Virus record (IMG/VR): IMGVR_UViG_3300031569_001093
Span: 1 to 42,188 of that record
Reading direction: 5' to 3' (one strand)
Origin: a virus
DNA: 42,188 nt
Below are positions 1 to 42,188 of this stretch, in pieces. Below the pieces are notes generated by a model. It did no database searches, was not told the origin of the DNA, and saw only the letters and a list, made by a program, of their open reading frames with translations. The translations under genes were made by a program, and so were the position numbers. Position 1 is the stretch's first letter, and every line of letters starts with the position of its first letter.

Positions 1-446
1 CTGGAGCTCAAGGTGCAGCAGGTAATAATGGTAATACTGGAGCTCAAGGAGCCGCTGGTAATAATGGAGGAGATGGTAAAAATGGAGCTCAAGGTGCTGC
101 TGGTAACAATGGATCTAATGGTAACACTGGAGCTCAAGGTGCAGCAGGTAATAATGGTAATACTGGAGCTCAAGGAGCCGCTGGTAATAATGGAGGAGAT
201 GGTAAAAATGGAGCTCAAGGTGCTGCTGGTAACAATGGATCTAATGGTAACACCGGAGCTCAAGGAGCGGCGGGTAATACTGGAGGAACTGGAGCTCAAG
301 GAGCAGTAGGACCAAACTGGTTAGTAACAGTAAATGGAGGTAATGGTTCTGGTATTAAATCAGCTAATGTTGATACTAAATCAGGATGTGTTACATATAC
401 CTTAAATAATGGTACAACGTACGCGGTAGCAATATGTGAAGGATAA
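1..446 (+). CDS. collagen-like fibre protein, C-terminal part (5' truncated)
   Basis: The reading frame is open from base 3 to a TAA at 444-446 (147 residues). It begins with about 100 residues of Gly-X-Y triplets (GAQGAAGNNGNTG and relatives), rich in Gln, Asn and Ala as in bacterial and phage collagen-like proteins. A non-collagen tip of about 45 residues follows, with two Cys (GCVTYTLNNGTTYAVAICEG at the end). Phage collagen-like segments usually form the triple-helical shaft of tail fibres or head fibres, with a C-terminal head that binds the receptor or nucleates trimerisation. A fibre role is inferred from this architecture. The N-terminus lies outside the window, so total length and attachment domain are unknown. 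A second open frame over the repeats (13-309) is a product of the low-complexity sequence. Confidence 0.8.
   Translation, partial: GAQGAAGNNGNTGAQGAAGNNGGDGKNGAQGAAGNNGSNGNTGAQGAAGNNGNTGAQGAAGNNGGDGKNGAQGAAGNNGSNGNTGAQGAAGNTGGTGAQGAVGPNWLVTVNGGNGSGIKSANVDTKSGCVTYTLNNGTTYAVAICEG
3..254 (+). repeat. 126-bp tandem duplication in the collagen-like region
   Basis: Bases 3-128 and 129-254 are the same 126-bp unit (42 codons), differing only at the last base (ACT versus ACC, synonymous). A degenerate third copy starts at 255. Near-identity including wobble positions points to recent duplication or ongoing slippage that changes shaft length. Confidence 0.95.
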
Positions 447-457
447 TATAATTATAT

Positions 458-658
458 ATGAAAGTAATTAGATTTATAATAGCTTTATTTAAATATGTTA
501 TTTGGGGAGATCAAGTAACAACTGATAAATATAACAATAGGATGGCTATATGTGAACAGTGTACTTCTAGATGTGGTAATAAATGCTGTATATGTGGTTG
601 TTACTTAAGTAAAAAAGCTAAGTGGTCAACTGAAAGTTGTCCGAAAAATAAATGGTAA
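458..658 (+). CDS. small Cys-rich putative zinc-binding protein
   Basis: A 66-residue basic protein. After a hydrophobic N-terminal stretch (VIRFIIALFKYVIWG) it has clustered cysteines, CEQC then CGNKCCICGC, then a KAKW...CPKNKW tail. The paired Cys knuckles suggest one zinc-ribbon-like site. Short proteins of this pattern recur in phages of Gram-negative bacteria without an assigned function, and I do not name one. It starts 11 bases after the fibre gene stop and is followed 3 bases later by another Cys-containing small gene, so the small genes here probably share a transcript. Confidence 0.7.
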   Translation: MKVIRFIIALFKYVIWGDQVTTDKYNNRMAICEQCTSRCGNKCCICGCYLSKKAKWSTESCPKNKW

Positions 659-661
659 ACT

Positions 662-808
662 ATGGGTTGTGGTTGCGGTAAGGCTAAAGAGAAAAACACG
701 GAGAGGCAAACTACAGTTGCCAAAATAAGAAGTACAGTTAAAAAAGTTTGGGAATCAGCACAACCTGATCAACCAACTCATGTTATTAAAAGAATAAATA
801 AAAAATAA
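662..808 (+). CDS. 48-residue basic protein with MGCGCGK start
   Basis: ATG at 662, TAA at 806-808. The N-terminus is MGCGCGKAKEKN, followed by a Lys/Arg-rich helix-prone segment ending in KRINKK. It sits 3 bases after the upstream Cys-rich gene and 2 bases before the next start. The tight packing and clean start and stop support it as a real gene. The CxC pair could bind metal, but no function can be assigned. Confidence 0.6.
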   Translation: MGCGCGKAKEKNTERQTTVAKIRSTVKKVWESAQPDQPTHVIKRINKK

Positions 809-810
809 AA

Positions 811-996
811 ATGGACTCATTAACATCAAAGCCTTCGTGTATAAAGGATTTAAAAGAATTGGTTGATAACTTGACTGATCGTGATGTTGATATTAAAAAA
901 CATTTGAGTTGCATTAAATCAGTCTTAGAAGATAAAAGAATTAAGAATGACACAACTAAAATAAAGAAGATTAAACAAATCCTTAATAATGGCTAA
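811..996 (+). CDS. small hypothetical helical protein
   Basis: A 61-residue protein rich in Lys, Asp and Ile, predicted by eye to be alpha-helical, with two Cys (SCIKDL and SCIKSV) in similar local contexts. That suggests two related helices. Its last 8 bases overlap the next gene, which favours translational coupling. No family recognised. Confidence 0.6.
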   Translation: MDSLTSKPSCIKDLKELVDNLTDRDVDIKKHLSCIKSVLEDKRIKNDTTKIKKIKQILNNG

Positions 997-1318
997 CGGA
1001 GAACAGAATGGTTGGAATGAATATTCTAAACTTGTAATTGCAGAATTGGAAAGACTGAATGATGGGATAACAAATCTTAATAGTGAAATCCAAGATTTAA
1101 AAAGAGAAATAGCTGAACTTAAAGTAAAGGAAGACTTTGCTAAAGAGCTTTGGAAGTGGAAACAAGCAGTAGATGAGGTTGCTTCCCCTAGCCAATTAAG
1201 ATATACAGTTAAAGATGTAGCTGAATTAAAAACATTTAAAACACAAGCCATAACTATATGGGCTGTAGTACAATTAATAACAACAGCTGTCCTTGCATAC
1301 TTTAAATTTATTAAATAA
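989..1318 (+). CDS. coiled-coil protein with C-terminal membrane anchor
   Basis: 109 residues. Positions about 15-50 form a heptad-like coiled coil (ELERLNDGITNLNSEIQDL, then KREIAELKVKED). The last 25 residues contain one strongly hydrophobic segment (ITIWAVVQLITTAVLAYF) followed by a basic tail. An N-terminal coiled coil with a C-terminal transmembrane helix is the topology of XhlA-like and some holin-associated proteins, so a role in lysis or membrane association is possible. No sequence motif proves it. It lies among small genes just after the fibre gene, where phages often carry lysis functions. Confidence 0.65.
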   Translation: MANGEQNGWNEYSKLVIAELERLNDGITNLNSEIQDLKREIAELKVKEDFAKELWKWKQAVDEVASPSQLRYTVKDVAELKTFKTQAITIWAVVQLITTAVLAYFKFIK

Positions 1319-1344
1319 GATATATAAACAAATTAATACTAATA

Positions 1345-1791
1345 ATGATAGCAACAATAAATATTTTCGGAAACACTGACTGGGCTGTTAAAATAACTTC
1401 TCTATTACAAGATGGTGAATATGCTCAATATGATTCAAATAATTACAGTGAAGCACAGGACCTACCTTGGATTATTGCAGAAGAAAGTGGTGATGACAGA
1501 GCAGATGTTGCTACTGATTATTTAAATGCAGATACTACAGTATTTGATACTTTGTTTAAAGGTCTTGATGACTTAACTGGGGTTAATGTAGGTGATGGTT
1601 TAGTAGTGGGCCCAGGATCTTTAATTAGACCAACTACTGTTATTGGTAATCAAGTTTATATTGGAGCAGGTACAATTATTGATATAAATTGCATAATCAA
1701 AGATAATGTAACTATAGGTGATAATGTAACTATTACAGAAGGTTCTTTAATAGAGGCAGGTACTACTATCAAAAGCGGCTCTATAATTTAA
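1345..1791 (+). CDS. left-handed beta-helix (hexapeptide-repeat) protein
   Basis: 148 residues. From about residue 80 to the end there are imperfect hexapeptide repeats ([LIV]-G-x-x-x-x), for example VGPGSLIRPTTVIGNQVYIG and VTIGDNVTITEGSLIEAGTT, which build a left-handed beta-helix. The N-terminal 75 residues look like a small divergent alpha/beta domain (MIATINIFGNTDWAVKITSLL), similar in layout to the N-domain of PglD/NeuD acetyltransferases. The catalytic His region of PglD (V-[DE]-H-[DE]-C, present in the homologue at 14025) is absent. It may therefore be a structural beta-helix or a degenerate acyltransferase. A TATATAAACAAAT stretch at 1321-1333 could serve as promoter. Confidence 0.7.
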   Translation: MIATINIFGNTDWAVKITSLLQDGEYAQYDSNNYSEAQDLPWIIAEESGDDRADVATDYLNADTTVFDTLFKGLDDLTGVNVGDGLVVGPGSLIRPTTVIGNQVYIGAGTIIDINCIIKDNVTIGDNVTITEGSLIEAGTTIKSGSII

Positions 1792-1831
1792 TTCTAGTAT
1801 ATCTTTCAACTCTTATCTTTTTTTGTTATAA

Positions 1832-1845
1832 TTTATTTAAATAAA
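1832..1845. repeat. 14-bp perfect palindrome TTTATTTAAATAAA
   Basis: A perfect inverted repeat in the 74-bp gap before the gene at 1866, beside a TATAAT-like hexamer at 1827-1832. It could be an operator or simply AT-rich promoter DNA. Confidence 0.35.
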
Positions 1846-1865
1846 TAAACTATAAAATAAACACT

Positions 1866-2213
1866 ATGATAGACGATTGGCTAAACCAAAACCCAGACGA
1901 TGGATTTGATCCTAATGATCATGATATTGAAATGGATGAAATCGCAAAACTACACGCAATGGCAGATATGAAAGAAGATCAAGAAATATGGGCAAGAGAG
2001 CAGGCAAACAAATTCTATAATGATTTTGAGACCTTGGATATTAGTGATTCTATCTTAGCTGTAAATAGCTTAATTAAAACTAAAGTACTAAATATTGACC
2101 AAGTAAATACTATGCTTGGTAATATGATAGAAGTTTTTTCACAAGATGAAGAATATGAAAAATGCCATATATGTAATCAAATTAAAAAAGGTTTAAATAA
2201 TGATAGAATTTAA
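1866..2213 (+). CDS. small acidic hypothetical protein
   Basis: 115 residues. It has a very acidic N-terminal half (NPDDGFDPNDHDIEMDEIAK) and a C-terminal helical motif, DEEYEKCHICNQIKKGL. The C-terminus resembles the short UVR-type helical hairpin and closely resembles the C-terminus of the next gene product. The two genes overlap by 14 bases (ATG at 2200), so they are probably co-translated and may derive from a duplication. No function assigned. Confidence 0.6.
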   Translation: MIDDWLNQNPDDGFDPNDHDIEMDEIAKLHAMADMKEDQEIWAREQANKFYNDFETLDISDSILAVNSLIKTKVLNIDQVNTMLGNMIEVFSQDEEYEKCHICNQIKKGLNNDRI

Positions 2214-2481
2214 TTCTGACAGTATAGAGGATTTAGAAATAGAGGCTCAAAAGAGAGCTCATGAAGTTTCAGTTGAAGTAACTAAATCTGTAATTTCAGC
2301 TCTAGAACAAGGTGCTGATAAAGTTATAGTAGGTATGCTTAAAAACGTAGAATTAGATTTATCAGTTGAAAAATCTGGATTTCTTGAAGCATTAGAAACT
2401 AATTTAGTTAGATGCGAAGAAGCTGAAGAATATGAATTATGTAAACAATCTATTAAATGGATTAAAAAATTAAGAGTCTAA
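2200..2481 (+). CDS. small hypothetical protein, C-terminus similar to its upstream neighbour
   Basis: 93 residues, predicted all-helical. Its C-terminal AEEYELCKQSIKWIKKL mirrors the upstream DEEYEKCHICNQIKKGL. It is followed after about 65 bases by a terminator hairpin, so it is the last gene of this unit. No recognised family. Confidence 0.6.
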   Translation: MIEFNSDSIEDLEIEAQKRAHEVSVEVTKSVISALEQGADKVIVGMLKNVELDLSVEKSGFLEALETNLVRCEEAEEYELCKQSIKWIKKLRV

Positions 2482-2544
2482 GACACTTAAATATTTACCT
2501 TATATAATATAACTAAAGAAGTTTAAACATCTTTTAATGAACTG

Positions 2545-2566
2545 CTGGCTGATGCTAGCCTTTTTT
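2545..2566 (+). terminator. weak intrinsic terminator
   Basis: GGCT (2547-2550) pairs with AGCC (2557-2560), followed by six T residues (2561-2566). The stem is short, but the position is right: downstream of the small-gene cluster and before a promoter region. Confidence 0.5.
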
Positions 2567-2588
2567 GTTTAATAACTACAGTATTAAA

Positions 2589-2620
2589 TATTTTAATATT
2601 AAAATAATGATATTTTAATA
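2589..2620. repeat. 18-bp AT palindrome with a half-site repeat
   Basis: TATTTTAATATTAAAATA at 2589-2606 is a perfect palindrome. Its left half, TATTTTAATA, recurs at 2611-2620, offset by 22 bp (about two helical turns). It lies in the 186-bp gene-free gap between a terminator and the exported-protein gene at 2668. Operator-like, but such sequences also arise by chance in AT-rich DNA. Confidence 0.35.
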
Positions 2621-2667
2621 AAAAAAATCTTGAGTTTAAAATAAATACTAAAAATAGTTCTAATTTT

Positions 2668-3876
2668 ATGAAACCCCTAATTAACATTTTAATTGGATTA
2701 GTTATGTTAACATCAACTAATGCGAGTGCTCAAAATGATTCTTTCTTTTCTAATCTATATCAAGATTTTTTAAAGTATGGTACAATATACGGCGCTGGTG
2801 ATATAAGTAATTCTATTGAGGCTACTGAACCTACATATTTTTTAAGAACTAACCCAGACGGGAGTCTATACTCAATCCCAGATGTAGTAGATAATACACC
2901 AGTCTATCCTTTTGATTATAGATACGGTTTTGGAATTAGAAAACTTGCAAGATTTAATTATGAAAGAAAACCTAAAAACTTTTATGATGGAACTGAGGAG
3001 CAATTGACATTCTCTGCACCAACATCAGCTTTACCTGGTTTAGAGTATCAATTTCATTTTGAAAAAGAGAGATGGCGTGGAGAGGATTTTACTAACTATA
3101 GATTTTTTATAAAGCACACAGGAAAACATCACATAGTAAAAGTACAGACCAGAGAAGTTGGTAAAATTAATTTAAACTATAGTTCAGCTGAGGTAAGAGC
3201 TAGGTTACCAATAGGAGAAAAATTCAGTATATCAGCTGGAGCTATATTAAGAGGTCATGAAAGAGCATACGGTTATAATCCTGTAGAAATTTGGTTAAAT
3301 GAAACAGATCAATTTGGAAATCCTGTAAATCAATGGTATCAATTAGGAAGAGAGTATGGATATACTGATATTTTTTATACACAAACAAGTACAGATTATA
3401 ATACTGGAGGAGAAACTACAACACAAGATTGGTGTTGGGTAGATGCAGATGGAAATCAAGTAGCTCATTCAGATTTAGATTTTAGAGAATCAGTAATGCC
3501 TGGCTTAATGAATCGTTTTAATGGTGAAGCATGGGACTTGTTAGATCCTTGGATGGAGGTAGCCCCTATAATAGGTGTTGATTTTTATCACTATGAAAAT
3601 AGATTTTGGGTACATGCATATGCAAATTATATTTTACCACTTCATACATATATTGCTGGTGAAGAAGAATTCAGTTATTTAAATAGAAATAATTGGGGTA
3701 GAGGTGGACTAATACAGGATGCTGAGTTAGAACAATGGTCAGATTATTCATTTGGTACTTCATTAGGATTTAAAGTTAACAGAAATCTTGGTGTATTTGT
3801 AGAAGGTGAATTTTCAAAGATGTGGGATAGCAAATTATATCAAACAACTTTTGGCTTAAATTATACATTTAGATAA
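2668..3876 (+). CDS. exported protein, putative outer-membrane beta-barrel
   Basis: 402 residues. Residues 1-22 are a clear Sec signal peptide (MKPLINILIGLVMLTSTNAS, cleavage probably after SAQ or ASA). The mature part is rich in Tyr, Phe and Trp and in alternating polar/hydrophobic strands (KFSISAGAILRG, RFWVHAYANYILP, YSFGTSLGFKVN, LGVFVEGEFSK). It ends FGLNYTFR, an aromatic-rich last strand like those of outer-membrane barrels. This suggests a protein delivered to the host outer membrane or periplasm during infection, for instance for receptor masking or superinfection exclusion. It is followed after one base by a one-TM protein and then by a second exported protein, so 2668-4601 looks like an envelope-directed operon. 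No homologous family recognised. Confidence 0.7.
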   Translation: MKPLINILIGLVMLTSTNASAQNDSFFSNLYQDFLKYGTIYGAGDISNSIEATEPTYFLRTNPDGSLYSIPDVVDNTPVYPFDYRYGFGIRKLARFNYERKPKNFYDGTEEQLTFSAPTSALPGLEYQFHFEKERWRGEDFTNYRFFIKHTGKHHIVKVQTREVGKINLNYSSAEVRARLPIGEKFSISAGAILRGHERAYGYNPVEIWLNETDQFGNPVNQWYQLGREYGYTDIFYTQTSTDYNTGGETTTQDWCWVDADGNQVAHSDLDFRESVMPGLMNRFNGEAWDLLDPWMEVAPIIGVDFYHYENRFWVHAYANYILPLHTYIAGEEEFSYLNRNNWGRGGLIQDAELEQWSDYSFGTSLGFKVNRNLGVFVEGEFSKMWDSKLYQTTFGLNYTFR

Positions 3877-3877
3877 A

Positions 3878-4162
3878 ATGGCAAAGGAATTAAATGAAAA
3901 CATAGATTTTAAAGTTAGTATAAAAACTCTTTTAGCATTAGGTGCAGCAATGGCAACTGTTATCAGTATGTGGTTTGTATTACAGGCAGATATAGAAGAA
4001 GCTAGAAAATTACCTAAGCCTCCTATAGAACGTATAGAATATGACCTAAAAGATGAATTAATTAGACAAACCATTATGGATACACAAGATGATGTAGAAT
4101 CTATATTAGAAGAATTAGAAAAAATTGATAAACGTCTTTATGAATTACAAAAACAAAGGTAA
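3878..4162 (+). CDS. single-TM coiled-coil protein (spanin-like topology)
   Basis: 94 residues. It has a short N-terminal tail, one transmembrane helix at about 14-36 (IKTLLALGAAMATVISMWFV), then a charged coiled coil to the end (DVESILEELEKIDKRLYELQ). A membrane helix followed by a periplasmic coiled coil is the layout of inner-membrane spanins (Rz-like), though no partner lipoprotein is evident. It lies between two exported proteins with 1-base gaps. Role in lysis or envelope remodelling is inferred from topology only. Confidence 0.65.
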   Translation: MAKELNENIDFKVSIKTLLALGAAMATVISMWFVLQADIEEARKLPKPPIERIEYDLKDELIRQTIMDTQDDVESILEELEKIDKRLYELQKQR

Positions 4163-4163
4163 T

Positions 4164-4601
4164 ATGAAAAATCTTTTGATCATAATATGTTTATTGCTAA
4201 ACACAATTGCATTTTCACAAGATCAGCGTAACTTCTTAAAATGGGTATCAGATAAAACCTTCGAAGAAAAGGTTACTGGTTATGGTGCATATGAAGATCA
4301 CGCAGATCATGATGTTATTGTTGTAGAATTTTATGCAGAGTTTAATAAAGATAATGCATTTAAGGATTGGGCTAAAATTGATAAGTTAGACGGAGTTAAA
4401 TACTATAGAGTTGATATTGCAACATCTCCTAAGCTAAAGAAAGAACTCAGAATTAGAATGGCACCAACTTTACTTCTTTATGTTAAAGGTGATGCTTATA
4501 TTAAATTTACAGCAAAGGCAGGGTTAGATCTTAAATGTCCTGTAGATTATGACAAGCTTGTCAGAGCAATAGAAATTGTAAAAGAAGAATCTCAATATTA
4601 A
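4164..4601 (+). CDS. exported thioredoxin-fold protein lacking the CxxC site
   Basis: I start at ATG 4164, one base after the previous stop, because this places a typical signal peptide first (MKNLLIIICLLLNTIAFSQ). An upstream in-frame ATG at 4125 would bury it. The 145-residue product has the thioredoxin pattern: a strand VIVVEFYAEF (51-60), a helix, a strand YYRVDIA, and the cis-Pro loop RMAPTLLLYVKG (Pro101). The active-site position that normally reads WCGPC is FNKDN here, so no redox cysteines are present. It is probably a non-catalytic binding or adaptor protein in the periplasm. Another thioredoxin-like family with lost cysteines is possible. Confidence 0.75.
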   Translation: MKNLLIIICLLLNTIAFSQDQRNFLKWVSDKTFEEKVTGYGAYEDHADHDVIVVEFYAEFNKDNAFKDWAKIDKLDGVKYYRVDIATSPKLKKELRIRMAPTLLLYVKGDAYIKFTAKAGLDLKCPVDYDKLVRAIEIVKEESQY

Positions 4602-4602
4602 C

Positions 4603-4639
4603 TTAAAACATTTCTGATTTATTACATATAATAATAAAT
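4603..4639 (+). promoter_or_regulatory. two-box phage promoter
   Basis: TTAAAAC at 4603-4609, a 17-bp spacer, then TATAATAATAAAT at 4627-4639, 6 bases before the ATG at 4646. It matches nine other sites in this window. The second box resembles the T4 late promoter TATAAATA. Confidence 0.65.
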
Positions 4640-4645
4640 CAATCT

Positions 4646-4849
4646 ATGAGTGATTCTATAAGTAAGTACTATGAACAACAAGAAGAGCTGCAAATAACTA
4701 ACCGCAGATCAGCAATCCGAAAAGAATTATCAGCTATTAGAAAAGAAGCTGGTTTAATTGGGGATCCAAACCTTTCAGATCTTGAATGGTTTTTAACTAA
4801 CAGAGAAAAGATAACAAAAAATCGTAAGATTATTGATCTTATTGGATAA
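4646..4849 (+). CDS. small hypothetical protein
   Basis: 67 residues, mostly charged helix (SAIRKELSAIRKEAGLIGD), ending KIIDLIG. It is transcribed from its own two-box promoter immediately upstream. No family recognised. Confidence 0.6.
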   Translation: MSDSISKYYEQQEELQITNRRSAIRKELSAIRKEAGLIGDPNLSDLEWFLTNREKITKNRKIIDLIG

Positions 4850-4857
4850 TAGTGAAA

Positions 4858-4930
4858 GTTATTAACAATTTCTAAAATAATTATGAAATTCCTGTAAATT
4901 CTCCCGAAAGTATGTAATTATATTAATATA
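4858..4930 (+). promoter_or_regulatory. promoter-like repeated block, copy 1
   Basis: A 23-bp element at 4858-4880, GTTATTAAC..TTTCTAAAATAA, matches 5338-5360 at 19 of 23 positions. It is followed by AT-rich sequence (AATTATATTAATATAACA) before the gene at 4954. Three adjacent small transcription units start after related blocks, suggesting an early or middle promoter class. Confidence 0.4.
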
Positions 4931-4953
4931 ACAATATATCAATATAACATACT

Positions 4954-5142
4954 ATGAACAAAATTAAAACTCCATTAAAAGAACTTATACAAGAATTAGA
5001 ATCCGAGCTGTGTCATAAAAATACACGAGAAGGATTAAAATATGCAATTGCCATAGCAAAGAGCATGCTCAAAAAAGAAAAAGAAATAATGTGCTGGTTT
5101 GCAGATGAATGGCATGAAATGAAAATAAATAAAAATTTTTAA
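4954..5142 (+). CDS. small hypothetical protein
   Basis: 62 residues: a helical N-terminus (LKELIQELESELCHK), a second helix with IAIAKSMLKKEKEI, then CWFADEWHEMK. It is an isolated short unit between two promoter-like blocks, as seen for early phage genes that modify host functions. No function can be read from the sequence. Confidence 0.6.
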   Translation: MNKIKTPLKELIQELESELCHKNTREGLKYAIAIAKSMLKKEKEIMCWFADEWHEMKINKNF

Positions 5143-5146
5143 AAAA

Positions 5147-5193
5147 AACAAGAAATCTTGGTACGAATCCCAATTAAATTGATTATATTTATA
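5147..5193 (+). promoter_or_regulatory. promoter-like repeated block, copy 2
   Basis: AACAAGAA at 5147-5154, then 22 bp, then AATTGATTATATTTATA at 5177-5193. The same two parts with a 21-bp gap occur at 5359-5404, and GAATCnCA is shared between them. TATATTTA could act as the -7 element of a Bacteroidetes-type promoter. Confidence 0.5.
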
Positions 5194-5216
5194 ATATAAT
5201 TAAAAAACTAAAAACC

Positions 5217-5333
5217 ATGAATAGTACACAACTAATAATGATCGCAAACAAACTGTATCCAAATAAATCTGTATTTAATCTTACTAAAACCGAAAGAGAA
5301 AAGGTTATGGATATCTATTATGACTATAATTAA
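5217..5333 (+). CDS. 38-residue hypothetical protein
   Basis: ATG at 5217, TAA at 5331-5333. The product starts MNSTQLIMIANKLYPNKSVF and ends VMDIYYDYN. It follows a promoter-like block by 23 bases and ends 4 bases before the next block, so it forms its own short unit. Its coding status rests on this position and a clean frame. Confidence 0.5.
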   Translation: MNSTQLIMIANKLYPNKSVFNLTKTEREKVMDIYYDYN

Positions 5334-5337
5334 AATT

Positions 5338-5404
5338 GTTAATAACTTTTTCTAAATTAACAAGAATTTATGGCCGGAATCGCATAGAATTGATTATATT
5401 TATA
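5338..5404 (+). promoter_or_regulatory. promoter-like repeated block, copy 3
   Basis: This copy combines both shared parts: GTTAATAAC..TTTCTAAATTAA (5338-5360, like copy 1) and AACAAGAA-N21-AATTGATTATATTTATA (5359-5404, like copy 2). It precedes the sigma factor gene at 5436. Confidence 0.5.
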
Positions 5405-5435
5405 TATTAATAATAAAACAAAAAACGGAAACTAT

Positions 5436-6002
5436 ATGAACACATTACTTTACAAAGACATTGCAAAAAACATTAATTCAGCTGATCCTGTATTATCTAA
5501 TATGAGATTAGTTGTACATCTTGCTAAAAAATATCAAGGTATGGGATTACAACTAGAAGATCTAATCCATGAAGGTACAATCGGATTATGTAGAGCAAGA
5601 GATAAATTTGATTCTACAAAAGGTGCTAAATTTTCTACATACGCTGCTCAATGGATTAAGGCTACAATCCGACAAGCATTAAATAATAAGAGTAGAACAA
5701 TTAGAGTACCTGCTCATAAAACCCATATCCCTGATATAGGTCCTAAAGTATCTGAATTGGATCCAACATATCAAGGTACTTATGAATCTCATATTGAACA
5801 ATCCCACGAAGAATCTCACCTTAAGCATAAGATAGAAAACTTAATAGGTAAACTTAAACCAAGACAACAAGAAATTATTAAAATGAAATTTGGTATCGAT
5901 TGTAATGAAATGAAAACTATTGAAATTGCAAAGCAATTAAATATTACTGTTCAATCTGTAAATGGAACTATTCGTAATGCAATTAAAATTATGAAAGGTT
6001 AA
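5436..6002 (+). CDS. sigma-70 family RNA polymerase sigma factor
   Basis: 188 residues. Region 2 is very clear ([19 protein letters not shown], then [18 protein letters not shown] with the RTIRVPAH signature that follows region 2.4 in RpoD-like factors). The C-terminus carries region 4 with a helix-turn-helix ([15 protein letters not shown], then [19 protein letters not shown]). Region 1 is missing and region 3 is reduced to a short linker, so it is a minimal primary-like sigma. It would bind host RNA polymerase core and direct it to phage promoters. It is distinct from the gp55-like late sigma at 33945. Its own upstream region is a repeated promoter-like block, suggesting early or middle expression. 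Confidence 0.9.
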
Positions 6003-6003
6003 T

Positions 6004-6516
6004 ATGATAGAGAAAATAATTTTATATGCCAAAACATTACAACCTTTATTGAAATGGATTAAAGATAATCCTGATGATAAAGAGATTAAGTACACTGTAA
6101 CAAGACTTATCAGGTTTTATAGTAATACCCCTAAAGAATTAGGACTCCCTTATATGTATTCGAGCGCCGCTCTACAAGAAGCTATTAAACTAGATATAGA
6201 TGATCCTGCAGAAAAGCTAAAGTGGATTACATGGAGAGAACAAACAAATAAAAGTGGTTTAAAAGATATTGGTAGAAAAAATGGTATATTTCATTTAGAG
6301 CATATTGTCCCTATATCTCAAATAGCAAAAAAGCTTTATAAACTAGATAATCTTGATCTCGTAATCCCTATCTATAAAATACTAGTAGATAATTTTAAAA
6401 TAGCATGGATTTTAAAATCTGAACAAAAAATACTTGATAGTATTAACCGGAGTGGAATAAGAACTCCTGAACTTTTAACAAACCTAAATATCCATATAAA
6501 AGGATTTAATAATTAA
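6004..6516 (+). CDS. hypothetical protein with possible HNH-like motif
   Basis: 170 residues. The centre reads FHLEHIVPISQIAKKLYKLD, where LEHIVPIS resembles the first half of an HNH/His-Me finger motif ([DE]H-x-x-P). A C-terminal EQKILDSINRSGIRTPE could supply further residues. No Cys4 zinc knuckles are present and the second His is not obvious, so nuclease activity is uncertain. It starts one base after the sigma factor stop and ends 3 bases before the DNA glycosylase, so the three are co-transcribed. Confidence 0.5.
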   Translation: MIEKIILYAKTLQPLLKWIKDNPDDKEIKYTVTRLIRFYSNTPKELGLPYMYSSAALQEAIKLDIDDPAEKLKWITWREQTNKSGLKDIGRKNGIFHLEHIVPISQIAKKLYKLDNLDLVIPIYKILVDNFKIAWILKSEQKILDSINRSGIRTPELLTNLNIHIKGFNN

Positions 6517-6519
6517 CAT

Positions 6520-7350
6520 ATGCCAGAATTAGCAGAACTTAGATTAACAGCAGATTATATAAATGAATGTAGCCACGGTGAAGGTCCTATGATTCATTAT
6601 ACAAAAATTGAAAAAAACCCTGCTCACAAAGGAACTCATTGTATTACACCTGAGAGCCCTAAGGGTTATTTCGGTTTATCTGCAGAGAGTAGAGGAAAAG
6701 AATTAATATTATACATTAAAGAAGGTGGCAAAACTACTCCTCTTAGAATGTCAATGGGTATGAGCGGTCATTTTAAATTAACAAATACTGGCCAAGAACC
6801 AAAGCATGCTCATTTAAAATTTTATAGAAAGGATGGAACTACATTATCATTTGTTGATGTAAGGAGATTTGGTAAATGGAAAGCTGGTGAAACATGGAGC
6901 ACAAACCGTGGCCCAGATCCTACTACTGAAGCTGATGAGTTTAAATATAACATATTAAAGAATTTAGATAAAAGAGTATTTGATCAACCTATTCATTTAG
7001 TATTAATGAATCAAAAATATTTTAATGGTATTGGTAATTATCTTAGAGCTGAGATCTTATATAGGCTACCTGAAGTAAATCCTTTTATGGATGCTAGAGA
7101 AGTTATAGACAATTGCCCAAAGGTATTAGAATTATGTACAACTATACCAAGAAAAGCTTATTCATTAGGTGGAGGACAATTAAAGGATTGGGAAAATCCG
7201 TGGCAATCAGATAAAGAAAAGTTTGAAAGATTCATTAAATGTTATAACAATAAAAACATGGGGCATATCATGGATAAGAACGGAAGAAGGTTTTGGTTTG
7301 ATCCTAAATGGAACATTAAAATGTTAGAACATATCTCTAAACAAAAATAA
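6520..7350 (+). CDS. Fpg/Nei-family DNA glycosylase/AP lyase (NEIL1-like)
   Basis: 276 residues. The N-terminus MPELAEL supplies the catalytic Pro2 and Glu3. Lys60 in SRGKELILYI matches the conserved beta-hairpin Lys. MSGHFKL and DVRRFGKW are core motifs, and the H2TH domain is at about 157-188 (MNQKYFNGIGNYLRAEIL). The C-terminal finger (238-266) has one Cys and reads DKNGRRFWFDPKW, like the zincless finger of NEIL1 (HGRTIWFQGDPG), not the Cys4 zinc finger of bacterial Fpg. The enzyme would remove oxidised bases and nick the strand. It lies with dUTPase and DNA polymerase genes, which suits genome maintenance during replication. Confidence 0.88.
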   Translation: MPELAELRLTADYINECSHGEGPMIHYTKIEKNPAHKGTHCITPESPKGYFGLSAESRGKELILYIKEGGKTTPLRMSMGMSGHFKLTNTGQEPKHAHLKFYRKDGTTLSFVDVRRFGKWKAGETWSTNRGPDPTTEADEFKYNILKNLDKRVFDQPIHLVLMNQKYFNGIGNYLRAEILYRLPEVNPFMDAREVIDNCPKVLELCTTIPRKAYSLGGGQLKDWENPWQSDKEKFERFIKCYNNKNMGHIMDKNGRRFWFDPKWNIKMLEHISKQK

Positions 7351-7384
7351 AACAAACTTACATTTTAGCTATATAAAAATAAAT
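7347..7384 (+). promoter_or_regulatory. two-box phage promoter
   Basis: ATAAAAC at 7347-7353 (overlapping the stop codon of the glycosylase gene), an 18-bp spacer, then TATAAAAATAAAT at 7372-7384, 10 bases before the ATG at 7395. Confidence 0.65.
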
Positions 7385-7394
7385 CAAAAAGAGT

Positions 7395-7889
7395 ATGGCA
7401 AACACTGACAATAAATGTAAGGATCTTACTATAAAAGATTACTATGAAGAAAAAGGCTATGATGTAAATGCATGTTCATTGCGTGATCTTTATCGACTTC
7501 AGGAAAATACACAAAATATGTATTTTGAAAAACAAGGAAAGAAACCTTTTAAAGATTTTAACATTGGAGATCTAATTGATTTCTTAATGGTTAATAATCA
7601 TGCAATCATTGATGAGTTACATGAAATGGTAGATGCAGTTGGAGGAATCGAAGATGGTGCAGGTAATGCTGCATGGAAACCTTGGAAATCTAAAAATCCC
7701 GAAATCAGAAAACAAAAATTATCAGATTTAACACCTGGTGATTTAAAAGAATTAAAAATGGAATGGGTTGACGTAATGCATTTTGTATTTAATGCAGGAT
7801 TAGCAATCGGAGTAACCTCTGATGAATTTTATAATTACTACCTTTCAAAGAATGAAGAAAACTGGGATCGACAAAAAAACAATTATTAA
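7395..7889 (+). CDS. all-alpha dUTPase/MazG-type NTP pyrophosphatase
   Basis: 164 residues. Metal-binding motifs of the all-alpha NTP pyrophosphatase fold are visible: NHAIIDELHEMVDA (Glu74, Glu77), then WKPWKS, then MEWVDVMHF (Glu123, Asp126). The tail YYLSKNEENWDRQKNNY fits the Y-x-x-KN-x-x-N-x-x-RQ pattern of dimeric dUTPases. It would hydrolyse dUTP (and possibly dCTP, as T4 gp56 does) to the monophosphate and PPi, keeping uracil out of DNA and feeding thymidylate synthesis. It lies just upstream of DNA polymerase. Substrate cannot be decided from sequence. Confidence 0.8.
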   Translation: MANTDNKCKDLTIKDYYEEKGYDVNACSLRDLYRLQENTQNMYFEKQGKKPFKDFNIGDLIDFLMVNNHAIIDELHEMVDAVGGIEDGAGNAAWKPWKSKNPEIRKQKLSDLTPGDLKELKMEWVDVMHFVFNAGLAIGVTSDEFYNYYLSKNEENWDRQKNNY

Positions 7890-7910
7890 TTATATACCTA
7901 TAAAAATAAA
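7875..7910 (+). promoter_or_regulatory. two-box phage promoter for the polymerase N-terminal gene
   Basis: AAAAAC ending at 7880, an 18-bp spacer, then TATAAAAATAAA at 7899-7910, 3 bases before the ATG at 7914. If this acts as a T4-late-type promoter, the transcript would be nearly leaderless. Confidence 0.6.
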
Positions 7911-7913
7911 AAT

Positions 7914-9329
7914 ATGCTATTAGACATTACACAAGAGGACAGAGAATTATGGGTATCTTATTTTAATCTTGACGGAAAGACTAGATTTAAAACTTATGAT
8001 CTTCAAACCGAAGATATGTTTAACTGGGAAGTTTGTGATAGTAGAGATACTAAAGCAGATCCTAAAATTAAAAACTGGGATGGCCGTCCTGTTAAAAAAG
8101 TAAGGTCTAGATATTTAAATAAATATAGGGTATTGGAGTATATGGAGCAACTATCATTCTCTGATAGAGAACTAATATTCGGTTATCATTTTCCAAGAAC
8201 ATTTTTTGTAGATATTGAAGTTGAGGTAACTGATTCATTTCCTGAACCAAGTAAGGCACCAAACCCAGTAACTGCAATCTGTATAGTAACACCAGAAAAA
8301 CAATGTATAGTTTTAGCTACAAAGGACTTAGATAAACAAACACAAGCTAAAATACAAAAACAAATTGATGAGCATTTTAAATCAATAGGCGAAGAATTTT
8401 CTTTTATCTTTAAATGTTTTAAGAATGAATATGATATGTTATATACTTTCTTAGATACTTTTGTTAAGAAATTCTCAATGATGACTGGTTGGAATTACAT
8501 TCAATTTGATTGGCAGTATATTGTAAATCGTTGTAAAAAGTTAGGTATTGATCCTTCTATATCATCTCCTATTGGTAGAACTTTTGGAAAACATGAATTT
8601 CCATGCCATGTAGGTGTAATGGATTATTTAGATATTTATGCAAAATGGGATAGGACTGTTGATATTAAAGAAGATTTAAAATTAGATACAGTAGGTGAAG
8701 CAGTTGTAGGAATTCGCAAAATTAAGTATGAAGGTACTATACAAGATATGTTTGTAAAGGATTATCCTAAATACATTTTTTATAATGCAGTAGATACAGC
8801 ATTAGTATATTTAATTCATGAAAAAATTAAAACAATGGAAATTGCTTTAACAATAGCTCATATGACTGAAATAAGTATATTTAAAGCCGCATCACCAGTT
8901 GCAATTACAGAAGCTTTATTAGCTAAAGAATTTTTAACTAGAGATTTAGTAATGGCAAAAGATCCAAACGCCAGGCCTGCAAAGCGTGAAGGTTTTGAAG
9001 GAGCTTTTGTAAAAGAACCAAAAACAGGAATGCATAATGCTGTAGCTGCATTTGATTTTGCTTCTCTATATCCTTCTATTATGAGACAGTTAAACGTATC
9101 ACCAGAAAGTTTTATTAAAAAGGTAAAACCTGAGAATAGAGAAAAAGAAGTAGGTGATGATAGGATCGTATCTGTTACTGGTGCTGTTTATAGTACTGAG
9201 AGATCAATACTAAAAGATGTATTAAGTAGATTATATAGTCAAAGAAAAGAATACAAGAAAGAATCATTTAGGTTACAACAAAAAGCATATGATTTAGAGC
9301 AGGTGTTAAAAAAACAAGACAATGATTAA
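7914..9329 (+). CDS. 43: DNA polymerase gp43, N-terminal half (exonuclease and palm motif A)
   Basis: 471 residues of a T4-type family B polymerase. All three 3'-5' exonuclease motifs are intact: Exo I FFVDIEVEV (Asp100, Glu102), Exo II GWNYIQFDW (192-200), Exo III YNAVDTAL (290-297). Polymerase motif A is at 381-388 (DFASLYPS). The protein ends in a charged fingers helix (SRLYSQRKEYKKESFRLQQK) at a normal stop. Motifs B and C are absent here and lie in the gene at 23634. Together the two halves make 845 residues, close to the 898 of T4 gp43, so this is a split rather than truncated enzyme. A strong terminator follows. The halves must associate to copy DNA. Confidence 0.93.
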   Translation: MLLDITQEDRELWVSYFNLDGKTRFKTYDLQTEDMFNWEVCDSRDTKADPKIKNWDGRPVKKVRSRYLNKYRVLEYMEQLSFSDRELIFGYHFPRTFFVDIEVEVTDSFPEPSKAPNPVTAICIVTPEKQCIVLATKDLDKQTQAKIQKQIDEHFKSIGEEFSFIFKCFKNEYDMLYTFLDTFVKKFSMMTGWNYIQFDWQYIVNRCKKLGIDPSISSPIGRTFGKHEFPCHVGVMDYLDIYAKWDRTVDIKEDLKLDTVGEAVVGIRKIKYEGTIQDMFVKDYPKYIFYNAVDTALVYLIHEKIKTMEIALTIAHMTEISIFKAASPVAITEALLAKEFLTRDLVMAKDPNARPAKREGFEGAFVKEPKTGMHNAVAAFDFASLYPSIMRQLNVSPESFIKKVKPENREKEVGDDRIVSVTGAVYSTERSILKDVLSRLYSQRKEYKKESFRLQQKAYDLEQVLKKQDND

Positions 9330-9375
9330 AACTCACGTCTTAACTAGAATAAATAAAAAACAATACTAATTAACG

Positions 9376-9408
9376 ACATGCAACCAATTATCCTGAGTTG
9401 CATGTTTT
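9376..9408 (+). terminator. intrinsic terminator after polymerase N-terminal gene
   Basis: ACATGCAAC (9376-9384) pairs perfectly over 9 bp with GTTGCATGT (9397-9405). The loop is 12 bases, followed by TTTTGT. It separates the polymerase gene from nrdB. Confidence 0.85.
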
Positions 9409-9428
9409 GTCTAAAATAATAAAAAACT

Positions 9429-10424
9429 ATGAGCAAACTTTTCACCAACCGAGTTGAATACAAACCTTTTGAATATCCGGAATATTATTTGGATGGCTGG
9501 TTACCACAAGCACAAGCATTTTGGTTACATACTGAAATTTCAATGCAAGGAGATTTAAAAGATTGGAATGAAAATATTAAACCACACGAAAAAAACTTAG
9601 TAGGAAATATTCTTTTAGGATTCGCTCAAACTGAATGTGCAGTATCTGATTATTGGACAGGAATGGTTACAAAATGGTTTCCTAAACATGAGATAAGACA
9701 AATGGCAATGATGTTTGGTTCACAAGAAACTATTCATGCAGTTGCTTATAGTTATTTAAATGAAACATTAGGTCTTGAAGATTATACTGCATTTTTACAT
9801 GAACCTTCAATGGCTGATAAATTTGATTTCTTAATGTCAACTAAAGCTGATTATACAGATAAAGATTTATTGGAAAGTAAAGATGCAAGAAAAGAAGTAG
9901 CCAGGAGTCTTGCAATATTCTCTGCATTTGCTGAAGGTGTATCTCTTTATAGTTCATTCGCAGTTTTATATAGTTTTCAAATGAGAAATCTTTTAAAAGG
10001 AATAGGACAACAAATGAAATGGTCCGTGAGAGATGAATCATTACATTCTAAAATGGGATGTAGGTTATTTAATCATATGTGCTCTGAGGATAAAGAATTG
10101 AGAAATGATGTTAAAGAATCTATTTATGAAGCTGCGAAGTTAATGGTAGACATGGAGCATGATTATATTGATAAGATTTTTGAAATGGGTGATATTGAAA
10201 ATTTAAAAGCGTATGATTTAAAGAATTTTATTTATAGAAGAACAAACGAAAAATTACAAGAATTAGGATTAGATCCAATATTTGAATATGATGAAAAATC
10301 TGCCGATGCTTTAGATTGGTTTTATCATTTAACAGGTGGGCATACTCATACTGACTTTTTTGCTATTAGACCAACTGATTATGCAAAAGCAGGTGAAGGT
10401 GATGATTGGGATGATATTTGGTAA
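9429..10424 (+). CDS. nrdB: class I ribonucleotide reductase small subunit
   Basis: 331 residues. The dimetal ligands are in place: Glu69 (FAQTECAVSDYW), Glu100 and His103 (SQETIHAVAY), Glu169 (SAFAEGVSLY), Glu203 and His206 (RDESLHSKMG). Tyr107 sits three residues after His103, the spacing of the radical Tyr122 in E. coli NrdB. It generates the radical used by NrdA to reduce ribonucleotides. The C-terminus (GDDWDDIW) is acidic and aromatic, as needed for docking to NrdA. nrdA follows after 19 bases. Phages carry this pair to supply dNTPs during replication. Confidence 0.96.
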   Translation: MSKLFTNRVEYKPFEYPEYYLDGWLPQAQAFWLHTEISMQGDLKDWNENIKPHEKNLVGNILLGFAQTECAVSDYWTGMVTKWFPKHEIRQMAMMFGSQETIHAVAYSYLNETLGLEDYTAFLHEPSMADKFDFLMSTKADYTDKDLLESKDARKEVARSLAIFSAFAEGVSLYSSFAVLYSFQMRNLLKGIGQQMKWSVRDESLHSKMGCRLFNHMCSEDKELRNDVKESIYEAAKLMVDMEHDYIDKIFEMGDIENLKAYDLKNFIYRRTNEKLQELGLDPIFEYDEKSADALDWFYHLTGGHTHTDFFAIRPTDYAKAGEGDDWDDIW

Positions 10425-10443
10425 TAATTAAAAATAAAAAGAA

Positions 10444-12219
10444 ATGACAGCAGATCAAATAGAAAAAGAATTAAATTGGGAACGCGGTGTAGATTATCCA
10501 GAATGGGGTCATACTGATGTTTATTTAAATACAATATCAAGAGGGTATTGTTTACCAGGAGAAACTCCAAAGGATGCATACTGGAGAGTAGCTACAACAG
10601 TAGCAAATAGACTAAAGAAACCAGAAATGGCAGAAAAGTTTATGAAATACATCTGGAACGGCTGGTTAAATCTAGCATCACCTGTGTTAAGTAATACTGG
10701 ATCTGAAAGAGGTTTACCTATAAGCTGTTTTGGTATAGATGTAGCTGATAGTATAAATGATATAGGCCAAAAGAACCTAGAGCTTATGCTATTAGCAAAG
10801 CATGGAGGTGGTGTAGGAGTAAGTCATAATCAAATTAGACCAGCAGGATCTAATATAACTGACAATGGAACAAGTGATGGTGTAGTACCTTTTATTAAAA
10901 TTAATGATTCTACAATTCTTGCAACAAACCAAGGCGCAGTAAGAAGAGGGGCAGCAAGCACAAACTTAAGTATTGAACATGGTGATTTTTGGGAATGGTT
11001 AGAAATAAGAGAACCTAAGGGTGATATTAATAGACAATGTTTAAATACTAATCAATGTGTAATTATCTCTGACAAGTTTATGAGAAATGTAATTGAAGGT
11101 GATTCAGAATCTAGAAAAAGATATGCAGCCGTTCAAAGAAAACGAAGACAAACTGGGCAACCTTATATAATGTATAGAGGAAATGTTAATAAACAAAACC
11201 CAGAAGCTTATAAGAGAAATGGTCTTAAGGTATTTATGACTAATATTTGTTCTGAGATTGTTTTACACACTGATGAAAATCATTCTTTTGTATGTTGTTT
11301 AAGTTCTCTTAATCTCTCTAGATATGATGAATGGAAAAATACTAATCTTATTTATGATGCAACATGGTTTTTAGATGGTGTACTTGAAGAATTTATACAA
11401 AAAGCTAAATATAGAAAAGGTTTTGAAAACTCTGTAAGATCTGCTGAAAAGGGTAGAGCATTAGGTTTAGGTGTATTAGGATGGCATACTTATTTACAGC
11501 AGCGTGGAATCGCTTTCGAGGGGTTAGAAGCACAATATGAAACTCGTAATATATTTTCTCAAATTAAAATTGAAAGTGAAAAGGCTAGCCGAGATCTTGC
11601 TGAGGAATATGGAGAACCGCTATGGTGTAGAGATACAGGATTTAGGAATACTCATTTAAGAGCAGTTGCCCCAACAGTATCTAATTCAAAATTAGCAGGA
11701 GGTATATCTGCTGGTATTGAACCAGTACCTGCAAATATATGGACTGATCAATCTGCTAAAGGAACCTTTATTAGAAAGAATAAACAATTAGAAGGATATC
11801 TTGATAAAATTGGCCATGATAATAAAAAAGTATGGGATAAGATAATGGCTGATGGTGGATCTGTTCAAGGATTAAAATTTTTAGATGATTGGTGTTTCTT
11901 AAAAGGTATATTGATGAAATGTAAAGATGTACCTGAATTCCATGAAGGCGTTCCTTTTAAAGATGTATTTAAAACCTTTAAGGAAATAAATCAATTAGAG
12001 CTAGTAAAACAAGCAGGTGTAAGACAGCAATATGTTGACCAAGCAGTAAGTTTAAATTTAGCATTCCCTAAAGAAGCTACCCCAAAATGGATTAACCAAG
12101 TTCATTTAGAAGCATGGAAGCAAGGTATTAAAACTTTATACTATATGAGAACTGAATCTGTACTAAGAGGAGATATTGCTGCAAAGGCAATGGAGGATTG
12201 CGTTAGTTGTGACGGATAA
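10444..12219 (+). CDS. nrdA: class I ribonucleotide reductase large subunit, no ATP-cone
   Basis: 591 residues, against about 750-760 in E. coli or T4. The active site is complete: the redox Cys in LPISCFGID, the thiyl Cys with Asn and Glu in TNICSEIVL, the partner Cys in FVCCLSSLNL, the paired Tyr in KTLYYMRT, and the C-terminal reductant pair DCVSC. The product starts directly in the catalytic ten-stranded barrel region. The N-terminal ATP-cone that mediates dATP inhibition is therefore missing, and the enzyme is predicted not to be shut off by high dATP. kdsA begins 8 bases downstream, so nucleotide and sugar genes share a transcript. Confidence 0.95.
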   Translation: MTADQIEKELNWERGVDYPEWGHTDVYLNTISRGYCLPGETPKDAYWRVATTVANRLKKPEMAEKFMKYIWNGWLNLASPVLSNTGSERGLPISCFGIDVADSINDIGQKNLELMLLAKHGGGVGVSHNQIRPAGSNITDNGTSDGVVPFIKINDSTILATNQGAVRRGAASTNLSIEHGDFWEWLEIREPKGDINRQCLNTNQCVIISDKFMRNVIEGDSESRKRYAAVQRKRRQTGQPYIMYRGNVNKQNPEAYKRNGLKVFMTNICSEIVLHTDENHSFVCCLSSLNLSRYDEWKNTNLIYDATWFLDGVLEEFIQKAKYRKGFENSVRSAEKGRALGLGVLGWHTYLQQRGIAFEGLEAQYETRNIFSQIKIESEKASRDLAEEYGEPLWCRDTGFRNTHLRAVAPTVSNSKLAGGISAGIEPVPANIWTDQSAKGTFIRKNKQLEGYLDKIGHDNKKVWDKIMADGGSVQGLKFLDDWCFLKGILMKCKDVPEFHEGVPFKDVFKTFKEINQLELVKQAGVRQQYVDQAVSLNLAFPKEATPKWINQVHLEAWKQGIKTLYYMRTESVLRGDIAAKAMEDCVSCDG

Positions 12220-12227
12220 AATAAGTT

Positions 12228-12974
12228 ATGGAAAATTATACATATATACTCGGTCCTTGTAGTATTGAAAACGAGGATAACTTTTTAGAGGTAGCCAAAA
12301 CGTTAGATGGTTATATGGGAGGCAAAGATTGGTACTTAAAAGGTTCTTTTGATAAAGCTAATAGAACTTCTATACATTCTGATAGAGGCCCAGGTTTAGA
12401 TGAAGGTATTAGAATTATGCAAAGTATTAAAGAAGCTTATCCTAATGTTAAAATTGTAACTGATATCCATGAACCTAACCAAGCACTACCCCTTTCTGAT
12501 GTAGTTGATGTTATTCAAATACCAGCATTCTTATGTAGACAAACAGATCTTTTAATTGCCTGCGCAAAAAACTTTAATATAATTAACATTAAGAAAGGCC
12601 AATGGTTATCTGCAGATGCAATGAAACATGCAGTTGCAAAGATTAAAGAGGTTGATCCTAATTGTGAAGTATGGGTAACTGAAAGAGGTTCTAATTTTGG
12701 TTATGATAGATTAATTGTAGATTTTAGAGGTGTAGATGTAATGAAAGAATTTGCAGACAAAGTTATTTTAGATTGTACTCACTCAACTCAAATGGCTGGA
12801 GAAGGTATAACTGGAGGAAGTCGTAAGTTAGCAAAACAATATGCACAAGCAGCTAAGATATTTGAATATGATGGAGTATTTATTGAAACTCACCCTGATC
12901 CTGATAATGCTATTTCTGATTCTGCTAGTCAAGTAGAATTAGATTGGTTAGTGTCTCAAATAAATAATATATGA
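12228..12974 (+). CDS. kdsA: 3-deoxy-8-phosphooctulonate (KDO-8-P) synthase
   Basis: 248 residues. Diagnostic KdsA motifs: KGSFDKANRTS (38-48), RGPGLDEG, TDIHEP, VIQIPAFLCRQTDLL, and TERGSNFGYD. The family condenses phosphoenolpyruvate with arabinose-5-phosphate to KDO-8-phosphate, a precursor of lipopolysaccharide inner core. Cys11 in LGPCSIEN is the metal-ligand position of the metal-dependent class (Asn in the E. coli type). No kdsB, kdsC or kdsD homologue lies in the window, so host enzymes or genes elsewhere would be needed. The 3' end overlaps the next gene by ATGA. Related 3-deoxy sugar synthases using another aldose cannot be excluded. Confidence 0.9.
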   Translation: MENYTYILGPCSIENEDNFLEVAKTLDGYMGGKDWYLKGSFDKANRTSIHSDRGPGLDEGIRIMQSIKEAYPNVKIVTDIHEPNQALPLSDVVDVIQIPAFLCRQTDLLIACAKNFNIINIKKGQWLSADAMKHAVAKIKEVDPNCEVWVTERGSNFGYDRLIVDFRGVDVMKEFADKVILDCTHSTQMAGEGITGGSRKLAKQYAQAAKIFEYDGVFIETHPDPDNAISDSASQVELDWLVSQINNI

Positions 12975-14032
12975 ATTTAGACTATTCTAAGCTATTAAAT
13001 CGCAAACCTATAATAACTGATCTTAAATTAATTAAAGATTTTATTAAAGGTAAAAGAATCATTGTTACAGGTGGTGCAGGTTCAATAGGTAGTGAAATAG
13101 TAAGGCAGCTTGTTAATTTTAATGCTTCATCAGTAACTGTTTTTGATAATGCTGAAGCATCTATGTTTCATTTAGAACAAGAGATAAGTAGATCAAATCC
13201 AAAATCTCATATTAAATATGTAATAGGTGACGTAAGAGATAAGTATAGGCTAGAGGAAGTGTTTGAAAGTTTTAAACCTGATGTAGTATTTCATGCTGCT
13301 GCTTATAAGCATGTTCCTATGATGGAAGCAAATCCTATTGAAGCAATTAAAACAAATGTTCTAGGAACAAAGAATGTTGCTGATATTTCTTTTATGAACG
13401 AGGTTGACAAATTTGTTATGGTATCAACTGATAAAGCAGTTAATCCTACAAACATAATGGGTGCTACTAAAAGAATAGCAGAATTATATACTCAGTTTTT
13501 AGAAACTAAATCAGCTACTAAATTTATAGTGACTAGATTTGGTAATGTTTTAGGATCTGAAGGTTCAGTAATTCCAACATTTATAAAACAAATTAAAAGT
13601 GGTGGTCCTGTTAGTGTTACTCATAAAGAGGTTATAAGATACTTTATGACTATACCTGAAGCATGTCAATTAGTATTACAGGCAAGTGTATTAGGAAATG
13701 GTGGAGAAGTGTTCCTGTTTGATATGGGAGAACCTGTAAGCATAGAACATTTAGCAATAAATCTTATTAAGCATTTTAAAAGCGATGCTAAGATAGAGCA
13801 CATAGGATTAAGACCAGGTGAAAAGCTATATGAAGAGCTATTATGTGATGGTGAAAATATGGTAACTACGAATGATCGTAACATAATGAAATTAAATCAT
13901 GAAGAATATGATTTTAAAACTTTAATACCTAAAATAGAAAAGCTATCTAAAATAAGATCAAATGATTTTTATAAGATACTTCTATTAATGAAAAGTATTG
14001 TTCCAGAATTTAAAAGAGAAAGCAATGATTAA
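12971..14032 (+). CDS. pglF: UDP-GlcNAc 4,6-dehydratase (PglF/FlaA1/CapD type)
   Basis: 353 residues, an extended short-chain dehydrogenase. The Rossmann motif GGAGSIGSE is at 34-42. The active-site stretch VSTDKAVNPTNIMGATKR (151-168; Asp154, Lys155, Met163, Lys167) is the signature of UDP-N-acetylhexosamine 4,6-dehydratases, where Met replaces the usual Tyr. GLRPGEKLYEELL near the end is also typical. It would convert UDP-GlcNAc to the 4-keto-6-deoxy sugar. It lacks the membrane domain of Campylobacter PglF and corresponds to the soluble catalytic part. The PglE- and PglD-like genes that follow complete the route to UDP-di-N-acetylbacillosamine. A PseB-type epimerising dehydratase is the main alternative. 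Confidence 0.88.
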   Translation: MNLDYSKLLNRKPIITDLKLIKDFIKGKRIIVTGGAGSIGSEIVRQLVNFNASSVTVFDNAEASMFHLEQEISRSNPKSHIKYVIGDVRDKYRLEEVFESFKPDVVFHAAAYKHVPMMEANPIEAIKTNVLGTKNVADISFMNEVDKFVMVSTDKAVNPTNIMGATKRIAELYTQFLETKSATKFIVTRFGNVLGSEGSVIPTFIKQIKSGGPVSVTHKEVIRYFMTIPEACQLVLQASVLGNGGEVFLFDMGEPVSIEHLAINLIKHFKSDAKIEHIGLRPGEKLYEELLCDGENMVTTNDRNIMKLNHEEYDFKTLIPKIEKLSKIRSNDFYKILLLMKSIVPEFKRESND

Positions 14033-14606
14033 TATTTACGGAAAAGGAGGACATGCCAATGTTATTAATTCTATTTTATCACAGACTCACTCAAAACAAA
14101 TAAATTTTTGGAATGATGAAAGTTATGAAAAGGAAGTAGGAGACTTTGATCCTTATAATAATAATATTAAAGGCAATTGGATAATTGCAATTGGTAATAA
14201 TAAAAATAGAAAAAAGGTAGCAGAATTATTAGGTAATGATTGCTATATTACAGTAACACATAACTCAGCCATAATTGATGCTAATATTAATCCTGGTGAA
14301 GGGTCTCAAATTTTACATGGTTCGGTAATTCAGGTTGGAACTAAAATAGGAAAACATTGTATAATTAATACAGCAGCTTCTGTAGATCATGATTGTATCT
14401 TAGGAGACTTTAGTTTTATAGGACCTAATGCAACACTATGTGGCGGTGTAGAAATCGGAGAAGGTACATTTATTGGGGCAGGCGCAGTAGTGTTACCTTA
14501 TATTAAAATTGGTAAAAATTGTATGATTGGTGCAGGTTCAGTTGTTACAAAAAATTTACCAGACGGAATCACCGCTTATGGAAACCCTATTAAAATAAAA
14601 TTATGA
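14025..14606 (+). CDS. pglD: PglD/NeuD-type sugar N-acetyltransferase
   Basis: I start at ATG 14025, overlapping the previous stop, because MINIYGKGGHANVI is the standard N-terminus of the family. An upstream in-frame ATG at 13998 adds 9 unrelated residues. The 193-residue product has an N-terminal nucleotide-sugar domain (YGKGGH) and a left-handed beta-helix from about 80 to the end. His122 in ASVDHDCILGDF aligns with the catalytic His of Campylobacter PglD. It would transfer acetyl from acetyl-CoA to the 4-amino group of the UDP-4-amino-sugar made by the PglE-like enzyme. It overlaps the next gene by ATGA. Confidence 0.85.
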   Translation: MINIYGKGGHANVINSILSQTHSKQINFWNDESYEKEVGDFDPYNNNIKGNWIIAIGNNKNRKKVAELLGNDCYITVTHNSAIIDANINPGEGSQILHGSVIQVGTKIGKHCIINTAASVDHDCILGDFSFIGPNATLCGGVEIGEGTFIGAGAVVLPYIKIGKNCMIGAGSVVTKNLPDGITAYGNPIKIKL

Positions 14607-15718
14607 AAAAGATTTACTTATCACCGCCTCATATGTCAGGCAAAGAATTAGAATATATTAAAGATGTATTCAAAGATAATTGGATTGCTCCAATTGGGCC
14701 GCATCTTAATATGTTTGAAGATGTTGTTAAAAAATATACTGGTGCAAAGCATGCTGTTGCTGTTACTTCATGTACTGCTGGTATTCATTTAGCATTAAGA
14801 GCATTAAATGTAAAAGAAGGAGATTATGTTTTATGTTCTTCGTTAACTTTTGTTGCAACTGTTAGTCCGGTACTTTATTGTGGTGCAGAACCTATTTTTA
14901 TAGATTCAGAGGAAGGTAGTTGGAATATGGATCCTATTTTATTAGAAAAGGCAATTCTTAATTCTACCGCATTAGGTAAAAAACCAAAAGTAATAATACC
15001 AGTTCATATATTTGGAGTACCTTGTAATATGGATGCAATTAAAAAATTATCAGATGAATATGACATACCTATTATCGAAGATGCCGCCGAGAGTCTCGGC
15101 TCTACTTTTAACAACAAGCACACAGGAACATTTGGTCCTATTGGTGTTTATTCTTTTAATGGAAATAAATTACTATCTACCTCAGGTGGTGGAGTGGTTG
15201 TAACTAATGATAAAAAGAAAGCTGATTACATGAGATATTTGTCAACACAAGCTAAAGACAATAAATCATTTTATCATCATACAGAAATTGGATATAATTA
15301 TAGAATGAGTAATGTATTAGCAGCAATAGGTGTTGGCCAAATGGAAGTAATTGAAGAAAGAATAAAAAGAACAAGAGAAATTAATCAAATCTATAAAAAA
15401 GAAGTTGGTAATTTATTTTATTCATTTCAAGAAGAGAGAAAAACTGATAGATCAAATATGTGGCTAACTTGTGCACTAATGAAAGGTAAAGATAAACCTG
15501 AAGATTTAATAAAACATTTAGCTAAAGATAACATAGAAGCTCGCAGATTATGGAAGCCAATGCATGAACAGCCAGTTATGCAAGGTTATAAAAAATATAT
15601 AAATGGAAACAGTTCTTTATTATTCTTACAAGGTATTTGTTTACCGTCAGGTTCAGATCTAACAAAATCAGATATGAAAAGAATAATAAAGTCAATAAAA
15701 ACATTTTTTAAGAAATGA
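14603..15718 (+). CDS. pglE: PglE-type UDP-4-keto-sugar aminotransferase (PLP)
   Basis: 371 residues of the DegT/DnrJ/EryC1/StrS family. The N-terminus YLSPPHMSGKELEYI and the segments NWIAPIG, YSFNGNKLLSTSGGG (PLP Lys189), IGYNYRMSNVLAAIGVGQME and LFLQGICLPSG follow Campylobacter PglE closely. It would aminate C4 of UDP-4-keto-6-deoxy-GlcNAc using glutamate. In order with pglF and pglD it gives UDP-2,4-diacetamido-2,4,6-trideoxyglucose (UDP-diNAcBac), the starting sugar of Campylobacter N-glycans and a precursor of legionaminic acid. Start and stop overlap both neighbours by ATGA, indicating a tightly coupled operon. Confidence 0.9.
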   Translation: MKKIYLSPPHMSGKELEYIKDVFKDNWIAPIGPHLNMFEDVVKKYTGAKHAVAVTSCTAGIHLALRALNVKEGDYVLCSSLTFVATVSPVLYCGAEPIFIDSEEGSWNMDPILLEKAILNSTALGKKPKVIIPVHIFGVPCNMDAIKKLSDEYDIPIIEDAAESLGSTFNNKHTGTFGPIGVYSFNGNKLLSTSGGGVVVTNDKKKADYMRYLSTQAKDNKSFYHHTEIGYNYRMSNVLAAIGVGQMEVIEERIKRTREINQIYKKEVGNLFYSFQEERKTDRSNMWLTCALMKGKDKPEDLIKHLAKDNIEARRLWKPMHEQPVMQGYKKYINGNSSLLFLQGICLPSGSDLTKSDMKRIIKSIKTFFKK

Positions 15719-16623
15719 TAACATTTGAAGAATATAGTTTATTAGAATCATTTATGGGTTCTGAAAATTTCCAAATTCTATTAGAAAAGAATTTAGGATC
15801 TAAAATTGATAATGATATTAAATTCGGTATTGTTATGGCAACTCATGACATGAATGCTGGTGCTGCTAATAAATCTAGAGCAAAGCATATGACTACACCT
15901 GGTGTTTTAACCGATGCTTTAAATTCAGTTAAAGCTCAAAAGTATAAGAATTGGAAAATATACATAACTGCCGATAAGTATGAAGGTGATGAAGGAGAAA
16001 TTAAGAAGGTAATGGAAGATGTTATTCCTAAAGATCAAATACAATATAAAAACAGATCTACACCAGGAGAAAGAAATAATAAAAAGTGGTCAACAAAGCA
16101 AATCCGATTTACAGCAGGCTGTGGTGCACTCAATGACTCTCTAGACATGGCTAAGAAAGATGGTTGTGATTATATCATTAGATTAGACCATGATGATAAA
16201 TGGGCCCCTAATCACTTAGAGCTTATAGCTAAAGCTTATTCTCAATATCCTGACTTAGGATTTGTATTTACAAGAAGTAAAAAGAAAGTAACTGCTCATA
16301 ATACTTCTAAGAAAGTATTTATGCAACCTCAAAAAGAATATGATATGGATCTTAACAATAAAGGTTATGGTGCAAATGATACTTCACACTCGGCAGTCTC
16401 ATGGAGACCGAGTATAACTGGAGAATTAAGATATAGAAACCCAGATCAACAAAAAAACACAGCTCCTAAATTAAAAGGTGCTCCAACTGGATCAGGAGGA
16501 GTTTTACCAGCAGATTGGGATATGTTTAAAAGAGTTATGCAAAACGTGCGTGACAAAGGAAAGAATTATATGTACATCCCTAAAATAACAAGTTTTTACA
16601 GAAATCGTGAAGGCAAGTTCTAG
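15715..16623 (+). CDS. GT-A family glycosyltransferase with unusual N-terminal leader
   Basis: 302 residues. The GT2-like domain begins at about 36 (IKFGIVMATHDMN) and has the nucleotide-sugar/metal motif RLDHDDKWAPNH (Asp158, Asp160, Asp161) and a C-terminal acceptor part (GGVLPADWDMFKR, YIPKITSFYRNREGKF). It would transfer a sugar, possibly the bacillosamine made by the preceding genes, to an unknown acceptor. Residues 1-35 (MITFEEYSLLESFMGSENF...) lie outside the catalytic fold and resemble the capsid-targeting leader of T4 internal proteins (KTYQEFIAE). The start overlaps the pglE stop by ATGA. Confidence 0.8.
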   Translation: MITFEEYSLLESFMGSENFQILLEKNLGSKIDNDIKFGIVMATHDMNAGAANKSRAKHMTTPGVLTDALNSVKAQKYKNWKIYITADKYEGDEGEIKKVMEDVIPKDQIQYKNRSTPGERNNKKWSTKQIRFTAGCGALNDSLDMAKKDGCDYIIRLDHDDKWAPNHLELIAKAYSQYPDLGFVFTRSKKKVTAHNTSKKVFMQPQKEYDMDLNNKGYGANDTSHSAVSWRPSITGELRYRNPDQQKNTAPKLKGAPTGSGGVLPADWDMFKRVMQNVRDKGKNYMYIPKITSFYRNREGKF

Positions 16624-16670
16624 TGATGAATATATAGATTAAATAAACTAAATAACTAAAATAATTAATT

Positions 16671-16847
16671 ATGGAAAAATTTGAAGAAATCATCGCTTTA
16701 ATCGAAGCATGTAAAGAAGACGTAGATAAGTTTTATGTAAAAGGAAATAAAGCTGCTGCAGTTAGAATTCGTAAAACAATGCAAGATGTTAAAAATCTAG
16801 CACAAGAAGTAAGAATACACGTACAAGATACTAAGAATAGTCTTTAA
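16671..16847 (+). CDS. histone H1-like (Hc1-type) DNA-binding protein
   Basis: 58 residues, ATG 16671 to TAA 16845-16847. The sequence has KGNKAAAVRIRKTMQDVKN (residues 24-42) after a short helix, MEKFEEIIALIEACKEDVDK. The GNKAA-x-x-R-x-RK pattern is that of the small histone H1-like proteins common in Bacteroidetes (Hc1 family), which bind DNA as short helical proteins. The phage copy may shape phage or host chromatin. It is the last gene before a terminator and is separated from the glycosyltransferase gene by 47 AT-rich bases. Confidence 0.7.
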   Translation: MEKFEEIIALIEACKEDVDKFYVKGNKAAAVRIRKTMQDVKNLAQEVRIHVQDTKNSL

Positions 16848-16870
16848 TCTAAATACCGTTCACCTAAAAG

Positions 16871-16897
16871 AGGCTGCCATATAGGCGGTCTTTTTTT
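16871..16897 (+). terminator. intrinsic terminator after the nrd/pgl unit
   Basis: AGGCTGCC (16871-16878) pairs with GGCGGTCT (16884-16891) with two G-T wobbles. The loop is ATATA and a run of seven T follows. It closes the nrdB-to-H1-like transcription unit. Confidence 0.85.
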
Positions 16898-16921
16898 GTC
16901 TTAAAAATATCTCTAGCACTC

Positions 16922-16958
16922 TTAAAACATTTGTTAATTATACCATATAATAATAAAT
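16922..16958 (+). promoter_or_regulatory. two-box phage promoter of the second sugar operon
   Basis: TTAAAAC at 16922-16928, a 17-bp spacer, then TATAATAATAAAT at 16946-16958. The whole element is nearly the same as the one at 4603-4639, including CTTAAAACATTT. It drives the six-gene run 16970-22484. Confidence 0.7.
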
Positions 16959-16969
16959 CAGTTATTTAT

Positions 16970-17521
16970 ATGGAAAAATGTTTAATGTTAGACTTTGATG
17001 ATACTCTAGTTAAAACTATTGAGATTCATGCCGATTCCTGGAGAAAGGCATTAGAAAAAGTTTTAAATATAGAAATACCTTTATCAGCTATTCTGGCTGA
17101 TATTAATTATGGGATGGATGTTTTATTAGAAAAATATCAATTAACTCCTAAGGAAAGTAAATTAGCACAAAAGTATAAAAAAGAAATATTTTCTAAAAGC
17201 TTACATAAAACTAAAGTAAATGAATTACTTTTATATATGTGTAAGAGTAAAGTATTTAAAAATTTAGTAATAGCATCAAATTCATCTAGAGAAAATGTAG
17301 ATAGAATTATGAGTTATCACCAGATAGAACCTTCTTTATTTGATTACATATATACTAGAGAAGATGTATCAAATAAAAAACCGTCACCAGATATGGGACA
17401 TTTAATAATGGAAAAGTTTCCACAATATAATTTTGAAGACTTCCTAATGGTTGGGGATTCTGATGTGGATTTAACTTTTGCACGTAAACTTGGAATAAAA
17501 TGCATAATAGTAAAATTTTAA
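16970..17521 (+). CDS. HAD-superfamily phosphatase/phosphomutase
   Basis: 183 residues from ATG 16970. An upstream in-frame ATG at 16931 would overlap the promoter and add a non-conserved leader. Motif I is LDFDDTLVK (Asp8, Asp10), motif II ASNSS, the motif III Lys lies in NKKPSPD and motif IV is VGDSDVD. A helical cap between motifs I and II places it with phosphoglycolate phosphatase/beta-phosphoglucomutase-type enzymes. It overlaps the kinase gene by 22 bases. In this operon it probably removes or moves a phosphate on the sugar or alcohol activated by the next two enzymes. The substrate is unknown. Confidence 0.85.
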   Translation: MEKCLMLDFDDTLVKTIEIHADSWRKALEKVLNIEIPLSAILADINYGMDVLLEKYQLTPKESKLAQKYKKEIFSKSLHKTKVNELLLYMCKSKVFKNLVIASNSSRENVDRIMSYHQIEPSLFDYIYTREDVSNKKPSPDMGHLIMEKFPQYNFEDFLMVGDSDVDLTFARKLGIKCIIVKF

Positions 17522-18246
17522 TAGGGAATAGCGGAGATAAGGTATTTCTCCAAGGTAATAAAGTTATAAAGGAAGCAGGACATTATCCAGAAAAATTCAA
17601 ACAACAAATGGATTTTTTAATGTGCACAGAGCATCCTAATTTTATTGACATTAAACCATTATCAGAAACGAGTTATGAAATGAAAAGGTATGCTACTTGG
17701 TATGATAAAATTTTAGCGCAACCTTTAAATACTTCATTAGGTCAATTAGAAAGTTTAATTTCTATAATAGGTAAATTTGATAATGTAGGATCAGATGTAA
17801 AGACTCAAGATTATTTTGAAAAATTACAATTAAGAACAGGATATAATTATGAAGGTAAGTTTGATGCAACATCTGCATGGGGATTTGTTCATGGAGATTT
17901 AACAGTAAGTAATATTCTACATGATAAAGACTTCTTATTTATAGATCCAAGAGGAACTGAAGAACAGAACTACTATGATTATGGTAAATTAATGCAATCT
18001 TTTGTTATGGAATATGAGTCCCATATATACAATAACCCTAGTAAAAAATATAGTAGCTTTTGTAAAGGCGCAGAACAAATAATGTATGAATGGTGTGATG
18101 AATATCAATTAAAGTTCTTTTTAGCCGTTCACTTATTAGGCGCAGTACCTTTCTTTGAATTAAATGAAAGATATGAATTAGCAGGTTCTTTCCTTAAAAA
18201 AGGTCATGAATTATTTGATGAATTAGAAATAAAGTATAGTAAATGA
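17500..18246 (+). CDS. APH/choline-kinase-like phosphotransferase
   Basis: 248 residues. The N-terminal lobe has a nucleotide-loop-like segment (IGNSGDKVFL). The catalytic loop is VHGDLTVSNIL (130-140) and the metal-binding Asp lies in FIDPRG (Asp149), as in aminoglycoside phosphotransferases and choline/ethanolamine or sugar kinases. Between a HAD phosphatase and a nucleotidyltransferase it most likely phosphorylates a small metabolite for activation, as LicA does before LicC. Antibiotic resistance is unlikely from context. It overlaps both neighbours (22 bases; ATGA). Confidence 0.78.
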   Translation: MHNSKILIGNSGDKVFLQGNKVIKEAGHYPEKFKQQMDFLMCTEHPNFIDIKPLSETSYEMKRYATWYDKILAQPLNTSLGQLESLISIIGKFDNVGSDVKTQDYFEKLQLRTGYNYEGKFDATSAWGFVHGDLTVSNILHDKDFLFIDPRGTEEQNYYDYGKLMQSFVMEYESHIYNNPSKKYSSFCKGAEQIMYEWCDEYQLKFFLAVHLLGAVPFFELNERYELAGSFLKKGHELFDELEIKYSK

Positions 18247-18947
18247 AAAGAGTAACAAAGGCAATAATTTTAGCAGCAGGCAGATCAACTCGATACGGCA
18301 AAAATAAATTAGTTGATCCTATCTTAGGAAAGTCAACAGTTGAATACTGTATTGAATTTTGTATTGAAAACGGAATAGAGGATTGTTATGTAACAATCAG
18401 TAAAGCAGACTTCTTCTTTAAAGATAGTGTAAAACTTTCTCATCCTATTATTGAAGTATTAAATAAGTATAAAAAAGAAATTAATATATTTTATGAATTT
18501 CAAAAGGATGATGAATACGGACCAGGTGCTGCAATAAAAGTATGGGCAGGTAAATTTAATGAAGGTTTCTTATGTCTATTTGGTGATAATTATTATCAAG
18601 GAAATATAGGATTAGAATATCATGATCCAAATAGTACAGTAGTTACTTATAAAGATTATGATACAAGAGCTAGGAATTTACAATTAGCTTCTATATTAGA
18701 AAATGTTGTTATTGAAAAACCACATGGAATTGTATCAGGTAGATATTTCTGTGGTTATATGATATTTTCAAAAGAAGCATTTGATAATCTTGACAGTATT
18801 AAAATGTCAAATAGAAATGAATATGAAATTACCCATCTTATTAATTCAATGGATAATTTAAAATTTGAGGAATTAAATATATGTTGGTATGATCTAACAT
18901 ACGAAAATGATAAAGCAGTAATAGAAGATTTAATTAAAACGTGTTAA
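18243..18947 (+). CDS. sugar-1-phosphate/phosphocholine-type nucleotidyltransferase
   Basis: 234 residues. The N-terminal signature AIILAAGRSTRYGKNK and the later FGDNYYQGN are those of the NTP_transferase fold (RmlA, GlmU, LicC). It would couple a phosphorylated sugar, polyol or choline to a nucleotide, releasing PPi. It lacks the KdsB pattern (IPARYASTRLPGK), so it is probably not the CMP-KDO synthetase partner of kdsA. It overlaps the kinase stop by ATGA and abuts the next gene with no gap. Confidence 0.82.
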   Translation: MKRVTKAIILAAGRSTRYGKNKLVDPILGKSTVEYCIEFCIENGIEDCYVTISKADFFFKDSVKLSHPIIEVLNKYKKEINIFYEFQKDDEYGPGAAIKVWAGKFNEGFLCLFGDNYYQGNIGLEYHDPNSTVVTYKDYDTRARNLQLASILENVVIEKPHGIVSGRYFCGYMIFSKEAFDNLDSIKMSNRNEYEITHLINSMDNLKFEELNICWYDLTYENDKAVIEDLIKTC

Positions 18948-20192
18948 ATGAAAAATGTTAAAAGAGTAGGTTTCTTTAAACTTGGTAAAGCGATTAAGTT
19001 TAATGAAAATAGTTGGGGAGCAATCGGTGGAGATTGTGAACCTAAGCAACTGATAAATTCAATTGCAAAAAGAAATCCTAATATTGAATATTGGATATTA
19101 AGTCCAAATGATTTAGGTAGAGTTAGAGCAAAGGAAAAACCAGCAGTTCAATCATTATTTGGAGATCCTGTTGTAGCAGAGTTAGCAGCAGAACCAAATA
19201 TTCATGAGTTTCATTCTAAAATGGAGAACAGAAAATCTGCTGATGAAACTGTAAAATTTATAAAAGAATTAGATTTAGATTTTATTTTCTTTTATACTGG
19301 ACCATCAAGTACAGTTAACATACCTAATTATATTAACAAGAAAGATGGCAATGGTCAAGTTAAATCATTAGACTTTTTTAAATATTATGCGGCTCCGATA
19401 ATTCAAGCGATGAATGAGTTGGAAAAGAAAGTACCGATTGTTGGTTTGCTTGTAGATAACCGATATGTATTAGCCTGTAAAGATTGGGGTATTAATAATA
19501 GGCCTACATATTACTTAGCTCAAAATAATTTTACAAAAGAAGAACAATATTTTTATCAACCACCATTAAGGGATGTTAAAACTATTACATCTACTTATGA
19601 ATATTCAGGAATTGAAACTGTCTTTCTTTTAGATAAGACTAGATATAACACCGATGAATTGTTTGAAATGAAAAAGACAAACTCATTTATGATGTTACAA
19701 AATCAAGGAAAAGGTACAGGCGGAATGGACCGATGGGATCCTGTTAAAGATTATATTGTAGAGAATGATATAAAGACTGATATTTATGGTAAGTGGGATG
19801 ATGAATTAAAAGAAAAATATCCAGATTGGTTTAAAGGAGAAAAAAGAATTGAATCAATGACAGATGAATTACTTTCTACTAAGTATACCTTCTGTGTACC
19901 TATTAAAGAAGGAATGGTAACCTCTAAGTATGCTGAAATGCTACACTATGGTATTATACCATTCTTACATCCATCTTACGATACTGAATTTAATGTCTTC
20001 CCTGATGGTCATTTCATTAGATGCAAATCTCCAGAAGATTTAAAAAAGAAAGTAGAGTTTTTAAATGCAAACCCAGATCATTATAAAAAGCTCTTTTATA
20101 ATCTCCAAGAAAAATACTTAAAAGATTCCTATTATACTGGAGAACATGTAGATAATAAAATCTGGGAAGCTTATAACAAAATAACAAAATAA
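18948..20192 (+). CDS. GT-B glycosyltransferase, T4 beta-glucosyltransferase-like layout
   Basis: 414 residues, two Rossmann-like halves. In the C-terminal half: a strand and nucleotide-binding loop (SFMMLQNQGKGTGG), a helix, then DIYGKWDDEL, TKYTFCVPIKEGMVTSKYAE and MLHYGIIPFLHPSYDTEFN. This is the donor-site region of GT-B enzymes, with Glu330 at the usual donor-binding Glu. The N-half segment VPIVGLLVDNRYVLA parallels YYLFTDIRLPF of T4 beta-glucosyltransferase, and the order of elements matches, but identity by eye is low. Acceptor may be a glycan, protein or modified DNA base. It follows the nucleotidyltransferase directly and precedes an epimerase and a C5-methyltransferase. Confidence 0.7.
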   Translation: MKNVKRVGFFKLGKAIKFNENSWGAIGGDCEPKQLINSIAKRNPNIEYWILSPNDLGRVRAKEKPAVQSLFGDPVVAELAAEPNIHEFHSKMENRKSADETVKFIKELDLDFIFFYTGPSSTVNIPNYINKKDGNGQVKSLDFFKYYAAPIIQAMNELEKKVPIVGLLVDNRYVLACKDWGINNRPTYYLAQNNFTKEEQYFYQPPLRDVKTITSTYEYSGIETVFLLDKTRYNTDELFEMKKTNSFMMLQNQGKGTGGMDRWDPVKDYIVENDIKTDIYGKWDDELKEKYPDWFKGEKRIESMTDELLSTKYTFCVPIKEGMVTSKYAEMLHYGIIPFLHPSYDTEFNVFPDGHFIRCKSPEDLKKKVEFLNANPDHYKKLFYNLQEKYLKDSYYTGEHVDNKIWEAYNKITK

Positions 20193-20196
20193 AAAT

Positions 20197-21219
20197 ATGT
20201 ATAATTCAGAAACAAAAATCCTAGTAACAGGCGGTGCCGGCTTTATTGGTACAAATTTTATTAATGATTTATTAAATAGGGGCCATAACCCAGACTGTAT
20301 TGCAGTTGTTGATAATATGTCTAATGGTACTTATATACCTAAAGTCCATGATAAAATTAAAAATTTTAATAAAGTAGATATTAGAAATCAATATGTTGAA
20401 ACTGTAATCGAAAAATTTGCACCTGATTATGTATATCATTTTGCAGGGTGGGTTTCTATATATGATTGCAACGCAGATCCTTATGAAGCAGTAGATAACA
20501 ATATCTTAGGAAGTATTAATGTAATGAACGGTTGTGTTAAAGCAAATGTAAAAAGAATTATTTTTAGTGAAACTTCAGCAGTATATGAAAATTGTAAAAT
20601 GGGTGATGAAGGTTATAATGAAACACAATCAGATCCTACTACAATTTATTCTACAACAAAGGCATGTCTTGCTTTATTAGCAGAATCATACCAAAGAACT
20701 AAAGGTTTAAATTATACTGCACTTAGATATTTTAATGTAGCAGGACCTTTGCAAGATTATCATAGAACAGTACCTCCAGTATTTGCTGGATTTATACTAA
20801 GAATAATGGGTGGTCATAATCCTATAGTGTTTGGTGATTATAAAAAATCAAGAGATTATATTAATGTTGCTGATGTTAATGCATTCCATATTCTCTGTAT
20901 GGAAAATAAAGATACTGCAAATCAAACATTTAATTTAGGAACAGGTAAAATGACAAACTTATTAGATCTTAAAAACTTAATTGCTGATGAAATGGATGTA
21001 AGCGGTATACCGTTTGATCATTATGATGCAATTGCAGGCGAAGCTGTATATTCTTTTGGAGATGTATCTAAAGCAAAATCTATGGGATGGGATCCTAAGA
21101 AAGATATTGTTGATACGATAAAAGAAACTATTGACTATTTAAAAAATGAAGTTAAAGAAGGCACCATTAATCCATTAACATTTATGGAAGATTTAGAAAT
21201 TGAAAAAGTAAAAATATGA
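20197..21219 (+). CDS. GalE-like NAD-dependent nucleotide-sugar epimerase/dehydratase
   Basis: 340 residues, an extended short-chain dehydrogenase. The Rossmann motif is TGGAGFIGTN (11-20), the catalytic Tyr151 and Lys155 lie in YSTTKAC with SETSAVYE upstream, and RYFNVAGP, SRDYINVADV and FNLGTGK are typical of GalE/WbpP-like enzymes. It would interconvert C4 epimers of a UDP-sugar, or act on the sugar activated by the preceding nucleotidyltransferase. Its ATG lies 4 bases after the GT-B stop and its end overlaps the methyltransferase gene by ATGA, so all three are translated together. Confidence 0.85.
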   Translation: MYNSETKILVTGGAGFIGTNFINDLLNRGHNPDCIAVVDNMSNGTYIPKVHDKIKNFNKVDIRNQYVETVIEKFAPDYVYHFAGWVSIYDCNADPYEAVDNNILGSINVMNGCVKANVKRIIFSETSAVYENCKMGDEGYNETQSDPTTIYSTTKACLALLAESYQRTKGLNYTALRYFNVAGPLQDYHRTVPPVFAGFILRIMGGHNPIVFGDYKKSRDYINVADVNAFHILCMENKDTANQTFNLGTGKMTNLLDLKNLIADEMDVSGIPFDHYDAIAGEAVYSFGDVSKAKSMGWDPKKDIVDTIKETIDYLKNEVKEGTINPLTFMEDLEIEKVKI

Positions 21220-22484
21220 ACAAAGAAAAAGAATTAAAGTGGGGTACTATGATTCCGTTAATCGGAGGTAGTGCAATAGGTTGCAATAAAGCAACAGGTA
21301 ATTTACCAGCATTTCATTTAAGCTATGAAGCTTTTGCTGCTAATGAAAGCCATATAGAAGATTATTGGCCAGATGTACCTATGTATAGAATAGATCACGA
21401 AGAATTAGATATTCCTAATCAAACATTCGAACAGGTAGATTTTGTAAATTCTGTTTGTCCTTGTGCAGGTTTATCGCAGTTAAATTCTGCTAGTGGTAGC
21501 GCCTCATCTAGAGGATCTGATGCGGTCCAAAATCAATGGATGTATAATTCAGCAGAGTATGTTTTGGAGAATGTTAAACCTAAAGTCTTATGGGGTGAAA
21601 ATGCACCAGGTCTTTTTACTAAAATGGGGCAAGGTGTTGTTGATAATCTTAAAGCTATCGGTGAAAAATATGGATATAGCTTTTCATTAATTAAAACTAA
21701 TACTGAACTACATGGAATACCACAAAGAAGAATAAGAACATTTTATTTCTTTTGGAATACACCAACAGTACCTTTATTAGGATGGAAGTTTAGAGAAAAG
21801 AAACATCTTATAGATTATCTTAAAGAAGTACCAGAAGATGCAACACTACAAGATATGTTTATGGTTGAAGGTAAAGTAACTGATCATTATAAACCTTATG
21901 AATTTGTATTGGAAAAGGAAGGTTTAAATCATGCTGATTTTGCTAAGAAATTTGGTAAAGGTACGATTGCTCAATATTTAGAAAAGAATGATCTTTTAGA
22001 TGAGTGTATTAATTGGTTAGATAAAAAATATCATAAACAAGGATTCTCTAATAAAAAATCAACAAAATCATTTGGTGATATGCTAGAACACCAGAAATAT
22101 AAAACAAGCCAAGGCTTAGGTTATTGGGATGCTTCACCGCATTTCTTTAATGAAAGCTTTTCTGCTCTTATTGGTAGAAATATGTTTAATGGTGTACACC
22201 CAACAGAAAACAGATATCTAAACATTAGAGAAATGTTACACTTAATGGGATTACCATTAGACTTTGGAATTAAAGATGCTAGGCAAGTTAATCATATTGC
22301 TCAAAATGTACCAGCAACAACTGCAATGGATATGGCAGTAGAAGTTAAAAAATTCTGTGAAGGTAAAGCTAAAATGACAAACTTTACTTTTATGAAGCAG
22401 GATAATACAAGTCAGAAAATCTTAGTAACGGAAGAGCTAGGTGCAATACCTAAAAAGAAGTATAAAGTTAAGAGTACTTTTTAA
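21216..22484 (+). CDS. C5-cytosine DNA methyltransferase
   Basis: 422 residues. Motif IV is NSVCPCAGLSQLN with catalytic Cys83 after Pro82. Motif VI is WGENAPGLF (126-134), motif VIII is HGIPQRRIRTF (166-176), motif IX NRYLNIREMLHLMGLP, and motif X IAQNVPATTAMDMA. Motif I is divergent (MIPLIGGSAIGC instead of DLFAGxGG). A variable target-recognition region lies at about 180-320. It methylates, or otherwise substitutes, cytosine C5 in DNA. No restriction endonuclease is nearby, so it is an orphan enzyme that may protect phage DNA. Its position as last gene of a sugar operon is unusual. Confidence 0.88.
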   Translation: MNKEKELKWGTMIPLIGGSAIGCNKATGNLPAFHLSYEAFAANESHIEDYWPDVPMYRIDHEELDIPNQTFEQVDFVNSVCPCAGLSQLNSASGSASSRGSDAVQNQWMYNSAEYVLENVKPKVLWGENAPGLFTKMGQGVVDNLKAIGEKYGYSFSLIKTNTELHGIPQRRIRTFYFFWNTPTVPLLGWKFREKKHLIDYLKEVPEDATLQDMFMVEGKVTDHYKPYEFVLEKEGLNHADFAKKFGKGTIAQYLEKNDLLDECINWLDKKYHKQGFSNKKSTKSFGDMLEHQKYKTSQGLGYWDASPHFFNESFSALIGRNMFNGVHPTENRYLNIREMLHLMGLPLDFGIKDARQVNHIAQNVPATTAMDMAVEVKKFCEGKAKMTNFTFMKQDNTSQKILVTEELGAIPKKKYKVKSTF

Positions 22485-22516
22485 AACTAAATTAAATTAA
22501 TGCATATAACAATAAA
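22481..22516 (+). promoter_or_regulatory. two-box phage promoter of the sliding clamp
   Basis: TTAAAAC at 22481-22487 (overlapping the methyltransferase stop), a 17-bp spacer, then TATAACAATAAA at 22505-22516. Confidence 0.6.
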
Positions 22517-22531
22517 CAAATAATAAATTCA

Positions 22532-23281
22532 ATGGAAGCAACTATTAAAAAAATTGACGGTTACGAATTAAGTACATTCGTCAAAAAACTTTTACCGATT
22601 GATAAATTCATTTTTATGAAAATTGGAAAGGAAGGAACCGTTTCATCTGTATACTTCCCAGAAAGGGACGCAGTGAAACTAGTATCAACACCAACATCAG
22701 ATATCTTTGATACTGACATTACTGATCCAGTAAAAGTTAGTTTTTATAATGGTACTAAAGTGATTGATGCATTAGCTCATTTTAATGGAGATGTACAAGG
22801 TAAAATTAAATACTCTGAGATTGATGGAGAATTAATGGCAAGTGATTTTACTTTAGAAAATGAAGATCTTCAAATTAACTTAGCATGTGCAGATCCATCT
22901 TTATCTTTTATGGAAATGAGTAAAGAAGAAACCGATCGTGCATTTAGTGTTGACGGAAGTATATTTCAATTTGATCTTTTAACAACTCATGTAGATAAAA
23001 TGAAATCTCTATTTAATTTAGAAAGAGAAGAAGATACATTTACATTAACAGTAACAGATAAAGGAATTGCCGTGCAAGGACTTTCATATGATGCAACATT
23101 ATCGCATTCGTATGAAGGTGAAAATGCAATAGACCAAAAGGTAGTAATTTACAAAAAATATATTAACCTTTTAGATAAAGAAAACTATAAAGTGGTAGTT
23201 TGTAATAATAAAGTTGTATTTAGATCTTTAGATACCAACACTCACTTAACTGTCGCAGTTGCGATTACTGACGAGGATTAA
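22532..23281 (+). CDS. 45: DNA polymerase sliding clamp
   Basis: 249 residues, similar in size to T4 gp45 (228). It has the two-domain, strand-rich clamp pattern: an N-terminal domain beginning IKKIDGYELSTFVKKLL, an inter-domain region near FEMSK/FSVDGSIFQFDLL, and a C-terminal domain with DTFTLTVTDKGIAVQGLSYD and TNTHLTVAVAITDED. A trimeric ring would tether the split gp43 and, by analogy to T4, could also activate late transcription through gp55. It has its own promoter and a strong terminator, so it is a monocistronic unit. The assignment rests on fold pattern and position before polymerase, UvsX and gp41. Confidence 0.8.
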   Translation: MEATIKKIDGYELSTFVKKLLPIDKFIFMKIGKEGTVSSVYFPERDAVKLVSTPTSDIFDTDITDPVKVSFYNGTKVIDALAHFNGDVQGKIKYSEIDGELMASDFTLENEDLQINLACADPSLSFMEMSKEETDRAFSVDGSIFQFDLLTTHVDKMKSLFNLEREEDTFTLTVTDKGIAVQGLSYDATLSHSYEGENAIDQKVVIYKKYINLLDKENYKVVVCNNKVVFRSLDTNTHLTVAVAITDED

Positions 23282-23304
23282 TTTTAAATATCCTTAATCT
23301 AAAC

Positions 23305-23345
23305 AAAAGGCCTCCTATCCAATTAAGGAAACAGGAGGCCTTTTT
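23305..23345 (+). terminator. strong intrinsic terminator after gene 45
   Basis: AAAAGGCCTCCT (23305-23316) pairs perfectly over 12 bp with AGGAGGCCTTTT (23333-23344), ending in a T run. Confidence 0.92.
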
Positions 23346-23346
23346 C

Positions 23347-23383
23347 TTAAAACTTTTTATAGTTTTTAGCATATAAAAATAAA
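23347..23383 (+). promoter_or_regulatory. two-box phage promoter
   Basis: TTAAAAC at 23347-23353, directly after the terminator, an 18-bp spacer, then TATAAAAATAAA at 23372-23383, 9 bases before the ATG at 23393. Confidence 0.68.
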
Positions 23384-23392
23384 AAATAAATT

Positions 23393-23632
23393 ATGGCATA
23401 CATAAGTAAAACCGGATTAAAGGTAAGTATAGGTAAAAAGAATGGTCAAGAAACTATTGAATTTATAGAATTTGATACTAGGTACCAAGATACTTATATT
23501 CAATACATCACAGAGTATTTTAACCCTGTAATAGGTATATATGATGAAAGCAAAACCCAAATATATTTTGAAGGTAATGATACTTTGCTAATTGATCAAG
23601 CCTTTGCAGTAACCTCAGGTGAATTAACATAA
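23393..23632 (+). CDS. small hypothetical protein upstream of polymerase C-terminal gene
   Basis: 79 residues with strand-rich character (YISKTGLKVSIGKKNGQ, TIEFIEFDTRYQDTYI, TQIYFEGNDTLLIDQ). The stop is one base before the ATG of the polymerase C-terminal half, so the two are co-transcribed and probably translationally coupled. No family recognised. It could help assembly of the split polymerase, but nothing in the sequence shows this. Confidence 0.6.
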   Translation: MAYISKTGLKVSIGKKNGQETIEFIEFDTRYQDTYIQYITEYFNPVIGIYDESKTQIYFEGNDTLLIDQAFAVTSGELT

Positions 23633-23633
23633 T

Positions 23634-24758
23634 ATGACAGAAACTACTGAGTTACAACAAATTAATAAAGAGGCTAGTAAATTTTATAATTATGAACAGG
23701 CCGTTAAGTTAATGCTTAATTCTATATACGGTGCATTTGGTAATCCTTACTTTTATTTCTTTAATATAGACATTGCAGAAACAATAACTTTACAAGGTAA
23801 AGATGCTATTCTTTATACCGAGGAATTATTAAATAGATATTTTAGATTGTATTGGCATAAAGATATTGCTGCTCATAAAGAAATGGGTATTACTGTTACC
23901 GGTAAAATTGAAAATCCAGTAGGTATTTATATTGATACAGATTCAGTTTATGTTAAGTTTGATGAAGTCATTGCAAAATCAGAAGGTTTTGATGGCGATG
24001 ATAAGGAATTTATTTTAAAGTTATATAAGTGTAGAGTAAATGGTTATTTAGAAAAAATTCTCCAAAGATATGCTGATGATAATAATTCAGAAAACTTTTT
24101 ATCTTTTGAATTAGAAAGTATTGCTAAAAATGCAATATGGTTAGCAAAGAAAAAGTACATGCAAAATATTGTATGGAAAGATCCAGATATTCATTATGAA
24201 GATTTATCCAAAATTAGTTCTAAAGGGTTTGAAATTATTCAATCTTCAACTCCAATATTTGCTAGAGAAAAACTAAAAGATTTATTAACATACATTTTTT
24301 CTGTGGAAAAATTAGATATGAAAGCTTTTGCTGCATTATTAAAAGATATTAAAAGGCAATTTAAATTAGCTAATGTAGACCAAATCTGTTTTTCTAGAAA
24401 AGTAAATAATTATCAAAAATATATTGTTAATGATTATGAAGCTTTTGAATTTGGATCAAGATGTCCAATTGGTGTAAGGTCCGCAGGTTATCATAATTAT
24501 TTATTAAACAACTCTTCATCTAAAGGCAAGTATCAACCTTTAGGAAATGGTGAAAAATGTAAAATGTACTTTTCTAAAGATAAATCTTGTGATGTCTTTG
24601 CATTCGCACCAGGTGATTATCCTTATGAGTTTGCACCAGAAATTGATCATGATAGACAATTTGAAAAAACAATACTAGATCCAATTAATCGTGTTGTTAC
24701 AGCAATGGGATTTAAAGCATTTAATAGAAATCTTATTTATACCACGAGTTTATTTTAA
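23634..24758 (+). CDS. 43: DNA polymerase gp43, C-terminal half (motifs B and C, thumb)
   Basis: 374 residues. Motif B is KLMLNSIYGAFGN (25-37) and motif C is YIDTDSVY (Asp101, Asp103), completing the catalytic site whose motif A lies in the gene at 7914. The K-[KQ]-x-x-I-x-K..SSTP thumb region is present as IIQSSTPIFAREKLKDLL. The C-terminus ends YTTSLF, a possible clamp-binding tail like the end of T4 gp43. The N-terminal 20 residues (LQQINKEASKFYNYEQ) form the second fingers helix, so the split falls in the loop between the fingers helices. It sits between gp45 and UvsX, near the position of gene 43 in T4. Confidence 0.93.
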   Translation: MTETTELQQINKEASKFYNYEQAVKLMLNSIYGAFGNPYFYFFNIDIAETITLQGKDAILYTEELLNRYFRLYWHKDIAAHKEMGITVTGKIENPVGIYIDTDSVYVKFDEVIAKSEGFDGDDKEFILKLYKCRVNGYLEKILQRYADDNNSENFLSFELESIAKNAIWLAKKKYMQNIVWKDPDIHYEDLSKISSKGFEIIQSSTPIFAREKLKDLLTYIFSVEKLDMKAFAALLKDIKRQFKLANVDQICFSRKVNNYQKYIVNDYEAFEFGSRCPIGVRSAGYHNYLLNNSSSKGKYQPLGNGEKCKMYFSKDKSCDVFAFAPGDYPYEFAPEIDHDRQFEKTILDPINRVVTAMGFKAFNRNLIYTTSLF

Positions 24759-24760
24759 AG

Positions 24761-24795
24761 TAAACAAAAAGCAAAAAATACATATAATAATAAAT
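24761..24795 (+). promoter_or_regulatory. two-box phage promoter of uvsX
   Basis: TAAAC at 24761-24765, a 17-bp spacer, then TATAATAATAAAT at 24783-24795, 10 bases before the ATG at 24806. Confidence 0.62.
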
Positions 24796-24805
24796 AGAAA
24801 ACAAC

Positions 24806-26014
24806 ATGGCAAAAGAATTCTCATTCGCAGATTTAAATAAAGAAATGTCAAAGATATCCGAATACGGAGAGACTTTAGACAAATCAACAATTTCAGAAAT
24901 TGATCATTATATTCCTACTGGGAATTATCATCTTAATGCATGTCTAACTGGATCTTTATTCGGAGGTTATCCAAATAATAGAGCAGTTGCATTAGCAGGA
25001 CCTTCTGGTACAGGAAAAACATATCTTATTTTAAATGCAATTAAACAAGCACAAAAACAAGGTTATAGTATTGTATTTTATGATTCAGAAAATGCAGTAG
25101 ACAAATCTTTAGTAGAAAAGTTTGGAATTGATGCTTCAAAATTTAGATATGAACCATGTAATACAGTTCAAGAATTTAGAAGTTCAGTAACTGCAATTAC
25201 TGATGTATTAATTGAACAAAAGAAAAAGGGTATTGCATTGCCAAAAATAATGGTAGTTTTAGATTCTGCTGGTAACCTTGCAACTCAAAAAGAAATTGAT
25301 GATGCAAAGACTGGAAGTAGTAAAGCAGATATGACAAGAGCTAAACTTTTAAAATCTACTTTTAGAATTATTATGACTCAATTTGGAATTTGTAAAATTC
25401 CATTCTTATTTACAAACCATACTTACCAAACACAAGATCTGTTTTCAAGGCAAGTTGGTGGAGGTGGTACTGGGCCAGAGTATGCAGCATCAATTATTTT
25501 GTTTTTAGGTAAAGCTAAACTTAAAGAAGGTATTGAGCAAACCGGTATTATTGTAACTGCTAAACCAAATAAAAATAGATTTGCAAAACCAACAAATATT
25601 AAATTTCATATTTCTTTTAATAAAGGTATGAATCCTTATGTAGGATTAGAAGAATACATAGGATGGGATATCTGTGGTATTGAAAGAGGAAGATTTATTA
25701 CCGAAGGTGCTTTTAATAAATTACCAGATCCAGGTAAAGCTGATTGTAGAAAACATTCGTTTACTAAAGATAAAAAAGAAATTACAGTTTATTTTCAACC
25801 ATCGCCTACTGCTCGTAAGATATGTGTTAAACACTTAAATGATGCAGTAGATCTTAGTCAATTATATACCCCTCAGGTTTTAACTGAAGATGTATTAAAA
25901 TTAATAGAACCTCAGGTAGTTGCTAAATTTAATTATGGTGATGAATTAGAGCAAGAAGAATTATCAGACATAATTACAGAAACAACAGTTGATGATGTTA
26001 CCGAAAACTCTTAA
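24806..26014 (+). CDS. uvsX: UvsX RecA-like recombinase
   Basis: 402 residues (T4 UvsX 391). Walker A is GPSGTGKT at 65-72, Walker B is PKIMVVLDSAGNL at about 146-158, and a DNA-binding loop region follows (TYQTQDLFSRQVGGGG). It forms filaments on single-stranded DNA and drives recombination-dependent replication and repair with gp46/gp47. The C-terminal 40 residues are acidic, as is common for RecA-type proteins. It overlaps the next gene by 23 bases. Confidence 0.93.
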   Translation: MAKEFSFADLNKEMSKISEYGETLDKSTISEIDHYIPTGNYHLNACLTGSLFGGYPNNRAVALAGPSGTGKTYLILNAIKQAQKQGYSIVFYDSENAVDKSLVEKFGIDASKFRYEPCNTVQEFRSSVTAITDVLIEQKKKGIALPKIMVVLDSAGNLATQKEIDDAKTGSSKADMTRAKLLKSTFRIIMTQFGICKIPFLFTNHTYQTQDLFSRQVGGGGTGPEYAASIILFLGKAKLKEGIEQTGIIVTAKPNKNRFAKPTNIKFHISFNKGMNPYVGLEEYIGWDICGIERGRFITEGAFNKLPDPGKADCRKHSFTKDKKEITVYFQPSPTARKICVKHLNDAVDLSQLYTPQVLTEDVLKLIEPQVVAKFNYGDELEQEELSDIITETTVDDVTENS

Positions 26015-26294
26015 TACAGCAAAGCTTAAAGTAAAGTATGTATTAGGAAATCACACAACATTACCACATTACCCTGATACTGAAGATATACTTTTTGAAT
26101 TAATACGTGATTATTGTGGTAAAGTTGCTAAAGAGATTAAATTTACAGATATCTCAATGGCTAAAAGATGGAATTTATCTAAAGAAGAATGTAATATTCT
26201 TTTAAAGGAATTATTAAAGCATAAGTTTTTGGAAATATCTTTACAAAATTCTGCTTATACTACTTATGAAGTAATTTATAATCCATACCAATAA
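25992..26294 (+). CDS. small protein with possible winged-helix fold
   Basis: 100 residues. ATG codons at 25992 and 25995 are both possible, and both lie inside the end of uvsX. After a basic N-terminus (LNTAKLKVKYVLGNHTTL) the pattern is helical (ILFELIRDYCGKVAKEI, MAKRWNLSKEECNILLKELL) with a final strand pair (KFLEISLQNSAYTTYEVIYN), which looks like a winged helix-turn-helix. T4 places gene 40 between uvsX and 41, but no similarity is visible. Binding of DNA or helicase loading is possible. Confidence 0.6.
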   Translation: MMLPKTLNTAKLKVKYVLGNHTTLPHYPDTEDILFELIRDYCGKVAKEIKFTDISMAKRWNLSKEECNILLKELLKHKFLEISLQNSAYTTYEVIYNPYQ

Positions 26295-26327
26295 AACTAA
26301 TTATGTTTTTTAGCATATAAAAATAAA
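26291..26327 (+). promoter_or_regulatory. two-box phage promoter of gene 41
   Basis: ATAAAAC at 26291-26297, an 18-bp spacer, then TATAAAAATAAA at 26316-26327. The TTTTTAGCATATAAAAATAAA part is shared with the site at 23347-23383. Confidence 0.68.
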
Positions 26328-26332
26328 ACTAC

Positions 26333-27619
26333 ATGAAATCAAGTATAGATCACGAAAAGATTTTCTTTAACTATTTTTTAACAAAACCACATTATCTGAA
26401 AGGGACAGGTAATGGGTTTTTTGCTAATAGAGATTTAGATCAGATTGCAAAGTTATCAAAAGCATTTTATTTAAAATTTGGCGAAAGCCCATCTAAACAA
26501 CAGATGTCAGCTTTAGTTAAGGATGATCCTAATGAAATATCACAGGATATTGTAAAATCTATTTATGATATTAATATAAATGAATATGATCAGGATTGGT
26601 TAAAGAGAACTGGTGAAGCATGGGTTAAATGGAAACATTTTGATAAACAATTAGTAAGAACAATTGAATATGTAAAAACTCAAGATGTATCACCAGAAAA
26701 TGTAGAAGATGTAGTTCAGCGTGCAATAGGAATGATTTCAACTGATGGTTCAATTAATTTTGATACTGATACTGGTTTAGATTTCTTTAATCCTGAATCA
26801 CATATACAAAGAACATCAAAGAAAATAGAAACTGGGTGGTCTTTCGTAGACAGAGTATCAGGTGGAGGTTATGATACAAAATCTTTAATCGTTTATGCAG
26901 GTGAACAAAATATTGGTAAATCTATATGGTTAGCTAATGACGCAGCTAATTTTGTTAAGATGGGCCATAACGTAGTTTTCATTACAGCTGAGATGTCAGC
27001 TCAAAAAGTATTAAAAAGAATAGGAGCTAATCTTTTACATGTACCAATGAGTGAATATGATAAACATTCAGGTAATAGAGATTATATGAAAAGGAAGTTG
27101 GAAAAAGTATCAAGAGGTTTATTACCTCCTGGTAAATTATTTGTAAAAGAATATCCAACTTCACAAGGAACTATACCAGATATAGAATCTTACTTAAAAG
27201 ATTTAGAAGAATCAACAGATCATAAAGTAAATGTATTAGTTGTAGATTATATTAATATTCTTGCAAATTATAGAAATCCTAATACTGAAAATACTTATAT
27301 GAAGATTAAGCAGATTGCAGAAGATCTTAGAGCATTAGCAGTTAAAAGAGATATGTTAGTAATATCTGCAACTCAAATTAATCGTGGTGCATGGGATGCA
27401 ACTGAAGTAAGAATGGAAAACATTGCAGAATCTGCAGGTCTTGCGCATACTGCTGATGTAATGTATGCATTAATACAAGATTCAGTAATGCACGCCGAAC
27501 GTGAATATTGGTTAAAGGTTTTAAAAATTAGAGATGGTCAAGGAAAGGGCTCAAGATGTAGATTTAACATTGACTATGAACATATGAGATTAACGGAAAC
27601 TGATGATATATCAGGGTAA
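26333..27619 (+). CDS. 41: replicative DNA helicase (DnaB-like, gp41)
   Basis: 428 residues. The N-terminal 160 residues are helical and poorly conserved. The RecA-like motor follows with Walker A AGEQNIGKS (189-197), the TAEMSAQKVLKRI region, Walker B VLVVDYINI, then VISATQINRGAWDATEVRM with the sensor Gln, and the C-terminal KIRDGQGKGSRCRFNIDY with the likely arginine finger. It unwinds duplex DNA 5' to 3' at the fork as a hexameric ring. No primase (gp61) or loader (gp59) lies in this window. Confidence 0.9.
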   Translation: MKSSIDHEKIFFNYFLTKPHYLKGTGNGFFANRDLDQIAKLSKAFYLKFGESPSKQQMSALVKDDPNEISQDIVKSIYDININEYDQDWLKRTGEAWVKWKHFDKQLVRTIEYVKTQDVSPENVEDVVQRAIGMISTDGSINFDTDTGLDFFNPESHIQRTSKKIETGWSFVDRVSGGGYDTKSLIVYAGEQNIGKSIWLANDAANFVKMGHNVVFITAEMSAQKVLKRIGANLLHVPMSEYDKHSGNRDYMKRKLEKVSRGLLPPGKLFVKEYPTSQGTIPDIESYLKDLEESTDHKVNVLVVDYINILANYRNPNTENTYMKIKQIAEDLRALAVKRDMLVISATQINRGAWDATEVRMENIAESAGLAHTADVMYALIQDSVMHAEREYWLKVLKIRDGQGKGSRCRFNIDYEHMRLTETDDISG

Positions 27620-27638
27620 CATAAAAATATAAAATAAT

Positions 27639-28133
27639 ATGTGGGGAAAAAAGAAAAAACCTTTATCTAAAGGTGAAGACGATAAAAAATCAAAGTTTGT
27701 AGAAAAAGATAAGATCTTTAATAATACATACGGTGAGCAAGACTTAGGTGGTCAAAAGATAAATTTTACAGTTTCAGCTTCATGGTTAGATGGGATGGAT
27801 CCTGATGATAAGCAACATTATGATTCATTATTTGAAGTAATTGATAGATTAATTAAAGGTAGTGAGTTTGAACATCTTAATGAAGCAACACCTGACGGTG
27901 TAATAAAGAAATTGAATAAAGTACAAATTAATAAAGTATTCTTTTTTATAATAGAAAAGACTGGAACATCATATACTAGAATAGATTTATTTAGTGTTCT
28001 TTCTGATTACTTTGATGTATTCCCTAATAAGTTTTATAATTCATTATCTAATAAATTTAAAGATGAATTAATCGAAGAGTTAGATAAAAAATACAATATT
28101 TTAGAAAAAAGAAAAATCAGAAAATTATTTTAA
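27639..28133 (+). CDS. hypothetical protein between helicase and gp47
   Basis: 164 residues. It has a very basic start (MWGKKKKPLSKGEDDKKSKF), then a mostly helical body (HYDSLFEVIDRLIKGSEFEHL; FFFIIEKTGTSYTRIDLFSV) and a basic tail ending IRKLF. The C-terminal [KS]LF matches the end of the polymerase C-terminal half (TSLF) and may be a sliding-clamp contact. In T4 the comparable neighbourhood includes gp33, the late co-activator that binds the clamp by its C-terminus, but I see no convincing sequence match. Its stop is one base before gene 47. Confidence 0.6.
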   Translation: MWGKKKKPLSKGEDDKKSKFVEKDKIFNNTYGEQDLGGQKINFTVSASWLDGMDPDDKQHYDSLFEVIDRLIKGSEFEHLNEATPDGVIKKLNKVQINKVFFFIIEKTGTSYTRIDLFSVLSDYFDVFPNKFYNSLSNKFKDELIEELDKKYNILEKRKIRKLF

Positions 28134-28134
28134 T

Positions 28135-29223
28135 ATGACAAAAAGAATATGGATGGTATCCGATTCTCATTTAGGCTGCAGGTCAAATTCTGTCTTGTGG
28201 CTTCAGATTATTGAAGATTACTTTTTTGATTTTTTCATACCTTTAGTAAAAAAAGAATATAAAGAAGGTGATGTTCTTTATCATCTAGGAGATGTTTTTG
28301 ATAATAGGCAGAGTGTTAATTTAGCTGCACAAGATTTAGCAATTAGAGTATTTGAAAAACTTGGAGAAATATTTCCAGATATTCATATCATTGTAGGTAA
28401 TCATGATATAATGAGAAAAAACTCAAATGAAATATCATCGGTTGATTGTTTAAAATATTTACCTAATGTAAATGTATTAAAAGAACCTAAGATATTAAAG
28501 TATAAAGATGCTAATTGTTTATTAATGCCGTGGAGAAGAAACCATGAACATGAAATAGAAACTTTAGATAATATTAAAGATAAGATAGATTATATGTTTT
28601 GTCATACTGAAACTCGAGGTGTTCAGATCAGCCCTAGTACAAAACATTTACATGACGGTGGTAATGAGGTAGGTATATTTAAAAGATTTAAAAGAGTTTA
28701 CTCAGGTCATATTCATTATAGACAAGATAAAGAAAATTTTGTTTTAGTTGGAAATCCTTATCAGATGACAAGATCAGATAGAGATAATCAAAAAGGAATT
28801 TACTTATTAGATTTAGAAAGTGGTAATCATACATTTTTTGAAAATAAATTAAGTCCAGTATTTCTTAGGTATTATATTAATGAAATATTAGAAATGAGAA
28901 TGGAAGATATTGAAAAAGAAATTAAAAATAATTTTGTAGATATCTTTATTCCTTCAAATGTTTTAGGAAAGTATAATATTAATATGTTTATGGATTACCT
29001 TGACGGTTTAGCTAGAAAATTAGAACCAAGAATTTATGATGAAGAAAATCCTTATGATAGGGAAGATGGTGAAATGTCAGATTTTAACGGTGAATTAAAT
29101 TTAATGAATATAGCAGCCGAGCATATTAATTCTTTAGATTATGATGATGATTTAAAGGAAAGGTTAAAGGTATCAGTACAAGAATTATATAAAAGAACAT
29201 TATCTCCTAACTATGAAGATTAA
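28135..29223 (+). CDS. 47: recombination endonuclease subunit gp47 (Mre11/SbcD-like)
   Basis: 362 residues. Metallophosphoesterase motifs: MVSDSHLGCR (Asp10, His12), YHLGDVFDNR, IIVGNHDIM, FCHTETRG and VYSGHIHYR. This is the Mre11/SbcD nuclease order. With gp46 it resects DNA ends to give the 3' single strands used by UvsX, and degrades host DNA. It overlaps gene 46 by 11 bases, which keeps the subunits in balance. Confidence 0.92.
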   Translation: MTKRIWMVSDSHLGCRSNSVLWLQIIEDYFFDFFIPLVKKEYKEGDVLYHLGDVFDNRQSVNLAAQDLAIRVFEKLGEIFPDIHIIVGNHDIMRKNSNEISSVDCLKYLPNVNVLKEPKILKYKDANCLLMPWRRNHEHEIETLDNIKDKIDYMFCHTETRGVQISPSTKHLHDGGNEVGIFKRFKRVYSGHIHYRQDKENFVLVGNPYQMTRSDRDNQKGIYLLDLESGNHTFFENKLSPVFLRYYINEILEMRMEDIEKEIKNNFVDIFIPSNVLGKYNINMFMDYLDGLARKLEPRIYDEENPYDREDGEMSDFNGELNLMNIAAEHINSLDYDDDLKERLKVSVQELYKRTLSPNYED

Positions 29224-30883
29224 AAAAGTAGAGTTTAAGAATTTTGCAAGTTATGGAAATAGATTGCAAGTTATAGATTTTGAAGAAGACAAGAGTAACT
29301 TATATTTAGTACTAGGTGGTAATGGTGCAGGTAAAAGTACATTGGCAAAAGTTATAACATATATGTGTTATGGTAAAGTAGAAGGTTCAACATTAAAAGA
29401 CTTACCTAACCGAGTTAATGGTGAGCTTTATGGAAGAATATGGTTAGAATCAAAAGGTAATAAAATTGAAATTGAAAGAGGAATTAATCCTGGTGTTTTT
29501 AATGTTAAGATTAATGGATCAGAATATGATGTTGCAGGAAAGGTAAATTTGCAAGAATTTTTAGAAACAGAAATTTATGAAATACCATATCATGTTTTTA
29601 AGAATGTAATTATTTTATCGGTTAATGATTTTAAATCTTTTATTACAATGTCTCCTTATGACAAGAAAAGAATTATAGATAAGATATTTGGTTTTTCAGT
29701 TATTAATGAAATGGCCGAGGCAGTCAAGGAAAAGCGTAAAGGTATTGTAGAAGAAATAAGAACTTATGAAGATGAAATAAGAACTCTTAATGAATCAATC
29801 GGATCTGTTTATGATAAGATAGAGCAAATAGAATTATTAACAGCAGAGAAAGATGCATCTAAAGTTAAGAAATTAAAATTAGATTTAATTGCATTAAATG
29901 AAAATAGAAAAAAATTAAATACATTTACTCAAAATACAAAAACAAAATTAGAAGAATTAGACAATGAATCTAGAACTAAATCAAAAGAATATTCTTCAGT
30001 AGGTAATGACATTAGAAATATTCAAAATGATTTAAAGTTATTTGAAAATTCCACATGCCCTACATGTACGGCTCCACTTACTTCTGATTTTCATTTAGAT
30101 ATTAAAAAAGAAAAAGAAGAATCATTAATAACATTAAGTGAAAAGTATACTTTGGCTAAAGCTGAATATGAAGAAGCTGAAACTAAATTAAATGATCTAA
30201 GAACCAAAGGTAGAACAATTCATGTAAAGGCTGGTCAATTAGAAACACAGATGGAGAACCTTAAATCTAAATTAATTGAATTATCTGAAAAGGATGAATC
30301 AGATTCATCAACTAACCTAAAGCAATTAGTAAAGGATTTTAAAATTCGTAAAACTGAAAAATCTTCTGGTAAGTTAAAAAGTGAAGCTGATGATTTTTAT
30401 TTAACTATACTTGAAAACTTAATGGGTGAAGATGGTATTAAAAATTTAGCAGTAAGATCTATACTTCCTTCATTTAATAATCATATATTATTAATGGGTA
30501 GAGAAATGGGAATTCCTTTTGGTATTAGATTTAATGAAAAGTTTTATTGTACACTCCATCACTTAGGAACCGAAATCAGTGCAAAGACATTAAGCACAGG
30601 AGAAAAGAAAAAAGTAGACTTTGTAATTATTATGGCTTTAATGAAAATGATTAAAGTTAGATTTCCTTCACTAAATATTTTATTCTTAGATGAAATCTTT
30701 TCTTCGATTGATTCTGATGGTGTATATCATATAATTAATATCTTACATGATACTATACAAGATATCGGACTTAACACCTTTGTTATTAATCACACAGTAT
30801 TACCTAGTGAATATTTTGATAAAAAGTTAGAAATTACAAAAGATGCAGGCTTTAGTGAATTTACAATTGAAACTATTGGATAA
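29213..30883 (+). CDS. 46: recombination endonuclease subunit gp46 (Rad50/SbcC-like)
   Basis: 556 residues (T4 560). Walker A is GGNGAGKST at 35-43, followed by coiled-coil arms with a zinc hook CPTC at 282-285. The C-terminal ABC signature is KTLSTGEKKKVDF and Walker B is LNILFLDEIFSSID. It is the ATPase partner of gp47. The start MKIKKVEFKNFASYGN is the conserved SMC/Rad50 N-terminus, which confirms the overlap with gene 47. Confidence 0.93.
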   Translation: MKIKKVEFKNFASYGNRLQVIDFEEDKSNLYLVLGGNGAGKSTLAKVITYMCYGKVEGSTLKDLPNRVNGELYGRIWLESKGNKIEIERGINPGVFNVKINGSEYDVAGKVNLQEFLETEIYEIPYHVFKNVIILSVNDFKSFITMSPYDKKRIIDKIFGFSVINEMAEAVKEKRKGIVEEIRTYEDEIRTLNESIGSVYDKIEQIELLTAEKDASKVKKLKLDLIALNENRKKLNTFTQNTKTKLEELDNESRTKSKEYSSVGNDIRNIQNDLKLFENSTCPTCTAPLTSDFHLDIKKEKEESLITLSEKYTLAKAEYEEAETKLNDLRTKGRTIHVKAGQLETQMENLKSKLIELSEKDESDSSTNLKQLVKDFKIRKTEKSSGKLKSEADDFYLTILENLMGEDGIKNLAVRSILPSFNNHILLMGREMGIPFGIRFNEKFYCTLHHLGTEISAKTLSTGEKKKVDFVIIMALMKMIKVRFPSLNILFLDEIFSSIDSDGVYHIINILHDTIQDIGLNTFVINHTVLPSEYFDKKLEITKDAGFSEFTIETIG

Positions 30884-30913
30884 ATATAATACAATAAAAA
30901 TTAAAAATGACTA

Positions 30914-31915
30914 ATGTCAGCATATAATCAAGAATTTAATAAAGATAATACTATATTGCGCTATATTATAGTAGCTCTTCTAGCAGAATTAAAAGATAAA
31001 GTCTATTATTATAATCAAATAGATGAGGATACTTTAAAGAAAATACCAGTACCTTTCTTTTATTCAATAACAGGAGACGGTAGATTTTTAATGGATAACT
31101 TCTTGTATGATGCAGAAGCTAAAGGTAAAGCTATAGGTGATTATGAAGTTGTTCCAAGAGGTATAATACAGTTAACTGGTATATCCATAGATTCGGGTAA
31201 TCAAACAAATAAGTTTGCTAGAAGTGAATTTGTACAAGAATGGGAAGGAATTTTAAAAACTTTTTCTTTAGAGACAAATTTCCTGCCACTAAACATGTCT
31301 TTTGATTGTACTGTAGTATGCTCTTCTAATTTGGAAATGTTAAAAGTTACTGAATCTTTAATGAGTAAGCTTTATAAAAATACATTGTTTCAGATTGATT
31401 TAGGAATGATGAGGGTCGCAGGAACATTTGCAGTCCCAGAAGATTATGCTCAAAATAGATTATTTGAATTTCAATTAAATGATAAGAAAGAATGGAGTGT
31501 AACATTTCCTATTGAAGTAGCTTCTTTTATGCCAGTGTTTGAAGGTGGTACATTGGTGCCAGAAATAAGTCTTATGACAAAATCTGCAATTAAAGCTAAT
31601 CCTAATGCACAAGGTGTAGGTATGTTAAGATCAGGTTCTAATAATGAATTAGGCATATTCTTTGGAGGAATATTCCAGAAATTTGAAATAACAAATGAAA
31701 GTTTATTAAAAGCACAGCCTACAGGTAGTATGAGTAATAAAGGATACATTAACCCAGATTCTATACAGACAGGTGGCGCTTATATGGAATCATCCATAAC
31801 ATCAGCCCCAATAATCCCTGAATCATTAGAAAGTTTAAATTTTAGAAATGCAAAAGCAGAACCAAAAGTAGATGAATCAGGCTTAGGAAGTGTAGATGAT
31901 GGATTCGGAAAGTGA
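30914..31915 (+). CDS. 15: tail sheath stabiliser, gp15-like
   Basis: 333 residues. Several segments line up in order with T4 gp15, the proximal tail sheath stabilisation/connector protein: ILRYIIVALLAELKDK with its RRYATLMGDLFSNIQIK, KIPVPFFYSITGDGRFLMD with FIRVPITYASKEHFMM, NMSFDCTVVCSSNLEMLKV with KMIYELSIFTRYEDDMFQI, and KEWSVTFPIEVASFMPV with IEWSLTFEVNGWMYPPV. The similarity was recognised by eye and is distant. It would cap the tail tube and sheath and join the tail to the head. It opens the morphogenesis region after gene 46. The C-terminal 90 residues look disordered. Confidence 0.6.
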   Translation: MSAYNQEFNKDNTILRYIIVALLAELKDKVYYYNQIDEDTLKKIPVPFFYSITGDGRFLMDNFLYDAEAKGKAIGDYEVVPRGIIQLTGISIDSGNQTNKFARSEFVQEWEGILKTFSLETNFLPLNMSFDCTVVCSSNLEMLKVTESLMSKLYKNTLFQIDLGMMRVAGTFAVPEDYAQNRLFEFQLNDKKEWSVTFPIEVASFMPVFEGGTLVPEISLMTKSAIKANPNAQGVGMLRSGSNNELGIFFGGIFQKFEITNESLLKAQPTGSMSNKGYINPDSIQTGGAYMESSITSAPIIPESLESLNFRNAKAEPKVDESGLGSVDDGFGK

Positions 31916-31950
31916 CAAACAATTAATCAAAGAGACTTATAATATATAAA
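31915..31950 (+). promoter_or_regulatory. two-box phage promoter, variant second box
   Basis: ACAAAC at 31915-31920, a 17-bp spacer, then TATAATATATAAA at 31938-31950. The core TTATAATATATAAAACAAAT recurs before the protease gene at 37055-37074. Confidence 0.5.
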
Positions 31951-31969
31951 ACAAATCAAATAGTGTAAT

Positions 31970-33853
31970 ATGGAAAACACAACTAACGAAGGACAAACTC
32001 AAGTTTATGCAGATGGCGCAATTGATGCCCAGCCTGGCGTAAATACAAATGCCCTTTATCTCAATAACCCTAAGCAGCAATTAATTGATATAATTCATGT
32101 ATTGTTTAGCCAAAGTGGTAAAATGTCAGATGGCGACAAAGGCGATAAAATTGAACATAGTGCTTCAATGACAGACCAACAAGTATTAGCTATTTTAGTT
32201 GGAATGGGTATTCCACAACAGATGGCAATGAGTGGTATTGCAAAGTATCATGAAAGCATGCCAGATCAATCCGATATATACACTGAAAATAATAATCAAA
32301 AAAATCATAACAAAATGAAATTTACATTAACAGACCTATACGAAAACGTTGTGGATAGCATTAATGGACTAAAGGCAATGGATAATGACAATTCCAGAGT
32401 TTCGTATTCTGTTAAAGAATCTTTAACTATTTTGGAAGAAGCATTAACTGCATTTCCAATGAAACTTAAAAATGCTGATCTTTCTAAGATTAGTGAAGAA
32501 TTAGAAAATTCAGTTAGTCCAGACCTTAAGTTTAAAATTGCAAGAAACTTATATACTAAATTATCACAGAGTACTTGGTTAAATCCAATTTCTGAATTAA
32601 GAGAGTTTATAATGGAATCATATAACAATTCTAAATGGTATTTTAGAATTAGTGAATCAATTGAAAGAACAGGAAATCAAAAAGGTAATTTAATGGAGTC
32701 ATTAAATTCTGATTTAACTTCTTTACTAAATGAATCAGATGTAAAATCTAAATTTTCTGTAGTTGCTGCAAAGCACCCATGGTCAATGGATACTAAAGCA
32801 ATCATAAATGAAATGAATGCTGAAGATCAAAAGGTTGCATCTACTTCAAGTGGAAAACTTGTAAAAGTTCTTTCTCCTATATTAGAATCTGAAAATGGAT
32901 TAACTTTCCAATTACATGGCAAGAATTACAATTATGACGGTAAAGACATTACTGAAACAACTGTAACGGATCCAAGATTCTTCGATGTATCTGAAGGATT
33001 AAAAATGTTCTCAAGAAATGGCGACATACTTTCTTTACACGGTGAAAATGGAAAATCATTAGAATATAATATTACCGAAGGAACATTACATATGGGTAAA
33101 ATTGATTTATCAAATGTAAGTATAATCGAATTAAAAGAATCTCTATTGGCAACTAACTTCTCAGGATATAGAAATCAATGGCAAAATGATAAAATTTGCA
33201 AATTCTTTGAATCTGTAGATATGATTGCTGAATTAGATGAATTCACAACTGTTCAAAATCAAGAATTTTTAGATGTATTTTTAACAATGATTGGAGTAAG
33301 TGAAGGTATTTACATTAATAAAGTAAATCCTGGAATGAAATTAAATGAAATGATAAAAATTAATACTGCAACAGAAACTGTTGATATAGTAAAGGAATTT
33401 ATTAATTTTGATATTTCACCAATTCTTTCTGAAAGATTACTCGCAGAGAATAATGAAAAAGCAATTGAAGAAAGTAAAAGAAAAGATCTTACTGATTCTA
33501 TTTCTTTTTTAGAAGAAAAGAAATCTGAAGTTGAAGCTGCTATTAAAAAGTTAGGTGAAACGGAAGAATTAACAGAAGCATTAACTTTATTAGCTGAAGA
33601 ATTAATAGGTAAGGAAAAAGAATTAGCTAATTCTTATATCTCTGAAAAAAAAACTAAAGACGACTATTTAAATGACGGTTTCGTAGAAGCATCGGTTAAA
33701 AAGGAAGGTCAAGGTCTTAAAAAGAGACAAGAAGTATTAGTCTCAGCTGAAGAATATGCTTCTCTAGGTGATGAGGATATGTTAAGTGTAATTGTTCCTA
33801 AGAATGGAAAAAGTATAATAATGCCAAAAGGCGATTTAGAAGTTAAGATTTAA
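31970..33853 (+). CDS. large hypothetical virion or assembly protein
   Basis: 627 residues, not recognised. An N-terminal 110-residue part is Gln/Asn-rich with a UBA-like helix (MTDQQVLAILVGMGIPQQMA). A second part starts near residue 117 (MKFTLTDLYENVVDSINGL), which reads like an independent protein start, so the gene may be a fusion. The middle is mixed alpha/beta, and residues 500-570 form a charged coiled coil (DSISFLEEKKSEVEAAIKKL). It has its own promoter and is followed by a strong terminator, and its neighbours are tail and head genes. A structural or scaffolding role is inferred from location only. Confidence 0.65.
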   Translation: MENTTNEGQTQVYADGAIDAQPGVNTNALYLNNPKQQLIDIIHVLFSQSGKMSDGDKGDKIEHSASMTDQQVLAILVGMGIPQQMAMSGIAKYHESMPDQSDIYTENNNQKNHNKMKFTLTDLYENVVDSINGLKAMDNDNSRVSYSVKESLTILEEALTAFPMKLKNADLSKISEELENSVSPDLKFKIARNLYTKLSQSTWLNPISELREFIMESYNNSKWYFRISESIERTGNQKGNLMESLNSDLTSLLNESDVKSKFSVVAAKHPWSMDTKAIINEMNAEDQKVASTSSGKLVKVLSPILESENGLTFQLHGKNYNYDGKDITETTVTDPRFFDVSEGLKMFSRNGDILSLHGENGKSLEYNITEGTLHMGKIDLSNVSIIELKESLLATNFSGYRNQWQNDKICKFFESVDMIAELDEFTTVQNQEFLDVFLTMIGVSEGIYINKVNPGMKLNEMIKINTATETVDIVKEFINFDISPILSERLLAENNEKAIEESKRKDLTDSISFLEEKKSEVEAAIKKLGETEELTEALTLLAEELIGKEKELANSYISEKKTKDDYLNDGFVEASVKKEGQGLKKRQEVLVSAEEYASLGDEDMLSVIVPKNGKSIIMPKGDLEVKI

Positions 33854-33883
33854 ATATAGCTTTACATCTACTAATAATATTAG

Positions 33884-33913
33884 AGGACCGATTGATTAAA
33901 CAATCGGTCCTTT
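33884..33913 (+). terminator. intrinsic terminator
   Basis: AGGACCGATTG (33884-33894) pairs perfectly over 11 bp with CAATCGGTCCT (33901-33911) around a 6-base loop, followed by TTTCTT. The next promoter's upstream box lies in the loop. Confidence 0.88.
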
Positions 33914-33932
33914 CTTGTATATAATAATAAAT
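33896..33932 (+). promoter_or_regulatory. two-box phage promoter of gene 55, nested in a terminator
   Basis: TTAAAC at 33896-33901 sits in the terminator loop and the first base of its right arm. After an 18-bp spacer comes TATAATAATAAAT at 33920-33932, 12 bases before the ATG at 33945. Confidence 0.65.
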
Positions 33933-33944
33933 AAAACAAAGTTA

Positions 33945-34310
33945 ATGGCAAGGAAAAGAAATTATTTAAACAATAGAGATCTATTAGATCAAATCGTTTT
34001 ATCGAAAGAGTTAGACGAGTTAACACCAAAGGCTTTAGAATTCCTAATGTTATTAGCAGATAAGTGTTCACGAAAATTAACATATAGAAATCCAGAAGAT
34101 AGGCAAGATTGTATTGCTTATGCTTATATGGATCTTTATAGATATTGGAGGAATTTTAATCCAGAAAAAAGTACTAATGCATTTGCTTATTTTACTGAAA
34201 TAGCAAAAAGAGGATTTGCAAAAGGCTGGAATAAATTACACCCAAAGAAATATTATGGCACTGTTTCAATTAATGGTAGCGCTGATAGCGAAGGTATTTA
34301 TACAATATAG
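33945..34310 (+). CDS. 55: late-transcription sigma factor gp55
   Basis: 121 residues from ATG 33945. An upstream in-frame ATG at 33915 lies inside the promoter. It contains sigma region 2 only: RQDCIAYAYMDLYRYWRNFN followed by PEKSTNAFAYFTEIAKRGF, which matches the T4 gp55 pattern NFNPEKSNNPFAYFTQI. In T4, gp55 replaces sigma-70 on host polymerase and recognises TATAAATA late promoters with help of gp33 and the gp45 clamp. Here TATAAWAATAAA boxes precede many genes, including this one, so autoregulation is possible. It is shorter than T4 gp55 (185), and an obvious C-terminal clamp-binding motif is not seen. Confidence 0.85.
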   Translation: MARKRNYLNNRDLLDQIVLSKELDELTPKALEFLMLLADKCSRKLTYRNPEDRQDCIAYAYMDLYRYWRNFNPEKSTNAFAYFTEIAKRGFAKGWNKLHPKKYYGTVSINGSADSEGIYTI

Positions 34311-34320
34311 TTAATTGCCT

Positions 34321-34797
34321 ATGAGCATTAAAAAGGTAAAACCTACTTCAAAGTCTGGATTTAAACAAGGTTATTATAAACCTAAATACCCTCAGAAGTA
34401 TAGAGGAGAAGGACCAATTATATATAGAAGCAGCTGGGAAAGAAAGTTTTGTTATTGGTGTGATCATAATATGGATGTGATATACTGGATATCTGAACCT
34501 TTCTCTATACCTTATTTTAATTTGTTAGATAATAAATTTCATAAGTATTATCCAGATTTTTTCTTTAAAATGAAAAAGGGAGACAAGACAGAAGAATATG
34601 TAGTAGAAATAAAACCTAAGGCACAATTACAAAAACCTAAGGAACCAAAGAGAAAAACTGCAAAGGCATTAAAAAATTTTAAATATGCTTACGAATCGTA
34701 TGTAAGAAATTTATGCAAACAAAATGCATTAAACAAAATGGCAAGAGAAAGAAATTGTAAAGTAATGTTATTAACGGAAGACTCAAAATTATTTTAA
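34321..34797 (+). CDS. 4: head completion protein gp4
   Basis: 158 residues from ATG 34321 (a TTG 6 bases upstream is in frame but less likely). The pattern GYYKPKYPQKYRGEGPIIYR, SSWERKFCYWCD, VIYWISEPFSIPY, KYYPDFFFKM and YVVEIKPKAQLQKPKEPKR follows the gp4/gp50 head completion family of T4-like phages, which has a PD-(D/E)xK-like core (PDF...EIK). It acts after DNA packaging to finish the head and allow tail joining. It ends DSKLF. The stop overlaps the next start (TAATG). Confidence 0.85.
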   Translation: MSIKKVKPTSKSGFKQGYYKPKYPQKYRGEGPIIYRSSWERKFCYWCDHNMDVIYWISEPFSIPYFNLLDNKFHKYYPDFFFKMKKGDKTEEYVVEIKPKAQLQKPKEPKRKTAKALKNFKYAYESYVRNLCKQNALNKMARERNCKVMLLTEDSKLF

Positions 34798-35375
34798 TGG
34801 CTTTAATAGGATCATTTACAGAAGATTTAGATCTTTACCTTACTGAAAATAAAGGTAGAAGTCGTGCATCTAAACAATCACAGATTGATATACCTAGGAT
34901 TAGCGCAAAAAGCGATGGTGTTTTAAATCCTGGTAAAATGTATTGTTTTAATTATTATACTAAAGATGAATTATTTTATGATACTAAACCATTAGTTATA
35001 GGTTTAGGAGAATCTGATAATGGTCATCAATTAGGTATTAATTTACATTACATGCCTTATGAAGCAAGAATACCATTTTTAACAGAACTTACCGTATCAT
35101 TAGGTAGCCAAATAAAAGGCTTAACTAAAGGTAGTGCATTAGGCAATCCTGAACAGCAAAAACCAATAACCGCATTTAGGTGGGACTTTGTAAAGCAAGC
35201 ATTTGGTAAGAAATATAACTTAACTTATTGCACTAGACAGTATATAATAAAGAAAATGAAAAATCCTTATGTCCTAGGATATGAAGATTGGTATGTAGGT
35301 GGTGTGAATAATGAGAATCAATTCTTTGGAGGAAATATAAATCAAGCACAATCATTATACTACAAGAATATATAA
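34797..35375 (+). CDS. conserved-looking virion-region protein
   Basis: 192 residues. The core LNPGKMYCFNYYTKDELFYD, PLVIGLGES, QLGINLHYMPYEARIPFLTE looks like a compact beta-rich domain, with a C-terminal half of helices and loops (AFRWDFVKQAFGKKYNLTY). In T4 the genes around 4 are 2, 53 and 5, but I do not see gp2 or gp53 motifs. It starts on the stop codon of gene 4 and ends 19 bases before the portal gene, so it is probably a head, neck or packaging accessory protein. Confidence 0.6.
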   Translation: MALIGSFTEDLDLYLTENKGRSRASKQSQIDIPRISAKSDGVLNPGKMYCFNYYTKDELFYDTKPLVIGLGESDNGHQLGINLHYMPYEARIPFLTELTVSLGSQIKGLTKGSALGNPEQQKPITAFRWDFVKQAFGKKYNLTYCTRQYIIKKMKNPYVLGYEDWYVGGVNNENQFFGGNINQAQSLYYKNI

Positions 35376-35394
35376 AATAATAAAAAATAAGAAT

Positions 35395-37041
35395 ATGGCA
35401 GGTTTTACAGATAGAAGAGGTCCTTTAAGTACAGGGAACCCAGTACGAAAGCTTCTTAAAGATCTTTCTAATTTAGGAATGGCTTACGATGATATGATTA
35501 TTCGTAATTCGAGAGCAGTAGGTTTTACTGAAAATCAAATGGGTTATTCGTTTAATCCAATGGGATCTGATGGTGATGATATGTATGGCGCATTTGCTGC
35601 ACTATCATTGACTGATACTAACATGAAGAAAAACATTGCGTTTTTTGATCAAGACTATGTTAGAAAACGTGATCAACTTAGAACTTTTGCTGTACAAGAT
35701 GAAATAGAAGAAATCTTAGATGTAATTACCGATGAGGCTATTGTATTTGATGAATCTAATTATATGGCATATGCTGATTTTAATGGTCATATTGGAGAAT
35801 CGATTGAAGAAGAAATTGCAGATGTATATAATAACATATATAATTACTTTGGGTTTAATGATTCGGTTGCTCCGTGGAATTATTTTAGAAAATGGATGAT
35901 TGATGGTTATCTTGCATTTGAAATAGTTTATAATGATAAGCAAACTGAAATTATTGGTTTTAAAGAATTAGATCCTATATCATTAATGCCAGGTATTGAT
36001 ACTGATGATGGTAAAAAAGTTTGGATTCAATATAAAGGTGAAGGCGCAAAGGAAAGAACACTATGGGATTCTCAAATAATTTATATTTCATATTCACAAG
36101 TTAATTCTCCAATGAGAATATCTTACGTGGAAAGATTAATAAGATCTTTTAATCTTTTAAGAATAATGGAACATAGTAGAATTATCTGGGCTGTATCTAA
36201 TGCTTCATTTAAAACACAATTTACAATCCCAGTTGGTGGTAAATCAAAAACCAGAGCAAAACAATCTCTGGCAACATTAATGAACTCATATCGTGAGGTT
36301 GTAGACTTTAACTTTGAGAGTGGTGAGATTCAAACCAATGGAAAGCCAATGATGCCGTTTAATAAGGAATATTGGTTACCGTCTAAGGATGGTGAATCAC
36401 CTGAGATACAAACCATTGGTGGTGACGGTCCTGATTTAGGTGATACTGAATCTTTAAAATACTTTTCTGATAAATTACAATTAGCTTCTAAAATTCCATT
36501 TTCTAGATTTGATAGAGAAGGTGGTAATACATATGATATGGAAGGTAGTGGAATGCTAAGAGATGAAATTAAGTTTGGTAGGTTTATTTCAAGGTTAAGA
36601 TCAATATGGCAAGAAATATTAGTTAAACCAGTATATCTTCAAATGTGTCTTAATCATCCAGAATTAAAAAATGATATTGCGTTTAAGGCAGGTTTAGGAT
36701 TAAACTTTATGAAAGACAATGTGTTTGAGGAAATGAAAGAAATGGAATTGCAAACAAAACGTGTTGATTTTATTGGTAACTTAAAAACTCAATTAAGTAC
36801 AATGACTGCTGAGATGGAAGAAATACCATACTTTGATTTAGGATTCTTAATTAAGAGATACGGTGGATTTACTCGTGATGATATTAAAGCAAATGCTCGA
36901 GCTAAAGAACGTGAAGAACTTGCAACAGCAGGATATAAAGAAGAAGATATAGAAAAGATCTTATTAGGTGCTAATAAGGATGATTTTAAGCCTGAGGAAA
37001 AATCTGATGGTATAGATGATGATCCATTAGCAGATTTATAA
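35395..37041 (+). CDS. 20: portal vertex protein gp20
   Basis: 548 residues (T4 524). Portal landmarks of the T4 family: QDEIEEILDVITDEAIVFDE, KELDPISLMPGID, SYVERLIRSFNLLRIMEHSR, then KEYWLPSKDGESPEIQTIGG and LKYFSDKLQLASKIPFSRFD. The dodecameric portal is the DNA entry/exit channel and nucleates prohead assembly. The C-terminus is acidic (GIDDDPLADL). It is followed by protease/scaffold and capsid genes, the same order as in T4 (20-21-22-23). Confidence 0.93.
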   Translation: MAGFTDRRGPLSTGNPVRKLLKDLSNLGMAYDDMIIRNSRAVGFTENQMGYSFNPMGSDGDDMYGAFAALSLTDTNMKKNIAFFDQDYVRKRDQLRTFAVQDEIEEILDVITDEAIVFDESNYMAYADFNGHIGESIEEEIADVYNNIYNYFGFNDSVAPWNYFRKWMIDGYLAFEIVYNDKQTEIIGFKELDPISLMPGIDTDDGKKVWIQYKGEGAKERTLWDSQIIYISYSQVNSPMRISYVERLIRSFNLLRIMEHSRIIWAVSNASFKTQFTIPVGGKSKTRAKQSLATLMNSYREVVDFNFESGEIQTNGKPMMPFNKEYWLPSKDGESPEIQTIGGDGPDLGDTESLKYFSDKLQLASKIPFSRFDREGGNTYDMEGSGMLRDEIKFGRFISRLRSIWQEILVKPVYLQMCLNHPELKNDIAFKAGLGLNFMKDNVFEEMKEMELQTKRVDFIGNLKTQLSTMTAEMEEIPYFDLGFLIKRYGGFTRDDIKANARAKEREELATAGYKEEDIEKILLGANKDDFKPEEKSDGIDDDPLADL

Positions 37042-37055
37042 AAACTAATAAGAGT

Positions 37056-37068
37056 TATAATATATAAA
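37056..37068 (+). promoter_or_regulatory. late-type promoter box before gene 21
   Basis: TATAATATATAAA, within the 20-base core TTATAATATATAAAACAAAT that is also present upstream of 31970. Here no AAAAC box lies 17-18 bp upstream; the nearest AAAAC is only about 10 bp away. Confidence 0.45.
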
Positions 37069-37087
37069 ACAAATAATAACTAGAAAG

Positions 37088-38809
37088 ATGTCAAATAAGA
37101 AACTTTTAATTCTAGAAAGATCTAAGTCTAATTTAAGTATGACAAAAGATGCCGATGGCTCTGTTGTCCTTGAAGGAGTATTTACTGAGATTGGAGTAAA
37201 GAATAAAAACAATAGAATATATGAAGAAGCTGAAGTTCTTCCTCATATTAATGAACTAAAAGAAAAGGTTAAAACAAACAAACTTTTAGGTGAGTTAGAT
37301 CACCCTAAGGATTTTGACATTAGTTTATCAAATGTATCACACGTCATTGAAGATTTAAATTATGATAGTGATAAGAAACAAGTATTAGGAAGAATCAGAT
37401 TACTAAATACTTCAAAAGGAAAAGAAGCTCAAGCATTAATAGAAGATGGTATTCCATTACATATTTCAAGTAGAGCGGCTGGAACTGTTGATGAACAAGG
37501 AAAGGTTAAAATTAAAAAATTCTTTACTTATGATTTAGTTGCAGATCCTGGATTTGAAAATGCTGAATTAGCTAGAGTAAATGAATCTTATGGAATTGAA
37601 AATTCTGAAGGTTTATATATTTATGAAATGGCAGAAACTGAAGATGAAATAAATAAAACAAATAAAACAGATTTAACAATGGAAAATACATCAGGAAATT
37701 TTGTAACCGTTGAGGATTTCAACAAGTACACTGAATACATTAAAGATACTTTAGACAGTGTTAAGGAATCTGCTAATTCGAACAATGATGAACTATTACA
37801 AAAACTAGTTACATATAGTGAGCATATTGCAGAGAAAGTAAATCAGGTAACTGATTATACTGAATACTTATCAGAAAATCTTGACAAAAGTATATCTCAT
37901 TCTGATTATATTGCAGAGAATGTAGATAAAATTAAAAATTACGCTTCTTATCTAGGAGAAGAACTAGATAGTTCTATTCAATATACTGAGCACGTTGCTG
38001 AACAGGCAGATAAAGGAATTGAGTATTCTAATTATTTAGGAGAAAAACTAGAAAAAGGAATTGACTATTCAGAATATGTTGCTGAAACATTAGATAAGAA
38101 TATTGCTTATTCAGAATATCTTGGTGAAAATTTAACTAAGTCTATTAAATACTCTGAGTATATTGCTGAAAATGCAAATACTGTAAATGGAGAAGTAATT
38201 AATGAAGAAACTGTATCTGTATCATCTGAGCCTAAAATTGAGGAATCAATAAATGAATCAGTTGAGGCTAAAGAAAAAGTATCTTATAAAGATGCAATAA
38301 GTGAAAAGTTATCAAACTTAATTTCTAAGGCAGAAGCTAAATCAATTACTGAAATGCACTTTATGAATTTTTTATCAGAATCTAAAAAGAATCAATTTGA
38401 TTCTTTAGAAGAAGATAAGAAAAGTTTAATAGTTGAATCAATGAATAAAGATTCTATTATGTCAACTATACAAGCTGAAAACATTTGGGATTCATGTTTT
38501 ATAACTGAAAGAAAGGAAATTAACTTTATTGATGATATGCCAGAAAAATTCCGTTCTAAATGGGATAATCTTTCTGAGAATAGAAAAGAACAAATTATAT
38601 CAGAAGCAAGGTTTCACCCCGTAGGTAATCAATACGGAATTAATAACTTCTGGCAAACAAGAGATCTTAGAGATACTCAAATGAATTTAGAATCAATTAA
38701 CGAAAGTAAAACTGCTGCTGAAGCTGCTCAAACTAAAACTGAGCCATTATTAAATGAAAGCTTTCAAACAGATTTAATTCAAAAAATGAAATTCAGATTA
38801 AATAGATAA
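37088..38809 (+). CDS. 21: prohead protease gp21 fused to a gp22-like scaffold
   Basis: 573 residues. Residues 1-165 are a herpesvirus-type prohead protease: GVFTEIGVKNKNNRIYEE, the catalytic His72 in LLGELDHPKD, and the catalytic Ser in HISSRAAG (Ser127/Ser128). Residues about 200-573 are acidic and coiled-coil rich, with eight 14-residue repeats at 247-358 and a C-terminal LLNESFQTDLIQKMKFRLNR. In T4, gp21 (212) and gp22 scaffold (269) are separate genes in this order, and their sum is near the length seen here. One polypeptide would couple protease to core, and an internal start (for example Met198, MENTSGNF) could also give scaffold alone. Confidence 0.85.
   Translation: MSNKKLLILERSKSNLSMTKDADGSVVLEGVFTEIGVKNKNNRIYEEAEVLPHINELKEKVKTNKLLGELDHPKDFDISLSNVSHVIEDLNYDSDKKQVLGRIRLLNTSKGKEAQALIEDGIPLHISSRAAGTVDEQGKVKIKKFFTYDLVADPGFENAELARVNESYGIENSEGLYIYEMAETEDEINKTNKTDLTMENTSGNFVTVEDFNKYTEYIKDTLDSVKESANSNNDELLQKLVTYSEHIAEKVNQVTDYTEYLSENLDKSISHSDYIAENVDKIKNYASYLGEELDSSIQYTEHVAEQADKGIEYSNYLGEKLEKGIDYSEYVAETLDKNIAYSEYLGENLTKSIKYSEYIAENANTVNGEVINEETVSVSSEPKIEESINESVEAKEKVSYKDAISEKLSNLISKAEAKSITEMHFMNFLSESKKNQFDSLEEDKKSLIVESMNKDSIMSTIQAENIWDSCFITERKEINFIDDMPEKFRSKWDNLSENRKEQIISEARFHPVGNQYGINNFWQTRDLRDTQMNLESINESKTAAEAAQTKTEPLLNESFQTDLIQKMKFRLNR
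37826..38161 (+). repeat. eight 42-bp coding repeats (14-residue coiled-coil units)
   Basis: Residues 247-358 of the protease-scaffold protein are eight 14-residue units of the form [IVL]-[AGS]-E-x-x-[DEN]-K-x-I-x-Y-[ST]-[ED]-Y. Examples are LGEKLEKGIDYSEY and VAETLDKNIAYSEY, with IAE and LGE forms mostly alternating. Fourteen residues equal two heptads. The DNA copies have diverged, so this is old repeat expansion under protein-level constraint. Confidence 0.88.
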
Positions 38810-38916
38810 TCATTTAATCTAAACAATATAATCGAATAGTCAAGAAGAAAAGGACTTAGGCGATTAAAAACGGAATACTAATAATATTCCACAAAATGCG
38901 AAAATAAAAATTTAAT
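38810..38916 (+). promoter_or_regulatory. 107-base leader of the major capsid gene with hairpin
   Basis: No gene. GGAATA (38872-38877) pairs with TATTCC (38885-38890) around a 7-base loop, without a T tract, 26 bases before the capsid ATG. A purine-rich stretch AAGAAGAAAAGGACTTAGG precedes it. No two-box promoter is visible, so this may be a processed or regulated leader for a highly expressed gene. Confidence 0.4.
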
Positions 38917-40845
38917 ATGTACGCAAATCAATTAATCAATGAGGCTGAGGTTCAAAAGACTTGGGGACCTGTTATTGAGGAAAGTACTGGAATTACTGAA
39001 AAATCTAAGTTATCTTGGATGTCTAAGTATTGCCATTACCATAACCTTAATGAGAGTGTTTACAATACTGTACACCTTAACCCGAACATGAATGTTCAAA
39101 GTATGGGCAACGCAACATTACCAGGAAACCCTGGATCAATGAATGCTTTCCCAGCACAAGCAACTGGATCTGGTGACAGACCTTTTTCTTTGTTACCACT
39201 TGCAATGCAAGTAGCAGCTCAGACTGTAGGTTTAGACTTAGTACCTGTTGTACCAATGCAAGGCCCTATGGGAGTATTAACTTACCTAGACTTTGTATAC
39301 GGTGGAGGTAGAGATAATGGAGCACCTGCTTCATCTACTGCTGCTGGAGCTGTAGGACCTGGCGCTGGCGCTGGTGCACCTGACGTAATCGGATCTCCAT
39401 TACTAATCAAAGTTTCTGCTATACCTACTGTAGGTGTAACTGCAACTGCTGATGGTTTTGCTGTGAATGATGTAATCTATGCTGCATCTGCTGCTGCTTT
39501 AGCTGCTAATGCTGCTGGATCTTACGAATTAACTTACGTAGGAAGATCAAGAATAGACGGTTTACAAATCTTTAGAGTAAGAGCCTATAACGGTGCTCTT
39601 TTAGCTACAGGTTTTCCTGGACTATTTAATAACTATACCCAAGGTGGTGAAAACGCTGGAGAAGCAATTTATTCTGCAATCTCTAATGGTATTAACTTCT
39701 ATGCTAACTCTGCTGTTGCTGGAACTTCACCGTTCTTAGTATTAGCTGCTGGTGCATCTCCTGTTGTTGGAGCTGCTGGACTTTTAGCTGCTGGTGCATT
39801 CGGTGCAACTGCTAACTTAAGTTACGTATCTGCTTTAGAAGATCACATTAGTGGTTTCTCTGGTAATGCATTCCAACCTGCTAATAACCCAGGACCTGCT
39901 GTTGGTGGACCACAATTCACTAATCAGTCTGTTAATGGTACTGATCCTTATTTAAGAGGTGTAGGTGAATCTACTGTTGATAACATAATGGGATTAACTT
40001 TATTCAATAAGTCTATTGCCGCTGATACTTTCCAAGTAGCTGCTGCTGTAACTAGAGAACAAGTTCAAGATCTGAAGCAATTCGGAATTGATGCTGTCGC
40101 TCAAGTTGAGGCTGTATTGGTAAATGAGTTAACTCAATCTATCAACAGATATATCTTAGATAGAATCTTCAGAAATGGTGTAACTAATGCTGTTAATGCT
40201 GCTGCCGTAAATGGTACCAACTTATCAACTACGTTTAACCAAACTGGATTAGCTCCTGCTGTAGCAACTATCGGCCTAGGTCCTGACAATGTTGGAACCG
40301 GTGGTGGTGGTGGTGCAATTCAAACTGTACCTGCTCCTGCATTAGGAATTAATATATCAGGTGGTGGAAACACTCCAGGTACATTACAACGTAGAATCTA
40401 TACTAAAATTCTTGCTGCAAGTAACTTAATTGCTACTAGAGGAAGAAGAGGACCTGCAACGTTTGCAGTAACAGGTGGAGAAATGGCAACTGCTCTTCAA
40501 TCTGTAGCTGGTTTCGTAGCATACCCGTTATCTAATACAGTTAACCAAGCTGGTGGATCTTTATATCCAATCGGTGCAATTGCTGGGGTAACAGTTTATG
40601 TAGATCCTAACAGAGCTTTTAATGACTATACAATTTGTGTAGGAAGAAAAGGTGATGGTAATTCTCCTGGACTAGTATTTATGCCTTACTTAATGGCTGA
40701 ATCAGTAGAAACAATCGCAGAAGGAACTATGGCTCCTAAAATCGCGGTTAAATCTAGATTCGCTTTAGTAGACGCTGGATTCAATCCTGAATTAATGTAT
40801 TACACAATGAACTTCGTATTAGAAGGTGGAATTTCTATTATCTAA
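38917..40845 (+). CDS. 23: major capsid protein gp23
   Basis: 642 residues (T4 521). The family signature LLPLAMQVAAQTVGLDLVPV, then MQGPMGVLTYLDFVYGGG, is near residues 91-130. C-terminal landmarks are VTGGEMATALQSVAGF, FMPYLMAESVETIAEG and KSRFALVDAGFNPELMYYTM. The N-terminus MYANQLINEAEVQ contains LINE-A, fitting the gp21 cleavage rule ([LI]-x-E before Ala/Gly). An Ala/Gly-rich insertion at about 140-340 makes it longer than T4 gp23 and may form a surface domain. More G+C-rich codons such as GCT and GGA reflect the Ala/Gly content and perhaps high expression. Confidence 0.95.
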   Translation: MYANQLINEAEVQKTWGPVIEESTGITEKSKLSWMSKYCHYHNLNESVYNTVHLNPNMNVQSMGNATLPGNPGSMNAFPAQATGSGDRPFSLLPLAMQVAAQTVGLDLVPVVPMQGPMGVLTYLDFVYGGGRDNGAPASSTAAGAVGPGAGAGAPDVIGSPLLIKVSAIPTVGVTATADGFAVNDVIYAASAAALAANAAGSYELTYVGRSRIDGLQIFRVRAYNGALLATGFPGLFNNYTQGGENAGEAIYSAISNGINFYANSAVAGTSPFLVLAAGASPVVGAAGLLAAGAFGATANLSYVSALEDHISGFSGNAFQPANNPGPAVGGPQFTNQSVNGTDPYLRGVGESTVDNIMGLTLFNKSIAADTFQVAAAVTREQVQDLKQFGIDAVAQVEAVLVNELTQSINRYILDRIFRNGVTNAVNAAAVNGTNLSTTFNQTGLAPAVATIGLGPDNVGTGGGGGAIQTVPAPALGINISGGGNTPGTLQRRIYTKILAASNLIATRGRRGPATFAVTGGEMATALQSVAGFVAYPLSNTVNQAGGSLYPIGAIAGVTVYVDPNRAFNDYTICVGRKGDGNSPGLVFMPYLMAESVETIAEGTMAPKIAVKSRFALVDAGFNPELMYYTMNFVLEGGISII

Positions 40846-40872
40846 TAGATCCCATTGTAATATTTTATATAG

Positions 40873-40899
40873 AAAGCCACTCTTCGGAGTGGCTTTTTT
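40873..40899 (+). terminator. strong intrinsic terminator with TTCG tetraloop
   Basis: AAAGCCACTC (40873-40882) and GAGTGGCTTT (40887-40896) form a perfect 10-bp stem capped by TTCG, followed by a T run to 40899. It lies 27 bases after the capsid stop. Confidence 0.93.
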
Positions 40900-40946
40900 G
40901 TTCTTATAGCTCAAATATATAAAACAATTAAAAACAATAATAGATC

Positions 40947-42017
40947 ATGGCAAAATTAAAAACATATTCTGAATTTTTAAATGAAGGAATAATGGATGTA
41001 CTAAAAAGTCCTATTAAATACGTAAAGATTAGGAATAATGCTAAAAAGCTAGTGAAAGCTAAAGTAGCAGTTGCTCTTAATGATGTTAATTTTGAGAAAA
41101 AGAAACAAAAATCAACAATAAAGGATCCAGATAAGAATGCTGTATTAACAAAAGCTAATGCTGCAAAGAATGATGCTCTTAAAGATACTGCTAAAGGTGT
41201 GAGTGATAGAATGGATGATTTAGCTACATCACCTATATTAAAAAAGGTTTCATCTCTTGCAAAAACAAAGGCTGCTGTTGCCGCTAATAAAACTATACTT
41301 AAGTCTGCAACTGGTGAAGAAGCTAAACAATTAAAAGTAAGACAAACAGAGTTAAATAAAAAGGCAACTAAATTAGCTGGTGGTATAAAAGATTTTGAAT
41401 CTACTGCTGCGAAAAAAGAAGAGACTAAGCCTGCTCCTACTACAACAGAAAAACCTGCTAAAACAGGAAAAGATGGAACAGAAGATAAAGAAAAAGCTAA
41501 GATTGCTAAAGACGCAGTGTTAGATGAAATCGGTAAAGCTAAAATTGCATATGATGCTGTAAAGGACGGTGATGATGAAACGGCTAAATTACAAGCAGAG
41601 ATTAAATTTAAATTAGCACAGCAGAAAAAAGCTAAGCTTGAAGGTAACGATGAAGTATTTAAAGGACTAGCTGATGATATTACTGAACTCAAGAAAAAGA
41701 CACCGAAAGATGATCCATCTGCAAAATTAGAAGCTGATATTAAATCTTTTAATGATAATATAGAAGCTGAGAGAACTACAATGAATAAAGCTACCAAAGA
41801 GTTAGAACAGGCTCAAAGAGATCTAAAAACTGGTAGAGGTTCTGAGGAAAAAGTTCAAAAGTTACAAAAGGCAATTGAAGATAGTAAAGAAGACATTGCT
41901 GAGCTTAAGAAAAAGGAAGCTGAAGCTAAAAAGAAATTAACTGCATTACCAGAATCTTTTGAATATGTAGCAGAATCTGTATCTGATAAATTTGCAAGAT
42001 TAAGATCAAACCTGTAA
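40947..42017 (+). CDS. internal head protein with T4-type capsid-targeting sequence
   Basis: 356 residues, very rich in Lys, Ala, Glu and Asp and predicted mostly helical/coiled coil (NKATKELEQAQRDLKTG; AELKKKEAEAKKKLTAL). The N-terminus MAKLKTYSEFLNEG matches the capsid-targeting leader of T4 internal proteins IPI-IPIII (MKTYQEFIAEA), with a gp21-type cleavage site after LNE before Gly. The protein is therefore predicted to be co-packaged in the prohead core, trimmed by the protease and perhaps ejected with DNA. It directly follows the capsid gene, with TATATAAAACAAT at 40916-40928 as a possible promoter box. A long antisense frame here is a composition artefact. Confidence 0.75.
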   Translation: MAKLKTYSEFLNEGIMDVLKSPIKYVKIRNNAKKLVKAKVAVALNDVNFEKKKQKSTIKDPDKNAVLTKANAAKNDALKDTAKGVSDRMDDLATSPILKKVSSLAKTKAAVAANKTILKSATGEEAKQLKVRQTELNKKATKLAGGIKDFESTAAKKEETKPAPTTTEKPAKTGKDGTEDKEKAKIAKDAVLDEIGKAKIAYDAVKDGDDETAKLQAEIKFKLAQQKKAKLEGNDEVFKGLADDITELKKKTPKDDPSAKLEADIKSFNDNIEAERTTMNKATKELEQAQRDLKTGRGSEEKVQKLQKAIEDSKEDIAELKKKEAEAKKKLTALPESFEYVAESVSDKFARLRSNL

Positions 42018-42031
42018 AAATAATTATTAAT

Positions 42032-42097
42032 ATGAAATGCGATTGTAAAGAATGTAACTGTGGGACAACTTGTGAACACACATGTTGTAACTGTTAA
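42032..42097 (+). CDS. 21-residue Cys-rich metallothionein-like microprotein
   Basis: ATG 42032 to TAA 42095-42097. The sequence has eight Cys in 21 residues (CDCKECNCG at 3-11, then a CCNC end) and one His, the C-x-C/C-x-x-C spacing of metallothioneins. It lies 14 bases after the preceding stop with an AT-rich leader. The density of Cys is far above chance in AT-rich DNA, which argues for a real gene. It would bind Zn or Cu. Confidence 0.5.
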   Translation: MKCDCKECNCGTTCEHTCCNC

Positions 42098-42108
42098 ATT
42101 AAAACTCT

Positions 42109-42188
42109 ATGTATAAAGTTCGTAAAATAAACTTTGGATGGTATAAAAGGCGGTATGGTATTCTTCTAGAAAACCTGCCGCCTTTGAA
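42109..42188 (+). CDS. possible short gene, cut by window end
   Basis: An open frame from ATG 42109 runs out of the window (MYKVRKINFGWYKRRYGILL...). It overlaps a hairpin (42144-42187), so it may be either a gene start or only leader/terminator sequence. Confidence 0.3.
   Translation, partial: MYKVRKINFGWYKRRYGILLENLPPL
42144..42187 (+). terminator. candidate terminator hairpin at the window edge
   Basis: AAAGGCGG (42146-42153) pairs with CCGCCTTT (42178-42185), extendable by a T-G and an A-T pair, with a loop of about 22 bases. The window ends 3 bases later, so a T tract cannot be judged. Confidence 0.45.

Follow-up and report, generated by a model that had tools for sequence, protein, structure and literature searches.

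A block of six translationally coupled genes in a T4-like, ~200-kb phage very probably belongs to a cytosine-hypermodification pathway, in which 5-hydroxymethylcytosine (hmC) in DNA is glycosylated; the reactions, the sugar, and the acceptor are all inferred, without biochemical or mass-spectrometric data. The window we analyzed comprises 42,188 nucleotides (IMG/VR record IMGVR_UViG_3300031569_001093, positions 1 to 42,188). DNA hypermodification had been suggested for it in an initial annotation, and is supported because the same phage encodes a dCMP hydroxymethylase, T4 beta-glucosyltransferase (BGT) is the best structural match of the glycosyltransferase (GT), the cassette is conserved in other phages, and relatives of two of its proteins carry DNA-polymerase-like tails.

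In the pathway we propose, a gp56-like dCTPase would hydrolyze dCTP, a gp42-type hydroxymethylase, whose gene lies in another part of the genome, would convert dCMP, and the adjoining dNMP kinase would phosphorylate the product, so that replication would incorporate hmC into DNA. On a parallel branch, the kinase and nucleotidyltransferase (NTase), with the HAD enzyme, would turn a sugar into an NDP-sugar, to be epimerized by the GalE-like enzyme; the BGT-fold GT would then move the sugar onto hmC in DNA, and the C5-methyltransferase (MTase)-like enzyme would act on cytosines of the newly made DNA.

The gene order is HAD, kinase, NTase, GT-B, GalE-like epimerase, C5-MTase (Table 1). The last three ORFs do form part of one coupled block, as first claimed: all lie on the plus strand and start with ATG, and the junctions read in the sequence show that the NTase stop codon directly abuts the GT ATG, that 4 bp separate GT and epimerase, and that epimerase and MTase overlap by ATGA. 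The HAD, kinase, and NTase ORFs upstream all overlap or abut as well; for HAD, translation more probably begins with the ATG at 16970 than with the TTG at 16931.

Table 1. Features of the window relevant to the proposed pathway
Feature	Position	Strand	Size and evidence
gp56-like dCTPase/dUTPase	7395..7889	+	phmmer with T4 gp56, 2.5e-21; phrog_173, 9.3e-17
HAD phosphatase or phosphomutase	16931..17521	+	PF13419, 4.3e-25
APH/LicA-like sugar kinase	17500..18246	+	HGD..N and IDPRG motifs; PF01636 weak (0.023); phrog_21938, 1.3e-10
Sugar-1-phosphate nucleotidyltransferase (donor activation)	18243..18947	+	PF12804, 1.2e-6 (above cut-off); TIGR03992, 1.1e-17 (below cut-off)
GT-B glycosyltransferase, BGT-like fold, candidate hmC-DNA glycosyltransferase	18948..20192	+	414 aa; AlphaFold model, PDB matches, invariant residues
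GalE-like NDP-sugar epimerase/dehydratase (SDR)	20197..21219	+	340 aa; PF01370, 2.7e-46
C5-cytosine-MTase-fold protein, PLIGG motif I	21216..22484	+	422 aa; PF00145, 3e-18 (above cut-off); structure matches; residue conservation
Split family-B DNA polymerase, C-terminal part	23634..24758	+	phrog_262, 4.2e-61; tail TTSLF

The GT is recognizable as BGT-like mainly by its predicted fold. When its AlphaFold model (pLDDT 83, pTM 0.84) was compared with 350,542 PDB chains by Foldseek, the top four matches were all T4 BGT (best E 3.1e-10); grouping with polysaccharide transferases, which would have counted against a role in DNA modification, is the opposite of what we found. The initial annotation had drawn by eye a layout parallel to that of BGT, and a single, weak hhalign comparison (E 1.6e-4) agrees with it: GT VPIVGLLVDNRYV...NRPTYYL aligns with BGT KIYYLFTDIRLPF...NRPWAYL, TSKYAEM aligns with BGT TLRVWET, and GT Asp170 falls on BGT Asp100. 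Asp170 and Arg172 are invariant in 28 homologues. Identity between the two proteins is only ~12%, and neither Pfam nor PHROGs gave a BGT family match to the GT, even with E values as high as 1 allowed; its Pfam matches are all subthreshold (Glyco_trans_1_2, 0.0012; GT10, 0.026), and searching PDB sequences with its profile returned only noise, the best plausible match being a fucosyltransferase at 0.29. We thus consider the GT a candidate hmC-DNA glycosyltransferase that has the BGT fold but lies outside the BGT sequence family; sugar transfer is inferred from the model.

That no hydroxymethylase lies in the window is correct, but the statement does not extend to the phage. A search of the rest of the genome for such a gene, which had been proposed with the initial annotation, succeeded: a 181,663-bp contig with 100% identity to window positions 18907-42188 (23.3 kb) encodes a T4 gp42-type dCMP hydroxymethylase outside the window. 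By phmmer, this TS-family protein is closer to a CMP hydroxymethylase (MilA, 2e-25) and T4 gp42 (5e-24) than to the best thymidylate synthases (3e-13), and the Asp that selects dCMP (T4 Asp179 position) is kept in 32 of 32 distinct homologues. Its gene, adjoined by a dNMP kinase gene, lies ~49 kb from the cassette in the window's lineage; the phage also encodes a separate, canonical ThyA. Homology therefore supports a chemical handle for the sugar that is supplied by a dCMP hydroxymethylase at the nucleotide level rather than by TET, although hydroxymethylation itself is inferred; if so, the MTase is not the source of the handle. The order first suggested, in which the MTase makes 5-methylcytosine (5mC) in DNA that a TET-type enzyme oxidizes before glycosylation, would suit the adjacent, coupled MTase and GT genes, and metavirome TET cassettes of similar type are known. 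We did not uphold it and regard it as highly improbable: the nucleotide-level enzyme would already provide the handle, and Tet_JBP was found neither in the window, nor in the 181-kb contig, nor in 14 other records, although the search control was weak, giving nothing over the cut-off.

Among the sugar-donor genes, the epimerase matches TIGR01179 (galE) at 1.1e-40, yet below the cut-off of that family, and phrog_21938, which matches the kinase, also matches NTase-kinase fusions in their C-terminal half. The NTase-kinase and HAD proteins of phages XG4 and Planchet are homologous to their RB69 and Thanatos counterparts, and the 181,663-bp contig carries an Ara5P-isomerase-like gene (contig positions 69045-69710) beside a KdsB-like gene. 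Production of a pentose donor by the NTase-kinase would be inferred from homology of the module alone.

Cassettes combining hydroxymethylase, sugar activation, GT, and MTase have counterparts in dozens of phages, with identities as low as ~30%, including the cultured phages XG4 (Pseudoalteromonas), Planchet, and G (Bacillus). The arrangement hydroxymethylase-NTase/kinase-HAD-GT-MTase is found in ~40 diverged contigs, and the hydroxymethylase was present in all 19 diverged loci with enough upstream sequence. In one group the MTase is paired with a genuine AGT (PF11440, 2.6e-30). S-TIM61, whose MTase is accompanied only by a "ThyA," was considered as an exception but is not a clear one, for in that ThyA, too, the dCMP position is occupied by Asp. 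We found no description of the cassette in the literature searched, though such absence is no proof.

Directly upstream of the block lie genes for KdsA, a PseB/FlaA1-like dehydratase, a NeuD-like acetyltransferase, a LegC-like aminotransferase, and a GT2, and LPS/capsule-like islands are frequent in marine phages. The sugar genes could thus decorate the host surface or virion proteins, with the MTase merely an unrelated, orphan anti-restriction neighbor; no restriction gene was seen beside it. We consider this improbable given that the GT is closest to BGT, that the cassette recurs together with dCMP hydroxymethylase, and that relatives have polymerase-like tails. As the main function of the block it was rejected because several relatives lack the upstream dehydratase/acetyltransferase/aminotransferase group and retain the six genes; the cassette is conserved in close relatives. 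The upstream pglF-degT group may nevertheless serve a surface glycan.

The tails separate enzymes expected to act on DNA from those acting on precursors. Among diverged relatives, a short C-terminal tail resembling the one on the phage's DNA polymerase ends 35 of 35 MTases and 20 of 23 GTs, but none of the sugar and nucleotide enzymes (hydroxymethylase, 0/21; NTase-kinase, 0/18; HAD, 0/19; 0/58 in total); it occurs in 8 of 418 other ORFs, namely, 2 DNA polymerases and 6 AGTs. This suggests that GT and MTase of these relatives act at the replication fork. T4 alpha-GT binds the clamp gp45 (PMC13216743). The window GT lacks such a tail, the window MTase ends in KSTF versus TTSLF in the window polymerase, and in XG4 the tail is absent from both GT and MTase. 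No sliding clamp was identified within the window: the ORF at 22532-23281, assumed from its position to be gp45, was not confirmed as such.

As for the MTase, its predicted structure matches C5-MTases, and catalytic motifs IV (PC), VI (EN), VIII (QxRxR), and X (N) are invariant in 39 of 39 homologues, as are Cys83, Glu128, Arg172, and Arg174. The divergent motif I pointed out by the initial annotation proves to be a family trait: PLIGG replaces the usual FxGxG for SAM in all 39, and the usual ribose-binding acid is variable. A scan of genome contigs yielded only 11 relatives, all in metagenome-assembled genome (MAG) contigs with the same neighbors; these look phage-derived.

CmoX (8yf3) turned up in both the sequence and the structure comparisons, and 5-carboxymethylcytosine is a demonstrated handle in phage DNA (PMC12783734). 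We excluded a CmoX-type carboxymethyltransferase that would make this handle, the least probable of the readings considered: Asn364 replaces the defining Arg (R350) in 39 of 39 homologues, the SPPC motif is absent, and CmoA was found in none of 10 cassette-bearing phages, while the positive control, S-B43, gave CmoA.

The best explanation is that the MTase, like the GT, acts on DNA within the module, with cytosines of freshly replicated DNA as its target; this activity, too, is inferred. Its most likely reaction, only tentatively assigned, is standard C5 methylation of those cytosines that were left without a hydroxymethyl group, although hmC replacing all cytosine would leave such an enzyme without substrate. 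Next most likely, and a serious possibility, is that it performs chemistry on hmC itself or uses another cofactor. In a specific and somewhat unlikely form of this idea, there is no cytosine methylation: attack by the Cys at C6 of hmC would activate the exocyclic CH2OH, where a group would be added, exchanged, or removed with the help of what was once the SAM pocket, now reshaped. In vitro, ordinary C5-MTases can act on hmC without SAM, and such a role would fit both the constant pairing with a hydroxymethylase and two kinds of DNA glycosyltransferase and the invariance of the catalytic residues alongside a uniform PLIGG motif I and a variable ribose-binding acid. Against it, SAM-dependent C5-MTases have this same fold and motif X Asn, and there is no direct evidence of cofactor or product. 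More doubtful still is that the protein represents a new type of DNA-modifying enzyme, with a covalent C6-cysteine mechanism on hmC in DNA at the fork, a reshaped cofactor pocket, and a role as obligatory companion to hmC glycosyltransferases in a large, mostly uncultured phage group.

If hmC glycosylation is indeed the function of the block, T4-type chemistry reaches into a widespread cassette equipped to synthesize the sugar donor itself, in which a C5-MTase-fold partner is almost always present. Canonical hmC chemistry has no job for that partner, which poses a sharp biochemical question for which Pseudoalteromonas phage XG4 and Bacillus phage G are cultured models. Polymerase-like tails offer a simple sequence criterion for telling DNA-acting from precursor-acting enzymes of such cassettes, and sugar-modified DNA would be expected to withstand many restriction and CRISPR nucleases.

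The system most resembles T4 hmC glucosylation (gp42, gp56, BGT/AGT), with which it shares a gp42-type hydroxymethylase with the dCMP-selecting Asp, a gp56-like dCTPase, a BGT-fold GT, and location in the same replisome region; unlike T4, it adds a dedicated kinase, NTase, and epimerase for the donor sugar, its GT lies outside the BGT sequence family, and the C5-MTase is a constant partner. RB69 arabinosylation and the pentose clusters of Shewanella phage Thanatos are linked to the cassette by the NTase-kinase and HAD homology to XG4 and Planchet (PMC6024577, PMC12838424) and by a nearby TS-family hydroxymethylase-like gene. They have a different GT, however, and the RB69 stretch examined has no C5-MTase, whereas the window has one gene each for kinase and NTase, plus an epimerase; a route like that of RB69 U32 (ORF050) was rejected, with no ORF050 homologue in the 181-kb contig. 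The CmoX system of S-B43 likewise places a C5-MTase homologue inside a phage DNA hypermodification cassette, but no CmoA was found with the present cassette in the phages searched, no amide ligase is seen beside the MTase, and Asn stands in for the carboxylate-binding Arg. Phage TET/5mC cassettes also unite C5-MTase and GT; in contrast, no TET was found in the window phage (with the weak control noted above), and hmC would be made at the dCMP level.

The GT-B glycosyltransferase (GT), epimerase, and C5-cytosine methyltransferase-fold protein (MTase) for which the initial annotation proposed DNA hypermodification are present at the positions tabulated here and tightly coupled; they are the last three genes in a block of six, which is flanked by ribonucleotide reductase genes, the two halves of a split family-B DNA polymerase, and UvsX. 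We are highly confident that this block is a cassette for glycosylating 5-hydroxymethylcytosine (hmC) in DNA, although every enzymatic step is inferred. The hypermodification proposal is supported, and it is extended by a GT fold resembling that of T4 beta-glucosyltransferase (BGT), a dCMP hydroxymethylase gene, and a conserved cassette.

Positions of the cassette genes and other features of the phage
Feature	Window	Contig 3300031519_006853
Fpg/Nei-type DNA glycosylase	6520-7350	
DNA polymerase, first gene	7914-9329	
KdsA	12228-12974	
HAD protein	16931-17521	
APH/LicA-like kinase	17500-18246	
Sugar-1-phosphate nucleotidyltransferase (NTase)	18243-18947	
GT	18948-20192	
GalE-like epimerase	20197-21219	
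C5-MTase	21216-22484	
Conserved 249-aa protein	22532-23281	
DNA polymerase, second gene	23634-24758	
Divergent thymidylate synthase (TS)-family gene	would correspond to ~68064-68948	49158-50042
KdsD/Ara5P-isomerase-like and KdsB-like genes		69045-70417 (L077:12045-13417)

The window, an IMG/VR record of 42 kb, shares positions 18907-42188 at 100% identity with a second record, contig 3300031519_006853 (181,663 bp); together they cover about 200 kb of one phage. Besides a canonical ThyA, the contig encodes another, divergent member of the TS family. The matches of this protein to CMP 5-hydroxymethylase and T4 dCMP hydroxymethylase (gp42) are better than those to any thymidylate synthase, and it has Asp at the position of gp42 Asp179, the dCMP-selecting residue; all 32 distinct homologues collected have this Asp. 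The initial annotation saw no chemical handle for the sugar and advised searching the rest of the genome for a dCMP hydroxymethylase or TET-type gene; this gp42-like gene fulfills the first suggestion. It lies 49 to 58 kb downstream of GT in seven records, including this phage, and in the sampled records with no match, five in all, the sequence stops 45 to 53 kb downstream of GT. A thymidylate-kinase-like dNMP kinase gene adjoins it, and a gp56-like dCTPase is encoded in the window. As for a TET-type source, a search for Tet_JBP found none, albeit with a weak control, and a nucleotide-level hydroxymethylase is present instead; synthesis of hmC at the nucleotide level is thus the supported reading, its enzymatic steps again being inferred. 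The dCMP-selecting position is also Asp (RSNDMATGVPLD) in the annotated ThyA of Cyanophage S-TIM61 (L003, 4763-5599), so that this protein may be a dCMP hydroxymethylase or methylase.

No strong sequence family was found for GT. When its AlphaFold model, built from 28 phage sequences (pLDDT 83; pTM 0.84), was compared with 350,542 PDB chains, ranks 1 to 4 were all T4 BGT (best E value, 3.1e-10), and T4 alpha-glucosyltransferase (AGT) was also among the matches; in a viral library, a protein named DNA beta-glucosyltransferase ranked second. The model places BGT as the nearest fold. Parallels with BGT previously drawn by eye are borne out by a profile alignment, weak on its own, pairing the invariant GT Asp170 with BGT Asp100 and GT Glu330 with BGT Glu272.

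The ~35 close relatives keep the six-gene block complete as far as their contigs extend over it (57 to 99% identity), while upstream surface-sugar genes are variably present. The ~40 diverged contigs, whose GT is ~32% identical, have the arrangement hydroxymethylase, NTase-kinase fusion, small HAD, GT, and MTase; the hydroxymethylase occurs in 19 of 19 diverged loci with ≥6.5 kb upstream of MTase, not all of which are independent lineages. Cultured phage XG4 encodes hydroxymethylase, HAD, NTase-kinase, GT, a second GT, MTase, and dCTPase; Enterococcus phage Planchet has hydroxymethylase, HAD, NTase-kinase, and the same GT, without MTase. In Bacillus phage G, MTase accompanies a kinase, HAD, NTase, and a GT annotated as alpha-glucosyl transferase, and a second gene of the TS family lies at a distance of about 13 kb. 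In another group, MTase sits beside a true AGT (PF11440, 2.6e-30).

MTase is a constant yet unexplained partner in the cassette. Its model (pLDDT 89) best matches DNA C5-MTases, and in 39 sequences the catalytic positions (Pro-Cys, Glu-Asn, Gln-x-Arg-x-Arg, and Gln-Asn) and motif I (PLIGG) are invariant. Ile replaces the adenine-stacking Phe, and the usual ribose-binding position is acidic in only 30 of 39, whereas all 39 have a further acid at position 44; by this pattern, the cofactor site is kept in a different form, not simply decayed. A CmoX-type carboxymethyltransferase was rejected: the CmoX Arg that binds Cx-SAM is Asn in MTase, and CmoA is absent. Methylation of the ordinary kind would require some cytosine left unmodified, as C5 is already taken in hmC; the central, undecided question is whether MTase acts on such residual cytosines by methylating them or acts on hmC.

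C-terminal tails such as TLEDFFA or LQLDAFMV are found on 35 of 35 distinct MTase C-termini and 20 of 23 of those of GT in diverged relatives, versus none of the hydroxymethylases (n = 21), NTase-kinases (n = 18), or HAD proteins (n = 19) and 8 of 418 other ORFs (2 DNA polymerases and 6 AGTs); shuffled tails gave 13 in 16,440. The same kind of end is seen on DNA polymerases, full-length or C-terminal, of five relatives (e.g., TLEDFFG and SLESFFM), comparable to gp43 of T4 (SLDFLFG) and RB69 (SLFDMFDF); in the L156-L160 group, xLF is instead the common end of polymerase, GT, and MTase. T4 AGT binds the sliding clamp gp45 (PMC13216743). We infer that GT and MTase are clamp tethered and modify DNA at the fork, on evidence that is thin in the window itself: its polymerase ends in TTSLF and MTase in KSTF, and GT lacks a tail. 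No sliding clamp was identified in the window; the 249-aa protein adjoining the polymerase C-terminal part, where one might be expected, matched no family and could be aligned with gp45 only locally and very weakly.

Several close relatives carry an ORF of 330 to 336 aa directly after MTase (L141:11254-12264 and L147:11274-12269; also L008, L009, L022, and L025), which is missing from the window. It ends in TSLF, KSLF, KSVF, or KSIF, resembling those relatives' polymerase tail (TTSLF); it has no Pfam or PHROG match and, from a DDD stretch, looks like a GT-A enzyme. At L154:9968-12410, two tandem MTase copies, both xLF tailed, lie next to an AGT-like GT and NTase-kinase. A UDP-glucose-dehydrogenase-like gene, its family judged by eye only, immediately precedes MTase in L170 (9175-9999), L167, and L181, suggesting a uronic-acid-type sugar in such cassettes. 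KdsA and the KdsD-like and KdsB-like genes would give this one phage what looks like a nearly complete route to CMP-KDO; no evidence connects them with the DNA cassette, and the sugar cannot be named.

A 14-kb stretch holding nrdAB, the sugar genes, and the modification block separates the polymerase halves; the polymerase is likewise split in relatives G002, G004, G017, and G018 and intact (~845 aa) in G013, G014, G028, and G029. An Fpg/Nei-type glycosylase gene lies near the cassette both here and in phage G (gp292; L190:17120-17965), and it may have some connection with modified DNA.

In T4, b-gt and gene 42 sit in the same kind of replisome region as this block, and T4 BGT has a fold like that of GT, although GT falls outside the BGT sequence family. 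The RB69 arabinosylation cluster shares its HAD and NTase-kinase proteins with XG4 and Planchet (PMC6024577, PMC12838424).
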